In this document: piece after piece, positions 1 through 64,000 of the stretch
Layout: each line of letters starts with the position of its first letter
Position numbering within the stretch: the stretch's first letter is position 1
DNA from: Pectobacterium araliae
GTDB taxonomy: Bacteria > Pseudomonadota > Gammaproteobacteria > Enterobacterales > Enterobacteriaceae
Assembly: GCF_037076465.1 (NCBI RefSeq)
Contig: NZ_AP028908.1
Location: 2,976,001-3,040,000 of the forward strand
DNA: 64,000 bases
Direction of reading: 5' to 3'
Position numbers and translations under genes: made by a program
Notes under the pieces: model-generated
Told to the model about the DNA's origin: nothing
The model's database searches: none
What the model saw: only the letters and a program-made list of their open reading frames with translations

Positions 1-1
1 G

Positions 2-1870
2 GAACAGCGCGTTTTCAGTCCCTATGGAACCTTATCCAACACGGGGATCTACTATTTCACCTCGGGTGGCAATACCGCGCAGCAAGGTGACTATCAGCGT
101 TTCGACACCTATTGGCGCTATAACGATCACGAACGCATGCTCACCTATCAGGTTGGCGATCTGATCAGCAACTCCCTGACGTGGAGCAACTCGGTGCGCA
201 TAGGCGGCCTGCGCATCGCTCGCAATTTCGCCCTCCGCCCGGATATCGTGACCTACCCGATGTTGCAATATACCGGTACGGCTGCCGTACCCAGCACGCT
301 GGATCTGTTTATCAACGGCTATAAAGCTAATAGCACCAGCCTGAATGCGGGTCCCTTCACTCTCACGAATACGCCTTACCTTAACGGCGCAGGGGAAGCG
401 ACCGTCATCACTACGGATGCTCAGGGGCGGCAAGTTTCCACCACGATCCCCTTTTACGTCTCCAACGCATTGCTAAGAGAGGGATTAAACGATTTCGATC
501 TGTCCGTTGGCGTGTTGCGTCAGGACTATGGCGTAAAGAATAACGCCTATACTCACGACCCTGCCGTCAGCGGCATCTATCGCTACGGGTTGACCAATAA
601 ACTGACGGTATCGGCGCATGGCGAAGCGGTACAGGATCTCTATCTGCTCGGCGCAGGGGCGGATTTTACCGTCGGCCGCTGGGGCACGCTGAGTTCGTCC
701 TACAGCCAGAGCGAAAAAGAAGCCACCGGACACCAGTACACCACAGGCTACTCCTACTACACCTCCGCGTTTGGCCTGAATGTTCAACACGCTAAACGCA
801 GTGAAACCTACCGCGATTTAACCGCCATGCTGACGGAGGGTCGACTCAGCCGGGAAAGCTATCAGGCAACCGCCAGCAGCCAAATCTTCGGTGAAGGCAA
901 TGGCTCATTCGGCGTGGGTTATTTCGATATCCGTACATACGATTCAATCCGTACCCGCTTGCTGAATTTCTCTTTTAGCCGTCAGGTCTGGCAAGACAGC
1001 TCCATTTACCTCGCCTTTAATAAATCGCTGGGAGAAAACGGCTACAGCGCCCAGATCCAGTTCGTGATGCCTTTTGGTACAAACGGCAACATGAATGCCG
1101 GCGTTCAGCACGACAGCAATGGTGATTATTCACCACGTGTCGGAGTGAACCGCACCGCGCCAACAGAGGGGGGAGTTGGCTGGAACGCCGCGTATGGCGC
1201 AGGAAGAACGCCTTATCACCAAGGTTCGCTGAGCTGGCGTGGCCCTTATGCCATGTTTGCCGGAGGGACTTACGGTAATGAAGGGAATACCACCCAGTGG
1301 GGTGAAGTAAGCGGCTCGCTGATTTACATGAACGGGGGGCTTTTCCCTAGCAATCGTATTAACGACGCCTTTATTGTAGTCGATACCGAGGGATACCCCG
1401 ACGTCCCGGTAAGATATGAAAACCAACTGGTGGGGAAAACCAACAAACGCGGCCATTTGCTCGTGCCCTGGGTCGTGTCCAATTACCCCACGAAAGTGGA
1501 AATCGATACGTTACAACTGCCAGCCAACGTCACCACACCACAGGTAGAATCCCGCGTGTCGGTCAAAGAAGGCAGCGGCACCATCGTGACATTCCCCGTT
1601 CATGCCGTGCGATCCGCCAATATTATGCTCCGCAATACGGATGGTAACCCACTCACCATCGGCACCTGGATAACAGACGAAGCCAGTGGCAATACCACCA
1701 TCAGCGGCTATGACGGTCTGGCTTACTTCACCAATCTGGGAACCGCTAACCGCTTACGCTTTAAACAAGAGGATGGACGGCTTTGCCGGGTGGAGTTCTC
1801 ACTGCCGGAATCACAGACCATGATGGCGACTATCGGCCCACTGACCTGCCAGACTGACTCAAAAGGATAA
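2..1870 (+). CDS. Fimbrial outer-membrane usher, C-terminal part (Csu/CsuD-like), partial
   Basis: The reading frame is open from base 2, so the gene starts before the window; the first in-frame ATG at 137 is internal. About 622 codons are present. The text is rich in short beta-strand-like stretches with many Y, G, S and T residues, as in the 24-strand barrel of FimD/PapC ushers. It ends in plug and C-terminal-domain-like sequence with a conserved Cys pair (LCRVEF ... GPLTCQ). Ushers assemble chaperone-delivered pilin subunits at the outer membrane. The next gene, 4 bases downstream, encodes a spore-coat-U protein, which points to a Csu-type (archaic) chaperone-usher pilus rather than a type 1 or P pilus. 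The chaperone and major pilin should lie upstream, outside the window. Confidence 0.9.
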   Translation, partial: EQRVFSPYGTLSNTGIYYFTSGGNTAQQGDYQRFDTYWRYNDHERMLTYQVGDLISNSLTWSNSVRIGGLRIARNFALRPDIVTYPMLQYTGTAAVPSTLDLFINGYKANSTSLNAGPFTLTNTPYLNGAGEATVITTDAQGRQVSTTIPFYVSNALLREGLNDFDLSVGVLRQDYGVKNNAYTHDPAVSGIYRYGLTNKLTVSAHGEAVQDLYLLGAGADFTVGRWGTLSSSYSQSEKEATGHQYTTGYSYYTSAFGLNVQHAKRSETYRDLTAMLTEGRLSRESYQATASSQIFGEGNGSFGVGYFDIRTYDSIRTRLLNFSFSRQVWQDSSIYLAFNKSLGENGYSAQIQFVMPFGTNGNMNAGVQHDSNGDYSPRVGVNRTAPTEGGVGWNAAYGAGRTPYHQGSLSWRGPYAMFAGGTYGNEGNTTQWGEVSGSLIYMNGGLFPSNRINDAFIVVDTEGYPDVPVRYENQLVGKTNKRGHLLVPWVVSNYPTKVEIDTLQLPANVTTPQVESRVSVKEGSGTIVTFPVHAVRSANIMLRNTDGNPLTIGTWITDEASGNTTISGYDGLAYFTNLGTANRLRFKQEDGRLCRVEFSLPESQTMMATIGPLTCQTDSKG

Positions 1871-1874
1871 AACG

Positions 1875-2885
1875 ATGCTGACCCCGATACCGAAAATCCA
1901 GCACTTCTTTCCCGCCAACGCGCGCGCGGCCCGCTGGCTACGTCGGTCTTTCCTGCTGATGGCACTGTATTACGCCCCCTTTAGCTACGCCGCCTGCACG
2001 GTTCCACCAAGTTCGACCACGCTGGGTCCCTATCCCGCTTCCGTGGTCGGTGTTAACGGTACGCCACAGATCGTGACATCAGGCAGTGGGTTTCGCTGTA
2101 CGGGAAGTATATTGAGTTTAGCCAGCACCAATACCATCAGCGCCACAATACAGAGTGACAGTAACCCCAGTGGTACAACGATGAGAATGCGCAGAGGGAC
2201 AAGTTCAGATTACGTTCCCTACAGCCTGTGTATGGATTCGGGCTGCGGTACGCTCTATAACATCGGTTCCACCTACACGTGGTCCCGCACAACGCTTTTG
2301 GATCTATTCGGCTTGTTTAATTCTCCTGATGGCACCATGCCACTCTTTATCCGAACCAGTATAGGCAACAATGTTGCCGCAGGCAGTTACACAGATACGG
2401 TAACCATCAAGTGGGATTATAGTATTTGTACCGTTGGTATATTGGGGGGTTGCTATTACGACACGGGGACGCAGGTTTCAGCCCTCAATATCACCATGAA
2501 CATCACCAATGATTGCCAGATCACCAGTGCGCCGAATATCAGTTTTGGTATTGCGGCATTTCCCGCCGATTTCGCAGCGGTCAACGGTAGTCTCGGCGTT
2601 AGCTGTACGCTGCTGGGAGCCTATACCGTCAAGCTGGTTAGCCCCCACCCCGACGATGCCAACTGGCGCAGAATGACGGCAACCGTTGGTGGTGCCCCTT
2701 CTTATTTGCAATACCAACTCTATCGCACTGGGAACATCGCCTGGACCGAGACCAACGATTACAGCGGAACGGGTTCGGGGGTGACACAGAGTATCCCGTA
2801 CACCGCCCGCATTAACGCCAGTCAGGCCAGCAAGCCAGAGGGCGCGTATAAAGATACCGTCACGATTAACGTCACGATCAATTAG
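1875..2885 (+). CDS. Spore coat U domain protein, probable Csu-type fimbrial tip subunit (CsuE-like)
   Basis: 336 aa. It has an N-terminal hydrophobic segment ([14 protein letters not shown]) followed by a Cys, consistent with a signal peptide cut near residue 40. Two repeated halves follow, each with paired cysteines (ACTVPP ... FRCTG, then NDCQI ... VSCTLL) and each ending in a strand of the type '[11 protein letters not shown]' or '[12 protein letters not shown]'. That is the pattern of two SCPU domains in the tip adhesin of Csu pili. AAGGA at 1861-1865 precedes the ATG. The gene follows the usher by 4 bases and is therefore probably in its operon. Its last 8 bases overlap the 3' end of the convergent fadJ gene. 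Confidence 0.82.
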
Positions 2886-5058
2886 TGCCAGGCTCTTCAT
2901 TGGTTGGCGGATAGAATGTCTGCTGGCCTTCCCGCATCGCGAGTAAACGTTCACAGGGTGCGAAGCGATCGCCATACTGTTGTTGCAATACCAGCAGCGT
3001 TTTCACTACCGTTTCCATCCCAAGACGATCCATATAGTGGAACGGTCCACCGAGGAAAGGTGGGAAGCCAATACCAAATACCGCGCCGATATCGCCGTCA
3101 CGAGCGCATTGAATCACGCCGTCATCCAGACAACGCGCCGCCTCATTCAACATCATCATCACCGCACGCTGGCTGATCAGCGCGGGGTCGATATGCGCCT
3201 TCGGTGTCACATCCAGCAGTGGATAAACCGAGCGATCTACCTCCTTTGTGTGCCAGAAACGGCGCGTTTTATTGTACCGATAGAACCCTTTGCTATTCTT
3301 ACGCCCCTTGCGCCCATCTTTCAGGATCGCATCAAACGCGGGCGGAGAGGTAAAGCGCTTGCCCAACTCTTCACTCAACACGGGCACTATTTTGGTTGCG
3401 ACATCAATACCGACTTCATCAAGCAGCGCAAGCGGGCCAACAGGGAAACCAAAACGCACCAACGCATAGTCAATCGATTCAACCGGTTCCCCTTCCAGCA
3501 GGCAATAAGCGGCTTCGTTGATATAAGGTGCCAGTATGCGGTTCACATAAAAACCGGCGCTATCCCCCACAACAATCGCTATTTTTCCCTGTTTTCTCGC
3601 CAGAGCAACCGTCGTTGCGACCGTCTCTGCGCTAGTGTGAGCGTGAGGGATAACCTCAACCAGCGGCATTTTGTCCACCGGGCTAAAGTAGTGCAGACCC
3701 ACAACCTGTTGTGGACGGCGCGCCCCCTCTGCGATCTGGTGGATCGGCAGCGAGGAGGTATTCGATGCGAAAATCGTGTGCGGTGCAGCGTGCTCTTCAA
3801 TCTCCGCCACCATTTGCCGTTTCAGCGCCAGATCTTCAAAAACGGCCTCAATGACGATATCCGCATGTTCAAAACCACGGTAGTCCGTGCTGCCGGAAAT
3901 CAACATCATCAACCGCTGGCGCTCCGTCGGCTTCATCCGCTTACTCTGGACGCGCTGGGTCAACAGTTGCCAGTTGTATTTCAGCGCATGATTAATCCCC
4001 TGCTCATTGATGTCTTTAATGCACACCGGCACCTGCCCGCGCGTCGCCGTGACGCTGGCGATTCCGCCGCCCATCAGCCCGCCACCGAGAATACCGACGC
4101 GGTGGATCGGCTTCGCTTCAGAAGCCGCACCGGCAGTTTTCTTTAACCCATTCGAGGCAAAGAACAGGTGACGTAACGCGGCCGATTCCGGCGTCATCAC
4201 CAGTTTGCCAAACGCCCGTGCCTCGTGCCGATACCCTTCTTCTCGGCTTTTTTCTATGCCCCGACGCACCACCTGAATGATTTTTTCCGTGGCCGGATAG
4301 TTGCCGTGTGTTTTCGCACGCGTTTTGCGTTTCACTATTTTGAACAGCACATGGCGAATGCCCGGACTGCTCAGCAGACGCGAACGCCAGCCCAGCGGCG
4401 CCGCTTTGCGTTTTCCTTTTTTGAGAATCTCGACCGCCGTCTCCAGCAGAATATCGTGCGGGACAGCCTCATCAACCAGCCCCTGCCGCAATGCCTGATT
4501 CGCCCGGAGATGGCGGCCTGTCAGAATAAGATCCAATGCGCTATCCAGACCAATCAAGCGAGGTAAACGCTGCGTTCCGCCCGATCCGGGAAGCAGGCCA
4601 AGCTGTACTTCCGGTAGCCCTAGCACCGTCTTTTCATCCAGCGAGCAAACGCGGTAGTCGCAGGCCAATGCCAACTCTAACCCACCGCCCAGACAGGCAC
4701 CGTGGATCGCAGCCACCACGGGGAACGGCAGTGCGGCAACTTGATCAAAGGTTTCCTGCCCTTGTTTCGCCAGATTTTCTGCCTGTTCGGCGCTACTGCA
4801 CTGGTTCAACATGGTGATATCCGCCCCGGCAATAAACGAATCGGGCTTGGCAGAAATAAAAATCAACCCTCTGAGCGTCGCATGCTGCCGCGCCTGCTCG
4901 AAGACCGAGAGAATTTGTTCTGCAAATTCGCGCTTTAGCGTGTTCACTTTCTCGCCGGGGACATCAATACGAATAACGCCGATATTATCTGGCCGAATGA
5001 TGAGAGAAAAAGCAGATGGGCTTTCCGTTGCCGCGAGGAAAGGCTGTTGATCGTTCAT
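2878..5058 (-). CDS. fadJ: Fatty acid oxidation complex alpha subunit FadJ (enoyl-CoA hydratase / 3-hydroxyacyl-CoA dehydrogenase)
   Basis: 726 aa, close to the usual ~715. Residues ~15-200 are an enoyl-CoA hydratase domain with the oxyanion-hole segments SFIAGADI and [19 protein letters not shown] Rossmann dehydrogenase domain starts at [15 protein letters not shown], followed by the 3-hydroxyacyl-CoA dehydrogenase C-terminal domains ([33 protein letters not shown]). With FadI it performs the hydration, oxidation and thiolysis steps of beta-oxidation. ATG overlaps the fadI stop by 4 bases (ATGA), so the two are translationally coupled. The FadR box at 6424-6440 lies upstream of the pair. Confidence 0.96.
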
Positions 5059-6368
5059 AGCATCACCTCCAGTACCATTGCCGCGCCCAATCCGCCCGCC
5101 GCGCAGGCGGTGGTTAATCCCAGCCCGCCACCGCGACGCCGCAGTTCATTCAACGTTTGAGTGATCATCCTCACGCCAGTGGCGGCAAAAGGATGCCCAT
5201 AGGCAATCGAGCCACCCAGCACGTTGAACTTGTCGCGATCCACCTCGCCCAGCGCGGCGTTTCTCCCCAGTTGATTCCGGGCGAACTCATCGCTGGCAAA
5301 CAGTTTGAGATTTGCCAACGTTTGGGCGGCAAAGGCTTCGTGCATATCAATGAGCGTCAGGTCGGCCAGTGTCACGCCGGCCCTTGCCAGCGCCAGTGGG
5401 GAGGCATAAGCCGGCCCCAACAACATATCGCGCTGCACGCCAATAGCGCTGAAGGCATAACTGCGCAGATAGCCCAGCGGTGTAAGCCCCAGACTTTTGG
5501 CCTTAGACTCACTCATCATCAACACCGCCGCCGCGCCATCCGTTAACGGTGTGCTGTTCGCCGCCGTGACCGTGCCATGCCGACGGTCGAACGCCGGACG
5601 TAAGCGGGAATACTGCTCCAGTGCGGAATCGTGACGCACATTGTTATCTTCACTCAACGCTTTCTCATAAGGCGGGACATACGCCGTCATGACCTCATCC
5701 CGCAGTACGCCAGATTCCCAAGCCTGTGCCGCCAGCCTGTGCGAACGGTGCGCCAGCTCATCCTGTTCTCCACGCGTGATACCGTAGGTTTTTGCCATCT
5801 GTTCGGCGGTATCCCCCATGCGCAACCCGGTGGAATATTCCGCCACGGCGGGTGCAACCGGCAGCAGGTCTTTCGGACGCAGGCCGCTTAACAGTTTCAA
5901 CTTCTGGCTCAGCGTTCGAGCCTTGTTCATATCCACCAGCGTTCTGGCCAGCGCTTTACTGACACCAATAGGCAGCACGGAAGAAGAATCCGCCCCGCCA
6001 GCAATACCGACCTCCACTGTTCCCGCCATAATACTTTCCGCTACGTTGGCGACAGCCTGAAAGCTGGTGGCACAAGCGCGGGAAACGCTATACGCATCGG
6101 TATGCACACTCATGCCCGTGCCGAGCACGATCTCTCGGGCGATATTCGGCGCTTCCGGCATTTGGACCACCTGTCCGAACACCAATAACTCGATCAGCTC
6201 AGGATCGATCCCAGTGCGAACCAGTAATTCACTGGTGACGAGCTTCCCTAATTCGATGGCAGGAACACCATGATAGGCCGTTGCCTGCCGGGCGAATGGG
6301 GTGCGTAATCCGCTCACGAACGCAATGCGATCGCCACGGCGGGTTATCAGAGGTAATACCTCGCTCAT
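5055..6368 (-). CDS. fadI: Acetyl-CoA acyltransferase FadI (3-ketoacyl-CoA thiolase)
   Basis: 437 aa, the family length. The nucleophilic cysteine is C99 in SRACATSF. The two C-terminal active-site motifs are present (YGHPFAATG and [11 protein letters not shown]). It cleaves 3-ketoacyl-CoA with CoA as the last step of beta-oxidation. It is the first gene of a fadI-fadJ operon, and yfcZ and fadL lie a few kb further on, as in other enterobacteria, although here an ABC importer and a peptidase are inserted between. Confidence 0.96.
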
Positions 6369-6423
6369 AAACGCTCCTGTTAACCGAAAATACTCCCGTT
6401 AACCAAAAATAAAGTACGCGTAC

Positions 6424-6440
6424 AACAGGTCAGACCTGAT
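6424..6440 (-). promoter_or_regulatory. FadR operator upstream of fadIJ
   Basis: Read on the minus strand the site is ATCAGGTCTGACCTGTT, which agrees with the established FadR consensus (AACTGGTCYGACCTGTT) at all but two outer positions. It is 56 bases upstream of the fadI ATG. FadR repression relieved by long-chain acyl-CoA is the known control of fad genes. Confidence 0.82.
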
Positions 6441-6578
6441 TTTATTGTTAACCAGATAGTTACATTACGCAAAGCCGCGCAACATAAAAGTGTGAAGAGC
6501 ATGCGGTTGTCAGTCAGAAAGATGCACGAGATCGCCGCTGAAACGGTGGTTTCAGCAGCAATTTCGGCAGCTATCTCA

Positions 6579-7778
6579 TCAGGCAGGGGAATGAGTTCGG
6601 AGAAAATCGGCTTTCACACTTTCCAGCAAAGAAGGTTCGGTCAATAAACGGTAGCCCGAGAACGCCAGCGCCTGCGCCGCCACCAGCAACGCACGATCCC
6701 CCTGTGGAGAAGCGGCGGCTTCACGAAATTCAGGTGTATGACCAACAAGATCGTCAGGACCAATCTTGATATAGCAGTGACTGACGGGGATGACGTGGCT
6801 GGCATTACCGGCATCCGTCGAGCCGAGACCACGGCGCGGCTGGTCAGAAAGCCCTTCACCCAGCGCCACCAGTTCCTCTCCGACGATAGTGTCCAATGGT
6901 CGGTTGATAACCAAATCCTTAACGGGATTTTGGAACCGCTCCACTTTCAGCGTACTGCCCGTCGCCAGTGCGGCCCCTTCCGCCACCGCTCGAACTCTTT
7001 CACTGACGGCCTGTGCTCGCTGCCAGGTTGAGGCGCGAATATAAAACCGCGCAGCAGCATACTCAGGGATAATATTTGGCGCTTCTCCCCCATGGGTGAT
7101 AATGCCATGAATGCGTGTATCGCCCGGCAACTGCTGCCGCAACGCGTTGATGCCGGTAAAAAGTTGAATAACCGCATCCAGCGCGTTAATCCCCTCTTCC
7201 GGTGACGCCGAGGCATGCGCCGCTCGGCCGGTAAAATGGAAATCCAGCGGATCGACCGCCAGGCTGGCGGAAGTCAGTTGTGTTTTACCCGAGCCGTGAA
7301 TCATCAACGCGGCATCAATGCCATCAAACACGCCCGCATCAGCAAAACTGCCTTTGGCGCTGCCGTTAGCGCCGCCCTCCTCTGCTGGTGTACCAAATAC
7401 CCAAACCTCGCCACCGGTCTGATCCACAACGTGCGACAACGCAATGGCCGCCGCCACGCTGCTGGTGCCAATCAGGTTATGGCCGCAGGCGTGCCCTAGC
7501 CCCGGCAACGCATCATACTCGGCCAGATAGCCAATCCGTGGCCCGCTGTTTGCTTGCCCTTTGTGCGCCACGAAGCCCGTTTCATGCCCAGCGATATCCC
7601 GCGTCACGGTAAAGCCAGCGTCACGCAGCAGATCGGTCAGGGTTTCAGCGGCAAAATACTCCTGATTGCCCAGCTCCGGCCGGGCATGAATCTGGTGGCT
7701 GACCTGTAGATATCGCGGCGTAACCTGCTCAAAATGGGACCGGATGATGCCCCGATGATGGGGGGTTAATTCACTCAT
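6579..7778 (-). CDS. M20-family metal-dependent amidohydrolase / peptidase
   Basis: 399 aa from the chosen start. The frame opens at 7826, but the ATG at 7778 has AGGAGG eight bases upstream and begins at the usual family position. Metal-site motifs are visible: GLGHACGHN (His/Asp region) and PAEEGG (catalytic Glu pair). A dimerisation-domain segment HASASPEEGINALDAV follows. It resembles AbgB- and PM20D2-type amidohydrolases that cleave acyl- or aminoacyl-amino acids. It lies directly downstream of an intact MetQIN-type importer on the same strand (gap 97 bases to the binding protein), suggesting that it hydrolyses the imported compound. The exact substrate cannot be read from sequence. Confidence 0.85.
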   Translation of the reverse strand: MSELTPHHRGIIRSHFEQVTPRYLQVSHQIHARPELGNQEYFAAETLTDLLRDAGFTVTRDIAGHETGFVAHKGQANSGPRIGYLAEYDALPGLGHACGHNLIGTSSVAAAIALSHVVDQTGGEVWVFGTPAEEGGANGSAKGSFADAGVFDGIDAALMIHGSGKTQLTSASLAVDPLDFHFTGRAAHASASPEEGINALDAVIQLFTGINALRQQLPGDTRIHGIITHGGEAPNIIPEYAAARFYIRASTWQRAQAVSERVRAVAEGAALATGSTLKVERFQNPVKDLVINRPLDTIVGEELVALGEGLSDQPRRGLGSTDAGNASHVIPVSHCYIKIGPDDLVGHTPEFREAAASPQGDRALLVAAQALAFSGYRLLTEPSLLESVKADFLRTHSPA

Positions 7779-7875
7779 TTTGCGCCTCCTGGCGTCATCG
7801 TTACGATAGCGACACGGTTTAAACAATGTGGTTTAAACACAACGTGGTCTAAACAAAGGGATTTAAGAATAGGCT

Positions 7876-8730
7876 CTACTGCTTCCTCAAATCGTCTTCC
7901 AGCTGTTTGAGCTTGTCCTGCAAATCCTGGGCTGGCAGATCCACCACAACCGCGACGCCTTTCGTATCCTCTTTCACTGCGGCGATCACTTCAGGTTGGT
8001 GATACAACGCCACAATCCGCTGGTAGACCGGATTGTCTTTGTCTTTTTCGCGGGCGGCAAACACGTTCACGTAAGGCAGCGCTGAGGGTGCCGTAGGGTC
8101 GTCCTGAAACAAGATCTTATCGGCGGGTAAACCAGCATCGACCGCCACGCCCTGATTGACCACCGAGGCGGCCACATCTGCCAGCACACGCGGCGTCTGC
8201 TGTGCGACTACCGGCAGAATTTTCAGTTTGCGCGGGTTCTCGATAATATCGTCAGGCGTCGCGTGCAATCCCGCACCGTCTTTTAACTTCAGCAAACCAG
8301 AGGATTGCAACACGTTGAGCGCTCGCCCCTGATTGGAGGGATCGTTTGGCAAGGCAATCTGCGCACCCTGCGGGATATCCGCCAGAGCACGGTATTTCTC
8401 CGAATACAGCGCCATAGGCACAATTTGTGTCGCACCGATCGGCACAATCGTCAGTTGATTGTTCACGTTGAACTGGCTTAGAAAAGCCAGATGTTGAAAC
8501 GCATTAAGATCGACATCACCGCTGGCCAACGCTTTATTCGGCAACGCATAGTCCGAAAAACTGATGAGTTTGATGTTGATATTTTCCGCTTTCGCTTTTT
8601 TCGCCAGCACCTTCCAGTACGCGTCTTCGCTTCCGGCCACGCCGATTGTCACGTCCACTGGTTTTTGTGCTGCACCCGCCTGCAAGGAGAGCGTTAAAAG
8701 CGCCCCCAATACCATCTTTTGCCATTTCAT
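7876..8730 (-). CDS. NlpA/MetQ-family ABC transporter substrate-binding protein
   Basis: 284 aa. N-terminal signal peptide MKWQKMVLGALLTLSLQAGAAQ, then the family's opening strand VDVTIGV and the conserved segment GDVDLNAFQHLAFL. MetQ is normally a lipoprotein with a lipobox Cys; here the signal ends in AGAAQK with no cysteine, so the mature protein is probably a soluble periplasmic one. It is followed (upstream on this strand) by its permease and ATPase genes and downstream by the M20 hydrolase. Likely ligands are methionine, a methionine derivative or a small peptide; the sequence does not decide. Confidence 0.85.
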   Translation of the reverse strand: MKWQKMVLGALLTLSLQAGAAQKPVDVTIGVAGSEDAYWKVLAKKAKAENINIKLISFSDYALPNKALASGDVDLNAFQHLAFLSQFNVNNQLTIVPIGATQIVPMALYSEKYRALADIPQGAQIALPNDPSNQGRALNVLQSSGLLKLKDGAGLHATPDDIIENPRKLKILPVVAQQTPRVLADVAASVVNQGVAVDAGLPADKILFQDDPTAPSALPYVNVFAAREKDKDNPVYQRIVALYHQPEVIAAVKEDTKGVAVVVDLPAQDLQDKLKQLEDDLRKQ

Positions 8731-8784
8731 TGATCGCTCCTTAAATGAATACCATTTTGAATACTGCCCACCTAACGCACCGCG

Positions 8785-9447
8785 CTAGCGCCGCATGATG
8801 CGACGAGAGAAGTAATTGCCCGCATGCTGTGCCAGTTGAACCAACACAATCAGAATGACTACCGTGACCACCATGACGGAGGTGTTAAACCGGTTGTAGC
8901 CGTAGGTCATTGCCAGATTCCCCAACCCGCCACCGCCAACCATGCCAGCAACAGCAGAGAAGTCGACCAGCGCCACGGTGATAAATGTCAGTCCCATAAT
9001 TAGCGGACCCAGCGCTTCGCGAATCAGCACACCAGTAATGATTTGCAAAGGCGTGGCACCCAAGGCGCGTGCCGCTTCAATCATGCCGGGATCGACCGAC
9101 ATCAGGTTATTTTCTACCACCCTCGCAATCGCGCAGGCGGCAACCAGGATCATCGGAAAAATGGCGGCGGCAATACCGATAGTGGTGCCCACCACCATGC
9201 GCGTCATCGGACTGACCGCCACCAGAAAGATAATGAAAGGAACGGGACGCACGATGTTAATGACCAGATTCAACAGCACAAACAGCACGCGGCTTTCAAA
9301 CAGGCCACCGGCACGGCTTAGAAACAGCAGCAAACCCAGGCTAATGCCCAGCACGCTGGCGAACAACAGCGTCACCAGTACCATCGCCAACGTTTCGCCT
9401 GTGGCAACCAGCAGCGTTTGCCAGAATGTCGTCCAATCAACCTTCAT
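8785..9447 (-). CDS. MetI-family ABC transporter permease
   Basis: 220 aa, the MetI length, with about five hydrophobic helices. The cytoplasmic EAA-type loop reads EAARALGATPLQII, which contacts the ATPase. The N-terminus (TTFWQTLLVATGETLAMV) is typical of methionine-uptake permeases. The start overlaps the end of the ATPase gene by 11 bases, so the two are co-translated. Confidence 0.9.
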   Translation of the reverse strand: MKVDWTTFWQTLLVATGETLAMVLVTLLFASVLGISLGLLLFLSRAGGLFESRVLFVLLNLVINIVRPVPFIIFLVAVSPMTRMVVGTTIGIAAAIFPMILVAACAIARVVENNLMSVDPGMIEAARALGATPLQIITGVLIREALGPLIMGLTFITVALVDFSAVAGMVGGGGLGNLAMTYGYNRFNTSVMVVTVVILIVLVQLAQHAGNYFSRRIMRR

Positions 9448-10462
9448 GGCTTACCTCCCTGATTTCTACCGTTTGCGCCAGCGTTTCCAGTGCGGCAGCA
9501 ATGCTGTCCGGCGGGCCAATAAATTCCACAATCAGGCTGCCGAACAGTGCGCCCTGTAACTCACTGATGTTGCCGTAGATAATGTTGTAATCGATAAGCG
9601 GGTGCAGACGAGCCGTCTGTGACAGCAGCGGTACGCTGGTTGAACCATCATGAAAAATGAGCTGGTATAACGCGCCGGAATGGCGTGCTTGCAGCGTCTG
9701 TAATAGTCGGGAAGGAAGCCGATCGTTAAAAATAGAGCGTACGAAGTTGCGCGTGGTTTTATGCTCAGGGCGAGTGAAGATATCAACCACGCGGCCCTGT
9801 TCGATGACGCGACCTTGTTCCATGACCGCAACCCGATGGCAAATGCGGCGGATCACGTTCATCTCATGCGTAATCAACAAGATCGTGATGTTATATTGCC
9901 GATTGATACTCTCCAGCAGTTGAAGAATATCCTCTGTCGTTTCAGGATCCAGTGCCGAGGTCGCCTCGTCACAAATCAGGATATCCGGTGAACTGACCAG
10001 CGCTCTGGCAATGCCAACGCGCTGCTTTTGCCCTCCAGAAAGCTGTTCGGGATAGTGATCCTTCTTATCCTCCAGGCCGACAAAGCGCAGCACTTCGTCA
10101 ACACGTCGCTGTATCTGTTGGCGATCCATTCGTGCCAAACGCAGCGGCCAGGCGACATTTCCCGCCACCGTTCGCGACTGAAATAAATTGAATGTTTGAA
10201 AGACCATGCCAATACGCCGCCGGAGTTGGCGCAGCGCCTCAGCAGAAAGCGCAGTAATATCCTGCTGGTTAACCGTCACTTTTCCTTCCGTTGGCTGCTC
10301 CAGTAAATTAACCAGACGCAACAACGTGCTTTTCCCCGCCCCGCTGAACCCGATGATGCCGAATATCTCCCCTTTATCGATATCCAGCGTGACATCTTTC
10401 ACCGCATAAAGCGTTTTACCTTGTGTCGTAAACGACTTACTCACGTGCTCAAAACTGATCAA
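9437..10462 (-). CDS. MetN-family ABC transporter ATP-binding protein
   Basis: 341 aa. Walker A is GFSGAGKST (residues ~38-46), the Q-loop VFQTFNLF, the signature LSGGQKQR, Walker B ILICDEATSAL and the switch His in LLITHEM. The last ~90 residues form the NIL (ACT-like) regulatory domain found only in methionine-type importers. It is the first gene of the operon ATPase-permease-binding protein-M20 hydrolase. The 265 bases upstream (10463-10727) are AT-rich. I see no paired MetJ boxes (AGACGTCT repeats) there, so this is probably not the main, MetJ-controlled metNIQ operon. Confidence 0.9.
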   Translation of the reverse strand: MISFEHVSKSFTTQGKTLYAVKDVTLDIDKGEIFGIIGFSGAGKSTLLRLVNLLEQPTEGKVTVNQQDITALSAEALRQLRRRIGMVFQTFNLFQSRTVAGNVAWPLRLARMDRQQIQRRVDEVLRFVGLEDKKDHYPEQLSGGQKQRVGIARALVSSPDILICDEATSALDPETTEDILQLLESINRQYNITILLITHEMNVIRRICHRVAVMEQGRVIEQGRVVDIFTRPEHKTTRNFVRSIFNDRLPSRLLQTLQARHSGALYQLIFHDGSTSVPLLSQTARLHPLIDYNIIYGNISELQGALFGSLIVEFIGPPDSIAAALETLAQTVEIREVSHEG

Positions 10463-10669
10463 GACAGGACTCTACTTGATGTAAAAAATAATACTGAAAT
10501 TAAATAGAATCACAGAGTTATCTACCAGAAATAAAAAATACTATCCAATTGCGATTGTTAGCTAAAGACGTGGCAGAAAAAGAAAGGAAGAACAAATTCC
10601 GGTGCAATACGTTATTGTTTTAAACAACGTAAATGCAGCATGAAAGAGGGGAAAATATAAGCCGTGGGG

Positions 10670-10719
10670 AGAAGAAAAAAGAGTCTGGCAGGCAATACGA
10701 TTACGTCATGCCCGCCAGA
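10670..10719 (-). terminator. Intrinsic terminator of yfcZ
   Basis: On the minus strand TCTGGCGGGCA pairs with TGCCTGCCAGA (11 pairs, one G-U) around a 14-base loop and is followed by CTCTTTTTTCTT. It begins 9 bases after the yfcZ stop. Confidence 0.8.
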
Positions 10720-10727
10720 AAGAATCC

Positions 10728-11024
10728 TTAACGCAGGCCGAGCTGGAAAATCATCGTTTCAGCCTGGCAGCTGAACGTAAAATCAATATCCAGCTTAACG
10801 CCGCCGTCTACGTCTTCCAGCGTGCTGTTGATTTCACAAGATTCAGACTCTACCGCTCGCGCTTTTTCCGTCAGAGCCGCTAATGTCGCTTCCGCGTCAG
10901 AACGATCGCCGAAAACTTTGCTGTAAGATGCCGTGCAATCGGTGTTATCCATAATTGTGCCAACATCGACACAGCAGCAGGCTGCGGTTTCTTCAGCGCT
11001 GCATTTGTTGATTACGTTCGTCAT
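10728..11024 (-). CDS. yfcZ: YfcZ/YiiS family protein (DUF406)
   Basis: 98 aa, the family length. It has a cysteine-rich N-terminal region (EETAACCCVDVGT) and a C-terminal beta-rich half (VKLDIDFTFSCQAETMIFQLGLR) typical of this small enterobacterial family, whose molecular role is unknown. In E. coli yfcZ also stands divergent from fadL, so synteny supports the call. Confidence 0.88.
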   Translation of the reverse strand: MTNVINKCSAEETAACCCVDVGTIMDNTDCTASYSKVFGDRSDAEATLAALTEKARAVESESCEINSTLEDVDGGVKLDIDFTFSCQAETMIFQLGLR

Positions 11025-11303
11025 GATGCTTTCCTCTTAAAACGCGGGAGATATGATCCAGTTCAAATATTTCTATCTTCCTTATATTTTACTCCCTCAT
11101 TCCAAAGCAGTACCAGCATTTCATGCCAGCCCGTAATTTTAGTGATATCAGTCACATTAAGGTGTTATGGGACAGTAAAGGTCGAGTAATATTTATTCAC
11201 ACAAATTAACCAAAACGTTAAGCATGTCTAAATTTCGCATCATTTTAGAAATATTTATAATACACAAATGCAACATTACTGTATTCCCACCTTATACTTT
11301 GGC

Positions 11304-11320
11304 AACTGGTCTGATTTGTC
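11304..11320 (+). promoter_or_regulatory. FadR operator upstream of fadL
   Basis: AACTGGTCTGATTTGTC matches the FadR consensus AACTGGTCYGACCTGTT except for three positions in the right half. It lies about 87 bases before the fadL ATG, inside the 376-base divergent yfcZ-fadL region. That region is otherwise AT-rich with no other feature I can support. Confidence 0.75.
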
Positions 11321-11406
11321 AGGCTGAGTGCGCCCCCCTACAATGCGCGTCCCTTGTTACCTCGTGTAACAACGTTAAATAACAAGTATATAAAGAGGTT
11401 TTGGTC

Positions 11407-12708
11407 ATGAGCCAGAAAAACCTGTTCAAACATTCCACAATTGCTGTTGCGGTGGCCCTGTTTTCAGCAAATGTGTCCGCGGCTGGTTTCCAGCTAAATG
11501 AATACTCATCATCGGGTCTGGGACGCGCGTTTTCTGGTGAAGGTGCTGTAGCCGACAATGCGGCCTCCGGTAGCCGTAACCCGGCAACCATGACCATGTT
11601 TGACCGCCCGTCCTTCTCCGGTGGTGTCACCTATATCAACCCGGATATCGATGTTCAGGGAAAAAACTCCCTGACAGGACAGAATACCAGTGCAAAAAAT
11701 ATTGCGCCGCACGCTTGGGTACCGAACCTGCACTTCATCATGCCGCTAAATGAGCAATGGGCAATCGGTGCATCCGCTACCACCAATTATGGTTTGGCGA
11801 CGGAATTCAATGATAACTATGCCGCAGGTTCTATTGGTGGACAAACCGACCTGCTGACATCAAACCTGAATCTGAGCGCAGCCTATCGCCTGAACCAACA
11901 TTTCAGCTTCGGACTGGGTGTTAACGCTGTCTATGCAGATGCCAAGATTGTTCGTCGCGCGGGTGAACTGGCAAACGTACCTAGCTCTGTTGGTGGGTTG
12001 CAGGGAGCCGTTGCAGGCCCCTCTTCAGAAGTCGCGCGTTTGGAAGGCAAAGAATGGGGTTACGGCTGGAACGCTGGCATCCTGTATGAAATCGACGACA
12101 ATAACCGCGTTGGCCTGACCTATCGTTCCAAAGTCGATATTGATTTTAATGGCGATTACAGCAACCAACTGTCAGCAGGACCCGGAGCCCTTAATGGCTC
12201 GACAATCCCTGGCAAGCTGACGCTGAATCTACCAGAGATGTGGGAAGCCTCTGCTTACCACCGCGTGGCACCGAAATGGGCAGTGCATTATAGCCTGACC
12301 TATACCAGTTGGAGCCACTTCCAGGAGTTGAAAGCGACGGGTAATAACGGTCAGACGTTGTTCCAGAAAGAAGAAAATTTCCGTGATGCTTACCGTATCG
12401 CACTCGGCACAACCTACTATCACGACGATAACTGGACGTTCCGTAGCGGTATCGCGTTTGATGACAGCCCCGTACCTGCTGACAAACGTTCTATATCCAT
12501 CCCGGATCAGGATCGTTTCTGGTTGAGCGCAGGCACCACCTACGCATTTAATAAAGATGCGTCTGTTGATGTGGGCGTGTCTTACATGCACGGTAAACAA
12601 GTGGATATCAGCGAGCCAATCTCTGATAGAGCAGGTTCTCCAAGTTACACCTTTAGTTCCAAAGGCAAAGCCTGGCTGTACGGTGTGAACTTTAACTACG
12701 CATTCTAA
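11407..12708 (+). CDS. fadL: Long-chain fatty acid outer-membrane transporter FadL
   Basis: 433 aa. The frame allows a TTG at 11401, but the ATG at 11407 has AGAGG (11393-11398) at proper spacing and starts the signal peptide [24 protein letters not shown]. The mature protein opens with [27 protein letters not shown], of which the plug/hatch NPA motif ([10 protein letters not shown]) is characteristic of the FadL/TodX family. It ends in a strand with terminal Phe (NFNYAF), the BAM signal. It brings long-chain fatty acids across the outer membrane for the FadI/FadJ pathway. Confidence 0.95.
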
Positions 12709-12751
12709 ATAAGAACAGACGTTCCCATTTCTACCGCATAGAACGTGATAA

Positions 12752-12782
12752 AGCAGGTAAGGCGACTTACCTGCTTTTTTTA
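12752..12782 (+). terminator. Intrinsic terminator of fadL
   Basis: AGCAGGTAAG and CTTACCTGCT form a perfect 10-pair stem with loop GCGA, followed by a run of T, 44 bases after the fadL stop. Confidence 0.88.
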
Positions 12783-12809
12783 TTGCCTGAATTTACGCGA
12801 TAACGGTAC

Positions 12810-12837
12810 AAAAAAGGCCGCTTTCGCGGCCTTTTTT
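12810..12837. terminator. Bidirectional terminator between fadL and mqo
   Basis: GGCCGC-TTTC-GCGGCC flanked by six A on the left and six T on the right gives a 12-pair stem usable from both strands. It probably serves mqo on the minus strand and backs up the fadL terminator. Confidence 0.85.
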
Positions 12838-12862
12838 GGTGTGCTCAGATTAATACCGATTA

Positions 12863-14446
12863 TTACTCAGGCTTAACCTCAATATAATCCAGACCCAGCG
12901 TGCTGCTGGTGTAGCTGCGGATTTTATTGGTCATTTCAATATTGCCATCCAGCTTCTGACCATACGACGGAACAATCTCTTTCAGCTTACTCTGCCATTC
13001 CGGCGTCGCCACTTTATCTTTAAACACTTTTTGCAGCAGGCTCAGCATAATCGGTGCTGCGGTTGACGCGCCCGGAGAAGCCCCCAGCAGAGCGGCAATC
13101 GAGCCATCCTGCGAACTGACGATCTCCGTACCCAGCTTCAACACGCCGCCTTTATCATCATCTTTCTTGATAACCTGAACGCGTTGGCCTGCAATCACCA
13201 GTCTCCAATCCTCTTTCTTCGCGTTCGGGAAGTATTCCTGCAATGAAGCGAAGCGATCGTCATCATCCATCATGACCTGACTGACCAGATATTTCACCAG
13301 ATCGAAGTTATCCAGACCGACGTGCGTCATCGGCATGACGTTGGAGAAGGTCACGGAACCGATCAGATCCCACAGCGAACCATTTTTCAGAAATTTACTG
13401 GAAAAAGTGGCAAATGGCCCAAACAACAGCACTGGCTTGCCGTCAAAAATACGCGTATCCAAATGAGGAACGGACATCGGTGGTGCACCTACGGAGGCTT
13501 TACCGTACACTTTGGCCATGTGGCGTTTCACGATTTCCGGATTTTCTGTCACCAGGAATTCGCCGCCAACTGGAAAGCCGCCGTACAAATCGGCCTCAGG
13601 AATACCGGTTTTCTGCAACAGTTGTAGTGCCGCCCCACCCGCACCGATAAAGACGAATTTCGCCTTAATCACGCTCTCTTTTTCGCCGTTCTTCAGATCG
13701 GCGTAAGTCACGCTCCAGCTGTTGTCTGCATTACGCTTGATATCACGCACTTCTGAATTCAGGTGCAGCGCAAAGTTGGACTTGGTTTTCATCGCACCAA
13801 CCAACTGACGCGTGATTTCACCGTAGTTCACGTCAGTGCCGATAGGCATGCGGGTTGCTGCAATTTTTTGAGCAGGATCGCGGCCTTCCATCACCAACGG
13901 CGCCCATGCTTTGATCGTATTTGGATCGTCAGAGAACTCCATGCCACGGTACAGCGTACTGTGCTGCATCGCATCATAGCGGTGTTTTAGGAACGCGGTG
14001 TTTTCGTCGCCCCAAACAAAGCTGATATGCGGCACACTGTTTATGAAAGAGTGCGGATTATTCAGCACGCCGTTTCTCACCTGATAGGACCAAAACTGGC
14101 GCGAGACTTCAAACGCTTCGGTAATTTCCAGCGCTTTGCTGATATTGATTGGGCCGTCGGGATTATCCGGCGTGTAATTGAGTTCCATAAAGGCCGAGTG
14201 ACCCGTACCCGCGTTATTCCAGCCGTTAGAACTCTCTTCAGCCACGTTATCCATACGCTCAACCATATCGATAGACCAATCTGGCTGTAGCTCCTGTAAG
14301 TACACACCCAGCGTAGAGCTCATGATGCCCCCACCGATCAGTACCACATCCGTTGTCTTCTCTGTCGTTTTAGCATCTTCAGCCATCGCCAGTGGGGTGC
14401 TAACCACCACGCTCAGACAAAAGAACATAGCAAGTAGTTTTTTCAT
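12863..14446 (-). CDS. mqo: Malate:quinone oxidoreductase
   Basis: 527 aa. After a hydrophobic N-terminus ([22 protein letters not shown]) comes the FAD-binding motif [14 protein letters not shown] and then [14 protein letters not shown]. These and [21 protein letters not shown] and [13 protein letters not shown] segments are hallmarks of Mqo. It oxidises malate to oxaloacetate with electron transfer to quinone. The signal-like start is also seen in E. coli Mqo, so it is not peculiar here. In E. coli mqo is not between fadL and mlaA, so this is a lineage-specific position. The 300 bases upstream (14447-14754) are AT-rich without another recognisable feature. Confidence 0.95.
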
Positions 14447-14754
14447 GCTTATATCTCTATTTTTATAAGTGCAGGTAGATAGAATCCCAGCCCTTCATTA
14501 ACACACGGCTGGCGACCACCCGTAACAGCGTCATTCCTATGACCTTTTTGTTAATCACCTTGCTAACAAAAAATCAGCGTGCTGACACATTTCAGCCATG
14601 ATAGACATCAGTAGTGGTTAACGACGTTGCATTATTGTTATATGGCGGCAGGAAATAAATTTTAGTAAGTAAATAAACGGTCAACAAAGTAATAACTTTT
14701 GAGAAACAAACCACAGAAGCATCATGGTAAAAGTAAGTTTAGCAGCGTTTTATA

Positions 14755-16675
14755 ATCGAGTAGGAGGCGAGATTACTCCCGCCGTCCTCTCACACCACCG
14801 TACGTGCGGTTCCGCATACGGCGGTTCATGTTAACTCTGGAACTGCCGTTGCTGCTCCACTAGTGATATCAAGCCGAGTCGTCTGAACTGCGCCGTCTTT
14901 ATCGCATCATTCATGTGACTCGACCCCGCGTTCCACCACGCTCCTCGCTGGTTACTCGCCGACCTCCACGCTCGCTTTTCACACAAGCCCGCTCGCATTA
15001 GCATTCGGGCTCGCGTATACGTTCGTTTCCATTGCCGCCACAGTAGACTGCGCAGTTTACGCCTGACCCAGCCGTCAATCTTCTCCAGAACTCCTTTTAC
15101 TTCCGTGTATCTGAAGTAGCTCATCCAGCCTCGCAGTATCGGTGTGAGTTCATTGATTACGCCTTTCACTGATTTCGTCGCGTGCCCTGTCGTCAGGCTA
15201 CGGATCTTCTCCTTCAGCCTCTCGACACTGCTCCCTGCGATCTTCAGTCGGGTCTGTTTGTGCCGTGTCACGCTGTATCCCAGGAACTTACGCTCCCACG
15301 GTCGCGCCACCGCACTCTTCTGCTCATTGACCTTTAGCTTCAGTATGTCTCTCAGGTACACCCTGATTGCCCTAAAGATATGCTCGCCTGCTTTGCGACT
15401 GCTCACGTAAATGTTGCAGTCATCCGCATAGCGACAGAAGCTGTGACCTCGACGCTCCAGTTCTTTATCCAGTTCATCCAGCAGAATGTTCGACAGTAGC
15501 GGCGACAACGGTCCGCCCTGCGGCATTCCCTTACCTCGCTTCTCTGTCTCGCACCCGTTCGTCATTTCCGCTTCAAGGTAGCGACGTATCAGTTTCAACA
15601 GCCGTTTATCCCTGACATGCCTCGCCAGACGTGACATCAAAATGTCATGATCCACCCGGTCAAAGAACTTTTCCAGATCCAGATCGACCACCCAGCGTTT
15701 CCCGCTTTGTATGTAGCGCTGTGCCTGTTGCACTGCCTGCCACGCATTGCGGTTACTTCTGAACCCGTAACTCGATTCGCAGAAGTGCGGCTCCACGACC
15801 GGACTGAGTTGTTGTGCTATCGCCTGCTGGATAAGCCTGTCCACTACCGTCGGGATACCCAGGGTTCTCACGCCGCCGTCCGGCTTTGGGATATCCACTC
15901 TGCGTATCGCCTGCGGCTGGTAGGCGCCCGTAATCAATGCCTGCCTGATACTCGCCCAGTTCTGTTTCAGCCACGGCTTCAACTCCGTCACTTTCAGGTT
16001 ATCTACCCCTGCCGCGCCGTTGTTTTCCACCACGCGCTGATAGGCCAGCATCAGGTTCTCTCTCGTTATCACCGTTTCCATCGTCAACGGCATTTCCGCT
16101 TTCGTTTGCCCACCGACCGCCGTGGGGATTTCAGCACCCTCATGCAGCACTGACGGATACTGTCCGTCTCCTCTGCCGCTGGCCGCAGTGCTCTGCGCTT
16201 GTGCCTCATTAATTCCCATCGAGTATCGGTGTCCTAATCACGGTTAATCATGTTCAGCCCTTCATGCTGCCAGTTATGCAGCACTACTACGGCTTCGGCT
16301 GACTGCTGCACGTTCATCCCGTCGCCTCTCGACGCTCGGTAGCCCTGAAGCAAACGTGCAGCCCTCCCGGGGTAATTCGCGCGACCTTCCTGCTTATGCC
16401 TGTCAGCTTTACGTCACAGCGTTCTGTGCAAGTATTGGGCTTTGATGATATTTGCCACCTTACCCCGCTGTGCCGCCTAAACTGCTTCCTGTTCGTCAGG
16501 CCAGCATTTTGCCTTCAGCTTCCTTCAGATCCCACCTCGCGGTGGGCACCCTTGCCGTTCGGCTAACACTTCCCCTTGCCGGGTGTGTAGAGGACTTTCA
16601 CCGCCAAGTCGCCCCTTGACCACTACAGTCAACGGACAGCGCCCGTCAAGGCGCTACGCGCCATGCCCGGCGCAC
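14755..16675 (-). mobile_element. Group II intron with its reverse transcriptase gene
   Basis: On the minus strand the element begins with GTGCGCC at 16675, the conserved group II 5' end. It ends at ...CTACTCGAT at 14755. Domain V is readable at about 14794-14827 (two arms CCGCCGTATGCGG / CCGCACGTACGGTGG, tetraloop GAAC). Domain VI follows at 14755-14793 with a bulged A about 8 bases from the 3' end. The maturase gene sits in domain IV. The 455 bases before the gene are domains I-III. It is inserted 7 bases past the stem of the mlaA terminator. The 3' boundary is set by motif and could be off by a base or two. Confidence 0.85.
14831..16219 (-). CDS. ltrA: Group II intron reverse transcriptase/maturase
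   Basis: 462 aa. RT motifs in order: NNGAAGVDN (RT0), RRVDIPKPDGGVRTLGIPTV, SSYGFRSNRNAWQAV, DLDLEKFFDRVDHDIL, GMPQGGPLSPLLSNILL and the catalytic RYADDCNIYV. A maturase domain X follows (LTPILRGWMSYFRYTE). There is no HNH endonuclease; the protein ends in WWNAGSSHMN ... LGLISL. Endonuclease-less RTs occur in intron classes C, D, E and F; this tail and the domain V sequence look more like class D, which I infer rather than prove. The frame is complete, so the intron may be mobile. Confidence 0.93.
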   Translation of the reverse strand: MGINEAQAQSTAASGRGDGQYPSVLHEGAEIPTAVGGQTKAEMPLTMETVITRENLMLAYQRVVENNGAAGVDNLKVTELKPWLKQNWASIRQALITGAYQPQAIRRVDIPKPDGGVRTLGIPTVVDRLIQQAIAQQLSPVVEPHFCESSYGFRSNRNAWQAVQQAQRYIQSGKRWVVDLDLEKFFDRVDHDILMSRLARHVRDKRLLKLIRRYLEAEMTNGCETEKRGKGMPQGGPLSPLLSNILLDELDKELERRGHSFCRYADDCNIYVSSRKAGEHIFRAIRVYLRDILKLKVNEQKSAVARPWERKFLGYSVTRHKQTRLKIAGSSVERLKEKIRSLTTGHATKSVKGVINELTPILRGWMSYFRYTEVKGVLEKIDGWVRRKLRSLLWRQWKRTYTRARMLMRAGLCEKRAWRSASNQRGAWWNAGSSHMNDAIKTAQFRRLGLISLVEQQRQFQS

Positions 16676-16681
16676 AAAGCA

Positions 16682-16703
16682 AAAGGCACCCACAGGTGCC
16701 TTT
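16682..16703 (-). terminator. Intrinsic terminator of mlaA, target of the group II intron
   Basis: AAAGGCACC and GGTGCCTTT form a perfect 9-pair stem around CACA. On the minus strand it is followed by TTGCTTT, where the intron sequence begins. Confidence 0.85.
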
Positions 16704-16726
16704 GAGATAAACGAAAATATGCTGTA

Positions 16727-17488
16727 CTACTTCGCTGAGTCGATCTCGTCGAGCGAATCTTCAATCGCAGCGGCATTCGGATTCTGCTGCGGGGTGATTT
16801 GCCCATCACTGGCAAGGAAGTCATGCCGTTGGAAGTAGGCTTCACGCATCATCAGGTACGGATCGGAAGAGTTACGCAGCAAACCGTCGGAATCCAACAG
16901 TTGCGCTCGCGTTTCTAGTCCCTCGATAGCCCACTTGCCCGCAGACATCCAGAACGTCAGATAGCTCAGCATCGGATACAGCGTATCCACCACACCACCA
17001 CCGTCTTCACGAGGTGTGACACTGCCGTAGCCAGGCACCACTACGTAAGGCCCGTATCCCACGCCATAATTACCCAGCGTGCTACCAAAACGGCGAGACT
17101 CTTCTTTCGCCAATTTAGGATTCGCCATCGACGCAACGTCAATCAGACCACCCATCCCGAGCAAGGTATTCAGGAAGAAACGGTTAAAGTGAATCATTGC
17201 TTTATATGGCTTGCCTTCAACGAAGTAGTTCACCATCGTTGCAGGTTCTTCCAGGTTGCTGAAGAAGTTTCCCAGCCCATTACGCGCGGGAGTCGGCACA
17301 TAATCGCGCCAGGCAACAGCCGCAGGACGCACCAGATAAGGATCCAGAACGTCATAGTTAAAGCTGAACATGGTACGGTTAAAGCCTTCAAGCGGATCAG
17401 AACGTCCTTCTTGAGCGCGATCCCCGGAACTGGCGCAGCCGATCAGTAACACGCTGGCAAACACCACCCCACTCAGGCGGTAATTCAT
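16727..17488 (-). CDS. mlaA: Phospholipid-binding outer-membrane lipoprotein MlaA (VacJ)
   Basis: 253 aa. The signal peptide ends in the lipobox LLIGCASS. The body shows the family motifs DPLEGFNRTMFSFNYDVLD and RRFGSTLGNYGVGYGPYVVVPGYG. MlaA works with OmpC/OmpF to remove phospholipids from the outer leaflet and hand them to MlaC. Position next to fadL and argW matches E. coli, with mqo and the intron as extra genes. The 616 bases upstream (17489-18104) hold no gene I can support. Confidence 0.95.
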   Translation of the reverse strand: MNYRLSGVVFASVLLIGCASSGDRAQEGRSDPLEGFNRTMFSFNYDVLDPYLVRPAAVAWRDYVPTPARNGLGNFFSNLEEPATMVNYFVEGKPYKAMIHFNRFFLNTLLGMGGLIDVASMANPKLAKEESRRFGSTLGNYGVGYGPYVVVPGYGSVTPREDGGGVVDTLYPMLSYLTFWMSAGKWAIEGLETRAQLLDSDGLLRNSSDPYLMMREAYFQRHDFLASDGQITPQQNPNAAAIEDSLDEIDSAK

Positions 17489-18104
17489 ATCTGTTCTCCC
17501 TGATTTATAGTGTGCTATACCCGCGACCGAAAATGGGTATTCCCACTATCAGCTCAACCTATCAAGCTGGACGATAAGGACGGGATATCGGCTAACAGTG
17601 TAACATTTTATTGCTCTATCGCTACGCTGGCTTACGTATTACTGCCTTTTCAGAGGGTTGCCATTTTTTCTTATCATGACAATACCCGCCCCAGTGTGGA
17701 GACAACACGGTAGTTCGTTGTTCCGCTCAAAGCATAGCACTTGCCAACCTAAATCAGTGAGGCATAACGCATCATCCCGCATTGTCAAAAAGACTACGCT
17801 TACCATCTAATACCGAGCGTTTAAAGATCGAGATACTGGGGCGCGTCAGCACCGCGAACCAAGTACCAACTGACCATTTGCCTTACCTACGCTGGTGGGG
17901 AATATCATCGGTGGCACCTTTATTTTCACACTCATCAGCCGCCCACCAAGTAATAAGGGTCATTTATACCGAACCACACGCCACAAGTCGCATGAAAACG
18001 AGAAAAAAGAACAGTCATAAAGCACCGATTGCCGACACTTTGAGCAAACGCACAGTTAAGTGCTTATTCTCAGAGCAAAAATGCGTATAATGGCTCCGCT
18101 TCAC

Positions 18105-18179
18105 GTCCCCGTAGTTAAACGGATATAACAAGCCCCTCCTAAGGGCTAGTTACTGGTTCGATTCCAGTCGGGGACACCA
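18105..18179 (+). tRNA. argW: tRNA-Arg (anticodon CCT), argW
   Basis: 75 bases with encoded CCA. Acceptor arm GTCCCCG pairs with CGGGGAC, T-arm is CTGGTTCGATTCCAG and the anticodon loop reads CTCCTAA. This is the E. coli argW sequence type and position (beside mlaA), a known phage integration site. Confidence 0.95.
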
Positions 18180-18358
18180 TAACCTCGCCTACGAACGTCC
18201 ACCAAAGTCTATTTTTTCCATACTATTCATCAATTTGACACAATCAGCCCGTCTACTAAAACCTACTCAGTTTTACCGACATCCACGCTATTTTGTTGGT
18301 ATCAATGTTGGCATGGTAAGTTCGATAATGCAGATACCATCACTGTGGGAGATTTTCT

Positions 18359-19500
18359 ATGGCACTCACTGAGGCAAAGGTTAGAAATGCAAAACCTGCG
18401 GAGAAGTCCGTCAAACTGACTGATGCAAATGGTATGCACCCTTTGGTTCAACCTAACGGCTCTAAATACTGGCGCTTGCAATACCGTTTGCAGGTAAGCA
18501 AAAAATGTTGGCATTAGGTGTTTATCCTGCGGTTTCTTTAACGGAAGCCCGTCGCAGAAGAGATGAAGCCAGACAACAGATTGCCAATAACATCGATCCA
18601 GGTGAAAAGAGAAAAGCGTAAAAGGTTGAAGAGAAAGGTTTACTCACCTTTGAAACCGTTGCCAGAAGCTGGCATGCCAGCAATAAAACCGGGTCTGAGG
18701 GGCACCGAACTCTGATTCTCAATAGTCTGACAACGCACGAATTCCCAATTATCGGGCAAAAAAACATCGCAACCCTTAAAACCCGCGATTTGTTGATCCC
18801 TGCTAAAAATGCAGAAAAAACCGGACATCTGGAACGGACTTCTCGCTTGCAACAACGCATCACAGCAATTATGCGTTATGCCGTTCATAATGATCTGATC
18901 GACGTTAATCCGGCTTATGATCTGGCAGGAGCCATCGCTACGGCTAAAAGTGTCCACCGCCCCGCTTTGCCTCTTGAACACATTACCGAACTGCTGACAC
19001 ATATCGAGGCATACAAAGGAAAAGGGATCACCCAATTAGCCGTTCAGCTATGTCTTCTGACCTTCATCCGCTCCAGTGAATTGAGGTTTGCGCGTTGGTC
19101 AGAGTTCGACTTCAAAAATGCGTTATGGACAATCCCTGCGAAGCGAGAGCCACTAAAAACGTTAAGTTTTCAAATCGTGGATCGAAAATGAAGACCCCGC
19201 ATTTGGTGCCATTAAGCAAGCAGGCTATTGCTATCCTCAAAGAACTCCATGCTATCAGTGGTGAACACAAACTTGTTTTTATTGGTTTTAGTCATGCAGA
19301 TAAACCCATCAGTGAAAACACCATTAACAAAGCCTTACGGGTAATGGGATATGACACGAAAACCGAAGTTTGTGGGCATGGTTTCCGCACAATGGCATGT
19401 AGTGCACTGATTGAATCAGGATTGTGGTCCAGAGACGCAGTGGAACTTCAAGTCAGATGGGCTACCTTCCTGCAAAATGTAGCCCATATCGTGCAAAAAT
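18359..19500 (+). pseudogene. P4-type tyrosine integrase, degenerate (argW-linked)
   Basis: Translation in pieces gives a whole P4-family integrase: start MALTEAKVRNAKPAEKSVKL at 18359, the DUF4102 segment LALGVYPAVSLTEARRRRDEA after a frameshift near 18500, a stop codon at about 18619 after EKRKA, the core-binding region (QQRITAIMRYAVHNDLI) and the catalytic start LTFIRSSELRFARW. A second frameshift occurs near 19185, then HLVPLSKQAI and the box II start GHGFRTMA. The final Tyr region (expected H-x-x-R ... Y) is scrambled after about 19440. Frameshifts and a stop make it nonfunctional. It lies 180 bases behind tRNA-Arg(CCT), the expected attachment site. Confidence 0.88.
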
Positions 19501-19506
19501 CCGCAC

Positions 19507-19972
19507 TTATAGAACGGATTTTATTTTTTCATTCACCCATACAGTCATATCATGCAGCAACGTCATTGCTCCCTGTTTATCTTTCGATGGCCCCCAGAAA
19601 CTGAGAGAAAGATGGGCTCCATTTTTTGAGGGAGTGACAGCATAATCTTCATTAATTGCACTCGGTATAAAATCATTATTGGCTATGCTGTTTTCTACCT
19701 CATCCTTGAGATAGGCTATATTGGGATATTGATTTTTATTAATTTCAGCATTGACATAAAATTCAATTCCATCCCCATCACCTTCTGGCCGATATACCAA
19801 AGTCATATACGTCCGTCCATCCCCCCACTCACTCGGAATAAAATGCAATGCTTTATAATCTTCATCCCAGTTATTTACACTTTTGGAGATAGAAGTTAGG
19901 TTCAGGTATTTCTTTAATCGCTAACTTACTAAGCTGGTCCAGAAAATTATCTGGAAAAACATTTCCGCTCAT
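19507..19972 (-). pseudogene. Unknown protein gene broken by one frameshift
   Basis: An ATG at 19972 with GAGGG before it starts MSGNVFPDNFLDQLSKLAIK. This frame stops after 33 codons (QKCK-stop), but shifting frame near 19896 gives a continuous ~145-aa protein running through NNWDEDYKALHFIPSEWGDGRTYMTLVYR to a stop at 19507. No signal peptide and no recognised domain. The size and acidic, soluble character would fit a small immunity-type or effector-associated protein, but that is only a guess. The shift could also be a sequencing error. AT content is higher than in the backbone genes. Confidence 0.55.
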
Positions 19973-20363
19973 AATCCCTCATATAATAATTTAATCATAA
20001 AATAGTTTATGTAACTCAATCACTTTCTACGCCCAGTTACTGATCAGTGAATTCTTTGAGTCAGTGACATAGATGATACCGTCTTTCCTTAAAAATTCAT
20101 TGAGTTATTCATGATCTAAAGGTTATCTATATCTGAAAATCAACACCTCACCCTCTGGTAACCGCTTTTTACATTGTTTTTTTGAGACATGGGCATAGCT
20201 TCAACCATGATGAACCAAATAGCGGTTATCCTCACCAAATAAATAGCAGACTATTTATATAATAAAAAAGCATTCCGCTCATTAGTTGATTACAATCAAT
20301 CGTAACGTAATCATGTAATTCCTGGATGGAATGACAATGACCGAAGCAGACCTGGATGAACTA

Positions 20364-21025
20364 AATAGCTTTGCATATTACCGCTCCACTTGGCCAGTCC
20401 GTGCTAATTACCCGGAAACGGTGAGGCGGCCTTCATAAACTGAGTAACACGGTTGAGTAATTGCCACATATACCGACATTGATGATTACGCGTTACCGCT
20501 TCATGTAACGACAACCGCAGGTAGCGGTGTAATGTTACGGGATGAAGCGAGATATCAAAAAGCCGATTAACGACAAGCGCCAAAAGTTCGGTACTCCAGC
20601 GGGAGCGCAGCCAACCGAAATCCTGTGGTGAACGCTGCACAAGAAGCGGCAGAATACGCAAGATATCAGCAACCAGCCACTGTGGTTCACGACCGGGCTT
20701 GAGACTTTTTAATTCACTAACACCATATAAAGTAAACAAATTAATCCACCGTTCTACCGAGGCACGAGCCGCACACAATATTCTGGCGACCTCAGTAACA
20801 GTCATTCCTTGATGCAACATGAGCATCGTCATCAGTCGGCGAGCGTGGTTTTTATCATGAGTTTGCTGAGCTTCTCTTTTCATAAGACGTCGTTCTTCAT
20901 CAGTGATAAATGCTATGATCGGCATAACTCAGTCCGGTTGGTGATGTGGGATATTTGGCGATTGATCAGATCGCTTAAATCGGACTGAGTTCCCTTCGAG
21001 TGATCGACTATTTTGCAAAGCTATT
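20364..21025 (-). mobile_element. Internally deleted IS630-family element with 12-15 bp terminal inverted repeats
   Basis: AATAGCTTTGCA (20364-20375) and its reverse complement TGCAAAGCTATT (21014-21025) bound the element, with TA on both sides (20362-20363 and 21026-21027), the target duplication typical of IS630/Tc1. Identity extends to 15 bases if flanks are included. It is 662 bp, against ~1.1 kb for a full element, because the transposase lacks its middle. It has landed inside the integrase fragment at 21026-21184. The 380 bases to the left (19980-20360) contain no supported gene. Confidence 0.75.
20404..20925 (-). pseudogene. IS630-family transposase with in-frame internal deletion
   Basis: 173 codons. 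Residues 1-~137 are the N-terminal helix-turn-helix half (RLMKREAQQTHDKNHARRL ... LRSRWSTELLAL). They continue directly into the C-terminal tail of the same family (HEAVTRNHQCRYMWQLLNRV ... SPFPG). The catalytic DDE core, about 170 residues in intact homologues, is missing without a break in frame. The product could bind DNA but not transpose. Confidence 0.8.
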
Positions 21026-21184
21026 TAGGCTGAAGCGGTATTCTTTTCTATTGATACGATATTTAAGATACCAGAGACGTGAACCGCTTGGATTGACCAA
21101 AAGGTGTAGACCGTGCGAGTCGGAGACTTTGAAGGGTTTTTCGGATGGTTTTAAGTTGCGGATTTTTGAGTCGTTAAGAGGCAT
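21026..21184 (-). pseudogene. P4-type integrase N-terminal fragment (tRNA-Asn-linked)
   Basis: Starting at the ATG at 21184 the frame reads PLNDSKIRNLKPSEKPFKVSD, HGLHLLVNPSGSRLWYLKYR and RKEYRFSL, the DUF4102 start of P4-family integrases. It is then cut by the IS630-type element, whose inverted repeat supplies the last codons and a stop. No continuation is found on the other side of the element. It begins about 150 bases behind tRNA-Asn. Confidence 0.8.
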
Positions 21185-21331
21185 TTGGGGTCGCTTCATC
21201 ATCGAACCAACTTGACCCCAAATTCTCCCGATGCGGAGGAAAAACTGAAAATGCATCGGGAAGACTTTCCACACTAACCTGTTGAATTTAAATCGTATAA
21301 GGATTCGCAAAGCGGCATGAAAACAAGAATT

Positions 21332-21407
21332 TGGCTCCTCTGACTGGACTCGAACCAGTGACATACGGATTAACAGTCCGCCGTTCTACCGACTGAACTA
21401 CAGAGGA
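21332..21407 (-). tRNA. tRNA-Asn (anticodon GTT)
   Basis: 76 bases with encoded GCCA end. Acceptor TCCTCTG / CAGAGGA, anticodon loop CTGTTAA and T-arm CTGGTTCGAGTCCAG. Gene order tRNA-Asn followed by a nac-like gene is shared with E. coli. Confidence 0.95.
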
Positions 21408-21786
21408 ATCGGTTAGTTGCGATGGATAATAGCGGTAGCGTTTCAGGTTGTCAAAGGCTGTTATCGCTTGGTGCGTTTGATTGCCGAACTAATAACCAAC
21501 ATATTGAAATTATTGCTCAAGTTGAACATAGAAAAGCGATGAAATATGCCGGTTAGCGGGTAGCGTTGCACCCTAAAATTGCAGGTTTTGCTTTAGGATG
21601 GTGCAGATGGGTACTCGCTCGATGACGAGTTACCCAGACAAAACTAATAGAGTTGGTTAGCAGAATCATTTCTTTTCCTTATTTTACCTGTGGCTTATCA
21701 AGGAGGTATCACTTTTTCTTAGGTATAGAGACATAATATGGCGCGCTTTTTGCTACCTCTTTAGGGTAACTACTCAGGAGGCAGAC

Positions 21787-22062
21787 ATGAATCTTAGACG
21801 GCTCAAATACTTTGTGAAAATCGTTGATATCGGTAGCCTTACACAGGCTGCTGAGTTGTTGCACATTGCACAACCGGCGCTGAGCCAGCAGGTCGCGACG
21901 CTGGAGGGGGAACTCGAAAAACAACTGCTGGTGCGGAGTCGACGTGGTGTTACGCCTACCGAAGCGGGGAAAATTCTTTATTCTCATGCGCAGACGATAT
22001 TGTCACAGTGTGAACAAGCAAAGGATGCCGTGAGTGGCGCACATCAATCAATGAGTGCGTAA
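21787..22062 (+). CDS. Truncated LysR-type regulator, Nac-like DNA-binding domain only
   Basis: 91 aa with a strong ribosome site (CAGGAGGCAGAC) before the ATG. It begins MNLRRLKYFVKIVDIGSLT and continues AELLHIAQPALSQQVATLE, nearly identical to what I recall of Nac, the nitrogen assimilation control protein. Nac is ~305 aa; here the gene stops after VSGAHQSMSA, so the whole helix-turn-helix and linker helix are kept and the effector domain is absent. The following 400 bases contain no continuation in any frame that I can see. It could be a relic or a stand-alone DNA-binding regulator. The 380 bases upstream show no other gene. Confidence 0.72.
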   Translation: MNLRRLKYFVKIVDIGSLTQAAELLHIAQPALSQQVATLEGELEKQLLVRSRRGVTPTEAGKILYSHAQTILSQCEQAKDAVSGAHQSMSA

Positions 22063-22457
22063 ATGTAACTATAGGGCCAGCTGTTTCCCGATAGCTGGCT
22101 ACTAACCTGGTATCTTTGTTTGACGTTCTGTCAAAAAATGAGCATCTTTATTTTTTCTGTGAATCTCATCGCATATTCATGATTTTGGTGATTTTCTTTA
22201 AACTTTAAAATGGTTATTTTTTCTCGAAAAAATAAAATGCCTTTTCGATTTTTTTTATTTTTTTGATTTATTTATCTGCAACCTCATTTCATTGCCGTCG
22301 TGTGAATATGATTTTCTTAAAATGCTAATAGACACTAGCGGTCAGACCATTCACAGTGTTACATTAATCTTCGCTATGTTTCTCTAATCCTGTGCGACAA
22401 AGAACGGGTGTTGCCTTATGGATGTATGACGGTTATTTTTTTGATTAAGGAGTTCAA

Positions 22458-22724
22458 ATGAATAATATCCTCTCTCATCTTTTAATAAAGCTTGCAGAAA
22501 AAGAAGCTGGAGAAAAAGCGCTTAACGCTAAGATCGAATCGCTAGAGATGCTGATCTCTGCTATTGTTTCAACGCTAGATGACGGTAAAATCAATGAGTT
22601 AAATAGAAAGATAGAAGGTGTAGTTGCTGATGCTTCTCAGAGAAAGGATGAGTGCAATTTCTTAGCTTTCGAACTATTAGCTAAAAATATCAATCGAATC
22701 ACAACCGTTTCATTACGAGAATAA
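22458..22724 (+). CDS. IraP-like anti-adaptor protein (RpoS stabilisation)
   Basis: 88 aa. The N-terminal half MNNILSHLLIKLAEKEAGEK ... IESLEMLISAIV aligns by eye with E. coli IraP (MKNLIAELLFKLAQKE ... VEALEIIVTAML), with the same length and predicted helices; the C-terminal part differs. IraP binds RssB and blocks delivery of sigma-S to ClpXP during phosphate starvation. TAAGGAG stands 7 bases before the ATG. It is monocistronic, between the nac remnant and cycA. Divergence means function should be taken as probable. Confidence 0.68.
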   Translation: MNNILSHLLIKLAEKEAGEKALNAKIESLEMLISAIVSTLDDGKINELNRKIEGVVADASQRKDECNFLAFELLAKNINRITTVSLRE

Positions 22725-22850
22725 CTTTCTTATATATCAATGGCGGCGACATTAATTGACCGCATATTAATTTCCGTACATCAATTGAGAATTGTTTATA
22801 TTCAAGAATAGAGAGTGTTTATGCTATGCGTGATTTTCCCGAAAAAAATT

Positions 22851-22877
22851 AAAGGCGCAGAGACTGTCTGCGCCTTT
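22851..22877 (-). terminator. Intrinsic terminator of cycA
   Basis: Perfect 11-pair stem AAAGGCGCAGA / TCTGCGCCTTT with a 5-base loop. On the minus strand it is followed by AATTTTTTT. Confidence 0.88.
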
Positions 22878-22893
22878 CTTGCATTTACAAATT

Positions 22894-24306
22894 TTACTTC
22901 CCGTCAATAGCCTGCTTTTTCTGACGAATAAACTGATAAGCAATAGCCAGAACAATAAACCATAATGGCGTGACAATGAGCGCCTGGCGTGTATCTGGCT
23001 GCAATGTTAACAGTACAATAACGAAAGCAAAAAAGGCCAAGCATACCCAGCACATAAAAATTCCCAATGGCATTTTATATGATGATTCTGTATGCAGTTG
23101 TGGGCGCTTTTTACGATATATCAGGTAGGAGCACAGGATGATACTCCAGATGAACATGAATAAAATCGCGGAAACGGTGGTCACTAGCGTAAATACGGTC
23201 ATCACATTCGGAATCAGGTAGATCAACACCACGCCTGAGAGTAAACAAATACAGGAAAACATCAGCCCAGTAGAGGGGACTGAACGTTTAGATAGCATAC
23301 CAAAACTTTTTGGTGCATCGCCTTGTTTAGCAAGACCAAAGAGCATACGACTGGTTGAGAACACACCACTATTGGCGGAAGATGCCGCAGATGTCAGTAC
23401 GACGAAGTTGATCATACTGGCGGCAGCGGGTAAGCCAACAAGTACAAACATTTCTACGAAAGGACTACGATCCGCAGTAATTGCACTCCACGGTGTCACA
23501 GACATAATCATGATTAACGCAAAAACATAGAACATGATGATGCGAATTGGGATGGCATTAATCGCGCGGGGTAATACGACTTTTGGATTTTTAGTTTCAG
23601 CTGCGGTCGTACCTACCAGTTCGATGCCGACAAACGCGAATACAGCTATTTGGAACCCGGCAAAGAAACCGCTAATCCCTTTAGGGAACATACCGCCATC
23701 ATTCCATAGGTTGGTAAAAGAGGCGACGTTTCCTGATGGGGAAGAGAACTGCATCATGACCAGTACGACACCGACCACGATTAACGCAACGATAGCGACA
23801 ATTTTTATCATTGCGAACCAGAATTCCATCTCGCCAAACAGTTTCACCGTTGCTAGATTTAGCGTCAGTAATAGCAGAACACAAAGCAGGGAAGATACCC
23901 ACTGCGATAAATCAGGGAACCAGAACTGAGAGTAAGCACTAATGGCTACGACATCGGCAATCCCGGTTACTACCCAACAGAACCAGTAAGTCCAGCCAGT
24001 AAAAAAACCAGCCCATGGTCCAAGCAGGTCGGCAGCAAAATCACTGAATGATTTATAGTTGAGGTTGGAGAGTAATAATTCTCCCATTGCGCGCATGACG
24101 AAAAACAGCATAAAACCAATGATCATATAAACGAAAATGATCGAAGGGCCAGCCATGCTGATTGTTTTGCCTGAGCCCATGAATAGCCCAGTGCCGATCG
24201 CTCCGCCGATGGCGATGAGCTGAATATGACGATTAGTCAGATTCCGTTGCAGTCCCTCACCCTGTTCTGGGGCAAGGTCTGCGGATTCTTTTGATTGTTC
24301 GACCAT
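22894..24306 (-). CDS. cycA: D-serine/D-alanine/glycine:proton symporter CycA
   Basis: 470 aa with about twelve membrane helices. It opens with RNLTNRHIQLIAIGGAIGTG, the amino acid permease signature, and has GWTYWFCWVVTGIADVVAI and GIELVGTTAAETKNP, which follow E. coli CycA closely through to the C-terminus. It takes up glycine and D-alanine/D-serine and sensitises cells to D-cycloserine. Monocistronic, with its own terminator. The 337 bases upstream to tRNA-Lys are AT-rich and contain no further gene. Confidence 0.94.
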   Translation of the reverse strand: MVEQSKESADLAPEQGEGLQRNLTNRHIQLIAIGGAIGTGLFMGSGKTISMAGPSIIFVYMIIGFMLFFVMRAMGELLLSNLNYKSFSDFAADLLGPWAGFFTGWTYWFCWVVTGIADVVAISAYSQFWFPDLSQWVSSLLCVLLLLTLNLATVKLFGEMEFWFAMIKIVAIVALIVVGVVLVMMQFSSPSGNVASFTNLWNDGGMFPKGISGFFAGFQIAVFAFVGIELVGTTAAETKNPKVVLPRAINAIPIRIIMFYVFALIMIMSVTPWSAITADRSPFVEMFVLVGLPAAASMINFVVLTSAASSANSGVFSTSRMLFGLAKQGDAPKSFGMLSKRSVPSTGLMFSCICLLSGVVLIYLIPNVMTVFTLVTTVSAILFMFIWSIILCSYLIYRKKRPQLHTESSYKMPLGIFMCWVCLAFFAFVIVLLTLQPDTRQALIVTPLWFIVLAIAYQFIRQKKQAIDGK

Positions 24307-24643
24307 TTAAGTACACTTTCCTGTTTCTGTCTGTGATGTGTGTTGAGCTCTTTGGCGGCTCTCGTTTGCGAAAATCGAAGAGAATAAGATAGCGCAACCG
24401 CAGTATTTATTACAGCGGATGTCTGAGATAACCAAGCATAAAAAGGGTAGGTAAGGATGTCAGATGCTGCTGTATGTTTTTCACCCTAATAATGAAGAAG
24501 ATATAAAATAATGAGGAGTATAGATATACAGATCGCGCAGATTAACAAAATTGCTAACCTCTAACAATGCTATTGTTGCGATATAAAAAATTAATATGAA
24601 GTGTTTGACAGGCGCGCTCGGGAGGAGAATAATCCCTCCCGTT

Positions 24644-24719
<76 letters not shown>

Positions 24720-25171
24720 ACAATATCAATATGTTACAAATGGTTTTTTGATTTGTTATCATCTTGTTATTCCAGTTATCTATTAATTTAAATAGATCTA
24801 CTCTTTAATTCTTCCTTTTTTATTAATTCTTTTCCTTTCGTTTTCATTCTATTTTTCGACTTTTTCTACTTAATATTTTCGATGATTTCTTATGTGTCTT
24901 TTATCCATATAACCGGATTACCATTGGGAGAAAGTATAACTCAATTGGCGATGCAGTTGAAAACCATTGTTTCGCTTGGGCAAAATCGGCCTCTTATGTC
25001 CTGGCGAGTCTTGAGAAAGTGCTATGCTTAATGGATGGAATAGACTGTAGATCGTATATGATGTTACGAGTTTGCACAGGCTGTGTTCACATCCACTGGG
25101 GCAGCGCTTAGAAGTAGCTGGAGTTTCCTGGTTAGCCATAAGCAAGTTTATGCTTGATTTCGGAGGTTCAT

Positions 25172-25459
25172 ATGGGATTCGAAAAATTACTGGCTGTTAT
25201 AGAAAAAAGTCACCAGGACCCAAAATCGGTTATCTCGTTGTCTGAACTGAGCCAGGCAATCCATGAGATAATTTGTACGGAAAGTTCAAAAGAATACAAG
25301 ATAAATGAGTGCTTCACTGAACTGAGGGAGTTGGTTGATGAAAGAAAGGCACTCGCCAGGAAACAGTTTTTGGATAAGGTATTGGTTACGGAATTAACAC
25401 GATATAAAAAGAAAGAAGAGGCACTGCTTTTGAAGCTTATCAGCATTGGGAATAAATAG
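25172..25459 (+). CDS. Small unknown helical protein
   Basis: 95 aa from the ATG at 25172, chosen because CGGAGG (25161-25166) stands five bases upstream; an earlier in-frame ATG at 25154 has no such site. The protein is almost wholly helical and charged (LRELVDERKALARKQFLDKV ... YKKKEEALLLKL), without a signal peptide or membrane segment. I do not recognise the family. It is monocistronic and stands between tRNA-Lys and yecF. Confidence 0.6.
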   Translation: MGFEKLLAVIEKSHQDPKSVISLSELSQAIHEIICTESSKEYKINECFTELRELVDERKALARKQFLDKVLVTELTRYKKKEEALLLKLISIGNK

Positions 25460-25552
25460 ACGAGAGTCTCTATTTATTAAACTAAACAGGTAATGCTAAA
25501 TATCGCTACACCGCCAGATCAATCTACTGAGATGGCGGTGTGGCAAATAGTG

Positions 25553-25777
25553 CTATTTTCGGTAACTTGTTTTGATTTGTCTAATCGTGTTATCAAAAAC
25601 AGCAGCCTGCTCGGCGTCTTCCAATTGAGCAATATATCTTTCCATATTGATGATCACTTTACCGGCATCTGCCTGGCCGATTGCTTTTAATAACAGCGTA
25701 ACCATAGCTTTCAGACAGGTAACCTCATGGGCTAGGGTCTCAGCAGATGCGGTAGTAGAAAAATCTACGTTGCTCAT
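25553..25777 (-). CDS. yecF: YecF family protein (DUF2594)
   Basis: 74 aa, the family length. The pattern ETLAHEVTCLKAMVTLLLKA and IGQADAGKVIINMER closely follows E. coli YecF, which likewise lies next to uvrY. Function unknown. The 637 bases between it and uvrY (25778-26414) are AT-rich and show no gene; they should include the uvrY promoter. Confidence 0.85.
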   Translation of the reverse strand: MSNVDFSTTASAETLAHEVTCLKAMVTLLLKAIGQADAGKVIINMERYIAQLEDAEQAAVFDNTIRQIKTSYRK

Positions 25778-26414
25778 GTTTTCTCCTCAACAAGAAAAAG
25801 GTGTTTTTCTTCGCCTGCTGCGGCGTTACCGCTGACACAACAGGCAGAATTAGATAGTGAGGAGTATAACATAAAGCATATTGTAGATTGATATTATTCG
25901 CGGATAACACCGTTTTAGTGACTGTTTTTTATGCATTTAATTTATATAAATAGCGTTTATATTTTGGATTCCATTTTGTGGAAAAAGCTATAGATGTGTT
26001 GTGCTTAATACATAAGATATTCACTATGGACGCTGTTCTCTGAATATATTATTTGTATAATATCGTTGTAGGCGATGATGTGATGCTTAATCACAAGTTG
26101 CTTACAATAGTGATTTTTTATTGACATTCAAGATATAAAGCCAATTGCATGCCACCTGGTTTGTTTTCTACACATCTTGTATCATTAAACGGTTTATACT
26201 GCGTAGCGTATTTGAAATGTTAAGAGTGTGATCAACATGCGCCTTCAGGATAGTGATATATTGTTATGATCGGGAATATGCTTTATTCCTTCTCGGCATA
26301 TTTTAAAATACATATTCATATAAGTCAGTGTTCATTATTTTTTGAAACCAACGTAGTATCACCTGCAAGCAACTTTTCATGTAAGTGTTACTCCCTTTTT
26401 TGGAGAATTATTCT

Positions 26415-27071
26415 TTGATTAGCGTTTTTCTTGTTGATGACCATGAACTGGTGCGGGCAGGGATACGACGCATTCTTGACGATATCAAAGGTCTGAAAGT
26501 GGTTGGTGAGGCGTGTTGTGGTGAGGATGCGGTCAAATGGTGTCGAAGCAATGATGTTGATGTTGTTTTGATGGACATGAGCATGCCGGGTATCGGTGGG
26601 CTTGAAGCGACGCGTAAGATCCTACGATTTACGCCAGACATCAAAGTTATTATGCTCACTATTTATACCGAGAACCCATTGCCCGCTAAGGTGATGCAGG
26701 CGGGTGCAGCGGGATATGTTAGTAAAGCGGCTGCCCCTCAGGAAGTGATCTCCGCCATTCGGGCGGTGCATGCAGGCAAGCGGTATATCGCCTCTGATAT
26801 TGCTCAACAAATGGCATTGAGCCAGTTGGAACCGCAAACGGACGCGCCGCTGGAGTGTTTGTCTGAACGCGAATTACAGATTATGCTAATGATAACCAAG
26901 GGTCAGAAAGTGACTGAAATCTCAGATCAGCTCAATCTTAGCCCCAAAACAGTGAACAGCTATCGTTACCGTATGTTTAGCAAACTGAATATCAACGGTG
27001 ATGTTGAGTTGACGCATCTGGCTATCAAGCATGGGCTTTTTACCGCGGAGACATTGTTAAGTAGTGAGTGA
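26415..27071 (+). CDS. uvrY: Response regulator UvrY (GacA/ExpA)
   Basis: 218 aa from the TTG at 26415. The frame is open to a GTG at 26385, but TGGAG (26401-26405) precedes the TTG and the alignment with E. coli UvrY ([15 protein letters not shown]) begins here ([15 protein letters not shown]). The phosphoacceptor Asp lies in [12 protein letters not shown]. The LuxR-type helix-turn-helix is [12 protein letters not shown] ... [17 protein letters not shown]. It is the partner of sensor BarA/GacS; phosphorylated UvrY activates csrB/rsmB and, in soft-rot bacteria, extracellular enzyme production. Its end overlaps uvrC by 8 bases. Confidence 0.94.
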
Positions 27072-28896
27072 GTGTTTCGATGCTTCGGCATTTTTAAAAA
27101 CGGTAACGAGCCAGCCTGGGGTCTACCGGATGTATGATGTCGGCAATACGGTCATCTATGTCGGTAAGGCAAAAGACTTAAAAAAACGACTTGCCAGCTA
27201 TTTTCGCAGTCATGTCGCCAGCCGTAAAACCGAGGCGTTGGTCAAAAGCATCAATCATATTGATGTCACGATTACGCATACAGAAACTGAAGCCTTGCTG
27301 CTGGAACACAACTACATCAAGCTTTATCAGCCGCGTTATAACGTGTTGTTACGCGATGATAAATCCTATCCCATGATTTTTCTGAGTGGTGATGCTCATC
27401 CACGTCTGACCGTTCATCGTGGTGCCAAGCATGCAAAGGGCGAATACTTTGGCCCTTTCCCTAACGGCAATGCCGTGCGTGAAACGTTACTATTGCTGCA
27501 AAAATTGTTCCCGGTGCGTCAGTGTGAAAATAGCGTCTATCGCAACCGCTCTCGTCCTTGTTTGCAATATCAAATTGGCCGCTGCCTTGGGCCTTGCGTT
27601 AGCGGTTTGGTTAGCGAAGAAGATTATCAGCAGCAGGTTGAGTATGTTCGCCTGTTCTTGTCCGGTAAAGATCAGCAAGTACTGAATCAACTCATCTCCC
27701 GGATGGAGGTGGCGAGTCGTGACCTGCGTTTTGAAGATGCTGCACGGATACGCGATCAGATCCAAGCGGTTCGTCGGGTGACGGAAAAACAATTTGTTTC
27801 CGGTGACGGCGAAGATTTGGACGTCATCAGCGTCGCTTTCGATGCTGGCATGGCCTGCGTATATGTCCTTTTCATCCGACAAGGGAAGGTACTTGGCAGC
27901 CGGAGCTATTTCCCCAAGGTACCTAGCGGTACGGAATTGGGTGAAGTCGTACAAACTTTTGTCGGGCAATTCTATTTGCAAGGAAGCGTAGGTCGAACGC
28001 TCCCTACAGAAATTCTGCTTGATTTCACTCTGCCCGATAAAGATTTGCTGACGGAGTCTCTAACGGCAGTCGCGGGAAGAAAAGTACAAATTCAGACAAA
28101 ACCCCGCGGCGATCGTGCTCGTTATTTAAAATTGGCGCGAACGAATGCGGCTACAGCGCTGGTCACGAAATTATCTCAGCAATCCACTATTCATCAGCGT
28201 TTGGCAGCATTAGCCAACGTCTTGCAGTTACCAGAAATCCATCGAATGGAATGTTTTGACATCAGTCATACTATGGGGGAACAAACTGTGGCATCTTGCG
28301 TGGTATTTGATGCTAATGGTCCTCTACGTTCGGAATATCGGCGCTATAATATCAGTGGTATTACGCCCGGTGATGACTATGCTGCTATGGCGCAAGTTCT
28401 CCAGCGTCGATATGGTAAAGCGTTAGATGACAGTAAAATACCCGATGTGATTGTGATCGATGGTGGGAAAGGGCAACTCGGCCAGGCTCAGACTGTGTTT
28501 GACTCCTTGCAGGTATCATGGGATAAAAATAAGCCTCTGCTGCTTGGCGTTGCGAAAGGCAGCGATCGTAAAGCTGGCTTAGAAACGCTGTTTTTTGAGG
28601 CTACCGGTGAGGGTATGGCTTTGCCAGCTGATTCCCCAGCGCTGCATGTGATCCAGCACATTCGCGATGATTCGCATGACCATGCGATTGGCGGGCATCG
28701 CAAGAAGCGAGCAAAAGTAAAAAATACCAGTACGCTGGAGCTTATTGAAGGTGTCGGTCCTAAACGTCGTCAGACCCTGCTGAAATACATGGGTGGGTTA
28801 CAGCCTTTGATGAATGCCAGCATTGAGGAGATTGAAAATGTTCCAGGAATTTCGCATGCATTGGCAGAAAAGATCTTCCATGCATTGAAACACTAG
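27064..28896 (+). CDS. uvrC: Excinuclease ABC subunit C
   Basis: 610 aa, the E. coli length. N-terminal GIY-YIG nuclease (PGVYRMYD ... [14 protein letters not shown]), a central UVR motif ([20 protein letters not shown]), the RNase H-like 5'-incision domain (MECFDISH ... [12 protein letters not shown] ... [10 protein letters not shown]) and a C-terminal helix-hairpin-helix pair ([33 protein letters not shown]). It makes both incisions around UV and bulky lesions. GTG start, co-transcribed with uvrY. Confidence 0.97.
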
Positions 28897-28954
28897 GGAC
28901 AATGTAGCAACATACTCCTAGTATCCACTCCAGCCAGATAGTTACCTAAGCGCT

Positions 28955-29503
28955 ATGCAATTTAATATACCGACGTTGCTTACCCTGTTTCGTGTTGCTC
29001 TTATTCCGTTTTTCGTGCTGGCGTTTTATCTTCCATTCGCCTGGGCACCGCTACTTTGCTCGTTGATCTTTGTGTTTGCTGCCGTAACGGATTGGTTTGA
29101 TGGTTTCCTTGCCCGCCGCTGGAAGCAGACTACGCGTTTTGGTGCCTTCCTTGATCCTGTTGCGGATAAAGTGATGGTGGCTGTCGCGTTGGTGTTGGTT
29201 GCGGAATACTATCATTCCTGGTGGATTACGCTGCCCACCGCAACGATGATCGCGCGGGAAATCATTATTTCGGCATTACGCGAATGGATGGCTGAAATCG
29301 GCAAAAGAAGTAGCGTGGCCGTATCGTGGATAGGGAAGGTTAAAACCACGGCTCAGATGATGGCGCTTTTTGCTTTGCTATGGCGTCCAGAACGCATTGT
29401 TGAAGGTATTGGCGTTGTTGCGTTGTACATAGCGGCTGTGCTGACTTTCTGGTCCATGTTTCAATATTTAAACGCCGCGCGTCACGATTTGCTTGAACCT
29501 TGA
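28955..29503 (+). CDS. pgsA: CDP-diacylglycerol-glycerol-3-phosphate 3-phosphatidyltransferase
   Basis: 182 aa. The CDP-alcohol phosphotransferase motif [27 protein letters not shown] matches D-x2-DG-x2-AR-x8-G-x3-D-x3-D. It has several membrane helices. It commits CDP-diacylglycerol to phosphatidylglycerol and cardiolipin synthesis. Order uvrY-uvrC-pgsA-glyW-cysT-leuZ is that of E. coli. Confidence 0.96.
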
Positions 29504-29642
29504 TCGAACCGACGTAAAAACCAGCAAACGAGTGCGGTTGCTTGATAATTCTGTTGACTCATCGCGTCAGGTCAGTAGAATGCACCGCATCAACAGCAAC
29601 GCTGGTTTGTAAGAAGTTAGAGAAATCAGCATGTTCTGTGCT

Positions 29643-29718
<76 letters not shown>

Positions 29719-29769
29719 ATTTAAAGCATCGGCATTTGCGGATGTTGGTTACTAAGACCTGAATATTTT

Positions 29770-29843
29770 GGCGCGTTAACAAAGCGGTTATGTAGCGGAT
29801 TGCAAATCCGTCTAGTCCGGTTCGACTCCGGAACGCGCCTCCA
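29770..29843 (+). tRNA. cysT: tRNA-Cys (anticodon GCA)
   Basis: 74 bases, acceptor GGCGCGT / ACGCGCC, anticodon loop TTGCAAA, T-arm CCGGTTCGACTCCGG, CCA encoded. Confidence 0.96.
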
Positions 29844-29851
29844 ATATTTAA

Positions 29852-29938
29852 GCCCAGGTGGTGAAATCGGTAGACACAAGGGATTTAAAATCCCTCGGCG
29901 TTCGCGCTGTGCGGGTTCAAGTCCCGCCCTGGGCACCA
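29852..29938 (+). tRNA. leuZ: tRNA-Leu (anticodon TAA)
   Basis: 87 bases with a long variable arm. Acceptor GCCCAGG / CCTGGGC, anticodon stem GGGAT-TTAAAAT-CCC giving TAA, CCA encoded. It is followed by an integrase remnant, so it has served as an attachment site. Confidence 0.96.
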
Positions 29939-29949
29939 TTGATAAATCA

Positions 29950-29976
29950 ATAGACGTCACCGACGTCTATTTTTTT
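29950..29976 (+). terminator. Terminator of the glyW-cysT-leuZ operon
   Basis: ATAGACGTC / GACGTCTAT, a perfect 9-pair stem with loop ACC, then seven T, 11 bases after leuZ. Confidence 0.9.
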
Positions 29977-30091
29977 GCCTAAAACCCACGGTTTTACTGG
30001 CTTGTCCTTCATTCCATACTCTCCCAACGTCAACGCAATTCAACCTACATCAACTTGCTGGTGAGTATAATGGTCGGAATCTCATGCCGAA

Positions 30092-30208
30092 CGTATACTG
30101 AAAAGCCTGAGCGACAGTATTTTCCCCGCCATCGATGGCACTCATATCGCGGATCTGAAAACACGTGATTTACTGGCACCGATCAGAAACGTTGAACGTT
30201 CAGGACGG
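30092..30208 (+). pseudogene. P4-type integrase internal fragment (leuZ-linked)
   Basis: About 39 codons read RILKSLSDSIFPAIDGTHIA then DLKTRDLLAPIRNVERSGR, the core-binding domain of P4-family integrases (same place as IFPDIGKRPVAEIKPLEML in the intact copy at 62197-63411). The start (~120 codons) and the whole catalytic domain are gone. Confidence 0.78.
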
Positions 30209-30219
30209 CGACGGTCAGT

Positions 30220-30257
<38 letters not shown>

Positions 30258-30426
30258 TGTTGTCACCCCCCTGCTGATTTAGGCAGCCTGTTTTTCCCGC
30301 TCTGGATTCAGTACACCCTACATCTCGATAGTGACTGAAATAGCAAAGAACATATACTTATAACCATGAATAACCTTATAATATCAAAAAGATTTATTCA
30401 CTATTTGTAAGGAATGTGTATTTATT

Positions 30427-31053
30427 ATGAAACGGAGTTATATAAAAAGCGTCGTTTTGCCTTTGCTTTTCCTCCCTCTCTCCAGTGGGGTATATGCACA
30501 AGACTTTCCCACTTTTGTGACAGATTTCACCAATGTGTTGCAAAAAAGTAAATTATCACAAAAAGACTATAACCAATTTATTGAACTCACTGGCTCCTAT
30601 TTTATTCCAGCTAACGATGATGTAAGCATAGCGAAAAAAGATAAAAGCAGTTATAAAAACAACGAAGTAATGCCAAAGCTTGAATCTGACTCCAGCTTTA
30701 TTTTTAATGGTTCAAATGGGAAAATGGCTTTTATTTCATTTCTGCAAGAAATAAAAAACCAACCGCAGTCAGAAAAATATTTTGAAAAATCCTACACGGG
30801 CGCAGGATCGGTTTTTGTCATGAATTACTATACGCTATCACCGGGCATCATTAATATCCAGATGGATATCGTTTCTCCGCCTGGCCTCAAAGGAATCGTC
30901 ATGAACCTACTTAACGAAAGGGAATCAGAACTTAAACAAGAAGCTGGCGAGCGAGTTTATATTTACCAATTTAAAAAAATAAATGAGACCTATAAGATGG
31001 TCGGTGCCAACTCATATCCATCTTCAGATAAACGAATCTGCATGTCCTGCTAA
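30427..31053 (+). CDS. Unknown secreted protein, first gene of an accessory operon
   Basis: 208 aa. Clear signal peptide (KRSYIKSVVLPLLFLPLSSG, cut after VYA-QDF), so periplasmic or exported. The rest is mixed alpha/beta, rich in Lys, Ser and Asn, and contains only two cysteines, both in the last six residues (RICMSC). I do not recognise a domain. AAGGA stands 16-12 bases before the ATG. The next gene starts 23 bases after its stop. Coding sequence is markedly AT-rich compared with the core genes, and it follows an integrase scrap behind leuZ, which indicates horizontal origin. Confidence 0.72.
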   Translation: MKRSYIKSVVLPLLFLPLSSGVYAQDFPTFVTDFTNVLQKSKLSQKDYNQFIELTGSYFIPANDDVSIAKKDKSSYKNNEVMPKLESDSSFIFNGSNGKMAFISFLQEIKNQPQSEKYFEKSYTGAGSVFVMNYYTLSPGIINIQMDIVSPPGLKGIVMNLLNERESELKQEAGERVYIYQFKKINETYKMVGANSYPSSDKRICMSC

Positions 31054-31075
31054 CGTGATTTCAATGGAATTGAAA

Positions 31076-31873
31076 ATGATAAAAATCATAATAAAATCCC
31101 TATTATTAATAATGCTTTCATCACACTATGTTAATGCAAATAATCTTGTGTGCCGTAGCCCTCTCGTCATTCAGTCGTTAATCAAAGAAGATCAAGAGAA
31201 AGCGCAATCCATCACCGATCGTGTATCTTTGGAAACAATTAAAAAAGTAGAATTTGAATATGACATCATTATCACAAAGCTTAAAACAAAAAATAACCTA
31301 AGCTGCTTTGGCAAAGCCAAGATAAAAATCCCATCCGGTGTGTCAAATTTTTTAAAATATTATCCTATTCTAGAAAATGGGGATCCTAAAGCAAAAAATA
31401 TTTACCTTTTCAATCTTCACCACTATAGAAAAGGCGATGAATACATCGCATTGGATCAGGTTTATTATAATGTTCACATTGCTGATAACCAGCAAGAAAC
31501 CAATATTATGTATCCACACGATGAGCCAATCTCGCTCACACTTTATGCCCTGTCTTGGTTTCAGGAAAATGCGGCAAGGCTGGAGGATCAATCACCTCGT
31601 TTTAAATATAATAAAGCACTCGTAGAGTTCATAGAGACTGATAGGGCATTAAATACTTACTGGAATAACCTACCTGATTATATTAAAGGGCAGATGAAAG
31701 AGGATTCACGGCAGTGGATAAAAAATAAAAATAAACAGTGCGGCGCGATAGAGACCGTCGCGAGTAAAAACCGCTCACTGGAAGATCAAGCAAAAATTTA
31801 TACCTGCCAACAACAAATGACCAGGGAAAGGCTGGTACAGCTTGGATTGACCGAAAACAAGGACAAGAAATGA
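31076..31873 (+). CDS. Secreted protein with C-terminal LprI/DUF1311-like domain (copy A)
   Basis: 265 aa from the ATG at 31076, chosen because it begins a signal peptide (MIKIIIKSLLLIMLSSHYVNA) and has GGAA just upstream; the frame is open further back into the previous gene. The mature part begins NNLVCRSPLVIQSLI and has an early Cys and a later FGKAKIKIP segment paired with Cys. The last ~75 residues (LPDYIKGQMKEDSRQWIKNK, QCGAIETVAS, YTCQQQMTRERL) have the W-x4-K-x2-QC ... Y-x-C-x6-R pattern of LprI-type (DUF1311) lysozyme-inhibitor domains. Overlaps the next gene by 4 bases (ATGA). Confidence 0.72.
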   Translation: MIKIIIKSLLLIMLSSHYVNANNLVCRSPLVIQSLIKEDQEKAQSITDRVSLETIKKVEFEYDIIITKLKTKNNLSCFGKAKIKIPSGVSNFLKYYPILENGDPKAKNIYLFNLHHYRKGDEYIALDQVYYNVHIADNQQETNIMYPHDEPISLTLYALSWFQENAARLEDQSPRFKYNKALVEFIETDRALNTYWNNLPDYIKGQMKEDSRQWIKNKNKQCGAIETVASKNRSLEDQAKIYTCQQQMTRERLVQLGLTENKDKK

Positions 31874-32673
31874 AAAAATGCCTCTATGTCATGATTGGAA
31901 TTATCCTTACTTGCACATCAGCGTATGCGAAGGATGATTTTCAATGCAGCGATCCCAAAGCGGTTGACGTTGTTAAAAACACATTTTCCGACCGCGCAAA
32001 ATCACTGTTCTCTAAGTCTCCCTCTCTGTCTGTTGATAGCGTGAGCGTGATTTATTCAAAAATATCCACTCAGCCACGTTGGGGAACCGCATTCTCGTGC
32101 AGTCTACGAGTCGAAATCCCCGTAAATCAGGCGATCGTTGACATCATTCTTAATGAAGACGATCTTATGTACACAAAAGATGAAAGGGATAAAATCGGCA
32201 ATAACATTTTCACTAAAACGGGTGAAAGCAAAAATAATAGGCTCAGCGATAACAAAATTGTCATTCCGTACTTTGCCTACGATCTCAGCGTTATTGATAA
32301 CGGAAAAGAAATAAAAGTAGAAAAAAAATCCTATGATGCCCTATCCAGAGCAATTTATGCCGTAGCCTGGCTCAGTGAAAACGCCGAAAAAATCACAAAA
32401 ACCGCACAAGATAAAACGCTTGAAAATGAAAAGGAACAGTATCTTTTCTTTTTCACCGACGTCTATGGAATATTGGAAGATGCACCTAAAGACATAAAAC
32501 GTAAATTCCACGCTTCTCAAGAGACATGGGTTGAAGAAAGAAATAAAAAATGCGGTAATGTCGAGCTATTAGAGGCGAATAACATTTTAATTAAAGAACA
32601 GATTCATGCTTATCGCTGCCATAATGCAACGATGAGTGAACAAATATCAAGTTTAGATCCAAGCGCGGGGTGA
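31870..32673 (+). CDS. Secreted protein with C-terminal LprI/DUF1311-like domain (copy B)
   Basis: 267 aa, signal peptide MKKCLYVMIGIILTCTSAYA. It is a diverged paralogue of the preceding gene with the same architecture: early FQCSDPKAVDVVKNTFSDRA, a middle block ending in YAVAWLSENA (copy A: YALSWFQENA), and a C-terminal part with ETWVEERNKKCG and HAYRCHNATMSEQI. Cysteines keep their spacing. The paralogues share the operon, translationally coupled. The role might be inhibition of a lytic enzyme or envelope protection; that rests only on the weak LprI likeness. Confidence 0.72.
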   Translation: MKKCLYVMIGIILTCTSAYAKDDFQCSDPKAVDVVKNTFSDRAKSLFSKSPSLSVDSVSVIYSKISTQPRWGTAFSCSLRVEIPVNQAIVDIILNEDDLMYTKDERDKIGNNIFTKTGESKNNRLSDNKIVIPYFAYDLSVIDNGKEIKVEKKSYDALSRAIYAVAWLSENAEKITKTAQDKTLENEKEQYLFFFTDVYGILEDAPKDIKRKFHASQETWVEERNKKCGNVELLEANNILIKEQIHAYRCHNATMSEQISSLDPSAG

Positions 32674-33098
32674 TAAACCACGCCTAAAATACGTTACTGC
32701 ATGCCTATTTATTATTCAGAAATAGGTTATTCCGCAAGGGATTTATCAAGTTAAAGAACGCGACAATAGGAAGAGGTATGTGTAACCATACCTCTCTTAT
32801 CATCATTATTTTTAGTAGTGAAAAATATTGAGAATGCCAGAGCTGTTTTCTTTCCTGAAAGCATATTAATCCTTGAGTAAATAATAATCCATTTAAACCC
32901 AATACCATCAATAGCTACAAAAAATATACTCATGATGAAAATGTAAGCAATTCCACTTTTAACAAGAAAGGAGAAGAAATGAAAATGTTTTATTTTCAAC
33001 AATAAAGATGAATATATTTAGGCTGCAAAACAATGTAAGGGGCTTATATATAACAATAATAATATAGCAATAAGAAAGCCCCTACCACGTTAGGATGT

Positions 33099-33860
33099 TT
33101 ACTCTCCAAACACGTCATAACGCTGATTTTCAGCATTAAAGCGATATTCCAACAGAATATCACCACCGCCGTGGGAATAGCAGTTCAGCATGATACTGCG
33201 ATTATCTTCGCCATTTTCAATATTCATGTAAACTGGAGTCATGAAAAAGCCGAACTGGCATTGTTGAAAATCAGGTTTAAGAAGCTGATCGACGTTGCCG
33301 TTCTTCTTGTTAACCGCCTTGATCCCCTCAACAACCATCCCTGTGTCGCTGTTTTGATACACGCCGATGAAACTGTGGGTTGCCGTTTGCCCCCAGAAAG
33401 GAATATCGATCTGCCCTTCTACCCTGGCTGGTTGCTCGCTATCGTCAAAGGATGCGATACGCCGTAAGCTAACATCATAACGTGCTTTCCCGTTCGACCA
33501 CTCGCCGCGGAGTTCTTCTCCCACTTCCGTTAATTTAAACGGGCAATGTGTCATATCCATGTCAGACTTAACGCCCTGAACGATATATTTATCATAATCC
33601 TGAGGAGTATGAATTTCGCAGATCTCGAGTGACGTTTCCGCGAGTCGCCCATACAGCGGGATCGGCGCTCGGTATTTATCGTAAAAGTAGCTTCCCAACA
33701 GGTTCTTATCTTGATCAATACTGTATTTCTGCAATGAAAAATGCACCGGATAAGGCCCAATATGGCCTTCGTAATTGCTCACAACATACCAGCCAGCATG
33801 CGCTCCCCATGCTGCCGTCCACAGTCCACAGGCTATTAAGGTTGATACCGCTGCTCTCAT
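33099..33860 (-). CDS. Unknown periplasmic protein
   Basis: 253 aa from the ATG at 33860, preceded by AAGGTGA; the frame opens 8 codons earlier. Signal peptide MRAAVSTLIACGLWTAAWGA-HAG. The mature protein is beta-rich (GWYVVSNYEGHIGPYPVHFS ... LLGSYFYDKYRAPIPLYGRL ... VEGQIDIPFWGQTATHSFIG) and has four Cys that could form disulfides. I do not recognise the family; the pattern 'G-x-YP-V-x-F-S ... GSYFYDK' resembles small secreted proteins that describe a substrate-binding barrel, but nothing specific can be named. The 425 bases between this gene and the operon on its left show no supported gene. Confidence 0.7.
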   Translation of the reverse strand: MRAAVSTLIACGLWTAAWGAHAGWYVVSNYEGHIGPYPVHFSLQKYSIDQDKNLLGSYFYDKYRAPIPLYGRLAETSLEICEIHTPQDYDKYIVQGVKSDMDMTHCPFKLTEVGEELRGEWSNGKARYDVSLRRIASFDDSEQPARVEGQIDIPFWGQTATHSFIGVYQNSDTGMVVEGIKAVNKKNGNVDQLLKPDFQQCQFGFFMTPVYMNIENGEDNRSIMLNCYSHGGGDILLEYRFNAENQRYDVFGE

Positions 33861-33984
33861 ACATTCACCTTGTCTACCCGTCATACTTCAAGCTACTGAT
33901 GTGTTGGCTTTTCTGCAACTCGCGTTGTGTTTTAGCGTGTCAATCATGAAACCGAATCATTCAAAAACGGCTTAGCGTATCAGG

Positions 33985-34251
33985 CTAATCATGGTGGCAG
34001 CAGGGACAGATTTCTACCTCAGAAACCGTCATGGCTGTTGTTCCATGGCAATCCCATTCGACACGTACAGGCAGACCTTCAGGCTCCGAGTGGTGCAAAT
34101 ACTTATTGACGGGACTTTCCGTCATACCACTAACCACCTCAGTAGCGATAAGCGCATCACCAACAAAAATACGGGCTGTCGCTTGTGATGTTTCGCGCGT
34201 TTCACCAGATTGCCGATACAAATAGTTAACCGTGAGTTTAATGCTGGGCAT
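33985..34251 (-). CDS. Small unknown protein with Cys/His tail
   Basis: 88 aa. The ATG at 34251 begins MPSIKLTVNYLYRQSGETRE. No signal peptide. Beta-rich, ending in EVEICPCCHHD, a possible metal-binding tail. It stands alone 125 bases upstream of the periplasmic protein gene on the same strand. The following 520 bases (34252-34775) are AT-rich and carry no gene. Moderate support only, from codon usage and a sensible protein composition. Confidence 0.5.
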   Translation of the reverse strand: MPSIKLTVNYLYRQSGETRETSQATARIFVGDALIATEVVSGMTESPVNKYLHHSEPEGLPVRVEWDCHGTTAMTVSEVEICPCCHHD

Positions 34252-34775
34252 AGCACTTCTTAACAGGAAAAAAACCAGGAAAACAGTGTATCGCGTTCAC
34301 CCGCGCTTGTAGAGCACATACATAGCAAGCGGTGTCACCAATCCATGCTAATACCATGATAGTTTTCTATTTTTTTTAAAATAGAGATCTCTCGTCACAT
34401 AAAACCACACAATTAGTAATCAAAAAGTTAAATTTTATGCCTTTTAGATATTAATGAAGCAGAAAAAACAGCCGATAGACTTTTTGATAGGGTATTTTTT
34501 AATGCAGTTGCATTTTGCAGGAATAGTGTTTGGCATAAATACTGTTTTACATTAACCGTGTTTTGATTGAACCATGTCGTTAAGGTCATTGTATTGAATA
34601 ATAGGAAATTATACTCATCGGATTGATGCCTCTTCCAAGGAAGATAATTAACTTACTTATGTTGGCGGCACAAGTTTTAACAATGGTGCATTAACGCATG
34701 TGGTTTTAACACACTGAAGTAACTCTCTGGTAAAACCATTGCCAGCATTAAATAGCTATAAGAAGGAGTTATACT

Positions 34776-35315
34776 GTGGTGATTCCAGATATTCAAATCG
34801 TGAGTTCAACAACCCCGGCGACCATGCCTCCCATTGGCGCAGCTGCCAACCCAACTGTCGTTGCAGCCATCAGCCCGGGGAATAAAACCGACACATCAGC
34901 AAATTCCGACTCGCAAAATATGCCGAGTTCGAACGAGAGCACGAAGGTCACACTGTCGTCTCAAAAGAAGCGTGCCACTGAAGAGAACAATGTCACGCCA
35001 CCTGAACAGATTAAGGCACAGCAGAAAGCAGCCACTGAATATTCTCTGGCGATGACCGGTATTCCGTTGTACAACGGTAAGCTCATTTCCGTAGTTAAAT
35101 ACCCAGATGGCAATTCTGAAATGTTTGATGCCTTTACAGGACAGCGCATCACACAAGAAGACCTAGCACTCATGGGCGCACTTCATAGTTCTGGTAGCGA
35201 ACAGGTATTACATTTTGAGAGTAAGACATCATATAGCAATTTGTCTGCGGCCGAAGTTTATCAGCAGATTCAGGAAATGCTGCATGGTTCCGGCGATCCG
35301 GAAGCACTGTCTTAA
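34776..35315 (+). CDS. Unknown protein with Ser/Thr/Pro-rich N-terminus
   Basis: 179 aa, GTG start preceded by AAGGAG (34762-34767). Residues 1-~85 are low-complexity and hydrophilic, rich in S, T, P, N and Q. Residues 90-179 form a compact block (SLAMTGIPLYNGKLISVVKY ... MFDAFTGQRITQEDLALMGA). No signal peptide, no membrane helix. The disordered head plus small domain resembles secreted effector-type or regulatory proteins, but I recognise no family. Confidence 0.6.
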   Translation: MVIPDIQIVSSTTPATMPPIGAAANPTVVAAISPGNKTDTSANSDSQNMPSSNESTKVTLSSQKKRATEENNVTPPEQIKAQQKAATEYSLAMTGIPLYNGKLISVVKYPDGNSEMFDAFTGQRITQEDLALMGALHSSGSEQVLHFESKTSYSNLSAAEVYQQIQEMLHGSGDPEALS

Positions 35316-35419
35316 TAACAAATCGATGCCAAGACAAATAAACGCATTGCCCTGGCATTAAAGAATAATATAACGCTATCTTAATAATGTAGGATGGCGA
35401 TTTAATGGAAGCTGGCCGA

Positions 35420-35992
35420 TTAACGATTAGCAATGAGCGCTTGCGAAAATTCAGTTAATTTTGTCAGGCCATATTCCCAGGGACCAAACCCCGCTTCTGC
35501 ATTAATATGCCCCGCCTCGCCGACATCAACTAACTCACTGTTCCACGCCTGCGCCCAGTATTGGGCGCGAGTAAAACTCATCAGCGGATCGTTATGGCTG
35601 GCAAATGTCAGCGCAGGAACCGGCAGCGGTGCTGCCTGAATGCGATCGTCGATTTCAAAGCGCAGGGGCTCGGCAGGAGCCACCAGCATCACACCGGCGA
35701 TCCCTTCCTGACCCTGTTGCACAATATGGCAGGAAGCCAGTGCGCCAAAGCTGTGACCGATCAGAATCACAGGCTGTGTACAGATGCTGATCTCACGGCG
35801 GATCGCCAGAACCCAGCGGTCTAGATCGGCCTGATACCATTCCCGCTGGCGTATACGGTGCCAGTGAGGAAAACGCCGTTCCCAATGGCTTTGCCAGTGT
35901 TCGTCATCGCTGTCTCGCAATCCCGGCACCAACACCATCGTTAGCTGCTGGCTCACTTCAGCAAGCCGTCGATCGATTTCTGTTGTCTGCAT
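35420..35992 (-). CDS. RBBP9/YdeN-type serine hydrolase (alpha/beta hydrolase)
   Basis: 190 aa. Nucleophile elbow GHSFGA, oxyanion strand VLVPGLRDSDDEHWQ, acid at ASHNDPLM and His in GEAGHINAEAGFG, the arrangement of the small RBBP9 family. Substrate unknown. Monocistronic, 69 bases from the end of dbpA on the same strand. Confidence 0.85.
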   Translation of the reverse strand: MQTTEIDRRLAEVSQQLTMVLVPGLRDSDDEHWQSHWERRFPHWHRIRQREWYQADLDRWVLAIRREISICTQPVILIGHSFGALASCHIVQQGQEGIAGVMLVAPAEPLRFEIDDRIQAAPLPVPALTFASHNDPLMSFTRAQYWAQAWNSELVDVGEAGHINAEAGFGPWEYGLTKLTEFSQALIANR

Positions 35993-36061
35993 CCGCCCTT
36001 AACACTCCTGTCTGTTACCCAGTGACGCTCATCCTACCTAGTCTGATCTATCAAACACCGG

Positions 36062-37444
36062 TTACTTTAACAATCTGGCCTTACAGCTTTTCCCTTTGAT
36101 TTTGCCTTTCTGGAGCTGTTGCAAGGCACGTTTAGCGCTGGCTTTACGAATAGCCACATAAGCATGCAAAGGAAACATATCAATTTTCCCGACTTCTGCC
36201 GCAGTTAATCCCGCATCACCCGTTAACGCGCCGAGAATATCGCCGGGGCGGATTTTAGCTTTTCTGCCGCCATCAATGCACAACGTCATCATCTCAGGTT
36301 CGAGCGCAACGTCACCACTGCGGCTAATCTCATCCACCGGCGTCCATTTAATGCGCATACCAAGATAGTCTTCAATCAGATTAGCACGATTCATTTCCTG
36401 TGGCGTGCATAGGCTGACAGCCAGCCCCTGCGTACCCGCGCGGCCGGTTCTGCCAATACGATGAACGTGGACTTCAGGATCGAAAGCCAGCTCAAAATTC
36501 ACCACCAGCGCCAGCTCTTTGATATCGAGGCCGCGAGCCGCAACATCGGTTGCAACCAACACACGGCAACTGCGATTAGCAAAACGTACCAGCACCTGAT
36601 CGCGATCGCGCTGTTCCAGATCGCCATGCAGCGCCGATACACTAATCCCGCGCATGTCCAGCGCATCAAATACGCTCTGACAATCACGCTTCGTGTTGCA
36701 GAACACCACGCAGGATGCTGGCTGGTAATGGCTCAGAATAGCAATCAACAGCGGCAGGCGTTGTTCTTTCGTCGTCTCATAGAAACGTTGTTCAATGGCC
36801 GACTCTTTCACATCATCTGCAATCTCGAAACGTTGCGGCTGACGCTGAACACGTGCGCTGATCTGCTCGATCTCTTCCGGGTACGTGGCGGAAAAGAGTA
36901 GGGTTTGACGATCGGACGGCATATAGGAAATCACATCATCAATCGCGTCAGTAAAGCCCATGTCCAGCATGCGATCCGCTTCATCCAGCACCAGCACTTT
37001 CAGGCTATCCAGAGACAGTGACTGCTTGCGTAAATGATCCTGAATACGCCCTGGTGTCCCGACGACGATATGTGGTGCGTGAACCAGCGAGTCGAGCTGC
37101 TGACCCATCGGCTGACCACCGCATAGCGTAAGAATCTTAATGTTTTGCGCAAAACGCGCCAGACGACGCAGCTCTTTGCTGACCTGATCCGCCAGTTCAC
37201 GCGTCGGGCACAGCACCAGTGCCTGCGTGGTAAAGTCGCTCACGACGATACGATCCAGCAGGCCAATACCAAATGCCGCCGTTTTACCGCTACCGGTTTT
37301 CGCCTTGGCCCGTACGTCCGCGCCGCTCAGAACGGCTGGCAACGTCGCCGCCTGAACTGGCGTCATGTCGGTATAGCCCAGTTCGTTAAGATTGGATAAC
37401 TGCTCTGCCGGCAGCGCGAGGGAAGAAAAAGAGGTTGTACTCAC
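36062..37444 (-). CDS. dbpA: ATP-dependent RNA helicase DbpA
   Basis: 460 aa from the GTG at 37444, which matches the start of E. coli DbpA; the frame is open 24 codons further. Motifs: Q-motif LGYTDMTPVQAA, Walker A AKTGSGKT, PTRELA, TPGR, DEAD in VLDEADRML, SAT, HRIGRTGRAG. The C-terminal RNA-binding domain (KIRPGDILGALTGDAGL ... GKIKGKSCKARLLK) targets hairpin 92 of 23S rRNA during large-subunit assembly. Confidence 0.95.
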   Translation of the reverse strand: MSTTSFSSLALPAEQLSNLNELGYTDMTPVQAATLPAVLSGADVRAKAKTGSGKTAAFGIGLLDRIVVSDFTTQALVLCPTRELADQVSKELRRLARFAQNIKILTLCGGQPMGQQLDSLVHAPHIVVGTPGRIQDHLRKQSLSLDSLKVLVLDEADRMLDMGFTDAIDDVISYMPSDRQTLLFSATYPEEIEQISARVQRQPQRFEIADDVKESAIEQRFYETTKEQRLPLLIAILSHYQPASCVVFCNTKRDCQSVFDALDMRGISVSALHGDLEQRDRDQVLVRFANRSCRVLVATDVAARGLDIKELALVVNFELAFDPEVHVHRIGRTGRAGTQGLAVSLCTPQEMNRANLIEDYLGMRIKWTPVDEISRSGDVALEPEMMTLCIDGGRKAKIRPGDILGALTGDAGLTAAEVGKIDMFPLHAYVAIRKASAKRALQQLQKGKIKGKSCKARLLK

Positions 37445-37564
37445 AGTGATTACTCTACCAAGGACAAAATAACGGAAGGTGACGCCGAGCCAGAGAACGG
37501 CGCAGATATGTCGCAATCATAGCAGAGTTCGCCATCGTTGACCGATTTACCTCCCGTCCCCCGA

Positions 37565-38266
37565 CTAAAACAAAGAGACGAATCCTTTATTCACCAAAAA
37601 ACCCTGTCCTTCAGGTGATAAAAGGTAGTTCGCCAGCCGTCGTGCTTCACGTCGGGCAGGTTTCATGCTGGCCAACATGTGCTCGGCATCAATCCGATAG
37701 GGATCGGGTAAATGCAGGCGTTCGATGCGATCAAAGAGTGAAACGCATAATCTAATAGCCACAGCAGCAGCGCCTGATTTTGCACATCAAGCGCCGCCAT
37801 CGGTTCATCCAGCATCAGTGTCTGACACTCGGATGACAATGCCCTTGCGATTAACACAAGCTGCCGCTGTCCACCGGACAATACGCTAAATTCACATTCC
37901 GCAAGGGAGGCAATTCCCAGCAGACGCAGCGCATTCTGAGCCACGCGGATATCATGCGCAGAAGGCATGGTAAACAGCCGAACACGCGCGGCACGCCCCA
38001 TCAGTACCCTATCCAAACGTTATAAGAAAACGCTGGGGTAAATATCTGTGGAACAAAACCAATGCGCCTCTCACGCCGAATCGTCCCAGAAAGCGGCGAT
38101 AAGTGGCCCAGTAAGGTATTCAGCAGCGTGGTTTCCCTCTGCCATTCGCCCCCAAAATTGCCGTAACCTCCCCTTCCCAACAGCACAGGTTCAACGGTGG
38201 AAAAATGCCCCACCCTTGTTGGTAGCCATACACCAGTTCTTCTGTCGATAACCTGATAACAGGCAT
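37565..38266 (-). pseudogene. Ruined FecE-type ABC ATPase fused to the tail of a substrate-binding protein
   Basis: From the ATG at 38266 the frame reads MPVIRLSTEELVYGYQQGW ... TAILGANGRGK and is then shifted by one base exactly in Walker A. The next frame gives TTLLNTLLGHLSPLSGTIRR ... QIFTPAFSYNV, and after another shift near 38016 RVLMGRAARVRLFTMPSA ... FSVLSGGQRQL ... MLDEPMAALDVQNQA. The ATPase then breaks off and joins the last ~50 codons of a periplasmic binding protein (ARRLANYLLSPEGQGFLVNK, stop at 37565). FecE-like ATPases serve iron-siderophore, B12 or oxyanion uptake. Frameshifts and a deletion make the locus nonfunctional. Just upstream (38267-38400) a hydrophobic scrap could be a permease remnant. 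Confidence 0.8.
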
Positions 38267-38579
38267 GCTAGCGCAAGGGCTGTACAGCCACACCCAGCGC
38301 GCGCGTCTTGCCCGCCCATCGACAGCACGTTCACCTGCCAACGTAAGCGCAGCAACAATCCCTCCCGCAAGTGCTAATAGCACCGCCACCGTCATCAGCG
38401 AGTTCCAGTTGTCCCCCCCTTACTCTGTATGCGATCGCTCAGATAAACTGAATTATTACGTTAAAAAAATGACATTTATTCTCATTATTAATCGCGTAGA
38501 GTAATTACACTGTCGCGTTACGCCTTGCTACGCGCGTGCTGCTACTAAATATCTCGCTGAGCATAAGGATAAATACCCT

Positions 38580-39605
38580 ATGAAGAAGATTGGATTTTTA
38601 TCATTTGGCCACTGGACGCCGTCGCAGCAGTCCGGCACACGTTCAGCGGCAGATTCATTACTGCAATCCATCGATCTTGCTGTCGCAGCCGAGGAGTTGG
38701 GTGCTGATGGCGCTTATTTCAGGGTTCATCATTTTGCCCGCCAACTAGGTTCACCTTTCCCGCTGCTAGCCGCGATTGGGGCAAAAACCAAAAATATTGA
38801 GATTGGTACTGGCGTCATCGACATGCGCTACGAAAACCCACTGTATATGGCTGAAAATGCCAGCGCCGCCGATTTGATTTCAGAAGGACGATTGCAGCTC
38901 GGTATCAGTCGAGGTTCTCCTGAACAGGTCATTGATGGCTGGCGCTATTTTGGCTATCAGCCCACAGAAGGTCAGTCCGAAGCGGATATGGCGCGACATC
39001 ATACTGAGGTATTGCTGGATGTGCTGCGTGGAGAAGGGTTTGCAAAGCCGAATCCGCAGCCCATGTTCCCGAACCCACCGGGTCTGCTACGTCTGGAACC
39101 TTATTCTGAAGGGTTACGTGAACGAATCTGGTGGGGTGCTGGATCGAATGCGACGGCGGTGTGGGCGGCGAAACTGGGAATGAACCTGCAAAGTTCCACG
39201 CTGAAGGATGATGAAACTGGCGAACCTTTTCATATTCAACAAGCACAGCAAATTCGCGCATACCGAGCTGCCTGGGCTGAGGCAGGACATACACACACAC
39301 CGCGCGTCTCCGTCAGCCGCAGTATTTTTGCACTGATGGATCAGCGCGATCGCGCCTATTTCGGCGGGAGCAGTAACGATAGCGATAAAGTCGGTTTTCT
39401 CGATGAGAAAACGCGCGCGATTTTCGGTCGCAGTTATGCGGCCGAACCAGAAGCACTCATCCAACAGTTAAAACAGGATGAGGCGATTGCCGAAGCAGAT
39501 ACATTATTGCTGACGGTGCCGAATCAACTCGGTGTTGATTACAATGCACATGTTATCGAAGCGATTCTGAAGCATATCGCGCCAGCAATGGGGTGGAGAG
39601 GTTAA
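38580..39605 (+). CDS. LLM-class flavin-dependent oxidoreductase
   Basis: 341 aa. Opens MKKIGFLSFGHWTP and shows the luciferase-like TIM-barrel pattern: EELGADGAYFRVHHFARQ, LAAIGAKTKNIEIGTGVID, LISEGRLQLGISRGSPEQ and RIWWGAGSNATAVWAA. Such enzymes use reduced flavin to oxidise various small molecules; the substrate is unknown. A promoter-like AT-rich stretch precedes it. The 520 bases downstream to the out terminator contain a hairpin-like G5/C5 inverted pair (near 39700-39750) but no supported gene. Confidence 0.85.
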   Translation: MKKIGFLSFGHWTPSQQSGTRSAADSLLQSIDLAVAAEELGADGAYFRVHHFARQLGSPFPLLAAIGAKTKNIEIGTGVIDMRYENPLYMAENASAADLISEGRLQLGISRGSPEQVIDGWRYFGYQPTEGQSEADMARHHTEVLLDVLRGEGFAKPNPQPMFPNPPGLLRLEPYSEGLRERIWWGAGSNATAVWAAKLGMNLQSSTLKDDETGEPFHIQQAQQIRAYRAAWAEAGHTHTPRVSVSRSIFALMDQRDRAYFGGSSNDSDKVGFLDEKTRAIFGRSYAAEPEALIQQLKQDEAIAEADTLLLTVPNQLGVDYNAHVIEAILKHIAPAMGWRG

Positions 39606-40133
39606 GCCAGCCACCTAAATAACCAGCCTGATGATGAGCGGGTGACAATACAATGACTCGGCGATTACTGAAGCGTTACGCCTAAGATAGCACCGTCAAG
39701 AATCGGGGGAATAAGGTACGATTTTTACCGGAATTCCCCCGAATCTCCCTGCCTCTGAAACGATGTAACGCTTTTTAATGCTATTTTGAAAATATAGTTT
39801 CTGGACCTCTTGAATTCCCCCCCTCACTCGGCGTAGATTTAGCGCCGATCCCGTCATAACTAGTGTGATTCTGGTGATGACAACGGGAAGAATTACCCTT
39901 CGGCGATGTTCTCCTGCGGTGACATCGTCGGCTGCGTAATTATTTCCTTCCATAATAAAACGCACAATCGGGATCGTTGCTGGCGTGGTTTCTGCTGGAG
40001 AATAAATCGGTGAAGTATTTTTTTATGGGTATCTCATTCTGCTTAGTCGTTTGGGTGAGTACCTTTATGCTGATGGTAGAATAACCTGTCATTTGCCCGG
40101 CAAAAATGTATGCGCTGAAGGGCACACAGAGAT

Positions 40134-40172
40134 AAAAAAGGCTGATGGTATTAATACCCTCAGCCTATTTTT
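40134..40172. terminator. Terminator of the out operon
   Basis: AGGCTGATGGTATT and AATACCCTCAGCCT (40139-40166) form a 14-base palindromic stem with one mismatch, flanked by A6 on the left and T5 on the right, so it works in both directions. It lies about 50 bases past the outO stop. Confidence 0.85.
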
Positions 40173-40223
40173 ATGCCTTTTATTCGCCGTCGACTAATAA
40201 TTCGGCCATGCCTTTGCCATTAT

Positions 40224-41072
40224 CTACAGATTGAACCCGTTCATTATCACGCTGAACACGCCGCCAAGTGCCAGCCAGGGACCAAATGCCAACGGTTTAT
40301 CCGTCCCTTCTTTGCGCAGCCCACGCCAGACGAGCGTCACAACCAGCCCGCTCAGCGCCGCTACCAAAACCAGATTCGGCAATGCCTGCCAGCCCAGCCA
40401 GGCACCCAGCGCAGCCAGTAACTTGAAGTCACCGTATCCCAGCGCCTCTTTGCCGGTGGCATATTTAAATCCCCAATAAAGTAGCCACAGCGACAAATAC
40501 CCGGCCATTGCGCCTACCACTGCATCGCGCAATGGCACAAACGTTTCCGACAGATTAAACAATAATCCCACCCACAGGAGTGACAGTGTGAGTACATCCG
40601 GCAGCAGCAGCGTTTTTATATCAATAACGGTCAGCACCAACAGGAAAGACAGCAGAATCAACGTTCCCCACAGCGCCATACCGGGCGTCCATAGCAAACC
40701 CGCCGTCAGAAAGGCCAGCATGGTGATCACTTCCACTAGCGGATATTGCACAGATACCGCTTGATGACAGCAACGGGAGCGCCCGCGTAGCCACAGCCAA
40801 CTGAACAGCGGGATGTTATCTTTCACTGCAATCGCCTGCTGACAATGTGAACAAGCCGAAGGCGGCCACCACAGGTTATAACGCGTACTATCGCGACCGG
40901 AGTCCGTCACTTCCCTCTGAATATCGGTGTCCTGCTGCCAACGCCGTTCCAACATAATTGGCAGGCGGTAAATCACGACATTCAGAAAACTGCCAATAAT
41001 CAGCCCCAACACGCCCAGCGTGCCGAACCACCATGCAGGAAACACCTGTGCGAATTCCCTTAAATCGTCCAC
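40224..41072 (-). CDS. outO: Prepilin peptidase / N-methyltransferase OutO
   Basis: 282 aa, GTG start one base after the stop of the small ORF at 41074-41229. Aspartyl protease Asp pair: ILLSFLLVLTVIDIKTLLLPD and GYGDFKLLAALG. It cleaves the leaders of OutG-K pseudopilins and methylates the new N-terminus. In the cytoplasmic zinc loop the first pair is CSHC, but the second reads RSRCCHQ, where family members have a CxxC-type pair (for instance GRCxxC in PulO), so one zinc cysteine seems to be replaced by Ser. Last gene of the out operon. Confidence 0.94.
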   Translation of the reverse strand: MDDLREFAQVFPAWWFGTLGVLGLIIGSFLNVVIYRLPIMLERRWQQDTDIQREVTDSGRDSTRYNLWWPPSACSHCQQAIAVKDNIPLFSWLWLRGRSRCCHQAVSVQYPLVEVITMLAFLTAGLLWTPGMALWGTLILLSFLLVLTVIDIKTLLLPDVLTLSLLWVGLLFNLSETFVPLRDAVVGAMAGYLSLWLLYWGFKYATGKEALGYGDFKLLAALGAWLGWQALPNLVLVAALSGLVVTLVWRGLRKEGTDKPLAFGPWLALGGVFSVIMNGFNL

Positions 41073-41073
41073 G

Positions 41074-41229
41074 CTAATCCCTGAGTATTGGTAAAGAAGT
41101 GGTATAGATAAATTGACCGTTCTCGCAAGCGTCTACGCGCAGTATGCGGGCAGGTGCATCGCGCGCCGGAAACAGCCCACAGGCCAGAACCAGAGCGACA
41201 CCTGCACCGATGCCGGACTTAAGCGTCAT
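41074..41229 (-). CDS. Short ORF in the outN position
   Basis: 51 codons, too short to be noticed readily. The ATG at 41229 lies inside the end of outM (11-base overlap) and the stop TAG at 41076-41074 is followed after one base by the outO GTG. The product has one hydrophobic segment (SGIGAGVALVLACGLFPA) and a short tail (VDACENGQFIYTTSLPILRD), so it would be a tiny inner-membrane protein. GspN of other systems is ~250 aa, so this is either a drastically reduced OutN or an unrelated coupling ORF. Its tight overlap with both neighbours argues that it is translated. Confidence 0.5.
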   Translation of the reverse strand: MTLKSGIGAGVALVLACGLFPARDAPARILRVDACENGQFIYTTSLPILRD

Positions 41230-41713
41230 CCGCCCGTTCCAGCATCAATCGGGTGACATCTACCATGCCAGGGCTTTGCTCTACGGCATTCACATCCAGC
41301 GACAGCACTTTCACACCGTTTTGCCGTTCCAGTTCACTCAGCCAGCGTAGCAGATTATTGAAGTCGCTCTGCGCTAGCGTCACCGACGCCTGATTGCCCT
41401 GTGGCTGCAAACGGACAACGGACAGTCCGTAACGCTGGGTACTTTGTGAAATCAAAATAGGCAGACTGGTTTCCTTCTGACTATTTTCCCCCTGCGCCAA
41501 ATTTTCCTGCGGGATCGATGAGGCCTGCTTTTGCATCCAACTGACGGTCTGCTGCTCACGGGAAATGGTGCGTTCCCACAGTTCTTCCCGCAATTGCCAC
41601 GGCTGAACAATAGCGTAATACACCAGACAGAGTAGAAGCATCGCCGCACACACAACCATCAGTTGGCGCTCGCGCTGGCTCATCGCCTGCCAGCGTTGTC
41701 GTAATTCATTCAC
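41219..41713 (-). CDS. outM: Type II secretion inner-membrane protein OutM
   Basis: 164 aa, the GspM type: a cytoplasmic start NELRQRWQAMSQRERQLM, a single membrane helix (VVCAAMLLLCLVYYAIVQPW) and a ferredoxin-like periplasmic domain ending SLDVNAVEQSPGMVDVTRLM. It partners OutL in the assembly platform. ATG overlaps the outL stop by 4 bases. Confidence 0.94.
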   Translation of the reverse strand: MNELRQRWQAMSQRERQLMVVCAAMLLLCLVYYAIVQPWQLREELWERTISREQQTVSWMQKQASSIPQENLAQGENSQKETSLPILISQSTQRYGLSVVRLQPQGNQASVTLAQSDFNNLLRWLSELERQNGVKVLSLDVNAVEQSPGMVDVTRLMLERADDA

Positions 41714-42983
41714 TGCTGGCTCCTTAATGTTAACCGGCCTTCGACCCGATCGTTTTCCTGCCGCATCTCCCCCGCCTGTACCTGATAATAAGCAGCAGCC
41801 TGCTGTTGAAACTGCTCCAGCTCTTGATAAGACGAGCCCTGCAATGCCAACCGCAATTCACCCGCAGCACCGTCGTAAGACAGCGACTGAATTTTGATCG
41901 CGCTATTCTGCGTCATGAGTTGCTGCAAAGGGTTCAATTGCTCCAGTAGCCCCTTCCCTGCGCTCCCGGCAGTTGTACGTTGCAGATGCTGCTGCATCTG
42001 TGCTCGCGGGTTAACGACATTCGTCTCGGAAGGGAAAATTTGCCGATAGACGCGCACGCTCTCCTGCCGCCAATGCTCGGCCTGCTGATAAAGCTGATAG
42101 TGCGCCCAGCCAGCGTCAGCCACGACCAACAGGAGGTAACAGGCAAAAGCGATGCCAACGCTACGCCACGGCAACAGGGTGTTTTGCCACGCTTTCTCCG
42201 CCGCGTAATCGCCCTGCCGCAAATCAACCGACGCGGGTAGAGATACCGTTGCCGCCAAGGTAAAGAGATCCGTTGCTGGCTGCGCCTTCCACTCGCCTTC
42301 CTCCTGCCATTCGTACTGCGACAGTTCACCGCCGACCGATGCCGCGCTATAACTATATATCGCAGGCAGCGGCATAGATGCCTTCAGCAGGTCACCACAC
42401 CAGGACGATTCTGCCGCCATGGCATGACCCGTAGGTTGGCGAAACAGCCACATACCATCATGTTGCAACGCGCTCCAACCATCCTGATGTTTTGGCAATA
42501 CGCGGGCATCAGGCAGTAGGGCATCAACGCGAAGACCCAACGCATTACACTGTGTCAGCCACTGCTGCATCCGGTTTTTTTCCACCACGGCGACCGTGCC
42601 ATCATCACCATGAATGTCCAACACGGCAAAATGCAGCTTTTCAATGTCCGTCGCCAGTTGGTCTTCCAGCATAAATGGCACGACTTGCGTCAGTTGACGC
42701 CGCGCCTGCCGGGGTAACGTCACGGCATAAAACGTCACGTCAGTTGCCGGAACCAGAACGCGGGTAAATGTCACGGACGGATAGGCCGCCAACGCTGGAC
42801 GAACCTGTTCTACGCTGCCGCATCCCTGACTCAGTAAGCTTTCCCCATTGGATGAACGAACTTGCCATTCGATTTCTCCCTGTTCCTCTACCGGAAGGCG
42901 TACAATGAGGCACGGCTGTCGAACCACCGAACCTCGATTTACTGGGGCTCTCGCGGTTTTTTGCTTCCATTTTCCCGCTAATT

Positions 42984-42987
<4 letters not shown>
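41710..42987 (-). CDS. outL: Type II secretion assembly protein OutL
   Basis: 425 aa. A cytoplasmic actin-like domain (residues ~20-280, with TFTRVLVPATDVTFYAVTLP and VVPFMLEDQLATDIEKLHFA), one membrane helix near WRSVGIAFACYLLLVVADAG and a periplasmic ferredoxin-like domain. It binds the OutE ATPase and recruits it to the membrane. Overlaps outK and outM by 4 bases each. Confidence 0.95.
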
Positions 42988-44978
<1,991 letters not shown>

Positions 44979-44982
<4 letters not shown>

Positions 44983-45545
44983 CGCTTCTTACCCTGACTC
45001 ATCGACGTCACAAACCGTCCGTTACTATCCACCTGGAGCCAATTCGAGAGCGCCTTGTTGTCAGACTTAACGAGCAGACGGAAAGGCGTGATTTCACCTC
45101 CGGGCAAAATCAGGATATCGGGATCGTCACCACTCTGCGTTTTCTCCACTTTTTTCCCATCGGCCTGCAATAGCTCAAGCCGTAACGCATCGGGTAGCGT
45201 CGCCGATGCGCTCACTCGATACGGTTGCCACGGCTGCCACTTGTAACCCTGCCAGCGATCGCCGCTCGAGATCGGCGCCCCTTCTGATGCAGCGGGTCGC
45301 TGGAGTTGATAAAACTGCCAGCGATCGGGGTAGATCCGCACTCCCAACATGTATTCGTTAACCTGACTGCTTTCAGCAGCAAATTCTAACTGTGCCTGAA
45401 AACGAGCCAACTGCCAGGCACTGTCATTCTGGCGCTCGGAAGGAAACGCCATGACCACCATACCCGCAGCGATGCCAGCCAGTAACACGACCAGCATCAT
45501 TTCCAGCAGGGTGAACCCCTGCTGCTTCCTCGTTGACCGCTTCAT
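44979..45545 (-). CDS. outH: Minor pseudopilin OutH
   Basis: 188 aa. Leader MKRSTRKQQG^FTLLEMMLVVLLAGIAAGMV. C-terminal beta domain with LPGGEITPFRLLV. Connects the tip to the OutG filament. It lies 76 bases after outG. Confidence 0.94.
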
Positions 45546-45621
45546 TGCGCTTCTGCCGTCCTTTTCCCGCCGTCATCGATAGCAACTCCCCACAACCCAT
45601 CTGCAACAAAGACCGATGTCT

Positions 45622-46092
45622 TTATTTTTTATCAAGATTCCAGTTGCCGATGTCATCTTCCGTTCCCGGCATGCCATCTGGCCCCAGAGAGAAGATATCC
45701 AGTTTGCCGTGCTGGCCGGGGTTCAGCAGTTGATAGTCCGTACCCCACGGATCCTGCGGCAGGCGGCGAATATAGCCATCGGCTGGATAGTTGCGCGGTT
45801 CCGGCTGCACTGTCGGCTTCGTCACCAACGCTTTCAGCCCCTGTTCTGTGGACGGGTAGCGATTGTTATCCAGCTTGTACATATCGAGCGCGCTTTCGAG
45901 AGAGACAATATCGCTGACCGCTTTTTGTCGATCCGCCTTTTCTTTATTCCCCATCAGATTGGGCACCACCAAACTTGCCAGCACGCCGAGAATGACGATC
46001 ACCACCATGATTTCCAACAGGGTAAAACCACGCTGACTATAACTATGCTGCCCATAACTATGCTGCCCATAACTACGTTGATACTGTTGCAT
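45622..46092 (-). CDS. outG: Major pseudopilin OutG
   Basis: 156 aa. Cleavage G22^FTLLEIMVVIVILGVLASLV, then the calcium-binding GspG core (ALDMYKLDNNRYPSTEQGLK ... RRLPQDPWGTDYQLLNPG ... DIFSLGPDGMPGTEDDIGNW). The 22-residue leader is much longer than the 5-8 residues usual for GspG and contains SYGQH twice plus SYSQR, from a 15-bp tandem duplication. The pseudopilus shaft is built from this protein. Confidence 0.96.
   Translation of the reverse strand: MQQYQRSYGQHSYGQHSYSQRGFTLLEIMVVIVILGVLASLVVPNLMGNKEKADRQKAVSDIVSLESALDMYKLDNNRYPSTEQGLKALVTKPTVQPEPRNYPADGYIRRLPQDPWGTDYQLLNPGQHGKLDIFSLGPDGMPGTEDDIGNWNLDKK
46039..46068 (+). repeat. 15-bp tandem repeat in the OutG leader
   Basis: Two perfect copies of ATAACTATGCTGCCC (plus-strand reading) followed by a third degraded unit to about 46083. 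The length is a multiple of three, so copy changes keep the frame. Confidence 0.9.
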
Positions 46093-46124
46093 CCTTACTT
46101 TTCCTTGTTCAATTGTTGGTTCTC

Positions 46125-47351
46125 TTACGAACTCATTAACGTATTCAGTTGCAGGATCGGTTGTAAAATCGCCAATACGATAAACAGCACTACTGCCGCC
46201 ATGCTGACGACCAGCAGAGGTTCAAATAACCCCAGTGCCAACGTCATTTGTGAACTGAATTCACGATCCTGATTATCTGCCGCCCGTTCCAGCATGCTGT
46301 CCAGCTCGCCGCTGCGTTCACCACTGGCAATCATATGGCGCATCATCGGGGGAAAGAGTGCCGTCTGTTCCAGCGCTTTGTGCAGGCTAACGCCCTCTCG
46401 TACCGCATCCGTCGCCAGAGAGAGTCGATGGCGGGCGTAATCATTGCTCATCACATCGCCGCTAATACGCATCGCCTGTAGCAGCGGCACGGCACTGGCG
46501 TTGAGAATACTGAGCGTCCGCGCGTAGCGTGCCGTATTCAGGCCGCGAGCGATACGACCAAGCAGCGGTAAATACAGCAGGCGTCGATGAAAACTAACGC
46601 GCCGTTTCTCCTGTCGCAACATCACGCGCAACGCCATAAACCCTGCCAACACCGCCAGCATGAACCACGGCCCAAACGCGCGCACGGCATCACTCATCCC
46701 CATCAACGCACGGGTTGAAAGCGGCAGCGCCTGCTTCATATGAATAAATTGTTCGACGACTTTCGGCACCACAACGGACAGCAAAATACTAACCACGGTA
46801 ATCGCGACTACGGTTAGCACGCAGGGATAAATCATCGCCTGCTGGATGCGGCTACGCATCTGTTGACGCTGCTCGGTGTAGTCCGCCAGCCGGTTCAGCA
46901 CGTCATCCAGATGACCGGACGTTTCACCCGCAGCGACCATTGCGCAGTACAAGCGCTCAAAGCTAGCGGGAAAACATTTCATGGCATCAGCCAGCGAGTG
47001 ACCTTCCATCACCTTGCTGCGCACCGCCGCCATCAACTGGCTCAGATGCGGCTTTTCACTTTGCTTCGCCACGGCATCCAGCGCTTCTTCCAGCGGCAGC
47101 GATGCCGCCACTAGCGTAGCCAACTGGCGCGTCAACAATGCTAAATCTGAGGTACTAATACGGATCTTGCGACGTAGGGAGAAACCCGTAGCGCTGGATT
47201 TCTGCTGTTCGCCTCGGTTTTCATCAACCGACAGCGGCACCAGCCCGCGCTCCCGCAATAACTGACGTGCCTGTCTGGCAGAGTCGGCCTCCTGAGTGCC
47301 ACGGCATTTTTTCCCCTGCGCATCCAGCGCCTGATAGTGGTACTGTGCCAT
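46125..47351 (-). CDS. outF: Type II secretion inner-membrane platform protein OutF
   Basis: 408 aa, GspF length. Starts [20 protein letters not shown], has the family signature [20 protein letters not shown] and its repeat [17 protein letters not shown], and three hydrophobic segments. It couples the OutE ATPase to pseudopilus growth. One base separates it from outE. Confidence 0.96.
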
Positions 47352-47352
47352 C

Positions 47353-48849
47353 TCATTCCTCTTTGGTTACGCGGATCACTTCTTCCCAGGTCGTGAGCCC
47401 CGCCAGTACCTTATCCAACCCGTCCTGACGGATAGTGGTTCGATTCCTCCCCAGAATCTGCGCAATCGCCATTTCACCGTCACTGCGGTGGATCGCGGCG
47501 CGGACATCGTCATTAATCAGCACCAGCTCATGAATGCCGATACGTCCCCGGTAGCCGGTAAAGCTACACTGCGGACAGCCAACGGGATTATGCAGCAGCG
47601 TATCAGGCGCGATCCCCATCTGTTTCGCCTGGATTGGATCGACAGGTTGTGGCTGGCTACAGTCAGAACATAGCGTCCTGACCAGACGCTGTGCGAGTAC
47701 ACCCAGCAGAGAGGTTGACAGCAGGAAAGGTTCGACGCCCATATCCTGCAAACGAGACAACGCGCCCAGCGCACTATTGGTATGCAGTGTGGATAACACG
47801 AGGTGACCCGTCAGCGAGGCCTGCACAGCAATCTGCGCCGTTTCACCATCACGGATTTCCCCCACCAGCACAACGTCCGGATCCTGACGCAAAATGGCAC
47901 GCAGCCCGCGGGCAAACGTCATATCCACTTTGGTATTGACCTGCGTTTGCCCGATGCCTTCCAGCTCATATTCGATGGGATCTTCCACCGTCATGATGTT
48001 ACGTTCCGAAGCATTTAGGCGACTAAGCGCAGCATAAAGCGTGGTACTTTTCCCCGACCCAGTCGGGCCGGTGACCAGAATAATGCCGTGTGGGCGGTGG
48101 ATCAGACTGTCCAGCAGTTGTCGATTGCGTTCCGACATGCCTAGCAATTCAAGATCGAGCTTAACGCTGTTTTTATCCAGCAAACGTAGCACAACACGCT
48201 CACCGTAATTCGACGGCAGCGTGGAGACACGCACGTCAACCGCCCGTCCTCCCACCCTCAGCGCCATGCGCCCATCCTGCGGGATACGCTTTTCCGCAAT
48301 ATCCAGCTTTGCCATGACTTTGATACGCGACACCAGCAGCGAAGCCAGCTTACGCTGTGGACGCAAGATCTCACGCAGTACGCCGTCAACGCGGAAACGG
48401 ATCAGCAAATAACGTTCATAGGTTTCGATATGAATATCCGATGCCTTATTCTTGATCGCTTCGGTCAGCATGGCGTTAATGAGGCGGATAATCGGTGCGT
48501 CGTCGTCGGCATCGAGCAAATCATCGCTGTCTGGCAGTTCTTCCACCAGCGTATAGAAGTCCATCTCGTTGCCGATGTCCTCCATCAAGCGACGTGCTTC
48601 TTCCGAATCGCGCTGATAGCTAATGACCAATTGCCGCTCAAATTCTTCGTCCGTGACCCGCTCAATTCTGAGCGAACACCCAGCAACCCGACGCGCCTCC
48701 AACAACGCAGCCGCTGGTGTCTGCGCAACACAAATTGTCTGGAGGTTCGCATCACTATCCCCTTGCAACAGCAGAATTTGCTGCGACCGTGCATAGGCGA
48801 AAGGCAATATGGGGCGTAATTCTATCATCTGGGAGGCAACGTCACTCAT
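47353..48849 (-). CDS. outE: Type II secretion ATPase OutE
   Basis: 498 aa. Walker [13 protein letters not shown], Asp box and Walker B ([20 protein letters not shown]), His box, and the zinc-binding CxxC...CxxC (CSDC ... CPQC) characteristic of GspE. It powers pseudopilus assembly at the cytoplasmic face with OutL. Overlaps outD by 4 bases. Confidence 0.97.
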
Positions 48850-50900
48850 TTCCCGCCCGCCGGATAGAACGCAACAATAGAAGACTGAACCTGACGGAAC
48901 GTATAGGCATTTCCGCCTTCCGGCAAGCGCAGTAAATCGTTACTCAAAAGCCCCCCTTCACCACGACTCACGTCCCGCTGTTTATCTTCCTCAGCATTAA
49001 ATGAGTGATATTTACTGGCAGAAGCGCTCTGATATTGGCTGCGATCGCGAATAATAGAAGGACGGATAAACAGCATCAGGTTACGCTTTTTCGTTTCCTG
49101 GCTGTTAGAACGGAACAAGTATCCCAGAACGGGAATATCTCCCAACAGGGGCACTTTACTTGCAGACTCATTGGTACTTTTATCCAGCAAACCGCCCACC
49201 ACCACGGTTTCGCCGCTGCTAACCAACACCGCATTATTAACAGTACGCGTATTGAATGTTGCCCCTAGGTCGGTGCTGCTGCTAGAAGCCGCATCTGCCA
49301 CGCTGGAGACTTCCTGTTCGATTTCCAGCAGAACGGAGTCGCCTTCGTTAATTTGGGGCTTCACTTTCAGTTTGATACCGACCGTTTTACGTTCCACCGT
49401 TTGGAAAACGTTGTCGCCGGATGTCGTCTGCGACCCCGCCAATACAGGTACTTCTTGACCAACGTTAAACGTTGCTTCCATATTGTCCAGCGTCACAATG
49501 CTGGGTGTTGCCAGAATATCGTTCTTGCTGTTTTTGGACAGTGCCGTCAGCAGCATGCCCCAGTTACCCTGATAGAAGCCGGCGGCAATGCCGTTGAAAC
49601 CGCCAAGTGCACTCGTCGCTGCCGTACCAAGCGTTCCATCACGCCGATACTGATCCGATCCCGCCATCATTGTCGTGATCGGCAACCCGGTATTCGTGAA
49701 CTGCGTTACCCCGGCATTCTTATTCGCCCACTGCACACCGAGGTTCATCCCATCGGCATCTTGTACTTCCGCGATGATCGCTTCGACCAACACCTGTGGA
49801 CGACGGATATCCAACTGCGCAATCACCTGCTCCAGATCGCGCATAATGTCAGGCGCTGCGTTCACAATCAGCGAGTTGGTTTGCTCATGCGCCTTAATCG
49901 AAATATCTTTACGCAGCGCAGGCAGCGCATTTTGTTGGTCGGTTTGGATACTGTCGCCTACGCCCGTGAGCACTTCAACCAGATCAGTAGCCTTGGCGTA
50001 TTTGAGATAAATGACTTTGGTGTTGCCCTGCACCGCCTGCTGGCGATCGAGCTGCTTGACCATATCGATAACACGCTGGCGTGAATTCGGTTCACCACGT
50101 ACCAGCACTGAATTGGTTCGTTCATCGGCTACCACATTCGCAGTCAGCATACCCGGCAAGGCGGACTTCTCGTCCATCTTGTTCAATTCATTCACCATCT
50201 TCACGACTTCCGTTGAGGACGCGTAAGACAGTGGAATACTGGTGACATTCCGATCGCCCGTCTGATCAACCCGTTCGACGATCGTCATCAACCGCTTGAT
50301 TACCCCCGCACGCCCAGTCATCAGCAACACGTTAGACGGCTCGTAATGCACCACGCTCCCAGCGCCCGCGTTGTCGTTCAACTGACGCAGCAGCGGCGCC
50401 AAATCACGGGCTGCCACATTGTTGACTGGCACCACACGCGTAACAACTTCATCGCCGACACCAGGTTGATCATCACTGGCCAGCGGCATCGACGTCGATT
50501 TCGCGTCTTTTGAGCGAATAATTTTCAATACATTGTTATCCATCGGGATAACAGTAAATCCATAAACATCCAGCACGCTAAGGAAGAACTGGTAATACTG
50601 CTCTTCGTTCATCATGTCGTAGCTGCGTACGGTAATCGTTCCGCTGACCGACGGATCGATAATCACCGTCTTATTCAGATTCTTACTGACAGTATTGATA
50701 AACTCTTGAATATCCGTACCCTTAAAGCTGGCGGAAAATTCAGCGCTCCACGCTAACGATGACGCCACTAGCAAAACACTCCCACCGAGCAATAACATGC
50801 TCTTGCGGCGTATATGACCAAGCCATTGGTTTTTATGCTTCGAAAAAACCTGACGCTTAAAAAATCCCTGTCCCTTGCTAAACAAATTAGTGGTCTCCAT
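48846..50900 (-). CDS. outD: Type II secretion outer-membrane secretin OutD
   Basis: 684 aa from the ATG at 50900, chosen because it overlaps the outC stop by 14 bases; the frame is open to 50936. The signal helix follows a ~35-residue charged head ([19 protein letters not shown]). N0 domain [21 protein letters not shown]1-N3 repeats and the secretin domain ([10 protein letters not shown] ... VPVLAGSQT ... [15 protein letters not shown]) follow. The last residues form the S-domain bound by pilotin OutS. It is the exit channel for folded pectinases and cellulases. Confidence 0.95.
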
Positions 50901-51750
50901 CCAGTGCCAGATATATATCCTGCTGTTGACCATCACGCTCGACGGTCAAATTAAATTTGCTCATCCCTGCCAATTGCGCCATTGCCTGCTGTGCCTGATC
51001 CGTATCACGTAAATCCATGCCGTTTAATGACACGGCGAGATCGTTATCCTGCAAGCCTGCGCGGTAGAAAAGATCGGGATTTTTGCCGGGGTTTAACTGA
51101 TATCCTTTCAGTACGTCTTCTTCCGTGACGGGAGAAATGGTGAGGTAATCCTGCGCCGTAAAGGGGGCTTTTTGTATTTCGTCTTTCACCTGGCTAAAGG
51201 CGCCAGAAGACGGCGGTGCATCAGGCGCTTTTTCTTCCTGATATAAATGCAGCGCCTCATAGCGCCCCTGATACTGGAGCACGACACGATCGGCAGAGAT
51301 AGTCACAATTTTAGCTTCATAGCCCGGCACCGCATCGCCGACGTTACGGCTATATTGCTGACTATCTTTAGCGATAATGGCAATCGAACGTTTAGTGTCT
51401 TCACTCGCCAACACCCCAGTCAGACTGATATTTAACGCTGACAGAGGAATATCACCAGATAATACGGCGTTGTTAACTGTGGAGGCATCCGCATCGGGAG
51501 CATGGCCAAACAAGGTAAAATCACCCGGCATAGCGGATTTTTCTTTCGCTTGGGCAGGCGTGACTGACGCGCCAGCAATGCGCGAGTCTTCAGGTAGGAG
51601 AAAACGCCAGGTCAGTACAGCCAACTGCTGACAAATCAGCAGTAAAATCAGCCCCAACACAATACGTCGAATCAAAGGCGCGGGCAGTGACCGGAGAGCG
51701 ACAACCAGCGAATTAAAGGACAGCTCTTTGAAAGCTTGCAATCGTGCCAT
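50887..51750 (-). CDS. outC: Type II secretion protein OutC
   Basis: 287 aa. One N-terminal membrane helix (LIRRIVLGLILLLICQQLAV), a homology-region domain that binds the secretin N0 (LTGVLASEDTKRSIAIIAKD) and a C-terminal PDZ domain (GLQDNDLAVSLNGMDLRDTD). It links inner membrane platform and secretin and takes part in substrate choice. Only 50 bases separate it from pehX. Confidence 0.95.
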   Translation of the reverse strand: MARLQAFKELSFNSLVVALRSLPAPLIRRIVLGLILLLICQQLAVLTWRFLLPEDSRIAGASVTPAQAKEKSAMPGDFTLFGHAPDADASTVNNAVLSGDIPLSALNISLTGVLASEDTKRSIAIIAKDSQQYSRNVGDAVPGYEAKIVTISADRVVLQYQGRYEALHLYQEEKAPDAPPSSGAFSQVKDEIQKAPFTAQDYLTISPVTEEDVLKGYQLNPGKNPDLFYRAGLQDNDLAVSLNGMDLRDTDQAQQAMAQLAGMSKFNLTVERDGQQQDIYLALDGDH

Positions 51751-51770
51751 AGGTAATCATCCATAATACT

Positions 51771-51792
51771 CCCCACGCCCAACAGCGTGGGG
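51771..51792. terminator. Hairpin between pehX and outC
   Basis: CCCCACGC and GCGTGGGG form a perfect 8-pair stem with a 6-base loop. No T run follows on the minus strand, so it may only attenuate transcription from pehX into the out operon, or stabilise the pehX mRNA end. Confidence 0.55.
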
Positions 51793-51800
51793 AAAATGCC

Positions 51801-53780
51801 TTATTCCGTTGCGGCTTCCCGGGTGATGGTTTCATCACCGCTGGTCGTCAGCGCGGCATCATTATTTACACGGTCTTCAAGCCTGATATTTTCAATATGG
51901 CCGAAATTCCAGGCTCCCGGTACATTCTCAAAAATGACGTTCTTAAATTCACTGTTCTTCAGGAACGTGATATCCGTAACTTTTACATTTTTGAATTTTA
52001 CATTCTCAAAATGCAAGCCTTGGTGATAAGCATCACGCCCAAAAGAGAACTTATACGCATCAGCCATCTCAGCCACAGTCATTCCGTCAACCTTGATGCT
52101 GTTTTTCTTTGCTGAACCATCAATCGTAACGTTAGAAACGGTCACATCGCGGAACTGCGCGGGTTCGGCAGCTGGCTGGGTATCGTTCACGTCCGCTTTA
52201 TATTTGATAGTGAACACGAACGGCTCGTTGACAATATCACGCATCGCGTTATTACGGAATACCACGTTACGCGAGCCGCCACCATAATAGGGACGACTCT
52301 TCATACGCAAGCCAACATCCGTCTTATTCATTACGTTATCTTCAGCAACAATTTTTTCAATCCAGGCACCCGTGTGGCTACCCGTAACCACCGCACCATG
52401 CCCGCGACGGAAGTAGTTATTGAAGATCCAGGCACCGCTTTGCGCTTTTTGCCCCAGCGTCGTCACTTCGGCACCATACCCTGCTGCGAAGTTTACACTG
52501 TCATCACCTGTATCAAAAAAGTTATTGAATACCATGACGTTTTGGCTATTGCCGAATTCAATACCATCCGCGTTGTTGGCATCATACGTCGTATGAACTA
52601 ACGCATTCATCGCCACATTTTCAGATTCCAGCACCATTACACCGTGGTAGGCAGGGTTCAGAATGGTCAACCCTTCCAGATACATGTTGCTTACGCCGCG
52701 CAGTGTCATCAAGCTGGAGCGGCGGTTTTTGTACGCGTCATCCAGTAGCATTCCTTCAGCAATAGCTTTGGCCGTTTGGTCTTTTGCCAGAATACCATCA
52801 CTGGCAACATTGGTGGCTTTGCTCGCACGATAGAGCGGTAAATTGTTATTTAATTCATCAATTTCAGTAATGTTTTCGTCGCCAGATTTAATACCACGCG
52901 CCCAACCATTGCCATCAATCGTGCCTTGCCCGACGATGCGAATATTTTTAAAGGTGCCAGCATGGCTGCTACCCTGATCGTCCGCTTCCAGTACGTTAAT
53001 CAGTGAAGGTGGGCGCTTAGGCAATTTAGGTGAACTGTAAGGGTAGAGATAGTAGCCACGGGCGAGTGGGTAATCGTCACCGTTTGCCGATCCCAACAAC
53101 GTTGCGCCTTTCGCAACCTCAAACGTCATATCGCTATGCAGGAACAGCGCCCCCGTTTTAAACGTCCCCCCCTCAACTACGACTTTACACCCTTTCGGAT
53201 AGGCGGCTGGCGTACAGTCATCAATTGCTTTCTGAATCGCCAATGTATCGTTTGCTACCCCATCCCCTTTCGCGCCGTAGTTGGTCACATTCAGTGAAGC
53301 TGGCGTAGCCGTCGTTTTCTGCACGACCGTTTCACTATCCACGGATTCTTTGCCGTCGTCATAAAGCGCACGCACAGTGAAACGGTATTCCGTTTCCGGC
53401 GACAGGTTAGCCACCTTGAAATTATGGAAGCTGACTCGAACATGCCAGTTAGTGGTATCGATCGAATTGTAGAAATTATCGATATAAGGCTTGGCTGGCG
53501 AGTGGGTGTTCAGGTTATCAATGGTTCCGCCCAACAAGGTTCCGTTCATATAGACACGATAATCTTTAATGCCTGCGGCAGGTTTAGTCGGTTTTTCCCA
53601 AGCCAGTACCACGCTGTTATCATCATAGGCCAGCGTCGGCACCTTAAGATTCTGCGGCGCAGCGGAACGATCGACACCGACATTTGGTGCTCGGTCGCTA
53701 TCGCCGCATCCGGCAATCAGGCCGCTCAAGACAACTGTCGCGCAGAGGGTAAGACGAGTACGGGGTAAAAAGTAATTCAT
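51801..53780 (-). CDS. pehX: Exo-polygalacturonase PehX (GH28, lipoprotein-type signal)
   Basis: 659 aa from the ATG at 53780, preceded by AGGAAA; the frame opens 15 codons earlier. Signal peptide with lipobox LSGLIAGC. A fibronectin-III-like domain (residues ~25-135, LAYDDNSVVLAWEKP ... VSFHNFKVANLSPETEYRFT) precedes a GH28 beta-helix with the catalytic set NADGIEFG, TGDDSVN, RRGHGAV and LRMKSRP. Releases digalacturonate from the non-reducing end of pectate. It lies upstream of outC on the same strand, the usual soft-rot arrangement of enzyme and exporter. Confidence 0.9.
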   Translation of the reverse strand: MNYFLPRTRLTLCATVVLSGLIAGCGDSDRAPNVGVDRSAAPQNLKVPTLAYDDNSVVLAWEKPTKPAAGIKDYRVYMNGTLLGGTIDNLNTHSPAKPYIDNFYNSIDTTNWHVRVSFHNFKVANLSPETEYRFTVRALYDDGKESVDSETVVQKTTATPASLNVTNYGAKGDGVANDTLAIQKAIDDCTPAAYPKGCKVVVEGGTFKTGALFLHSDMTFEVAKGATLLGSANGDDYPLARGYYLYPYSSPKLPKRPPSLINVLEADDQGSSHAGTFKNIRIVGQGTIDGNGWARGIKSGDENITEIDELNNNLPLYRASKATNVASDGILAKDQTAKAIAEGMLLDDAYKNRRSSLMTLRGVSNMYLEGLTILNPAYHGVMVLESENVAMNALVHTTYDANNADGIEFGNSQNVMVFNNFFDTGDDSVNFAAGYGAEVTTLGQKAQSGAWIFNNYFRRGHGAVVTGSHTGAWIEKIVAEDNVMNKTDVGLRMKSRPYYGGGSRNVVFRNNAMRDIVNEPFVFTIKYKADVNDTQPAAEPAQFRDVTVSNVTIDGSAKKNSIKVDGMTVAEMADAYKFSFGRDAYHQGLHFENVKFKNVKVTDITFLKNSEFKNVIFENVPGAWNFGHIENIRLEDRVNNDAALTTSGDETITREAATE

Positions 53781-54107
53781 CGCATTTCCTGTATTTTTAC
53801 TATTATTTTTCCCGATATGCCTCACCCTGCGGAAAATTCATTACCGCAGAATGATTGATATTGGGCAGAGAGATTACAGATAGCTATTTCAATAAAAATA
53901 ATGTGTTTGTGTTAATGACGATAACTACGGGAGAGATTTAGTGGCAAATTGACACCTTCCTTATTGATAAGGAAATAGCGCAATACTTATAGTAAGAACC
54001 ACATAATAACGCAGCTAATTTAGCCCTCGGAATGGTTAATTAAATGATTAGGGTTTCTTCGAGTTTATTGACTATTAACCACCAAAAAGAAACACAATGC
54101 CTACAAT

Positions 54108-54126
54108 GGTAAAACATTATTTCATT
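54108..54126. promoter_or_regulatory. KdgR operator between pehX and outB
   Basis: GGTAAAACATTATTTCATT agrees with the KdgR consensus AATRAAAYRNYRTTTYATT at 17 of 19 positions, only the first two bases differing. It lies 328 bases upstream of pehX and 231 upstream of outB, so it could control either. KdgR is the repressor of pectinase and out genes, relieved by 2-keto-3-deoxygluconate. The remaining 550 bases of this spacer are AT-rich. Confidence 0.72.
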
Positions 54127-54356
54127 AAATCAAATCCGCACTTTTTTTTTGCGACCTGCATCAAGGTTCCATCCGTGATTATTATCATTACTATAGTTTT
54201 TAATCAAAATGAAGGGGTTGTCACATAACCGAGAAACTCGGTTTTTAGTTCTTTCTATTTTTTGCAAAATAAGGCAGATGACATCATCCGTTTGCACAAC
54301 TTTCGTTTATGATGTGATGCTACACGGTCTAAGGATAGATAATTAAGGATTAGCGC

Positions 54357-54935
54357 GTGGACAACGCACCGGACGCACCAACACACTCACAACCTGCATT
54401 ACTTGCCAGATACCCGATGCCCGGTTACCTGATGGTGGTTTATGCTTTGCTTTTTATCGCGCTAGGCTGGTTCAGCCACCAGCGCTGGGGTAGCCCTACG
54501 GCTTCCCCGACAACCACTCTGGCCGTTCACGCCGCGGCTTTGCCTACGAGCGAGGGAAAAACGCCAGCAACTCCCACGGTTACACCTCATCAAGAAGAGG
54601 CGCATGTCGATATCGATAAACCAGCACTTCCTGAGAAAAAGACCATGCTGCCATTACCTGCCATCAGCAATGGCGACGTTCCGCCGCTGATCTACAGCGC
54701 ACATGTTTATACGTCCGACGAAGCCAAACGCAGTATCACACTCAACGGCCTGCAATTTCGTGAAGGTGATTCGCCAGTAGAAGGACTAACCATAGAACAG
54801 ATCCAGCAAGATATGACGATTTTCAGCGTAGAGGGCGAGGCATTTATTCTGGAAGCGCTGGAAGACTGGCCGGGCGGAAAATTCAACGAAAATGAACGTT
54901 CCGCCGACAATGAAAGTGGAAGCGACGCGTCTTAG
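54357..54935 (+). CDS. outB: Type II secretion protein OutB (GspB)
   Basis: 192 aa, GTG start with AAGGA before it. One N-terminal membrane helix (YLMVVYALLFIALGWFSHQR), a Pro/Thr-rich linker (residues ~45-100) and a small C-terminal GspB domain (PPLIYSAHVYTSDEAKRSIT ... ALEDW). It assists the secretin in the outer membrane with OutS. Its stop overlaps that of the convergent outS gene by 4 bases. Confidence 0.9.
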   Translation: MDNAPDAPTHSQPALLARYPMPGYLMVVYALLFIALGWFSHQRWGSPTASPTTTLAVHAAALPTSEGKTPATPTVTPHQEEAHVDIDKPALPEKKTMLPLPAISNGDVPPLIYSAHVYTSDEAKRSITLNGLQFREGDSPVEGLTIEQIQQDMTIFSVEGEAFILEALEDWPGGKFNENERSADNESGSDAS

Positions 54936-55345
54936 CCGTGATTGCGCATGGCATCAATAAACGGCGTCAACGTACGGTTAAATTCCGAACACTGCGCCTC
55001 TTTTGGCGTGCTGTCTTTTAATAACCCTTGATACAGGCTTTCACTGCGCTGCGGTAAAGCTTGATAGTTCGTAACATTCCAGCCTCTTTGTTTCGCCACA
55101 GCGAATGCCACATTGGCAACTGTCGCATCATCGGGAAGATCGCTACGATTACATTTCGATTTAAGGTATCGGGTGGCGGCGACCAATGACGACAGCTGAT
55201 TCAACTGATCGTTAGGAGAGACCGTTACCGCAGAAGACGGGTCTGCCACGGTTCCTTTGTGGGCAGACGTTCCTGTTTGTTGACACCCGGCCAGCGTGAC
55301 GCACAGCAGCGTTAACGCAGAAAATTTAGACAGAGATAACGACAT
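54932..55345 (-). CDS. outS: Pilotin lipoprotein OutS
   Basis: 137 aa from the ATG at 55345, which has AGGATGAG upstream; the frame opens 12 codons earlier. Lipobox LCVTLAGC. A helical PulS/OutS domain follows (LNQLSSLVAATRYLKSKCNR ... VANVAFAVAKQRGWNV). It binds the S-domain of OutD and carries it to the outer membrane. Confidence 0.93.
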   Translation of the reverse strand: MSLSLSKFSALTLLCVTLAGCQQTGTSAHKGTVADPSSAVTVSPNDQLNQLSSLVAATRYLKSKCNRSDLPDDATVANVAFAVAKQRGWNVTNYQALPQRSESLYQGLLKDSTPKEAQCSEFNRTLTPFIDAMRNHG

Positions 55346-55453
55346 GACAAACTCATCCTGATTGAGATTAACGGTAGGCATTCTAGCAAATGATAAGCCG
55401 CTGTCACGGCATGTTTATGTCGCTCCCAGTCAGACGACTGGGAGCCGAAAATA

Positions 55454-56695
55454 TCAGGCAGCAGTGCCCTTTCCTGATAAAGATTTAGTCGACGGTAAAA
55501 TACCATCGGCGCGAAACATCGTCTTAATACCGCGTACCGCCTGCCGAATACGATCCTGATTTTCGATTAAAGCAAACCGGACATGGGTATCGCCATAATC
55601 GCCAAAACCAATTCCCGGTGAGACGCACACCTTTGCCTCCGATAGCAGGCGCTTGGCGAACTCCAGCGACCCCAAATGCGCATAGGCATCAGGAATTTTC
55701 GCCCACACGTACATCGACGCTTTCGGTTCATCTACCATCCAACCTGCTTCATGCAGACCGCGCACTAAAACGTTACGGCGCTGTCGATACTGCTCAGCAA
55801 TATCACGTACACATTGCTGATCGCCTTCCAACGCGGCGATTGCGGCAACCTGCAACGGCGTAAACGTACCGTAATCGTGATAGCTCTTGATTCGTGCTAG
55901 TGCGTTGACCAGCTCAGAGTTTCCGACCATAAAGCCAATACGCCAGCCTGCCATGTTATAGCTTTTTGACAGCGTGAAGAACTCTACTGCAATGTCCTTT
56001 GCGCCGGGAACCTGCATGATCGACGGCGCCTTCCAGCCGTCGTACACAATATCGGCATAGGCCAAATCATGGATCACCAACACATTGTACTGTTTCGCCA
56101 ACGCCACCACGCGCTCAAAGAAATCCAGTTCGACGCACTGCGCCGTCGGGTTCGACGGGAAGCCAAGAATCATCATTTTCGGCTTCGGAATACTCTCGCG
56201 GATCGCACGTTCCAACTCATTAAAGAAATCGACGCCCTCCACGAGCGGTACAGAACGCACCTGGGCTCCAGCAATCACCGCACCATAAATGTGAATCGGA
56301 TAGCTCGGATTCGGCACCAGCACCGTATCACCATGATCCAATGTTGCCAGCATCAGGTGCGCCAGCCCCTCTTTGGAACCGATGGTGACAATCGCTTCGC
56401 TTTCAGGATCGATATCAACCTCATAGCGATCGGCATACCAGCGAGAGATCGCACGGCGTAAGCGCGGAATGCCTCGGGATGTCGAATAACCATGGGTATC
56501 TTCGCGCTGTGCAACCGTACAGAGTTTTTCCACGATATGAGGAGGCGTCGGGCCGTCAGGGTTACCCATGCTGAAATCGATAATATCTTCGCCACGACGA
56601 CGCGCAGCCATTTTTAATTCAGCAGTGATATTAAATACATACGGGGGAAGACGATCGATGCGCGTAAAACGGCGCGGAGAAGTAGAATCAGCCAT
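55454..56695 (-). CDS. alaC: Alanine transaminase AlaC
   Basis: 413 aa, fold type I aminotransferase. PLP-lysine in [23 protein letters not shown] start region, SNPTAQCVE and the arginine in HVRFALIEN. The sequence follows E. coli AlaC (YfdZ) closely. It forms alanine from pyruvate and glutamate. Upstream on the minus strand is a short GTGCC/GGCAC hairpin (56741-56758). The 397 bases to the next gene, divergent, have no other feature I can support. Confidence 0.94.
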
Positions 56696-57092
56696 AACAT
56701 CCTCAAATTAACGTGAGCGCCCGGACCGTCCGAGCGACGCAGTGCCTGTAAAAAGGCACTCTATTCAACCTCTTTCAAATTGCACGAAGCTAGTTTTCGT
56801 TGGACACGGCGTTCACTGAGCACCGCTGTCGTTAACCACAAGAACACGTGCAACCTGAAGTATGATGAACCTATTCACGCTATCTTAGATAATTCACGCT
56901 GTCGATACCCGTTCATAAATTTTCTCAGTCTGGAATTAAACCTTATTTATTTCTGACTAAAATTGCGAAAGATGAAGAATATATACAGGAAGAGGCATTA
57001 CACTTTACAACCCGATCTGGCCTTCTAAATAAGATGCTTAAGCTCGGGACTCAAAATGGTTGATTCGGGATAATTGATTCAAGAGTAAGCTT

Positions 57093-58073
57093 ATGACCGA
57101 GATGCGACATTTCACCGAAAGCTGGCCAATAGAGGGCGCATTTACCATTTCACGCGGCAGCAAGCGTCAGGCCGATGTCGTTGTCGTGGCGCTCCAGTCC
57201 GATAACACGATGGGCTATGGCGAGTGCGTCCCCTATTCACGCTACGGAGAATCCCTTGATAGCGTAATGGCTCAGCTCATGTCACTGAACAGCGATGTTC
57301 GTAATGGTTTAGACCGAGAGAACTTGCAAACCATCCTACCAGCCGGTGCAGCGCGTAATGCACTCGATTGTGCGTTCTGGGATCTAGAGTGCAAACAACA
57401 TCAGCAGCGCATTTGGCAGCGCCTGAATCTTCCTTTGCCTACCGCGCTAGAGACGGCCTATACGCTATCGCTTGATACACCAGACCGTATGCAGCATGCT
57501 GCGACGCAAAATGCCAGTCGACCCCTTCTCAAGTTAAAACTGGCGGACACAGACGATCTGGCCAGAGTGGCCGCCGTTCGCGAAGGCGCACCATTGGCTC
57601 GCCTGATTGTAGATGCCAATGAGGGGTGGGATATCGAGCGCTATCTGATGCTAATTCCTGAACTCGTCGCGCTTGGCGTTACGATGATCGAACAACCTTT
57701 CCCCGCGGGTAAGGATGATGTACTGGCAGATCTGCCTCGCCCCATTCCCGTCTGTGCCGATGAATCCTGTCATGACAGCCAGTCGTTGTCCGCACTGATA
57801 GGCCGCTATGACATGATTAATATCAAGCTGGATAAAACAGGTGGACTGACTGAGGCTCTGCGTTTGCGAAAATACGCACAAGAGCAAGGTTTAAAAGTTA
57901 TGGTCGGCTGCATGGTAAGCACATCGCTGTCGATGGCGCCCGCATTTGTCGTGGCACAGGGCGCGACTGTGGTCGATTTGGATGGCCCGCTGCTCTTACA
58001 GCGCGATCGCAATAACGGGTTGCATTATAACGGTAGCGAAATATTACCGCCCAACGCATTATTGTGGGGATAA
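57093..58073 (+). CDS. Enolase-superfamily dipeptide epimerase (L-Ala-D/L-Glu epimerase)
   Basis: 326 aa. Catalytic KxK is KLKLAD, metal ligands are the Asp in VDANEGW, the Glu in MIEQPFPAGKDD and the Asp in CADES; the second catalytic Lys is NIKLDKTGG. This is the YcjG/AEE pattern. It probably takes part in recycling murein peptides or, by current naming, racemising N-acyl-glutamate. A 39-base gap leads to the D-amino-acid transaminase gene, so the two are co-transcribed. Confidence 0.87.
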   Translation: MTEMRHFTESWPIEGAFTISRGSKRQADVVVVALQSDNTMGYGECVPYSRYGESLDSVMAQLMSLNSDVRNGLDRENLQTILPAGAARNALDCAFWDLECKQHQQRIWQRLNLPLPTALETAYTLSLDTPDRMQHAATQNASRPLLKLKLADTDDLARVAAVREGAPLARLIVDANEGWDIERYLMLIPELVALGVTMIEQPFPAGKDDVLADLPRPIPVCADESCHDSQSLSALIGRYDMINIKLDKTGGLTEALRLRKYAQEQGLKVMVGCMVSTSLSMAPAFVVAQGATVVDLDGPLLLQRDRNNGLHYNGSEILPPNALLWG

Positions 58074-58112
58074 CGCGTATTAACCTGCATTGAGCAACTA
58101 TTAAGGAGTGTT

Positions 58113-58976
58113 GTGATGCAACGTCTTGTTTACGTTGATGGACAGTATTTAGAAGAGAATGAAGCAAAAATTTCCGTATTTGACCGTGGTTTCCTGTTTG
58201 CCGACGCTGTCTATGAAGTGACCGCGGTAATCAATGGCAAGCTGGTTGATTTTCCCGATCACATCACTCGCCTGCAACGCTCCTGCCGTGAATTATCGCT
58301 TACGTTACCCGTCACGACTGAGGCGCTCAAAGATATTCACGATGAACTGATCCGTAAAAACGATCTGCAAGAAGGTGCGATCTATTTACAGCTTAGCCGC
58401 GGCAATGCGGGCGATCGTGATTTCTATTTCCCTTCTGCGGACGTCAAATCCACGCTAGTTTTATTCACTCAGGCTCGTTCGCTGGTCGGCAACCCTAAAG
58501 CAACAACGGGGTTACACATTGTCACCACCGAGGATATCCGCTGGCACCGCCGGGATATCAAAACCGTCAGCCTGCTCGCAGCCAGCTTGGCGAAAGAGTA
58601 TGCCCACGCCAATAAGGCCGATGATGCCTTCTTTGTCGAAGATGGCTTCATCACCGAAGGGAGCTCTTGCAACTGCTACATCGTCCTGCATGACAACACG
58701 GTGGTAACTCGACCGCTTAGCAACGATATTCTGCACGGTATTACACGTCAGTCGCTGCTCAAACTGGCAGAAAAGGATGGTATTACGCTAGAAGAACGCT
58801 GTTTTACACCAGAAGAGGCGTATCACGCCAAAGAGATTTTTGTCAGTTCAGCCACCATGCTTGTCCTCCCTGTCGTTATGCTGGATGGGAAAACGATCGG
58901 CGACGGCAAGCCAGGTCACATTACTCAACGACTGCGTGACATCTATCTCGATATGATTAAGCAGCAGGGAAAATAG
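58113..58976 (+). CDS. dat: D-amino-acid transaminase
   Basis: 287 aa, PLP fold type IV. Start MQRLVYVDGQYLEENEAKIS and FDRGFLFADAVYEV with the family's RG/Y. The PLP-Lys lies in RRDIKTVSLLAA, and EGSSCNCYIV and GITRQSLL bind phosphate. It moves the amino group between D-amino acids and 2-keto acids, giving D-glutamate or D-alanine. Its pairing with an epimerase suggests use of peptidoglycan-derived D-amino acids. Confidence 0.88.
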   Translation: MMQRLVYVDGQYLEENEAKISVFDRGFLFADAVYEVTAVINGKLVDFPDHITRLQRSCRELSLTLPVTTEALKDIHDELIRKNDLQEGAIYLQLSRGNAGDRDFYFPSADVKSTLVLFTQARSLVGNPKATTGLHIVTTEDIRWHRRDIKTVSLLAASLAKEYAHANKADDAFFVEDGFITEGSSCNCYIVLHDNTVVTRPLSNDILHGITRQSLLKLAEKDGITLEERCFTPEEAYHAKEIFVSSATMLVLPVVMLDGKTIGDGKPGHITQRLRDIYLDMIKQQGK

Positions 58977-59012
58977 CTGCCATTCACGCTCTGTGAACAC
59001 GGCATAGATGTT

Positions 59013-59046
59013 CATCCGTTATCCGTTCAATGCAGGATAACGGATG
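59013..59046. terminator. Hairpin between convergent dat and the MscS-type gene
   Basis: CATCCGTTATCC and GGATAACGGATG form a perfect 12-pair stem with a 10-base loop. No long T run, but its position between two convergent genes fits a bidirectional terminator. Confidence 0.7.
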
Positions 59047-59056
59047 GTTGAGTAGA

Positions 59057-61510
59057 TTATTTATCCTCCCCCGAGATGCTATCAGGCAGCGCTAACCCCG
59101 AATTTTCCAGCACCATCTTCTGCGGCACAGCCAGCGGAATGTTTGAGGCCCGTAACCGTTTGATGATCGCAAACAACAGGTCGCTTTTCGCTTCCGATAC
59201 CATTCTCGGGCTACTGACATAGCCCGTCACACTCAACACCATGCCCGTCGGGTTCAACTGGCTGAATTTCACTGACGGTGCGGGTGATTCCAAAATCGCA
59301 TCGTGGTTGATATAAGCATCCAGCAGCAAGGATCGGACTTCTTCAGGATCGATATCCAACGGGAACGTCAGCGCCAGCGTCGCAACCCCAAACGGGTTCC
59401 CCATGGTAATATTGCGCACGTTCTGTGAAATAAATTGAGAGTTCGGCACAATTACCGTCGAACGGTCGCCCAGTTGAATTTCCGTCGCACGCACATTAAT
59501 CCGACGGATATCGCCTTCAACCCCGCTGATACTCACTGAATCCCCGACTTTTACCGGACGCTCCGTCAATAGAATCAGACCAGAGATAAAATTCTTCACT
59601 ATCTCCTGTAAGCCAAAACCGATACCCACCGACAGTGCGCTGACAATCCACGCCAGCTTGTTCCATTGAATCCCCAATGTCGCCAACGTTAGCAGAATAA
59701 TCAGGATATAGCCGATGTTGCTGAACAACGTCACCAGCGACGCTCGGATTCCGCGTTCTAACGTTGTTTTAGGAAGAAACTCGTCCTCCAGCCAGCGTTT
59801 TGTAGAGCGTAAAACATAAACCCCCACCACCAGAAAGAGCACAGCATTGACCAGATGAGCAGGCACGATACTCAAAGTTTCCAGCCCTTTCCCCCCCCAG
59901 ATTTCAATGGCTTTTTGCACCAGTTCCAGAGGCGTAGTCGTGCCAAACGTGCCGTTCAATAAGGCAACCGCCGCCATCAAGATTAAAAAGACTTTACCGC
60001 CAGCCGACAGAAGCAATGTGGCCTGAGCCAGATGCCGATCGTCCAGATTAAGCGAGTTCTTCATCCGCTTGCCGCAGGCATTATTGGGAGAAAAGAGGCT
60101 TTCGCAGATGTCGGTAATAAACGTTGAGAACAAATATAGGCAAGAGAACACCATGCCAATCCACACCAGTTCGAATGCCAGAAAACGAGCCAGTGAGATA
60201 TAACCGATGACCAAAGACACCAGAATTGAGAATGACGTCGCCAATACCGCAAGGTGGATAACGCCAGATAGCGTTGAGCGCGCTTCCGGCTGCTCCCCGG
60301 AATGCACCATATGCCGACGAATTTGATCACTTTTCAGCGTGATCGTCCCTGCAGTGAAGGCTAAGAACAGTGCAGATAAACCGTTCACCATAATGGTTGC
60401 CGCTACCGATGTCCCTACCGTTACCGTCACTTGTTCAATAAAGCCGAAGATCAGAATAATACCGGCGGCAACCACAGGGAATGGCCTCATGGCCTTTGCG
60501 ACGGGATTAGCAATTGCAGGTAAACGCCAAGAAGGGCGTTGATTTGACAAGAATGCTCGCCCCAGCCCGGCAATCATCGAACAAAAGATGGCCTGTCTCA
60601 CCAGCGTATCAAGGAACGATACGACGCGTTCTGTCGCCTCACCATGACGCGTGAACGTAAAATCAATCAGGTTCGCCGCAATACCGATCGTGACTACGGT
60701 TGAAATAACCGATGCTGTCGCTAAAAAGCTTCGTCGCAAACGTCCTTCAGGTAACCAGTGGATTCCCGCCCAGGCCAGATACTTTTCCAGATACCGTCGC
60801 CCTGCCGAACTCATAGCCATTGCGATCAGAATCAGGAAGGCAGAACCGTAACGCCAGTCCGGTTCCCAGGCCACCATAAAAGCATCGCTTAATTGATCTT
60901 GAAAAGTACTCAGACGGCGAACATCCTCGGCCTGCGGCGCTACAAGTGGTGCCCAAAAACGCCCGCCCAGAATGCTGCCTGAATTCAATGCCAGCTGTGT
61001 TTTCAGCGCGCTACGTCGCAGAGTAACAATTTGCGCCGACAGATTAGCCGCACTCGTGCGTAAAGCCTGAGTTTGTTCGAGCTGCGCATCCATTTTTGCT
61101 TTTTGCGCATTCAGACTGTTGCGCTTACGCGTCACTTCACTGGTTTCATTAAGACTGGAACCAGACTCTGGCGCGGGGCCTAATACATCCAGTTGAGCCT
61201 GTATTTGAGCACGTAGCGGCGCAACCGTATTAGAAAGCTCGTTGGCACTATTCACCAATTCCTGCGTCGTGTCATTCAACGCACCAAATTTGCTGTCGTT
61301 ATTCGTGCCTGAAACTTGCTGTTTGATGCTATCTAACTGTTTTTGCAGCTTGATCAACTCAGCATCAACATTAATTTTTACTGGAGCCTCAGTCTGAGCG
61401 GGCCGTGGGTCGGGATCAGAACCCGCATTCGCCGCCGCTGCATATCCAGCAGGCAGCATTAACACCGTCAATAGACAAATGCGTAAAAATGCGGATGAAA
61501 AAATGTTCAT
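59057..61510 (-). CDS. Large MscS-family mechanosensitive channel with periplasmic domain (DUF3772-like)
   Basis: 817 aa. Signal peptide (ICLLTVLMLPAGYAAAANA). Residues ~45-160 are heptad-rich coiled coil (LIKLQKQLDSIKQQVSG; RNSLNAQKAKMDAQLEQTQA). About ten membrane helices follow, and then the MscS pore and cytoplasmic vestibule (IVSALSVGIGFGLQEIVKNF ... VKVGDSVSISGVEGDIRRIN ... VIVPNSQFISQNVRN). It opens under membrane tension to release solutes. Monocistronic. The 398 bases upstream to tRNA-Arg are without a supported gene. Confidence 0.88.
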   Translation of the reverse strand: MNIFSSAFLRICLLTVLMLPAGYAAAANAGSDPDPRPAQTEAPVKINVDAELIKLQKQLDSIKQQVSGTNNDSKFGALNDTTQELVNSANELSNTVAPLRAQIQAQLDVLGPAPESGSSLNETSEVTRKRNSLNAQKAKMDAQLEQTQALRTSAANLSAQIVTLRRSALKTQLALNSGSILGGRFWAPLVAPQAEDVRRLSTFQDQLSDAFMVAWEPDWRYGSAFLILIAMAMSSAGRRYLEKYLAWAGIHWLPEGRLRRSFLATASVISTVVTIGIAANLIDFTFTRHGEATERVVSFLDTLVRQAIFCSMIAGLGRAFLSNQRPSWRLPAIANPVAKAMRPFPVVAAGIILIFGFIEQVTVTVGTSVAATIMVNGLSALFLAFTAGTITLKSDQIRRHMVHSGEQPEARSTLSGVIHLAVLATSFSILVSLVIGYISLARFLAFELVWIGMVFSCLYLFSTFITDICESLFSPNNACGKRMKNSLNLDDRHLAQATLLLSAGGKVFLILMAAVALLNGTFGTTTPLELVQKAIEIWGGKGLETLSIVPAHLVNAVLFLVVGVYVLRSTKRWLEDEFLPKTTLERGIRASLVTLFSNIGYILIILLTLATLGIQWNKLAWIVSALSVGIGFGLQEIVKNFISGLILLTERPVKVGDSVSISGVEGDIRRINVRATEIQLGDRSTVIVPNSQFISQNVRNITMGNPFGVATLALTFPLDIDPEEVRSLLLDAYINHDAILESPAPSVKFSQLNPTGMVLSVTGYVSSPRMVSEAKSDLLFAIIKRLRASNIPLAVPQKMVLENSGLALPDSISGEDK

Positions 61511-61908
61511 AAATCAAAAGGTTCCAAAGTTCGACGAAATAGCGAAATCATCAATAGCCAAGCAACGACCCCAACACATGAAAGCTGCCCGCACTTACCC
61601 AAAGTCCAACGAGTGCGAACATAGTGTACCAACAGCGTAGGACACAGAATATGCCTGTTCATAACTTGAAAAGAATTACTGAACGCATCCAGCAGATAAA
61701 ACTGAAACTTTCATTACTATGTGTAATTTATGTGGAGAGCGCTCGCAATTGTGCAAAAATTTCACACCAGAAAAAGCAATATTCGCCAAAGTTGTACAGG
61801 GATTCACCGTATAGCGTAAATCCCGCGCCAACCCGTTGACTCACTGGGACGTGTGGGTATAATCCAGCCCACTGTTGCGACAAGCAACAGCCATTTCTTT
61901 TTTGAAAT

Positions 61909-61985
61909 GCGCCCTTAGCTCAGTTGGATAGAGCAACGGCCTTCTAAGCCGTAGGTCACAGGTTCGAGCCCTGTAGGGCGTACCA
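61909..61985 (+). tRNA. tRNA-Arg (anticodon TCT), argU-type
   Basis: 77 bases. Anticodon loop CTTCTAA, T-arm CAGGTTCGAGCCCTG, CCA encoded. The acceptor GCGCCCT faces AGGGCGT, a G-U first pair instead of G-C. argU-type tRNAs are common phage and island attachment sites. Confidence 0.94.
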
Positions 61986-61998
61986 TTTCGAAGTAAAC

Positions 61999-62022
61999 AG
62001 ACGTCAATCGACGTCTTTTTTT
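61999..62022 (+). terminator. Terminator of tRNA-Arg(TCT)
   Basis: AGACGTC / GACGTCT, a 7-pair stem with loop AATC, then seven T. Nearly the same hairpin as behind leuZ. Confidence 0.85.
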
Positions 62023-62109
62023 ATTCCTAAAATTCAGTGAATTAGCTATAAATTCGCTGATTTCAGTCAACCAGACTCTACCGACATCTCCGTACATCAA
62101 GTAGGATTT

Positions 62110-62158
62110 GTTGGTATAAGTGATGGTACAAGCCCGTTCAATGAATTCTTATACCAAC
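62110..62158. promoter_or_regulatory. Inverted repeat upstream of the integrase (probable arm-site or operator)
   Basis: GTTGGTATAAG (62110-62120) and CTTATACCAAC (62148-62158) are a perfect 11-base inverted repeat with a 27-base spacer, 39 bases before the integrase ATG. A similar TTGGTAT motif precedes the broken integrase at 18359. It may be an integrase arm-binding site or autoregulatory operator. Confidence 0.6.
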
Positions 62159-62196
62159 AGCCAGCGTATGCCGACACCTCAATATGGAGATCTGCT

Positions 62197-63411
62197 ATGC
62201 CACTCACCGATGTAAAAGTCAGAAGTGCCAAACCAGAAGACAAGGCTTATAAACTTACCGATGGTGAAGGGATGTATCTGATGGTCCATCCTAATGGCTC
62301 AAAATACTGGCGTCTGCAATACCGCTTCGACGGCAAACAGAAAACACTGGCGCTTGGGGTATATCCTGAAATTACCCTGTCTGAAGCACGGCAACGCCGT
62401 GATGAAGCCAAACGCCAGATTGCTACCGGGACTGACCCCAGCGAACAGAAGAAGGTGGACAAACAACTGCGCCAAACGCTCGTTGATAACACCTTCAAAG
62501 CTATCGCACTGGAATGGCATGAATATAAGCGCCCTAACTGGTCGAAGGGCTACGCTGAAGACCTGATGGAAGCGTTTGAGAACGATATCTTCCCTGATAT
62601 CGGCAAACGCCCTGTTGCTGAGATCAAGCCGTTGGAAATGCTAACCACGCTGCGCAAACTGGAAAAACGCGGCGTACTCGACAAGTTGCGTAAAATTCGC
62701 CAAGCCTGTAATCAGGTATTCCGTTACGCGATCGTCACTGGCCGGGCTGAAAACAACCCAGCGTCAGAACTGGCAAGCGCCCTTCCGCCCCCCAAAGCCA
62801 CGCACTACCCTCACCTTCTGCCAGATGAACTGCCGGATTTTCTACGCGCGTTATCAACTTACTCAGGTAGTAAGGTCACGCAACTGGCAACTCGTATCCT
62901 GATGCTTACCGGCGTTCGCACTATCGAATTACGACAAGCCGAATGGAAGGAGTTTGATTTCGAAAAAAGGCTCTGGGAAGTGCCGAAAGAACGCATGAAA
63001 ATGCGCCGCCCTCACCTCGTTCCTCTCTCCGATCAAGTGATCGATGCTCTACAACAGCTCCAGGCAGTTACCGGGCGATACAATCTGGTTTTCCCTGGAC
63101 GTAACGACATCACCAAACCGATGAGTGAAGCCAGTATTAATCAGGTACTGAAACGGATTGGTTATCACGGCAAAGCGACAGGCCACGGCTTTCGCCACAC
63201 CATGAGCACCATATTGCACGAACAAGGCTATAACACCGCTTGGATCGAATTGCAGCTTGCTCATGTGGATAAAAACACTATTCGTGGGACGTATAACCAT
63301 GCGCAGTATCTGGAACAACGAAGGGGAATGTTGCAGTGGTATGGGGATTTTATTGATGGGCTGGAGCATGAGGATGCGAGGAAGGTTGTGGTGATGGTGA
63401 AACGAAAGTAG
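62197..63411 (+). CDS. P4-type tyrosine integrase, intact
   Basis: 404 aa. DUF4102 start (MPLTDVKVRSAKPEDKAY ... LALGVYPEITLSEARQRRDE), core-binding domain, and the catalytic set: Arg in LTGVRTIELR, Lys, HGFRHTMS (His, Arg), the His in LAHVDKNTIRG and the Tyr in TYNHAQYLEQR. It stands 211 bases behind tRNA-Arg(TCT), in the same direction, as in islands that insert at the tRNA 3' end. The island itself would run rightwards out of the window. Confidence 0.94.
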   Translation: MPLTDVKVRSAKPEDKAYKLTDGEGMYLMVHPNGSKYWRLQYRFDGKQKTLALGVYPEITLSEARQRRDEAKRQIATGTDPSEQKKVDKQLRQTLVDNTFKAIALEWHEYKRPNWSKGYAEDLMEAFENDIFPDIGKRPVAEIKPLEMLTTLRKLEKRGVLDKLRKIRQACNQVFRYAIVTGRAENNPASELASALPPPKATHYPHLLPDELPDFLRALSTYSGSKVTQLATRILMLTGVRTIELRQAEWKEFDFEKRLWEVPKERMKMRRPHLVPLSDQVIDALQQLQAVTGRYNLVFPGRNDITKPMSEASINQVLKRIGYHGKATGHGFRHTMSTILHEQGYNTAWIELQLAHVDKNTIRGTYNHAQYLEQRRGMLQWYGDFIDGLEHEDARKVVVMVKRK

Positions 63412-63425
63412 GCAAAAAATTATTG

Positions 63426-63447
63426 GCCGGAATTATTCCGGCTTTAG
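63426..63447 (+). terminator. Hairpin after the integrase
   Basis: GCCGGAA / TTCCGGC, a 7-pair stem with loop TTA, then only TTTA; weak terminator 15 bases past the integrase stop. Confidence 0.5.
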
Positions 63448-63499
63448 TGCAGCGTGCATGTAGTTCACTGGTTTCCCCCAGTGTCAGGATAGATGTCAC

Positions 63500-63603
63500 T
63501 GGGGGCGGTCGTCATACTGGTAATGCCACTGGTGGCCGCTGCCGTCGGTAAAGGTGCTGACCAGTCCGGTATCACCCAGATAGGCAAATTCCACCACCCA
63601 ACC
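63500..63603 (-). pseudogene. Rhs-repeat fragment
   Basis: On the minus strand the frame reads WVVEFAYLGDTGLVSTFTDG and SGHQWHYQYDD, an RHS YD-repeat from the core of an Rhs protein. About 33 codons, then a stop; the remainder is missing. An 8-9 base inverted repeat (CCCCCAGTG/CACTGGGGG, 63475-63505) partly overlaps it. Confidence 0.75.
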
Positions 63604-63608
63604 CGCCG

Positions 63609-63725
63609 TCAGCGATTAACCTCAAAGGCCGCTGGCTGGAAGAGTCGGGTTTTATGACCGGGATGCCGATAACAGTGACGGTTGAGCGGGGAAGGATAGT
63701 GATTGAGACGGAGATTAATCTGTGA
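63609..63725 (+). pseudogene. SymE-type toxin C-terminal fragment
   Basis: SAINLKGRWLEESGFMTGMP and ITVTVERGRIVIETEINL end at a stop at 63725, matching the C-terminal domain of SymE-like endonuclease toxins (KGxWLEEAGF-TG ... V-V-x-GCIVL). No start codon or N-terminal part, so a relic. It abuts the Rhs fragment head to head. Confidence 0.75.
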
Positions 63726-63751
63726 GCATTGAACTAAACAGCAGGTAAAAT

Positions 63752-63790
63752 AAAGCCGGAAGGATCGTGAGGATCATTCCGGCTTTATTT
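63752..63790. terminator. Terminator between symE remnant and the edge gene
   Basis: AAAGCCGGAA (63752-63761) and TTCCGGCTTT (63777-63786) form a 10-pair stem, followed by ATTTT on the plus strand and preceded by TAAAATAAA for the minus strand. Confidence 0.7.
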
Positions 63791-63791
63791 T

Positions 63792-64000
63792 CTAATATTT
63801 CTCAAAAATGATATTATCAGGAGGAAAGTTATTAGGTAACGAGTCTGGTTTTATTTTCATTAATAAAATACCAGATAATAAAGACGTTATATTTTCATCA
63901 AAATATTCTATATCAGGGGATCTAGATGCAACTATTGCAGTTCCCCATGCATCACTGTTTTTTAGATCGGAAACAACCCAAAAAATATAATCACCATTAT
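63792..64000 (-). CDS. Unknown protein, C-terminal part (partial, runs past the window end)
   Basis: On the minus strand a frame open from the window edge encodes ~68 codons ending at the TAG at 63794-63792: NGDYIFWVVSDLKNSDAWGT, VASRSPDIEYFDENITSLLS, LLMKIKPDSLPNNFPPDN, IIFEKY. Codon use and composition look like a real soluble protein, more so than the plus-strand ORF that overlaps it. It lies behind Rhs and SymE scraps, so it may be an immunity protein for a polymorphic toxin; I recognise no family. Confidence 0.6.
   Translation of the reverse strand, partial: NGDYIFWVVSDLKNSDAWGTAIVASRSPDIEYFDENITSLLSGILLMKIKPDSLPNNFPPDNIIFEKY

Follow-up and report, generated by a model that had tools for sequence, protein, structure and literature searches.

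Three consecutive genes of Pectobacterium araliae, g1, g2 and g3, form an operon for secreted proteins whose best reading is an orphan form of immunity, acting in the periplasm on peptidoglycan hydrolases that enter from outside. We give this reading about an even chance; it is preferred because the relatives of the LprI proteins encoded by g2 and g3 live with weapons of type VI secretion systems (T6SS), while none was found near the operon in Pectobacterium. The analysis covered a window of 64,000 nucleotides (positions 2,976,001 to 3,040,000 of contig NZ_AP028908.1), to which all coordinates refer.

All three genes lie on the forward strand. Gene g1 (30427-31053) encodes a secreted protein of 208 amino acids with a C-terminal C-x-x-C motif, g2 (31076-31873) a long LprI protein of the ScwA type (265 amino acids; cysteines 26, 77, 222 and 244), and g3 (31870-32673) a diverged ScwA-type paralogue of 267 amino acids, with cysteines 26, 77, 228 and 250 in the mature part. 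Each protein starts with a Sec-type signal peptide, as judged by eye. The gap between g1 and g2 had been given as 23 bases in the original prediction but measures 22 (g1 stop at 31053, g2 start at 31076); the predicted 4-base overlap of g2 and g3 holds. This spacing is identical in all 13 intact copies of the operon in Pectobacterium, the window's own included, and the three signal-peptide genes are one unit, as proposed. A short upstream region (30325-30426, forward strand) is conserved with other species, as seen by blastn of 30001-30426. Promoters and terminators showed no excess over shuffled sequences. The DNA is AT-rich, again as stated at the outset: GC content is 33-42% in windows over 30250-33249 (up to 32750) against 47-51% immediately upstream (26500-30249), and is mixed downstream (35-57%; 33000-38000). 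Low GC content is a genuine feature of the operon but is not confined to it, since other stretches of the window such as 24500-26499 are likewise AT-rich (35-40% GC).

The LprI-like tails foreseen in the second and third proteins were checked against Pfam (PF07007). Protein g2 scores 24.3 bits over residues 185-256, above the gathering score of 22, whereas g3 stays under the cut-off (14.0 bits, E 0.066). The relatedness of g3 therefore rests on a longer profile, built without Pectobacterium from 17 relatives (three from Salmonella, two of these identical), against which g2 scores 105.2 bits and g3 80.8 bits. Among 5000 shuffled decoys the top score was 15.1 bits, and this genome's three other LprI proteins reached no more than 14.2 bits. 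The matches span model positions 73-268 of 272 for g2 and 74-268 for g3, and homology to the long-LprI family thus reaches beyond the LprI tail. With 21% identity (E 8e-13), g2 and g3 are paralogues, in agreement with the original prediction. Alignments to a family of proteins of 257-284 amino acids cover most of either sequence. All 13 copies of g2 and all 13 of g3 have four cysteines, with a spacing of 22 residues between the last two; four cysteines are also found by position in 17 of 17 relatives outside Pectobacterium and form invariant columns in three alignments (A1, A4 and A6). Since the profile match begins at model position 73, the equivalence of the first cysteine rests on these multiple alignments. 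Judged from their sequences, g2 and g3 are diverged members of the ScwA/long-LprI family. The AlphaFold model of g2 (pLDDT 84.7) has an alpha+beta N-domain followed by four helices, and comparison with solved structures gave no convincing match. PHROG 5094 matches the g2 tail (E 5.8e-7); a tblastn search of 50,697 phage records returned two short unannotated records, matching only the tail at about 33% identity.

Gene g1 had been described as lacking any recognised domain, and this was borne out. Its best Pfam line (E 0.024) lies below its own cut-off, NCBIfam, PHROGs and PADLOC gave no match at E 1, and its named relatives are all from Pectobacterium (20 matches, among them the window's own and four without a name). 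Comparison with the DUF3828/Tai3 immunity family gave no Pfam line and, in a profile comparison with two members, a probability of 0.2%. The AlphaFold model (pLDDT 45) is too poor for fold comparison.

To our knowledge, ScwA is the only long-LprI protein that has been studied. ScwA (SL1344_0490) is described as a periplasmic Salmonella protein with an LprI domain, for which no protection against lysozyme was found and a regulatory role was proposed (PMC7933661). Its reported cysteines, C30, C100, C237 and C259 (PMC7933661), occur at exactly these positions in a protein encoded at one of our Salmonella loci (L131), between copA and a TraB/GumN gene. ScwA and g2/g3 are alike in length (about 270 amino acids), in having a signal peptide, an N-domain plus C-terminal LprI and four cysteines with the last two 22 residues apart, and in not being lipoproteins by sequence. 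They differ in that identity is only about 18-22%, that scwA lies between copA and ybaP and the Pectobacterium operon at a tRNA-Arg site, and that g2 and g3 are a tandem pair with a third gene and lack a segment of about 15 residues in the N-domain. A two-cysteine N-domain followed by a two-cysteine LprI tail is the layout of ScwA and of many enterobacterial proteins, and to call the architecture unusual and the system undescribed, as was done originally, was too strong.

Other LprI proteins resemble the operon's in part. The M. tuberculosis LprI shares with g2 the LprI domain (above the Pfam cut-off in g2) but is described as a lipoprotein with an MliC domain (PMC7933661); g2 and g3 show neither feature, and MliC (PF09864) gave no Pfam line for any of the three proteins at E up to 10. 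LZI, the P. brasiliense blackleg marker, is likewise a predicted secreted LprI protein of the same genus (PMC10459533). It is not a gene of the operon: the published primers and probe have at least seven mismatches to g1-g3, and none of the 25 Pectobacterium genomes contains the probe sequence at up to three mismatches. LprI proteins have already been proposed as putative T6SS immunity proteins, in Salmonella Dublin (a protein of 146 amino acids) and also beside WHIX effectors (PMC8867033, PMC12135965); from V. cholerae, orphan immunity genes have been reported (PMC8632748). Among the matches listed from the open-licence literature, no description of the operon or of a link between ScwA and T6SS was found.

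Relatives of g2 outside Pectobacterium have a distinctive genomic setting. With g2 as query, 8 genomes besides its own were matched among 295 genomes of the family, and 6 of the 8 matches lie inside T6SS clusters; the other two are a Salmonella gene in the place of scwA, between copA and ybaP (L044), and a gene beside a transporter gene in genome G092 (L041). All searches taken together, the long-LprI gene is inside a T6SS cluster in 13 of 18 distinct lineages (L042/L088, L043, L045, L046/L084, L047/L081/L083, L048/L080, L079, L082, L085, L086, L087, L129 and L130) and outside in five (Salmonella L044/L131/L133, L041, L089, L132 and L090). The ratio of 13 to 18 leans upward, because five of the six sequences in the query of the genome-contig scan were themselves T6SS-linked; the 6 of 8 obtained with g2 is less biased. 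Tail-only matches of one family (f3), short LprI proteins and 81 further proteins of long-LprI layout without context stand outside the T6SS count, whereas L086 was included although two open reading frames divide its LprI gene between them. Duplicate loci of one genome and near-identical strains were counted once, and one of three Rahnella plasmids was examined. The clusters belong to Erwinia, Kosakonia, Serratia rubidaea, Cedecea, Citrobacter, Pluralibacter, Yersinia pekkanenii and Rahnella. This setting lay beyond what the original prediction could see from the sequence.

Within the clusters the LprI gene stands between clpV and vgrG in nine lineages (in L048 and L129 between their fragments), adjoins vgrG with no clpV detected in two (L046 and L082), and lies between tssE and vasL in the remaining two (L087 and L130). 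The protein encoded after it is a glucosaminidase in L042 and a GH19 protein in L045, both above the Pfam cut-off; in other clusters related glucosaminidase- or GH19-type proteins are found, below the cut-off. From their position and domains, these downstream proteins are putative T6SS effectors. In E. coli BA92 an undamaged LprI gene lies between fragments of tssH and vgrG; tssL and icmF are fragmented as well, and tssE is annotated as intact. The long-LprI genes of T6SS clusters are homologous to g2 and g3 over most of their length and have the same cysteines; identity, however, is only about 18-24%, so that a change of function is possible, and the nearest branch, formed by g2, g3 and the gene in G092, has no T6SS-linked member.

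The Pectobacterium genes also differ from these relatives in being paired behind g1 and in having no T6SS gene nearby. Neither the window nor 14 other Pectobacterium loci yielded a relative of ClpV, VgrG, IcmF or an effector at E 1e-3, the queries being one representative each of ClpV, VgrG and IcmF, two effectors, and the genome's own VgrG. In T6SS effector-immunity pairs the immunity gene adjoins an effector or T6SS gene, and none was found at the operon. IcmF, a T6SS core protein, is encoded in 22 of the 25 Pectobacterium genomes, this one included. The T6SS of this genome lies about 380 kb from the operon, and its ClpV is 44% identical to the ClpV of the LprI-bearing clusters. One genome with the operon intact, G018, gave no match to IcmF.

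A neighbouring gene on the reverse strand (33099-33884) also encodes a secreted protein and is present in 24 of 25 Pectobacterium genomes. In G058, G185 and G239, homologues with 39-44% identity come directly after GH19-like proteins, which are below the Pfam GH19 cut-off but can be aligned to the GH19 protein of L045. In a fourth genome (G188) the homologue is part of an array with a VgrG3-like protein. No GH19- or VgrG3-like neighbour was present in G048, where the contig ends just beyond the gene, or in G059 and G277; a homologue in G084 was left out of this survey.

Within Pectobacterium the operon comes and goes as a whole. Matches to g1, g2 and g3 were found in 14, 14 and 15 of the 25 genomes, respectively, and all three genes are intact in 13, the window's own included. 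In G020 all three are broken by stops, and in G019 only the last 28 codons of g3 remain (about 80 bases, 95% identity); these two genomes show loss of the operon. The other ten have no match to g1-g3 at E 0.001. No intact g1, g2 or g3 was found without the other two in the 25 genomes; neither such a separation nor a lack of LprI similarity, the two refutations named in the original prediction, was thus observed. The operon was accordingly gained or lost as a block. Median dN/dS values for g1, g2 and g3 are 0.16, 0.17 and 0.19 (12 pairs each), against 0.074, 0.084, 0.077, 0.032 and 0.035 for five flanking genes (12, 12, 12, 12 and 8 pairs). The three genes are therefore under purifying selection, yet with higher dN/dS than their neighbours. 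Pairwise distances of g1 follow those of g2 well (r 0.76) but those of g3 poorly (0.27); the correlation of g2 with g3 is intermediate (0.53), and g3 of G024 (69% identity) is an outlier. Given the poor agreement of g1 with g3, the three proteins need not act as one complex. The degraded operon of G020 and the remnant in G019 were left out of the spacing, cysteine and dN/dS counts.

The operon had been taken for an acquisition at leuZ, the tRNA-Leu(TAA) gene at 29852-29938, together with a scrap at about 30069-30207 that presumably derives from an integrase. Both are indeed upstream of g1. However, in the 12 other genomes where leuZ shares a contig with the operon or what is left of it, a distance of 170 kb to 1.5 Mb separates them (11 distances were computed, that of G019 taken from its mapped places), and in G007 and G017 the two are on different contigs. 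A leuZ island is thereby ruled out. The operon's neighbour in other species is instead tRNA-Arg(CCT). Of the 12 other intact loci, eight have it 0.6-3.7 kb upstream of g1 and four have no tRNA-Arg within the 20 kb taken; tRNA-Arg(CCT) also occurs where the operon is degraded (G020) or deleted (G019). In the window this tRNA gene is at 18105-18179 on the forward strand and is followed by a degraded integrase (18360-19500), which we take to be of the P4 type. The segment 17994-18361 is homologous to the upstream flank of the operon in G018. About 12 kb, with tRNA-Gly-Cys-Leu and genes that we assume to be uvrC and pgsA, now separate tRNA-Arg(CCT) from the operon. The leuZ block of G018, integrase included, matches 28606-30207 of the window, and the operon block begins at 30325, which places a rearrangement junction between 30207 and 30325. 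By this comparison, a rearrangement has brought operon and leuZ together in this genome, and the scrap belongs to the leuZ locus, because leuZ-locus homology ends at 30207 and the operon's upstream homology starts at 30325. The island assignment is thus corrected to a home site at tRNA-Arg(CCT). The operon may have arrived with an element at this tRNA gene; AT-richness and patchy presence fit such an origin without proving it.

How might such an operon work? In the orphan-immunity reading, g2 and g3 would be exported to the periplasm, where, presumably disulfide-bonded, they would bind and block peptidoglycan hydrolases. Together g1, g2 and g3 would make up a stand-alone, or "orphan", immunity operon without an adjoining weapon, and would protect the cell from lysozyme-like effectors that the T6SS of rival enterobacteria delivers in rotting plant matter; g1 may share in this protection. 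Several observations speak for immunity in addition to the clusters themselves: the LprI gene has outlasted a broken T6SS cluster in E. coli BA92, the neighbour gene at 33099-33884 independently has homologues after GH19-like proteins, g1, g2 and g3 exceed their flanking genes in dN/dS while under purifying selection, most Pectobacterium genomes encode IcmF, and both LprI proteins as T6SS immunity and orphan immunity genes have precedents in the papers cited above. Against it, no T6SS gene was found at the Pectobacterium loci with the queries used, identity to the T6SS-linked relatives is low, dN/dS below 0.2 does not resemble an arms race, the nearest branch is without a T6SS-linked member, and ScwA has been described as a regulator. 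In addition, the LprI gene keeps its place beside clpV and vgrG while the effectors vary and have secreted downstream genes of their own; the LprI protein may therefore be an accessory factor rather than a cognate immunity protein, or it may counter a part common to the differing effectors.

The description of ScwA supplies the strongest competitor, that periplasmic g2 and g3 tune the amount or activity of the cell's own lytic transglycosylases and do not act on foreign enzymes. They have ScwA's layout and cysteine pattern, and ScwA is reported to control MltD levels and not to confer lysozyme resistance (PMC7933661). Values of dN/dS of 0.16-0.19 over 13 intact copies suit a regular cellular role, and the five lineages without T6SS linkage include Salmonella. 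A housekeeping regulator would nevertheless not be expected to be absent or defective in 12 of 25 genomes, as this operon is, and most relatives examined sit in T6SS clusters; neither "type VI" nor "T6SS" appears in the main text of the ScwA report (PMC7933661), whose reading was thus made without that context. We judge such tuning to be unlikely, while keeping it in view.

GH19 enzymes are found in plants too, which counts in favour of a defence against the host, in which the proteins would shield the cell from plant lysozyme-like chitinases or insect lysozymes. In its support, the M. tuberculosis LprI is reported to be a lysozyme inhibitor (cited in PMC8867033, PMC12135965 and PMC7933661), and for a different LprI gene, one that marks the P. 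brasiliense causing blackleg, a function against plant lysozyme has been suggested (PMC10459533). That published gene is neither g2 nor g3, however. Moreover, lysozyme inhibition has been assigned to the MliC domain (PMC7933661), for which g2 and g3 have no Pfam line, and the relatives' linkage to T6SS makes bacterial enzymes likelier targets than those of the host. The originally suggested role against lytic enzymes thus survives as a supported guess, but in its plain form, inhibition of host lysozyme, it is weakened by ScwA, which is reported to have given no lysozyme resistance (PMC7933661). Host defence seems quite improbable. Still harder to accept is that the LprI protein aids local wall remodelling as an accessory T6SS factor, with the Pectobacterium operon serving the cell's own T6SS in trans: its fixed place beside clpV and vgrG whatever putative effector follows, and the presence of IcmF in most Pectobacterium genomes, would fit, but the operon is remote from a T6SS whose ClpV is only 44% identical to that of the LprI-bearing clusters, is intact in G018 without an IcmF match, and has a relative that persists in E. 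coli BA92 where the T6SS is broken.

Orphan immunity, the preferred reading, can be extended to the family, although this wider proposal is tentative and in our estimate somewhat doubtful. The whole ScwA/long-LprI family would then be T6SS immunity against peptidoglycan hydrolases, and Pectobacterium would carry g1-g2-g3 as a weapon-less shield at tRNA-Arg, with the gene at 33099-33884 beside it as another, unrelated case of orphan immunity. ScwA, too, would be orphan immunity, its effects on hydrolases being side effects. The gene neighbourhoods offer a concrete alternative to the regulator role proposed for ScwA. If true, this alternative would explain the coming and going of such genes and the intact copy in a broken T6SS cluster, and would point to one of the factors that decide which bacteria can coexist in rotting plants.

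A secreted protein of 261 amino acids, for which Pfam returned no match, is encoded on the minus strand downstream of the operon (33099-33884), and the gene is present in 24 of the 25 Pectobacterium genomes compared. At two other loci a gene for a necrosis-inducing protein (NPP1) is located between the operon and the orthologue of this gene (L027, 14204-15001; L033, 12546-13385), and in five genomes devoid of the operon the NPP1 gene adjoins the orthologue. No ORF of NPP1-gene size lies between the operon and 33099-33884 in the window; a stretch at 32751-33002 resembles an ORF found at the same place in other species.

The window contains two putative integrase remnants, one adjoining tRNA-Arg(CCT) (18360-19500) and the other adjoining leuZ (30069-30207). 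These sequences are related to each other and bracket about 12 kb of DNA that other species carry elsewhere. Since the remnants are related and flank the displaced block, the rearrangement may have arisen when the two recombined with each other. The junction also contains a short tandem repeat of CAAGGT (30222-30257).

In E. coli BA92, a broken T6SS cluster (L129, 8362-17082) has kept an intact long-LprI gene along with tssE and a Tox-REase-5/Imm52 pair. A genome of another family (f3; G505) encodes three LprI-tailed proteins of 282-292 amino acids close together (L092, 718-1596, 4216-5076 and 5167-6015), near which no T6SS gene was recognised. The P. araliae genome itself encodes three more LprI-domain proteins (L051, L052 and L053), all of which fall outside the ScwA-type family; one of them is short, and the other two carry their LprI part close to the N-terminus.

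Homologues of the 33099-33884 gene lie directly downstream of GH19-like T6SS effector candidates in three other genomes and within an effector array in a fourth. The gene itself thus probably encodes an orphan immunity protein.
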